From: Nitrospinota bacterium
Lineage (GTDB): Bacteria > Tectomicrobia > Entotheonellia > J063
Assembly: GCA_003696125.1 (NCBI GenBank)
Contig: RFHZ01000125.1
Coordinates: forward strand, 1 to 5,608
Length of the DNA stretch: 5,608 nucleotides
Direction: 5' to 3'
Within the stretch, counting starts at the first letter, position 1, and each line of letters opens with the position of its first letter. The position numbers were made by a program, and so were the translations under genes. Below the pieces are notes generated by a model. The model searched no databases, had not been told where the DNA came from, and saw only the letters and a list, made by a program, of their open reading frames with translations. Of this stretch, positions 1 to 5,608 are shown piece after piece.

Positions 1-327
1 CCAGCATGATGATCGGCGCGTTGTTGCTGACTTGGTTGCGCTGAATGTATTGCGGTTGGAGAAAATTATGGCTTTAGCGGATCGCTGGTTGCTGCCGGAC
101 GGGCCGATGCCACCTTCAGTCTGGGACCCAAAAACGAGTGGGACATTGCCGCCGGGGTGTTGATCGTCACCGAAAGTGGAGGGACAGTCACCGACCAGAC
201 CGGTACCCCTTTTCTCTTCAACCAGCCGCAGACACTGGTCAACGGCATTGTGGCGGCAACCAGCCAGGCCTACCCGGTGATACGGAAGCTTATTGCGCAG
301 GTCACCATCCCCTCCCAGATGAATTAG
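1..327 (+). CDS. 3' end of an inositol monophosphatase / CysQ-family phosphatase, frame apparently broken
   Basis: This is the C-terminal part of a Mg-dependent phosphomonoesterase of the inositol monophosphatase superfamily, which includes IMPase, FBPase-like and CysQ (3'(2'),5'-bisphosphate nucleotidase) enzymes. Reading positions 31-327 gives LVAAGRADATFSLGPKNEWD, then IAAG, a TESGG segment and an FNQP...NGIVAA tail. The WDIAAG motif (139-156) carries the aspartate that binds metal in this family. The GPKNEWD and FNQP flanks suit the CysQ-like side, but the substrate cannot be settled from a fragment. The frame used at 31-327 has stop codons at 7-12 and 28-30. Frame 2 over about 2-67 reads as plausible upstream family sequence (HDDRRVVADLVALNVLRLEK). 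The family's usual GSxxLK stretch before LVAAG is short or missing, so I infer a small deletion or sequencing error around 61-87. The gene starts outside the window. Its TAG stop overlaps the stop of the opposite-strand peptidase by four bases. Confidence 0.5.
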
Positions 328-1613
328 ACCGCTTTGGTGGCGAGGGTGCAGATGACCTTTACCAGATTGAGGATATCAGAGATACGGGCATTCTCGTCTA
401 CCCCATGCCCGTTGCTCTCTCTGGCTCGTCCTACCCCGAACGAGGCCGAGACCAGCCCGGTCTTTTTTACGGTGTACGCAACATCGGTAGACCCCTGTGA
501 GCCACAGATATTGATCTCCTCACCGGTCACAAACCGTACCACCTCCTGCACCTTTCTCGGCCAGGGGTGGTGCGGGTCGGAGAAGAAGGAGGTATAGACC
601 GGATTGATCTTCAGGGTACAGTCGAGCTGCGGGTCCCTGGCCCTGGCCCGATCGACCGCAGCCTGAATCTCGCGCCTGACCTCTTCTTCGTCCTCTTCCG
701 GGATAAAACGCCGGTCGCCTTCGATCACGAACTCGGGGGGGATGATGTTGTGTTTGAGGCCTCCCCGGGCCATGGTGATGTTAAACACCGGTCGGATGGT
801 GGAAATCCCGGTTTCTTGCGCCAGATCAGCAGGAGCCGGCATCGCGCTGCGGCGTGTCCCTACCTGTTCTTTCAAGGCCAGCAGTTCTGCAAAGAGTGTA
901 TGGGAATGTTCGATCGGATTCACTCCCAGAAAGGAAGAGCCAGAGTGGACACTCTTGCCGCGAACGGTGATGGTCCAGGTCAGGGTACCGTTGGCCCCGA
1001 TACTGATCCGGTCACTCCCCCCATCCAGGGAATGGAAATAGTGGCAATCATCAAACCTGCCCAGGTCGGCCAGGTACATCAGGCCGCTATAGGGCCCGAT
1101 CTCTTCATCTGAAGTCAGGGCAACGGTCACGTTATAGCGGGGCTCTATGCCGAGGGCATGGAGGATACGAAAGGCACAGATGGCGGCTGCGCACTCTCCT
1201 TTGGCATCCGAGGTTCCCCGTCCCCAGATCTTCCCCTCCTTGACCACTCCCTCGTACGGGGGAACACTCCAGAGTGAGGGATCGACCGGTACCGTATCGA
1301 AGTGAGCGTACCAGAGTACCCCTTCTTCGGCTCCGACATGAAGTTTGGCCAGCAAATTACTCCGTACCCCTTGCATCTGGGGGTAGTAGGAACGGCAACG
1401 CTCCTCAAAGACGGCTTCGGGCATGTCGATCCGTTCGGCGGTAAAACCGATCTGCTGAAAATAGGGGAGCATGAGCGCAACCATCTGATCGTAATTCTCT
1501 CCCGGTGGGGTGGCCGTAGGGATACGGAGTAACTGGCGCACCACATCCAGGATCTCCTCTTCCCGCCGATCCACTTCCTGGCTGATACGTTCATAGAGCG
1601 CTTGATCCGGCAT
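324..1613 (-). CDS. M20-family zinc peptidase / amidohydrolase (ArgE/DapE/ACY1-like)
   Basis: This is a cytoplasmic di-metal hydrolase of the M20 family, which cleaves an amide bond of a dipeptide or N-acylated amino acid. Numbering from a GTG three bases upstream (430 aa, the usual length for the family), it has the metal-site signature HFDTVP (His105, Asp107), GRGTSDAKG (bridging Asp137), TSDEE (general base Glu171, ligand Glu172) and LDGG (probable ligand Asp198). It also has VHSG (His224) in the dimerisation insert and NGHGVDE (ligand His404). All expected catalytic residues are present, so it should be active. Substrate identity (acetylornithine, succinyl-DAP, dipeptide) cannot be read from the motifs. 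I chose ATG at 1613 because AGGAGG (1621-1626) lies seven bases upstream. GTG at 1616 would lie only four bases from it but is possible. The start overlaps the stop of the upstream gene as TGATG, indicating one operon and probable translational coupling. The TAA stop overlaps the phosphatase stop on the other strand. Confidence 0.5.
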   Translation of the reverse strand: MPDQALYERISQEVDRREEEILDVVRQLLRIPTATPPGENYDQMVALMLPYFQQIGFTAERIDMPEAVFEERCRSYYPQMQGVRSNLLAKLHVGAEEGVLWYAHFDTVPVDPSLWSVPPYEGVVKEGKIWGRGTSDAKGECAAAICAFRILHALGIEPRYNVTVALTSDEEIGPYSGLMYLADLGRFDDCHYFHSLDGGSDRISIGANGTLTWTITVRGKSVHSGSSFLGVNPIEHSHTLFAELLALKEQVGTRRSAMPAPADLAQETGISTIRPVFNITMARGGLKHNIIPPEFVIEGDRRFIPEEDEEEVRREIQAAVDRARARDPQLDCTLKINPVYTSFFSDPHHPWPRKVQEVVRFVTGEEINICGSQGSTDVAYTVKKTGLVSASFGVGRARESNGHGVDENARISDILNLVKVICTLATKAV

Positions 1614-2044
1614 CACTCGTCCTCCTTACCTGGAAATTCCCAGAAATCGGCCTCATACTTCCGGTAGATGTCTCTGACCGCCTTGATCTTGAGCAGGTAC
1701 TGGCGGGAGACGATCTTGAAAGCGCGGCGTTGCGAATAGCCTAACTGGCAGAGCTGATAGACCTTCTCTGCGATTTCCCGCTGTTGCGCTGTTTCGTCAT
1801 GGTACCTCTTCCGTTTACGTTTCGAACGTTTCAGTGGGGTACCGACGGTCGCATACAGGTGAATCTGGCGGAGTTTTTGCTGCGCGTCGATGTCTCCCCG
1901 GGCTCCTGCGGCCTTCCATTCGGCAACCTTTTTCATCACATACGGCTCTTCCAGATAGCGAGTATCGTGAGCGACAAGTTCCAAGATCGCTCCTTCCACG
2001 CCCCACCGGGCAAATCGTTCCAGCAGCCTGATGTGATCGTCCAT
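1613..2044 (-). CDS. Uncharacterised 143-aa basic protein with helix-turn-helix-like C-terminal half
   Basis: I do not recognise a named family. Residues 1-62 are predicted helical and contain an LLELVAHD...YLEEP-type segment (LELVAHDTRYLEEPYV). Residues 72-80 are a strongly basic patch (KRSKRKRKR). Residues 85-130 read like a DNA-binding helical unit: EIAEKVYQLCQLGYSQRRAF, then IVSRQ and KAVRDIYRKY, with the GYS turn where a helix-turn-helix corner would sit. The tail (WEFPGKEDE) is acidic. There is no signal peptide or membrane segment, so it should be cytoplasmic. The ATG at 2044 follows a GGGGGAAGAG purine run, a fair ribosome site. It is the first gene of the unit, and its TGA overlaps the ATG of the M20 enzyme. 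Nucleic-acid binding is inferred from the basic patch and HTH-like pattern only. Regulation of the adjacent enzyme is one possibility, and a phage-derived small protein (for example terminase-small-subunit-like) is another that I cannot support strongly. Confidence 0.5.
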   Translation of the reverse strand: MDDHIRLLERFARWGVEGAILELVAHDTRYLEEPYVMKKVAEWKAAGARGDIDAQQKLRQIHLYATVGTPLKRSKRKRKRYHDETAQQREIAEKVYQLCQLGYSQRRAFKIVSRQYLLKIKAVRDIYRKYEADFWEFPGKEDE

Positions 2045-2080
2045 CTCTTCCCCCTGCCTTCACCACAGCCTCTTTATCCC

Positions 2081-2109
2081 TTGACTTTTCCCCTGGCTTT
2101 TCCTACTTT
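2081..2109 (+). promoter_or_regulatory. Candidate sigma70-type promoter, rightward
   Basis: TTGACT (2081-2086) and TACTTT (2104-2109) are separated by 17 bases, which is optimal for a sigma70-type promoter. The -35 matches consensus at five of six positions and the -10 is weaker. It points towards the SH3b gene, but that start codon lies about 360 bases away, so the transcript would carry a long leader running through the repeat element. It sits in an AT-richer patch just upstream of the leftward gene, where a chance match is possible. Confidence 0.5.
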
Positions 2110-2245
2110 TGTAATAAGGAGACAGCGCAGGCTTTACAGGTAACCACTTCGCTCTGTCCATACCGATCCCTCGAGGTGAGAGCCGATTTCCGGCCAGCGA
2201 TGCAACAAGGCCCTTTTGCCTGTGACAGGGTGGTACGCTCTTCCC

Positions 2246-2273
2246 ATTTTATAAGTATGACGAACAGTTTGAA
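2246..2273 (-). promoter_or_regulatory. Weak candidate promoter for the leftward HTH-like/M20 operon
   Basis: On the minus strand, TTCAAA (2268-2273) and TAAAAT (2246-2251) are spaced by 16 bases. This would give the leftward operon a leader of about 200 bases. The match is partial and no other convincing promoter was seen closer to the start at 2044, so this is only a placeholder candidate. Confidence 0.5.
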
Positions 2274-2311
2274 CACTTTTTGGTCCCACGAACTTCGCGC
2301 TGTCTACAAGT

Positions 2312-2390
2312 TTACACCGCCGAGGGCACCGAGTCCACAGAGCGTTTTTGCTTATGTATCCCGGCGTTCTCTGCGTGCTCGGCGGTAAAA
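2312..2390. repeat. Inverted pair of degenerate 9-nt-unit intergenic repeats
   Basis: A perfect 9-bp inverted repeat, ACCGCCGAG (2316-2324) and CTCGGCGGT (2378-2386), brackets about 53 bases. Each arm continues as 9-nt units of the form CTCnGnGnn. The minus-strand arm has three units, CTCTGTGGA (2334-2342), CTCGGTGCC (2325-2333) and CTCGGCGGT (2316-2324). The plus-strand arm has two, CTCTGCGTG (2369-2377) and CTCGGCGGT (2378-2386). Both arms end in short A/T runs (GTAAA, AAAAA). The arms resemble a dispersed intergenic repeat type that I recall from several environmental bacterial genomes; that recollection has not been checked. The transcript could fold into an imperfect hairpin with an A/T-rich loop, upstream of the SH3b gene. 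Confidence 0.5.
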
Positions 2391-2467
2391 AGTTCTTCCG
2401 GTCACGCATGGCCTGAAGATGACTCAAGGTGCAAAAGGGTGAGTAATAGTTACTTAGAGGGTTGCTC

Positions 2468-3460
2468 ATGCTTTATCGAAACATAATAGCCGGCCTTTTC
2501 CTGTTCCTCTGTCTCCTGATGGCGGCTGCCGCTCAGGAAAATCCTGCTCCTACGACTCCTGCCGGGACCGTTACCCGCAATGCCAATCTGCGGGCCGGTC
2601 CCTCTCTCCAAAAGGAGGTCATCGGCTATGCTCCTGCCGGGACACGACTGATCATCCTGGATGAAGAAGAGGATTGGTATAGGATTCGCACCTCCCGAGG
2701 GTTGATCGCCTGGATCCATAAATCTTTGCTGGAACCCCTCCCCTCCCCTCAGCCCACGCCTGCCGCCGAATCTCCTTCCCCGGAAGCTTCCTCTGCAACC
2801 TCCCAGTCCACCTCTCCGCTCTCCGCTGTTCCTCCCACCATTGCGCAGGAACCGATTCCACCTGCTGCTCTACCCGTTAGCGGAGAGGAGCCGACAGAAG
2901 CCGGAAGTGAGCGGCAGACCGAGGGGGAGATATCCCCACCCCCAGAGAGGCAAACGGCTGCGCTTACCCCTGACCAACCTGCTGCTGTTCCGGAACCTGT
3001 TACCACCCCCTTCTCCTTTGTCCCTTCCTCTCTCACGAGCTTCTATTTCTCCGCTGATCACATCTTCCTCTTGCTCCTCCTGATCCTGATCGTCCTCCTC
3101 TTACTCCTCTTCCTTCAATACCGGATTCTGCGGGCATTACGCAAACTTACCCTCTCCTTCACCCGGTTCGCTGTTGCCCCTGCTGTTGAGCGAGATGAGC
3201 AGCAGATTCCAGAGGATCTGACAGCGATGCTCTCCCCTGTAGAGCAGGCGATCGTCACCCTCCTCTATGAAAAAGGAGAGATGGCCGAAGAGGCCTTGAT
3301 CGAACAGCTATCAGAGCAGGGATTGACCCCGGAACAGCTCAAAGCGGCTGTGGTCGAGATTATCGGGAAAACGAAGAGCCAGCATCTCCCGCTCATCCAG
3401 ATTCGTTATGCCAACGGAAACTACTTCTACTCCCTCCATCCAACCCTGACTTCTGTATGA
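2468..3460 (+). CDS. Membrane-anchored protein: extracytoplasmic SH3b domain, transmembrane helix, cytoplasmic winged-helix-like domain
   Basis: The protein is 330 aa. Residues 1-22 form a signal peptide or N-terminal anchor (hydrophobic IIAGLFLFLCLLMAAAA, likely cleavage after AAA). There is no lipobox, since the residues before Cys15 are Phe-Leu. Residues 32-90 are a bacterial SH3 domain (SH3_3-like: NANLRAGPS, VIGYAPAGT, DWYRIRTSRGLIAWIHKSLL), a fold that often binds cell-wall peptides. Residues 91-190 are a Pro/Ser/Thr/Glu-rich linker. Residues 198-217 are a Leu/Ile-only membrane helix followed by a basic segment (QYRILRALRK), so the C-terminus should be cytoplasmic. Residues 255-325 look like a winged helix: three helices (PVEQAIVTLLYEKG, AEEALIEQLSEQ, PEQLKAAVVEIIG) and a beta wing (LIQIRYANGNYFYSL). 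I prefer ATG at 2468, six bases after AGAGGG, over an in-frame TTG at 2462. It ends 12 bases before the stop of the opposite-strand gene. A cell-envelope sensor role is inferred from the architecture only. Confidence 0.5.
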   Translation: MLYRNIIAGLFLFLCLLMAAAAQENPAPTTPAGTVTRNANLRAGPSLQKEVIGYAPAGTRLIILDEEEDWYRIRTSRGLIAWIHKSLLEPLPSPQPTPAAESPSPEASSATSQSTSPLSAVPPTIAQEPIPPAALPVSGEEPTEAGSERQTEGEISPPPERQTAALTPDQPAAVPEPVTTPFSFVPSSLTSFYFSADHIFLLLLLILIVLLLLLFLQYRILRALRKLTLSFTRFAVAPAVERDEQQIPEDLTAMLSPVEQAIVTLLYEKGEMAEEALIEQLSEQGLTPEQLKAAVVEIIGKTKSQHLPLIQIRYANGNYFYSLHPTLTSV

Positions 3461-3472
3461 GGTCTTCTTCTC

Positions 3473-4108
3473 CTACTCCTCGTTGAGAAAATCAGGGATG
3501 TCTTGCGTGCGGAACATCTCGAATATCTCTTGCATCTCCGGCTGATAGTGTTGAATCTGGCTGCAGAGGCACCTTTCGTGCACAACCCCGATCACCGGGA
3601 GCAGTTCTTCCCGCCCATAATTGCTCCCATTAACAATCAGCTCTTCCAGAGAAAAGAGTTTGGGAGCGCCTTCAGCATTGAGCCAGAGCGCTTTGCACCG
3701 GGGACATCCTGTGATCGCCGGTGTCCGAAAGACCTGGATATCCGGGATGCGGAGGATCGATTTCCGCCGGCGGTTTATTTTATGCTGTCGAACCAGGGTT
3801 TCCAGATACTGCCACAACTGCACATTGGTCGCGCCGGTTTGAGCAATCGTCTGCCAGGTTTCATTTTCCTCCTCATCCAGGGCTCGTGCGATTTCACGGG
3901 CGATACGACGAGAGGAGAGGTTTTCACGAATACCACGCAGGATACATTGCACGATGGTCTGACGTTCCTCTGCTGTCCAGCCGTAGTGCATGCTATACTC
4001 TATGGCCAGGTCCGCGTAAAACTCCTGGCTGAAATAGGGGGGAGAGGAAGGGAGGAACGCCGCTCGCTCAGGGAACAGGCTCCCTCTGGATCGCCAAGAA
4101 AAGATCAT
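3473..4108 (-). CDS. Small protein with Mu gpF / SPP1 gp7-like (MuF) domain
   Basis: The protein is 211 aa with no signal peptide or membrane segment. Residues 47-110 are helical, with RRIAREIARAL followed by WQTIAQTGATNVQLWQYLE. This resembles the segment of the phage MuF head-morphogenesis domain where an R/T-rich helix (ARTET-type) precedes the cysteine core. Residues 133-183 contain GCPRCKALWLN, a Phe-Ser-Leu stretch, then PVIGVVHERCLCSQI, giving Cys135-x2-Cys138 and His177-x2-Cys180-x-Cys182. This closely follows the CPxCxxLxG...PPxHPxCRC layout of that family and probably binds zinc. In phages the domain belongs to a minor capsid protein near the portal. In bacteria MuF domains also occur in polymorphic toxins, but no toxin domain follows here. 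The ATG at 4108 has AGAAGGAG seven bases upstream (4116-4123). No other phage genes are visible. Family assignment is by motif memory and moderately sure; function here is unknown. Confidence 0.5.
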   Translation of the reverse strand: MIFSWRSRGSLFPERAAFLPSSPPYFSQEFYADLAIEYSMHYGWTAEERQTIVQCILRGIRENLSSRRIAREIARALDEEENETWQTIAQTGATNVQLWQYLETLVRQHKINRRRKSILRIPDIQVFRTPAITGCPRCKALWLNAEGAPKLFSLEELIVNGSNYGREELLPVIGVVHERCLCSQIQHYQPEMQEIFEMFRTQDIPDFLNEE

Positions 4109-4154
4109 CCGATGACTCCTTCTGCCTTACAGGCATGGCTAATCTCTTCTCTCC

Positions 4155-4183
4155 ACTCTAGCAGAAACATTGCTGGCTCGCAA
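4155..4183 (-). promoter_or_regulatory. Probable sigma70-type promoter for the MuF-like gene
   Basis: On the minus strand, TTGCGA (4178-4183) and TAGAGT (4155-4160) are separated by 17 bases, and TGC directly before the -10 adds an extended -10 element. Transcription would start near 4148, giving a leader of about 40 bases with the AGAAGGAG ribosome site near its end. A short TGCC/GGCA stem in that leader is too small to call regulatory. Confidence 0.5.
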
Positions 4184-4260
4184 CTGCGAAATCGGGGGCC
4201 TGGGGAGGAGGAATATCCTCAGACCGGAGAGGATAAAGGGGAGTGTATCTACTCCGGATG

Positions 4261-4269
4261 TGCTATAAT
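4261..4269 (+). promoter_or_regulatory. Extended -10 promoter for the histidine kinase gene
   Basis: TGCTATAAT contains a perfect TATAAT (4264-4269) preceded by the extended -10 TGn. The 17-base-spaced -35 position (4241-4246, GAGTGT) has almost no match, as is usual for extended -10 or activator-dependent promoters. A GGAGT...ACTCC palindrome at 4240-4255 overlaps the -35 position and could bind a regulator. The start site would be near 4276, leaving a leader of about 140 bases before the kinase ATG. Confidence 0.5.
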
Positions 4270-4417
4270 GGTTGTGCTCTGGTGAGGAGAGGCTGCAGGG
4301 CATGGCGGGGCTCTGGGACGTGAGAAGGTGGTATGGTTTTTGCTTCCTGTCAGGGTGACGGTAGAGGACGCAGCGGCTTCTCCTGAAACGGTGTCAACAA
4401 ATCCATAGAGGCCCAGG

Positions 4418-5608
4418 ATGGAGCAAAAGGATACGCCGGTACGGTTTTTTCACCGTATCAGCGGGAAAATTCTGCTGATCTTTACCCTGGTTATCCTGGT
4501 GGTCTTGCTGGTCGGGGGCTTCTCCATTCTCCTCTCTCGTAACACCTATCTGCGCATGCTGGCAGTCCAGGAGGAGAGTAAAAACACCCGCGTCATCGAT
4601 GAACTACGCACCGTCCTTCACGGGTTCCTCTTCTCCCAACTCCTGGAGATTCCCCCAGCCCGGCGCGAGGCTGCCCTGGAGCGTACCCGTCGAGCATTTC
4701 TCACCACCCTGGAGACTTACATGCAACAGGAACGGGTCCAGGAGACCCCGGAGAGCCAACAAGAGGTCGCCTTTCTCCTGCAAGTCCAAACCCATGTGGT
4801 CCAGCATCTTCTCCCCCTGGCCCGCACCGCTCTGCACCAGCTCCAGGAGGGCCACGGGGTGGATACCTCTCTTCTGACCAGGTTGAGAGAGGCGGTGACC
4901 AGGGGTGAAACGCTCCTGGAGGAGGTGGTTGCGGTCCACCACCGCCTGGTGGATCATGCCATTGCGGCAGCGGAGCGAGAACAGCGTCTCATCCTCCGGC
5001 TCTACCTCCTCTTTCTCTGTTTGGGAGTGCTCGTCGTGCTGAGTGTCCACTTCTTCTTTTATCGCGTCATCGTGTCTCCGATCCAGCAGCTCAACAGCGC
5101 CATCCTCCGCATTGCCGAAGGGGGGTTTAAGGAGCGGGTGGCTATCAGGGGAAAGAACGAATTTGCGCAGCTCGCTTCTTCCTTTAACACGATGGCTACC
5201 AGGCTGGAAGCTCACGAGCAGATGATCCGTTCCTTTCAGCAGGGGCTCGAGACCAAGGTGCGGGAACGGACAAGGGCTCTAGAAGCGGCGAATCAGGAGT
5301 TGCGTCGCATGCAGATGCGTCTGCTGGAGACCGAACGGTTGGCCACCATCGGAGAAATCGCAGCCAATGTGGCACATGAAATCCGCACCCCGCTCAACTC
5401 TCTTGCCATCAATTTCCAGATGATCCGGCGGACCTTAAAGAAAGAGATCTCTGCCCTGGCACCCCGGCTGGAGGAAAATCTCCGCCTCCTGGGGTATGAG
5501 ATCGAGCGGATTAACACGGTGATAACCTCTTTTATCAAGCTGGCCAAGGCTCCGAAGAGTTCTCGTCACCCGATCGCTCTGGGCAAGGTGATCACCGATA
5601 TGGTGCAG
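4418..5608 (+). CDS. Sensor histidine kinase, N-terminal 397 residues (runs off the window)
   Basis: This is a membrane sensor kinase of a two-component system. Residues 17-39 form the first membrane helix (ILLIFTLVILVVLLVGG). Residues 41-190 are a mostly helical periplasmic sensor domain that I do not recognise, and residues 191-214 form the second membrane helix (LILRLYLLFLCLGVLVVLSV). A HAMP linker follows at about 215-265 (VIVSPIQQLNSAILRIAEGG to ELASSF-like FAQLASSFNTMATRL), then a coiled coil at 266-305 (LETKVRERTRALEAANQELR). The HisKA dimerisation domain starts near 306, with the H-box NVAHEIRTPLNSLAIN and phosphoacceptor His320. The ATP-binding domain lies beyond the window. The ERTRALEAANQELR helix and H-box resemble NtrB/ZraS-type kinases that often pair with an NtrC-type regulator; that pairing is inferred. 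ATG at 4418 has GAGG six bases upstream. The frame stays open for all 397 codons to the edge, and codon use (CTC/CTG, GAG) is consistent with a real gene. The ligand is unknown. Confidence 0.5.
   Translation, partial: MEQKDTPVRFFHRISGKILLIFTLVILVVLLVGGFSILLSRNTYLRMLAVQEESKNTRVIDELRTVLHGFLFSQLLEIPPARREAALERTRRAFLTTLETYMQQERVQETPESQQEVAFLLQVQTHVVQHLLPLARTALHQLQEGHGVDTSLLTRLREAVTRGETLLEEVVAVHHRLVDHAIAAAEREQRLILRLYLLFLCLGVLVVLSVHFFFYRVIVSPIQQLNSAILRIAEGGFKERVAIRGKNEFAQLASSFNTMATRLEAHEQMIRSFQQGLETKVRERTRALEAANQELRRMQMRLLETERLATIGEIAANVAHEIRTPLNSLAINFQMIRRTLKKEISALAPRLEENLRLLGYEIERINTVITSFIKLAKAPKSSRHPIALGKVITDMVQ

Follow-up and report, generated by a model that had tools for sequence, protein, structure and literature searches.

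A lone, N-terminally shortened MuF core on a bacterial contig and its poorly annotated phage branch

The window, i.e., the whole stretch of DNA that was analysed (5,608 nucleotides), carries an intact gene for a protein of 211 amino acids on its minus strand, and the evidence supports an assignment of this protein to the MuF superfamily, in a branch that is almost unannotated. Its homologues are phage genes lying in a phage context, it is truncated compared with them, and it stands alone on its contig. An N-terminally truncated, orphaned MuF core, left over or captured in a bacterial chromosome and no longer part of a virion, is on balance the probable explanation. This is no new kind of system but a stray or captured phage gene whose branch, within a known family, is poorly annotated. 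The features of the locus are as follows.

3473..4108, minus strand: MuF-like protein, 211 amino acids; intact open reading frame with phage homologues, 83 bits against the phage-family profile
4117..4122, minus strand: Shine-Dalgarno sequence AAGGAG, 8 nt before the ATG; good, read from the sequence
4155..4183, minus strand: possible sigma-70-like promoter, TTGCGA-17-TAGAGT; weak, 8/12 by eye
3536..3976, minus strand: MuF core, residues 45-191, aligned to the phage family by HMM; pLDDT mostly about 90
3695..3706, minus strand: C135xxC138 knuckle; both cysteines retained; conservation of at least 90% in the phage family
3611..3664, minus strand: subfamily insert PKLFSLEELIVNGSNYGR, residues 149-166; P, F, L, E, L, N, G, N and G all retained, with conservation of at least 90% among the phages
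3563..3580, minus strand: H177-E-R-C180-L-C182, family consensus HPxCxC; H, C and C kept, E at the position of P178
2462..3460, plus strand: SH3b-domain membrane protein, not part of the feature (PF08239, 2.5e-15); convergent, 12 bp from the MuF stop
4418..5608, plus strand: HAMP/HisKA histidine kinase, not part of the feature (PF00672, PF00512); divergent, cut by the contig end

Reading frame and retained residues

The G+C content of the MuF gene at codon positions 1, 2 and 3 is 58, 41 and 63%, the same pattern as in the other genes of the window. An antisense open reading frame (3503-4285, plus strand) was ruled out as a real gene, as homology and codon-position G+C favoured the minus strand. 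The first-pass annotation had credited the gene with a good promoter and ribosome site, of which the ribosome site stood, whereas the promoter is just fair and was missed by a promoter scanner that reported no minus-strand site upstream of the MuF gene. In the candidate (4183-4155), TGC precedes the -10 element, and the score lies under the scanner threshold.

The CxxC...HxxCxC core and the preceding IAxTGxTN helix that had been described for this 211-codon frame are indeed present (C135-x2-C138, H177-x2-C180-x-C182, and IAQTGATN at residues 87-94). An alignment of the phage family revealed a common core of CxxC, PxxFxLxEL..NGxNxG, and HPxCxC, and the FxLxEL/NGxNxG loop is retained in the window protein. 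Among the columns conserved to at least 90% in the phages, the window protein keeps 15 of 19, including every cysteine and histidine, and the same count gives at least 16 of about 19 for phage members. In the next conservation class it keeps 4 of 16, and much of the DWxRDWxRIAxTE helix falls there. CxxC...HxxCxC follows the (R)IAxTE helix as in the family, with the E of TE replaced by G. Against a profile of the phage relatives alone the protein scored 83 bits, compared with about 0 bits for its reversed sequence, and therefore the shared residues are not due to chance. Knuckle and loop probably form a small metal-stabilised fold with presumed metal binding.

About 60-100 N-terminal residues are missing from the window protein, and the DWxRDWxRIAxTE helix motif has diverged. 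In almost every complete phage member, some 100 or more residues precede the position aligned to residue 45, where the window protein has 44 residues of low model confidence and without a convincing match. A search of the other frames of the window found neither the missing N-terminal part nor a portal piece.

At the other end, 29 residues follow C182, the last cysteine, and this tail bears on the proposal that the gene might encode a polymorphic toxin of the MuF type, or the immunity protein for one. That MuF domains can carry toxins at their C-terminus is known (Jamet et al. 2017, PMC5576092), and the window protein has the MuF domain in common with such toxins. Such a role is nevertheless highly improbable, as the short tail has no domain match, the next gene is convergent rather than a downstream partner, and none of the searches recognised a C-terminal toxin domain, a small immunity frame or any other partner frame, so that this suggestion of the first-pass annotation found no backing.

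Membership in the MuF superfamily and phage relatives

Searches of Pfam, NCBIfam, PHROGs, and PADLOC returned nothing convincing for the window protein, and weak matches to Dynein_light and RNase HI were dismissed as noise. A plasmid search yielded no match for the protein, an Rfam search found nothing, and a phrog_2 search was uninformative, with matches in 13 of 14 control genomes. The comparison with the Phage_Mu_F profile PF04233, which had been proposed as a direct check, was negative for the window protein and for its entire metagenome-assembled genome (MAG). The same profile weakly matched 2 of 21 family members (best E 0.039), and a few members matched PHROG minor-head families at about 1e-4.

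Other searches led to phages. A tblastn search with the window protein matched twelve phage records (E 6e-10 to 4e-2) from Herelleviridae, Bacteroides, and Chryseobacterium phages. A viral scan with the single protein as query gave no match, whereas the family alignment as query retrieved 18 and then 35 IMG/VR loci, two sets that partly comprise the same contigs. PF04233 domains were also collected from other genomes and compared, profile against profile, with the phage family from which the window protein had been left out; they matched with 98.0% probability (E 1.9e-13, 106 columns). One genome locus, G200:C196, was found independently by both the family and the PF04233 profiles.

The AlphaFold model of the window protein reached a mean pLDDT of 80 (about 90 in the core) and that of one phage relative a pLDDT of 88. 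When the window model was compared with the BFVD viral models by Foldseek, matches were mostly head-morphogenesis, minor-capsid, and MuF-like proteins (probability up to 1.00), and most named top matches had this predicted fold. The two best BFVD matches carry intein/Hint domain names. Among PDB matches no MuF chain was present, either by fold or by sequence; the fold matches there are helical look-alikes (Nab2 N-terminal domain, Z 7.9), from which no relationship was read. The MuF identity first proposed from motifs is thus supported, because the phage branch links to PF04233 domains and to predicted-fold matches, and is further borne out by the homologues encoded beside portals.

The genes for MuF proteins, which are head proteins, directly follow the portal gene (PMC5576092). 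SPP1 gp7 binds the portal strongly and is present in few copies inside the procapsid; of virions made without it, only about one in four is infectious (PMC6316719). With PF04233, SPP1 gp7, and Mu gpF, the window protein shares CxxC…HxxCxC after an IAxTxxxN helix, the profile match of its phage branch, the predicted fold, and relatives likewise encoded beside the portal. It differs from them in lying below PF04233 detection, in the insert PxxFxLxEL..NGxNxG, in the change from TE to TG in the helix, in its missing N-terminus, and in being alone on a bacterial contig.

The phage branch (LysYB1 M3_0222 and Goe26_00960 from Herelleviridae, Bacteroides DAC16-type, and Chryseobacterium MA9V-3) has the same Cys/His set and insert as the window protein, at 23-32% identity over the core. 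Complete phage members are, in contrast, 270 to over 700 amino acids long, with an N-terminal helical part, and many lie in a head-gene module. Downstream of the relative in Lysinibacillus phage LysYB1 come two open reading frames, the portal, the procapsid protease and, one gene later, the major capsid protein; in Bacillus phage Goe26 the next gene is a portal according to PHROGs. Eight IMG/VR or MAG loci supplied ten neighbouring proteins for a scan, which identified four portals, one terminase, and one major head protein. In a tree of the family, the window protein has the longest branch (3.4 changes per site compared with a median of 0.49), and its place near a Herelleviridae group is unsure because of this length.

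The MuF branch of Herelleviridae and other large phages, mostly missed by Pfam and PHROGs, is now identified, and many genes beside portals annotated as hypothetical proteins can be named. Such genes of Herelleviridae, Bacteroides, and Chryseobacterium phages are those at L009:7497-8357, L010:5497-6357, L011:7404-8315, and L012:5401-6336; in the phages of Bacillus and Lysinibacillus these MuF genes precede the portal, and most escape both databases. Long C-terminal extensions were seen on the phage members at L014:7641-9449, L018:3925-5571, L021:700-2472, L048:5074-6822, and L051:5074-7320, and the L018 member has a HELGH metallopeptidase-like motif. On a human faecal phage contig (L013:5374-6878), the MuF gene is directly followed by a reading frame of Hint/intein-like appearance.

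Surroundings in the bacterial genome

The contig is the window itself (5.6 kb), beginning at base 1 and ending at base 5608 within the kinase gene. Besides the MuF gene it encodes an ArgE/DapE-type M20 deacylase, an orphan 143-aa protein, the SH3b membrane protein, and the histidine kinase; Pfam matches confirmed the last two, which the first-pass annotation had named as neighbours. The orphan, a basic protein (1613-2044), overlaps the start of the M20 deacylase by 4 bp and matched no family, phage or class relative.

The statement that the gene lies away from phage genes holds within the 5.6-kb contig. No portal was found in the window, and the MAG (4.2 Mb, 990 contigs, 95% complete, 8% contaminated), in which few phage families were searched, yielded neither the portal family nor Terminase_6N nor another MuF of this branch. 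A position beside a portal, as expected of a functional minor head protein, was seen at many loci of the phage relatives and not for the window gene. Phage genes could lie beyond the contig ends, which is a point against calling the gene an orphan. The locus might accordingly belong to an ordinary prophage or phage-derived island with its remaining genes there or on other contigs, given that the relatives are overwhelmingly phage genes and the contig measures just 5.6 kb. This is unlikely: the gene is flanked on either side by genes of bacterial type (M20 deacylase, SH3b, kinase), the MAG gave no portal or Terminase_6N match, and the protein is truncated relative to phage members.

The MuF gene is absent from all four relatives in class and phylum (five searchable genomes). 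At the thresholds used, the SH3b, kinase, and 143-aa genes were not found in the four class relatives either, so no conserved context is demonstrable beside the SH3b gene or the kinase. Across 386 genomes, the family profile matched G000 and two others, and a pattern scan of genome contigs gave two matches, L032 and L033. The neighbours of the MuF gene in L032 match PHROG families of unknown function.

Left-over, capture or domestication

The ancestral gene would have encoded a minor head protein, made by a tailed phage beside its portal. By homology to SPP1 gp7, MuF members of phages presumably attach to the portal within the procapsid and contribute to the start of infection. The gene would since have lost the portal, terminase, and capsid partners that it had in the phage and would now stand by itself in a bacterial chromosome, with an intact, translatable frame and a Cys/His knuckle that is predicted to fold still. 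A function in the virion is unlikely because the N-terminal part is gone along with most of the motif-bearing helix, and no portal was recognised in the genome; the protein probably no longer works there. Portal docking would have been lost, and the gene might be the left-over of a lost prophage or a laterally captured fragment.

The open frame of 211 codons, the good ribosome site, the host-like composition, and the Cys/His residues kept despite a long branch suggest continuing or recent selection. This speaks against a mere left-over, as a long-dead remnant would not show such retention, although some of the branch length may date from the gene's time in a phage.

The intact frame and the retained knuckle therefore make domestication a live rival, in which the bacterium took over the MuF core for a role in the cell or against phages, under selection, for example as a decoy that binds the portal or packaged DNA of an incoming phage and spoils head assembly. 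We regard recruitment as possible, although not probable. It would agree with the good Shine-Dalgarno sequence, the 12-bp convergent fit with the neighbouring gene, the host-like codon-position G+C, and the retention of all Cys/His residues and the loop over a long branch. However, the gene is absent from four class relatives, a conserved context is not demonstrable, and the window protein has no defence-family match. A more specific form, in which a MuF core without its portal-docking part serves as a host protein, perhaps a decoy entering or jamming the portal complex of invading phages, is doubtful. With a solitary, truncated MuF core in a bacterial chromosome, the locus offers a test case for the domestication of a head protein.

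Another copy that is short at its N-terminus and away from head genes is also consistent with domestication. In L033 (7938-14197; Bacteroidetes MAG PLYJ01000267.1), a MuF-like frame of 223 amino acids has no flanking head genes. Its neighbours are kinase and response-regulator genes upstream, an HTH/IrrE-like protein, a DUF3987/BT4734 protein and, about 0.5 kb away, a protein of 314 amino acids that a pAgo model recognises at 228.7 bits. The HxxCxC motif of this copy is, however, broken by loss of H and one C, and the copy may itself be decaying.
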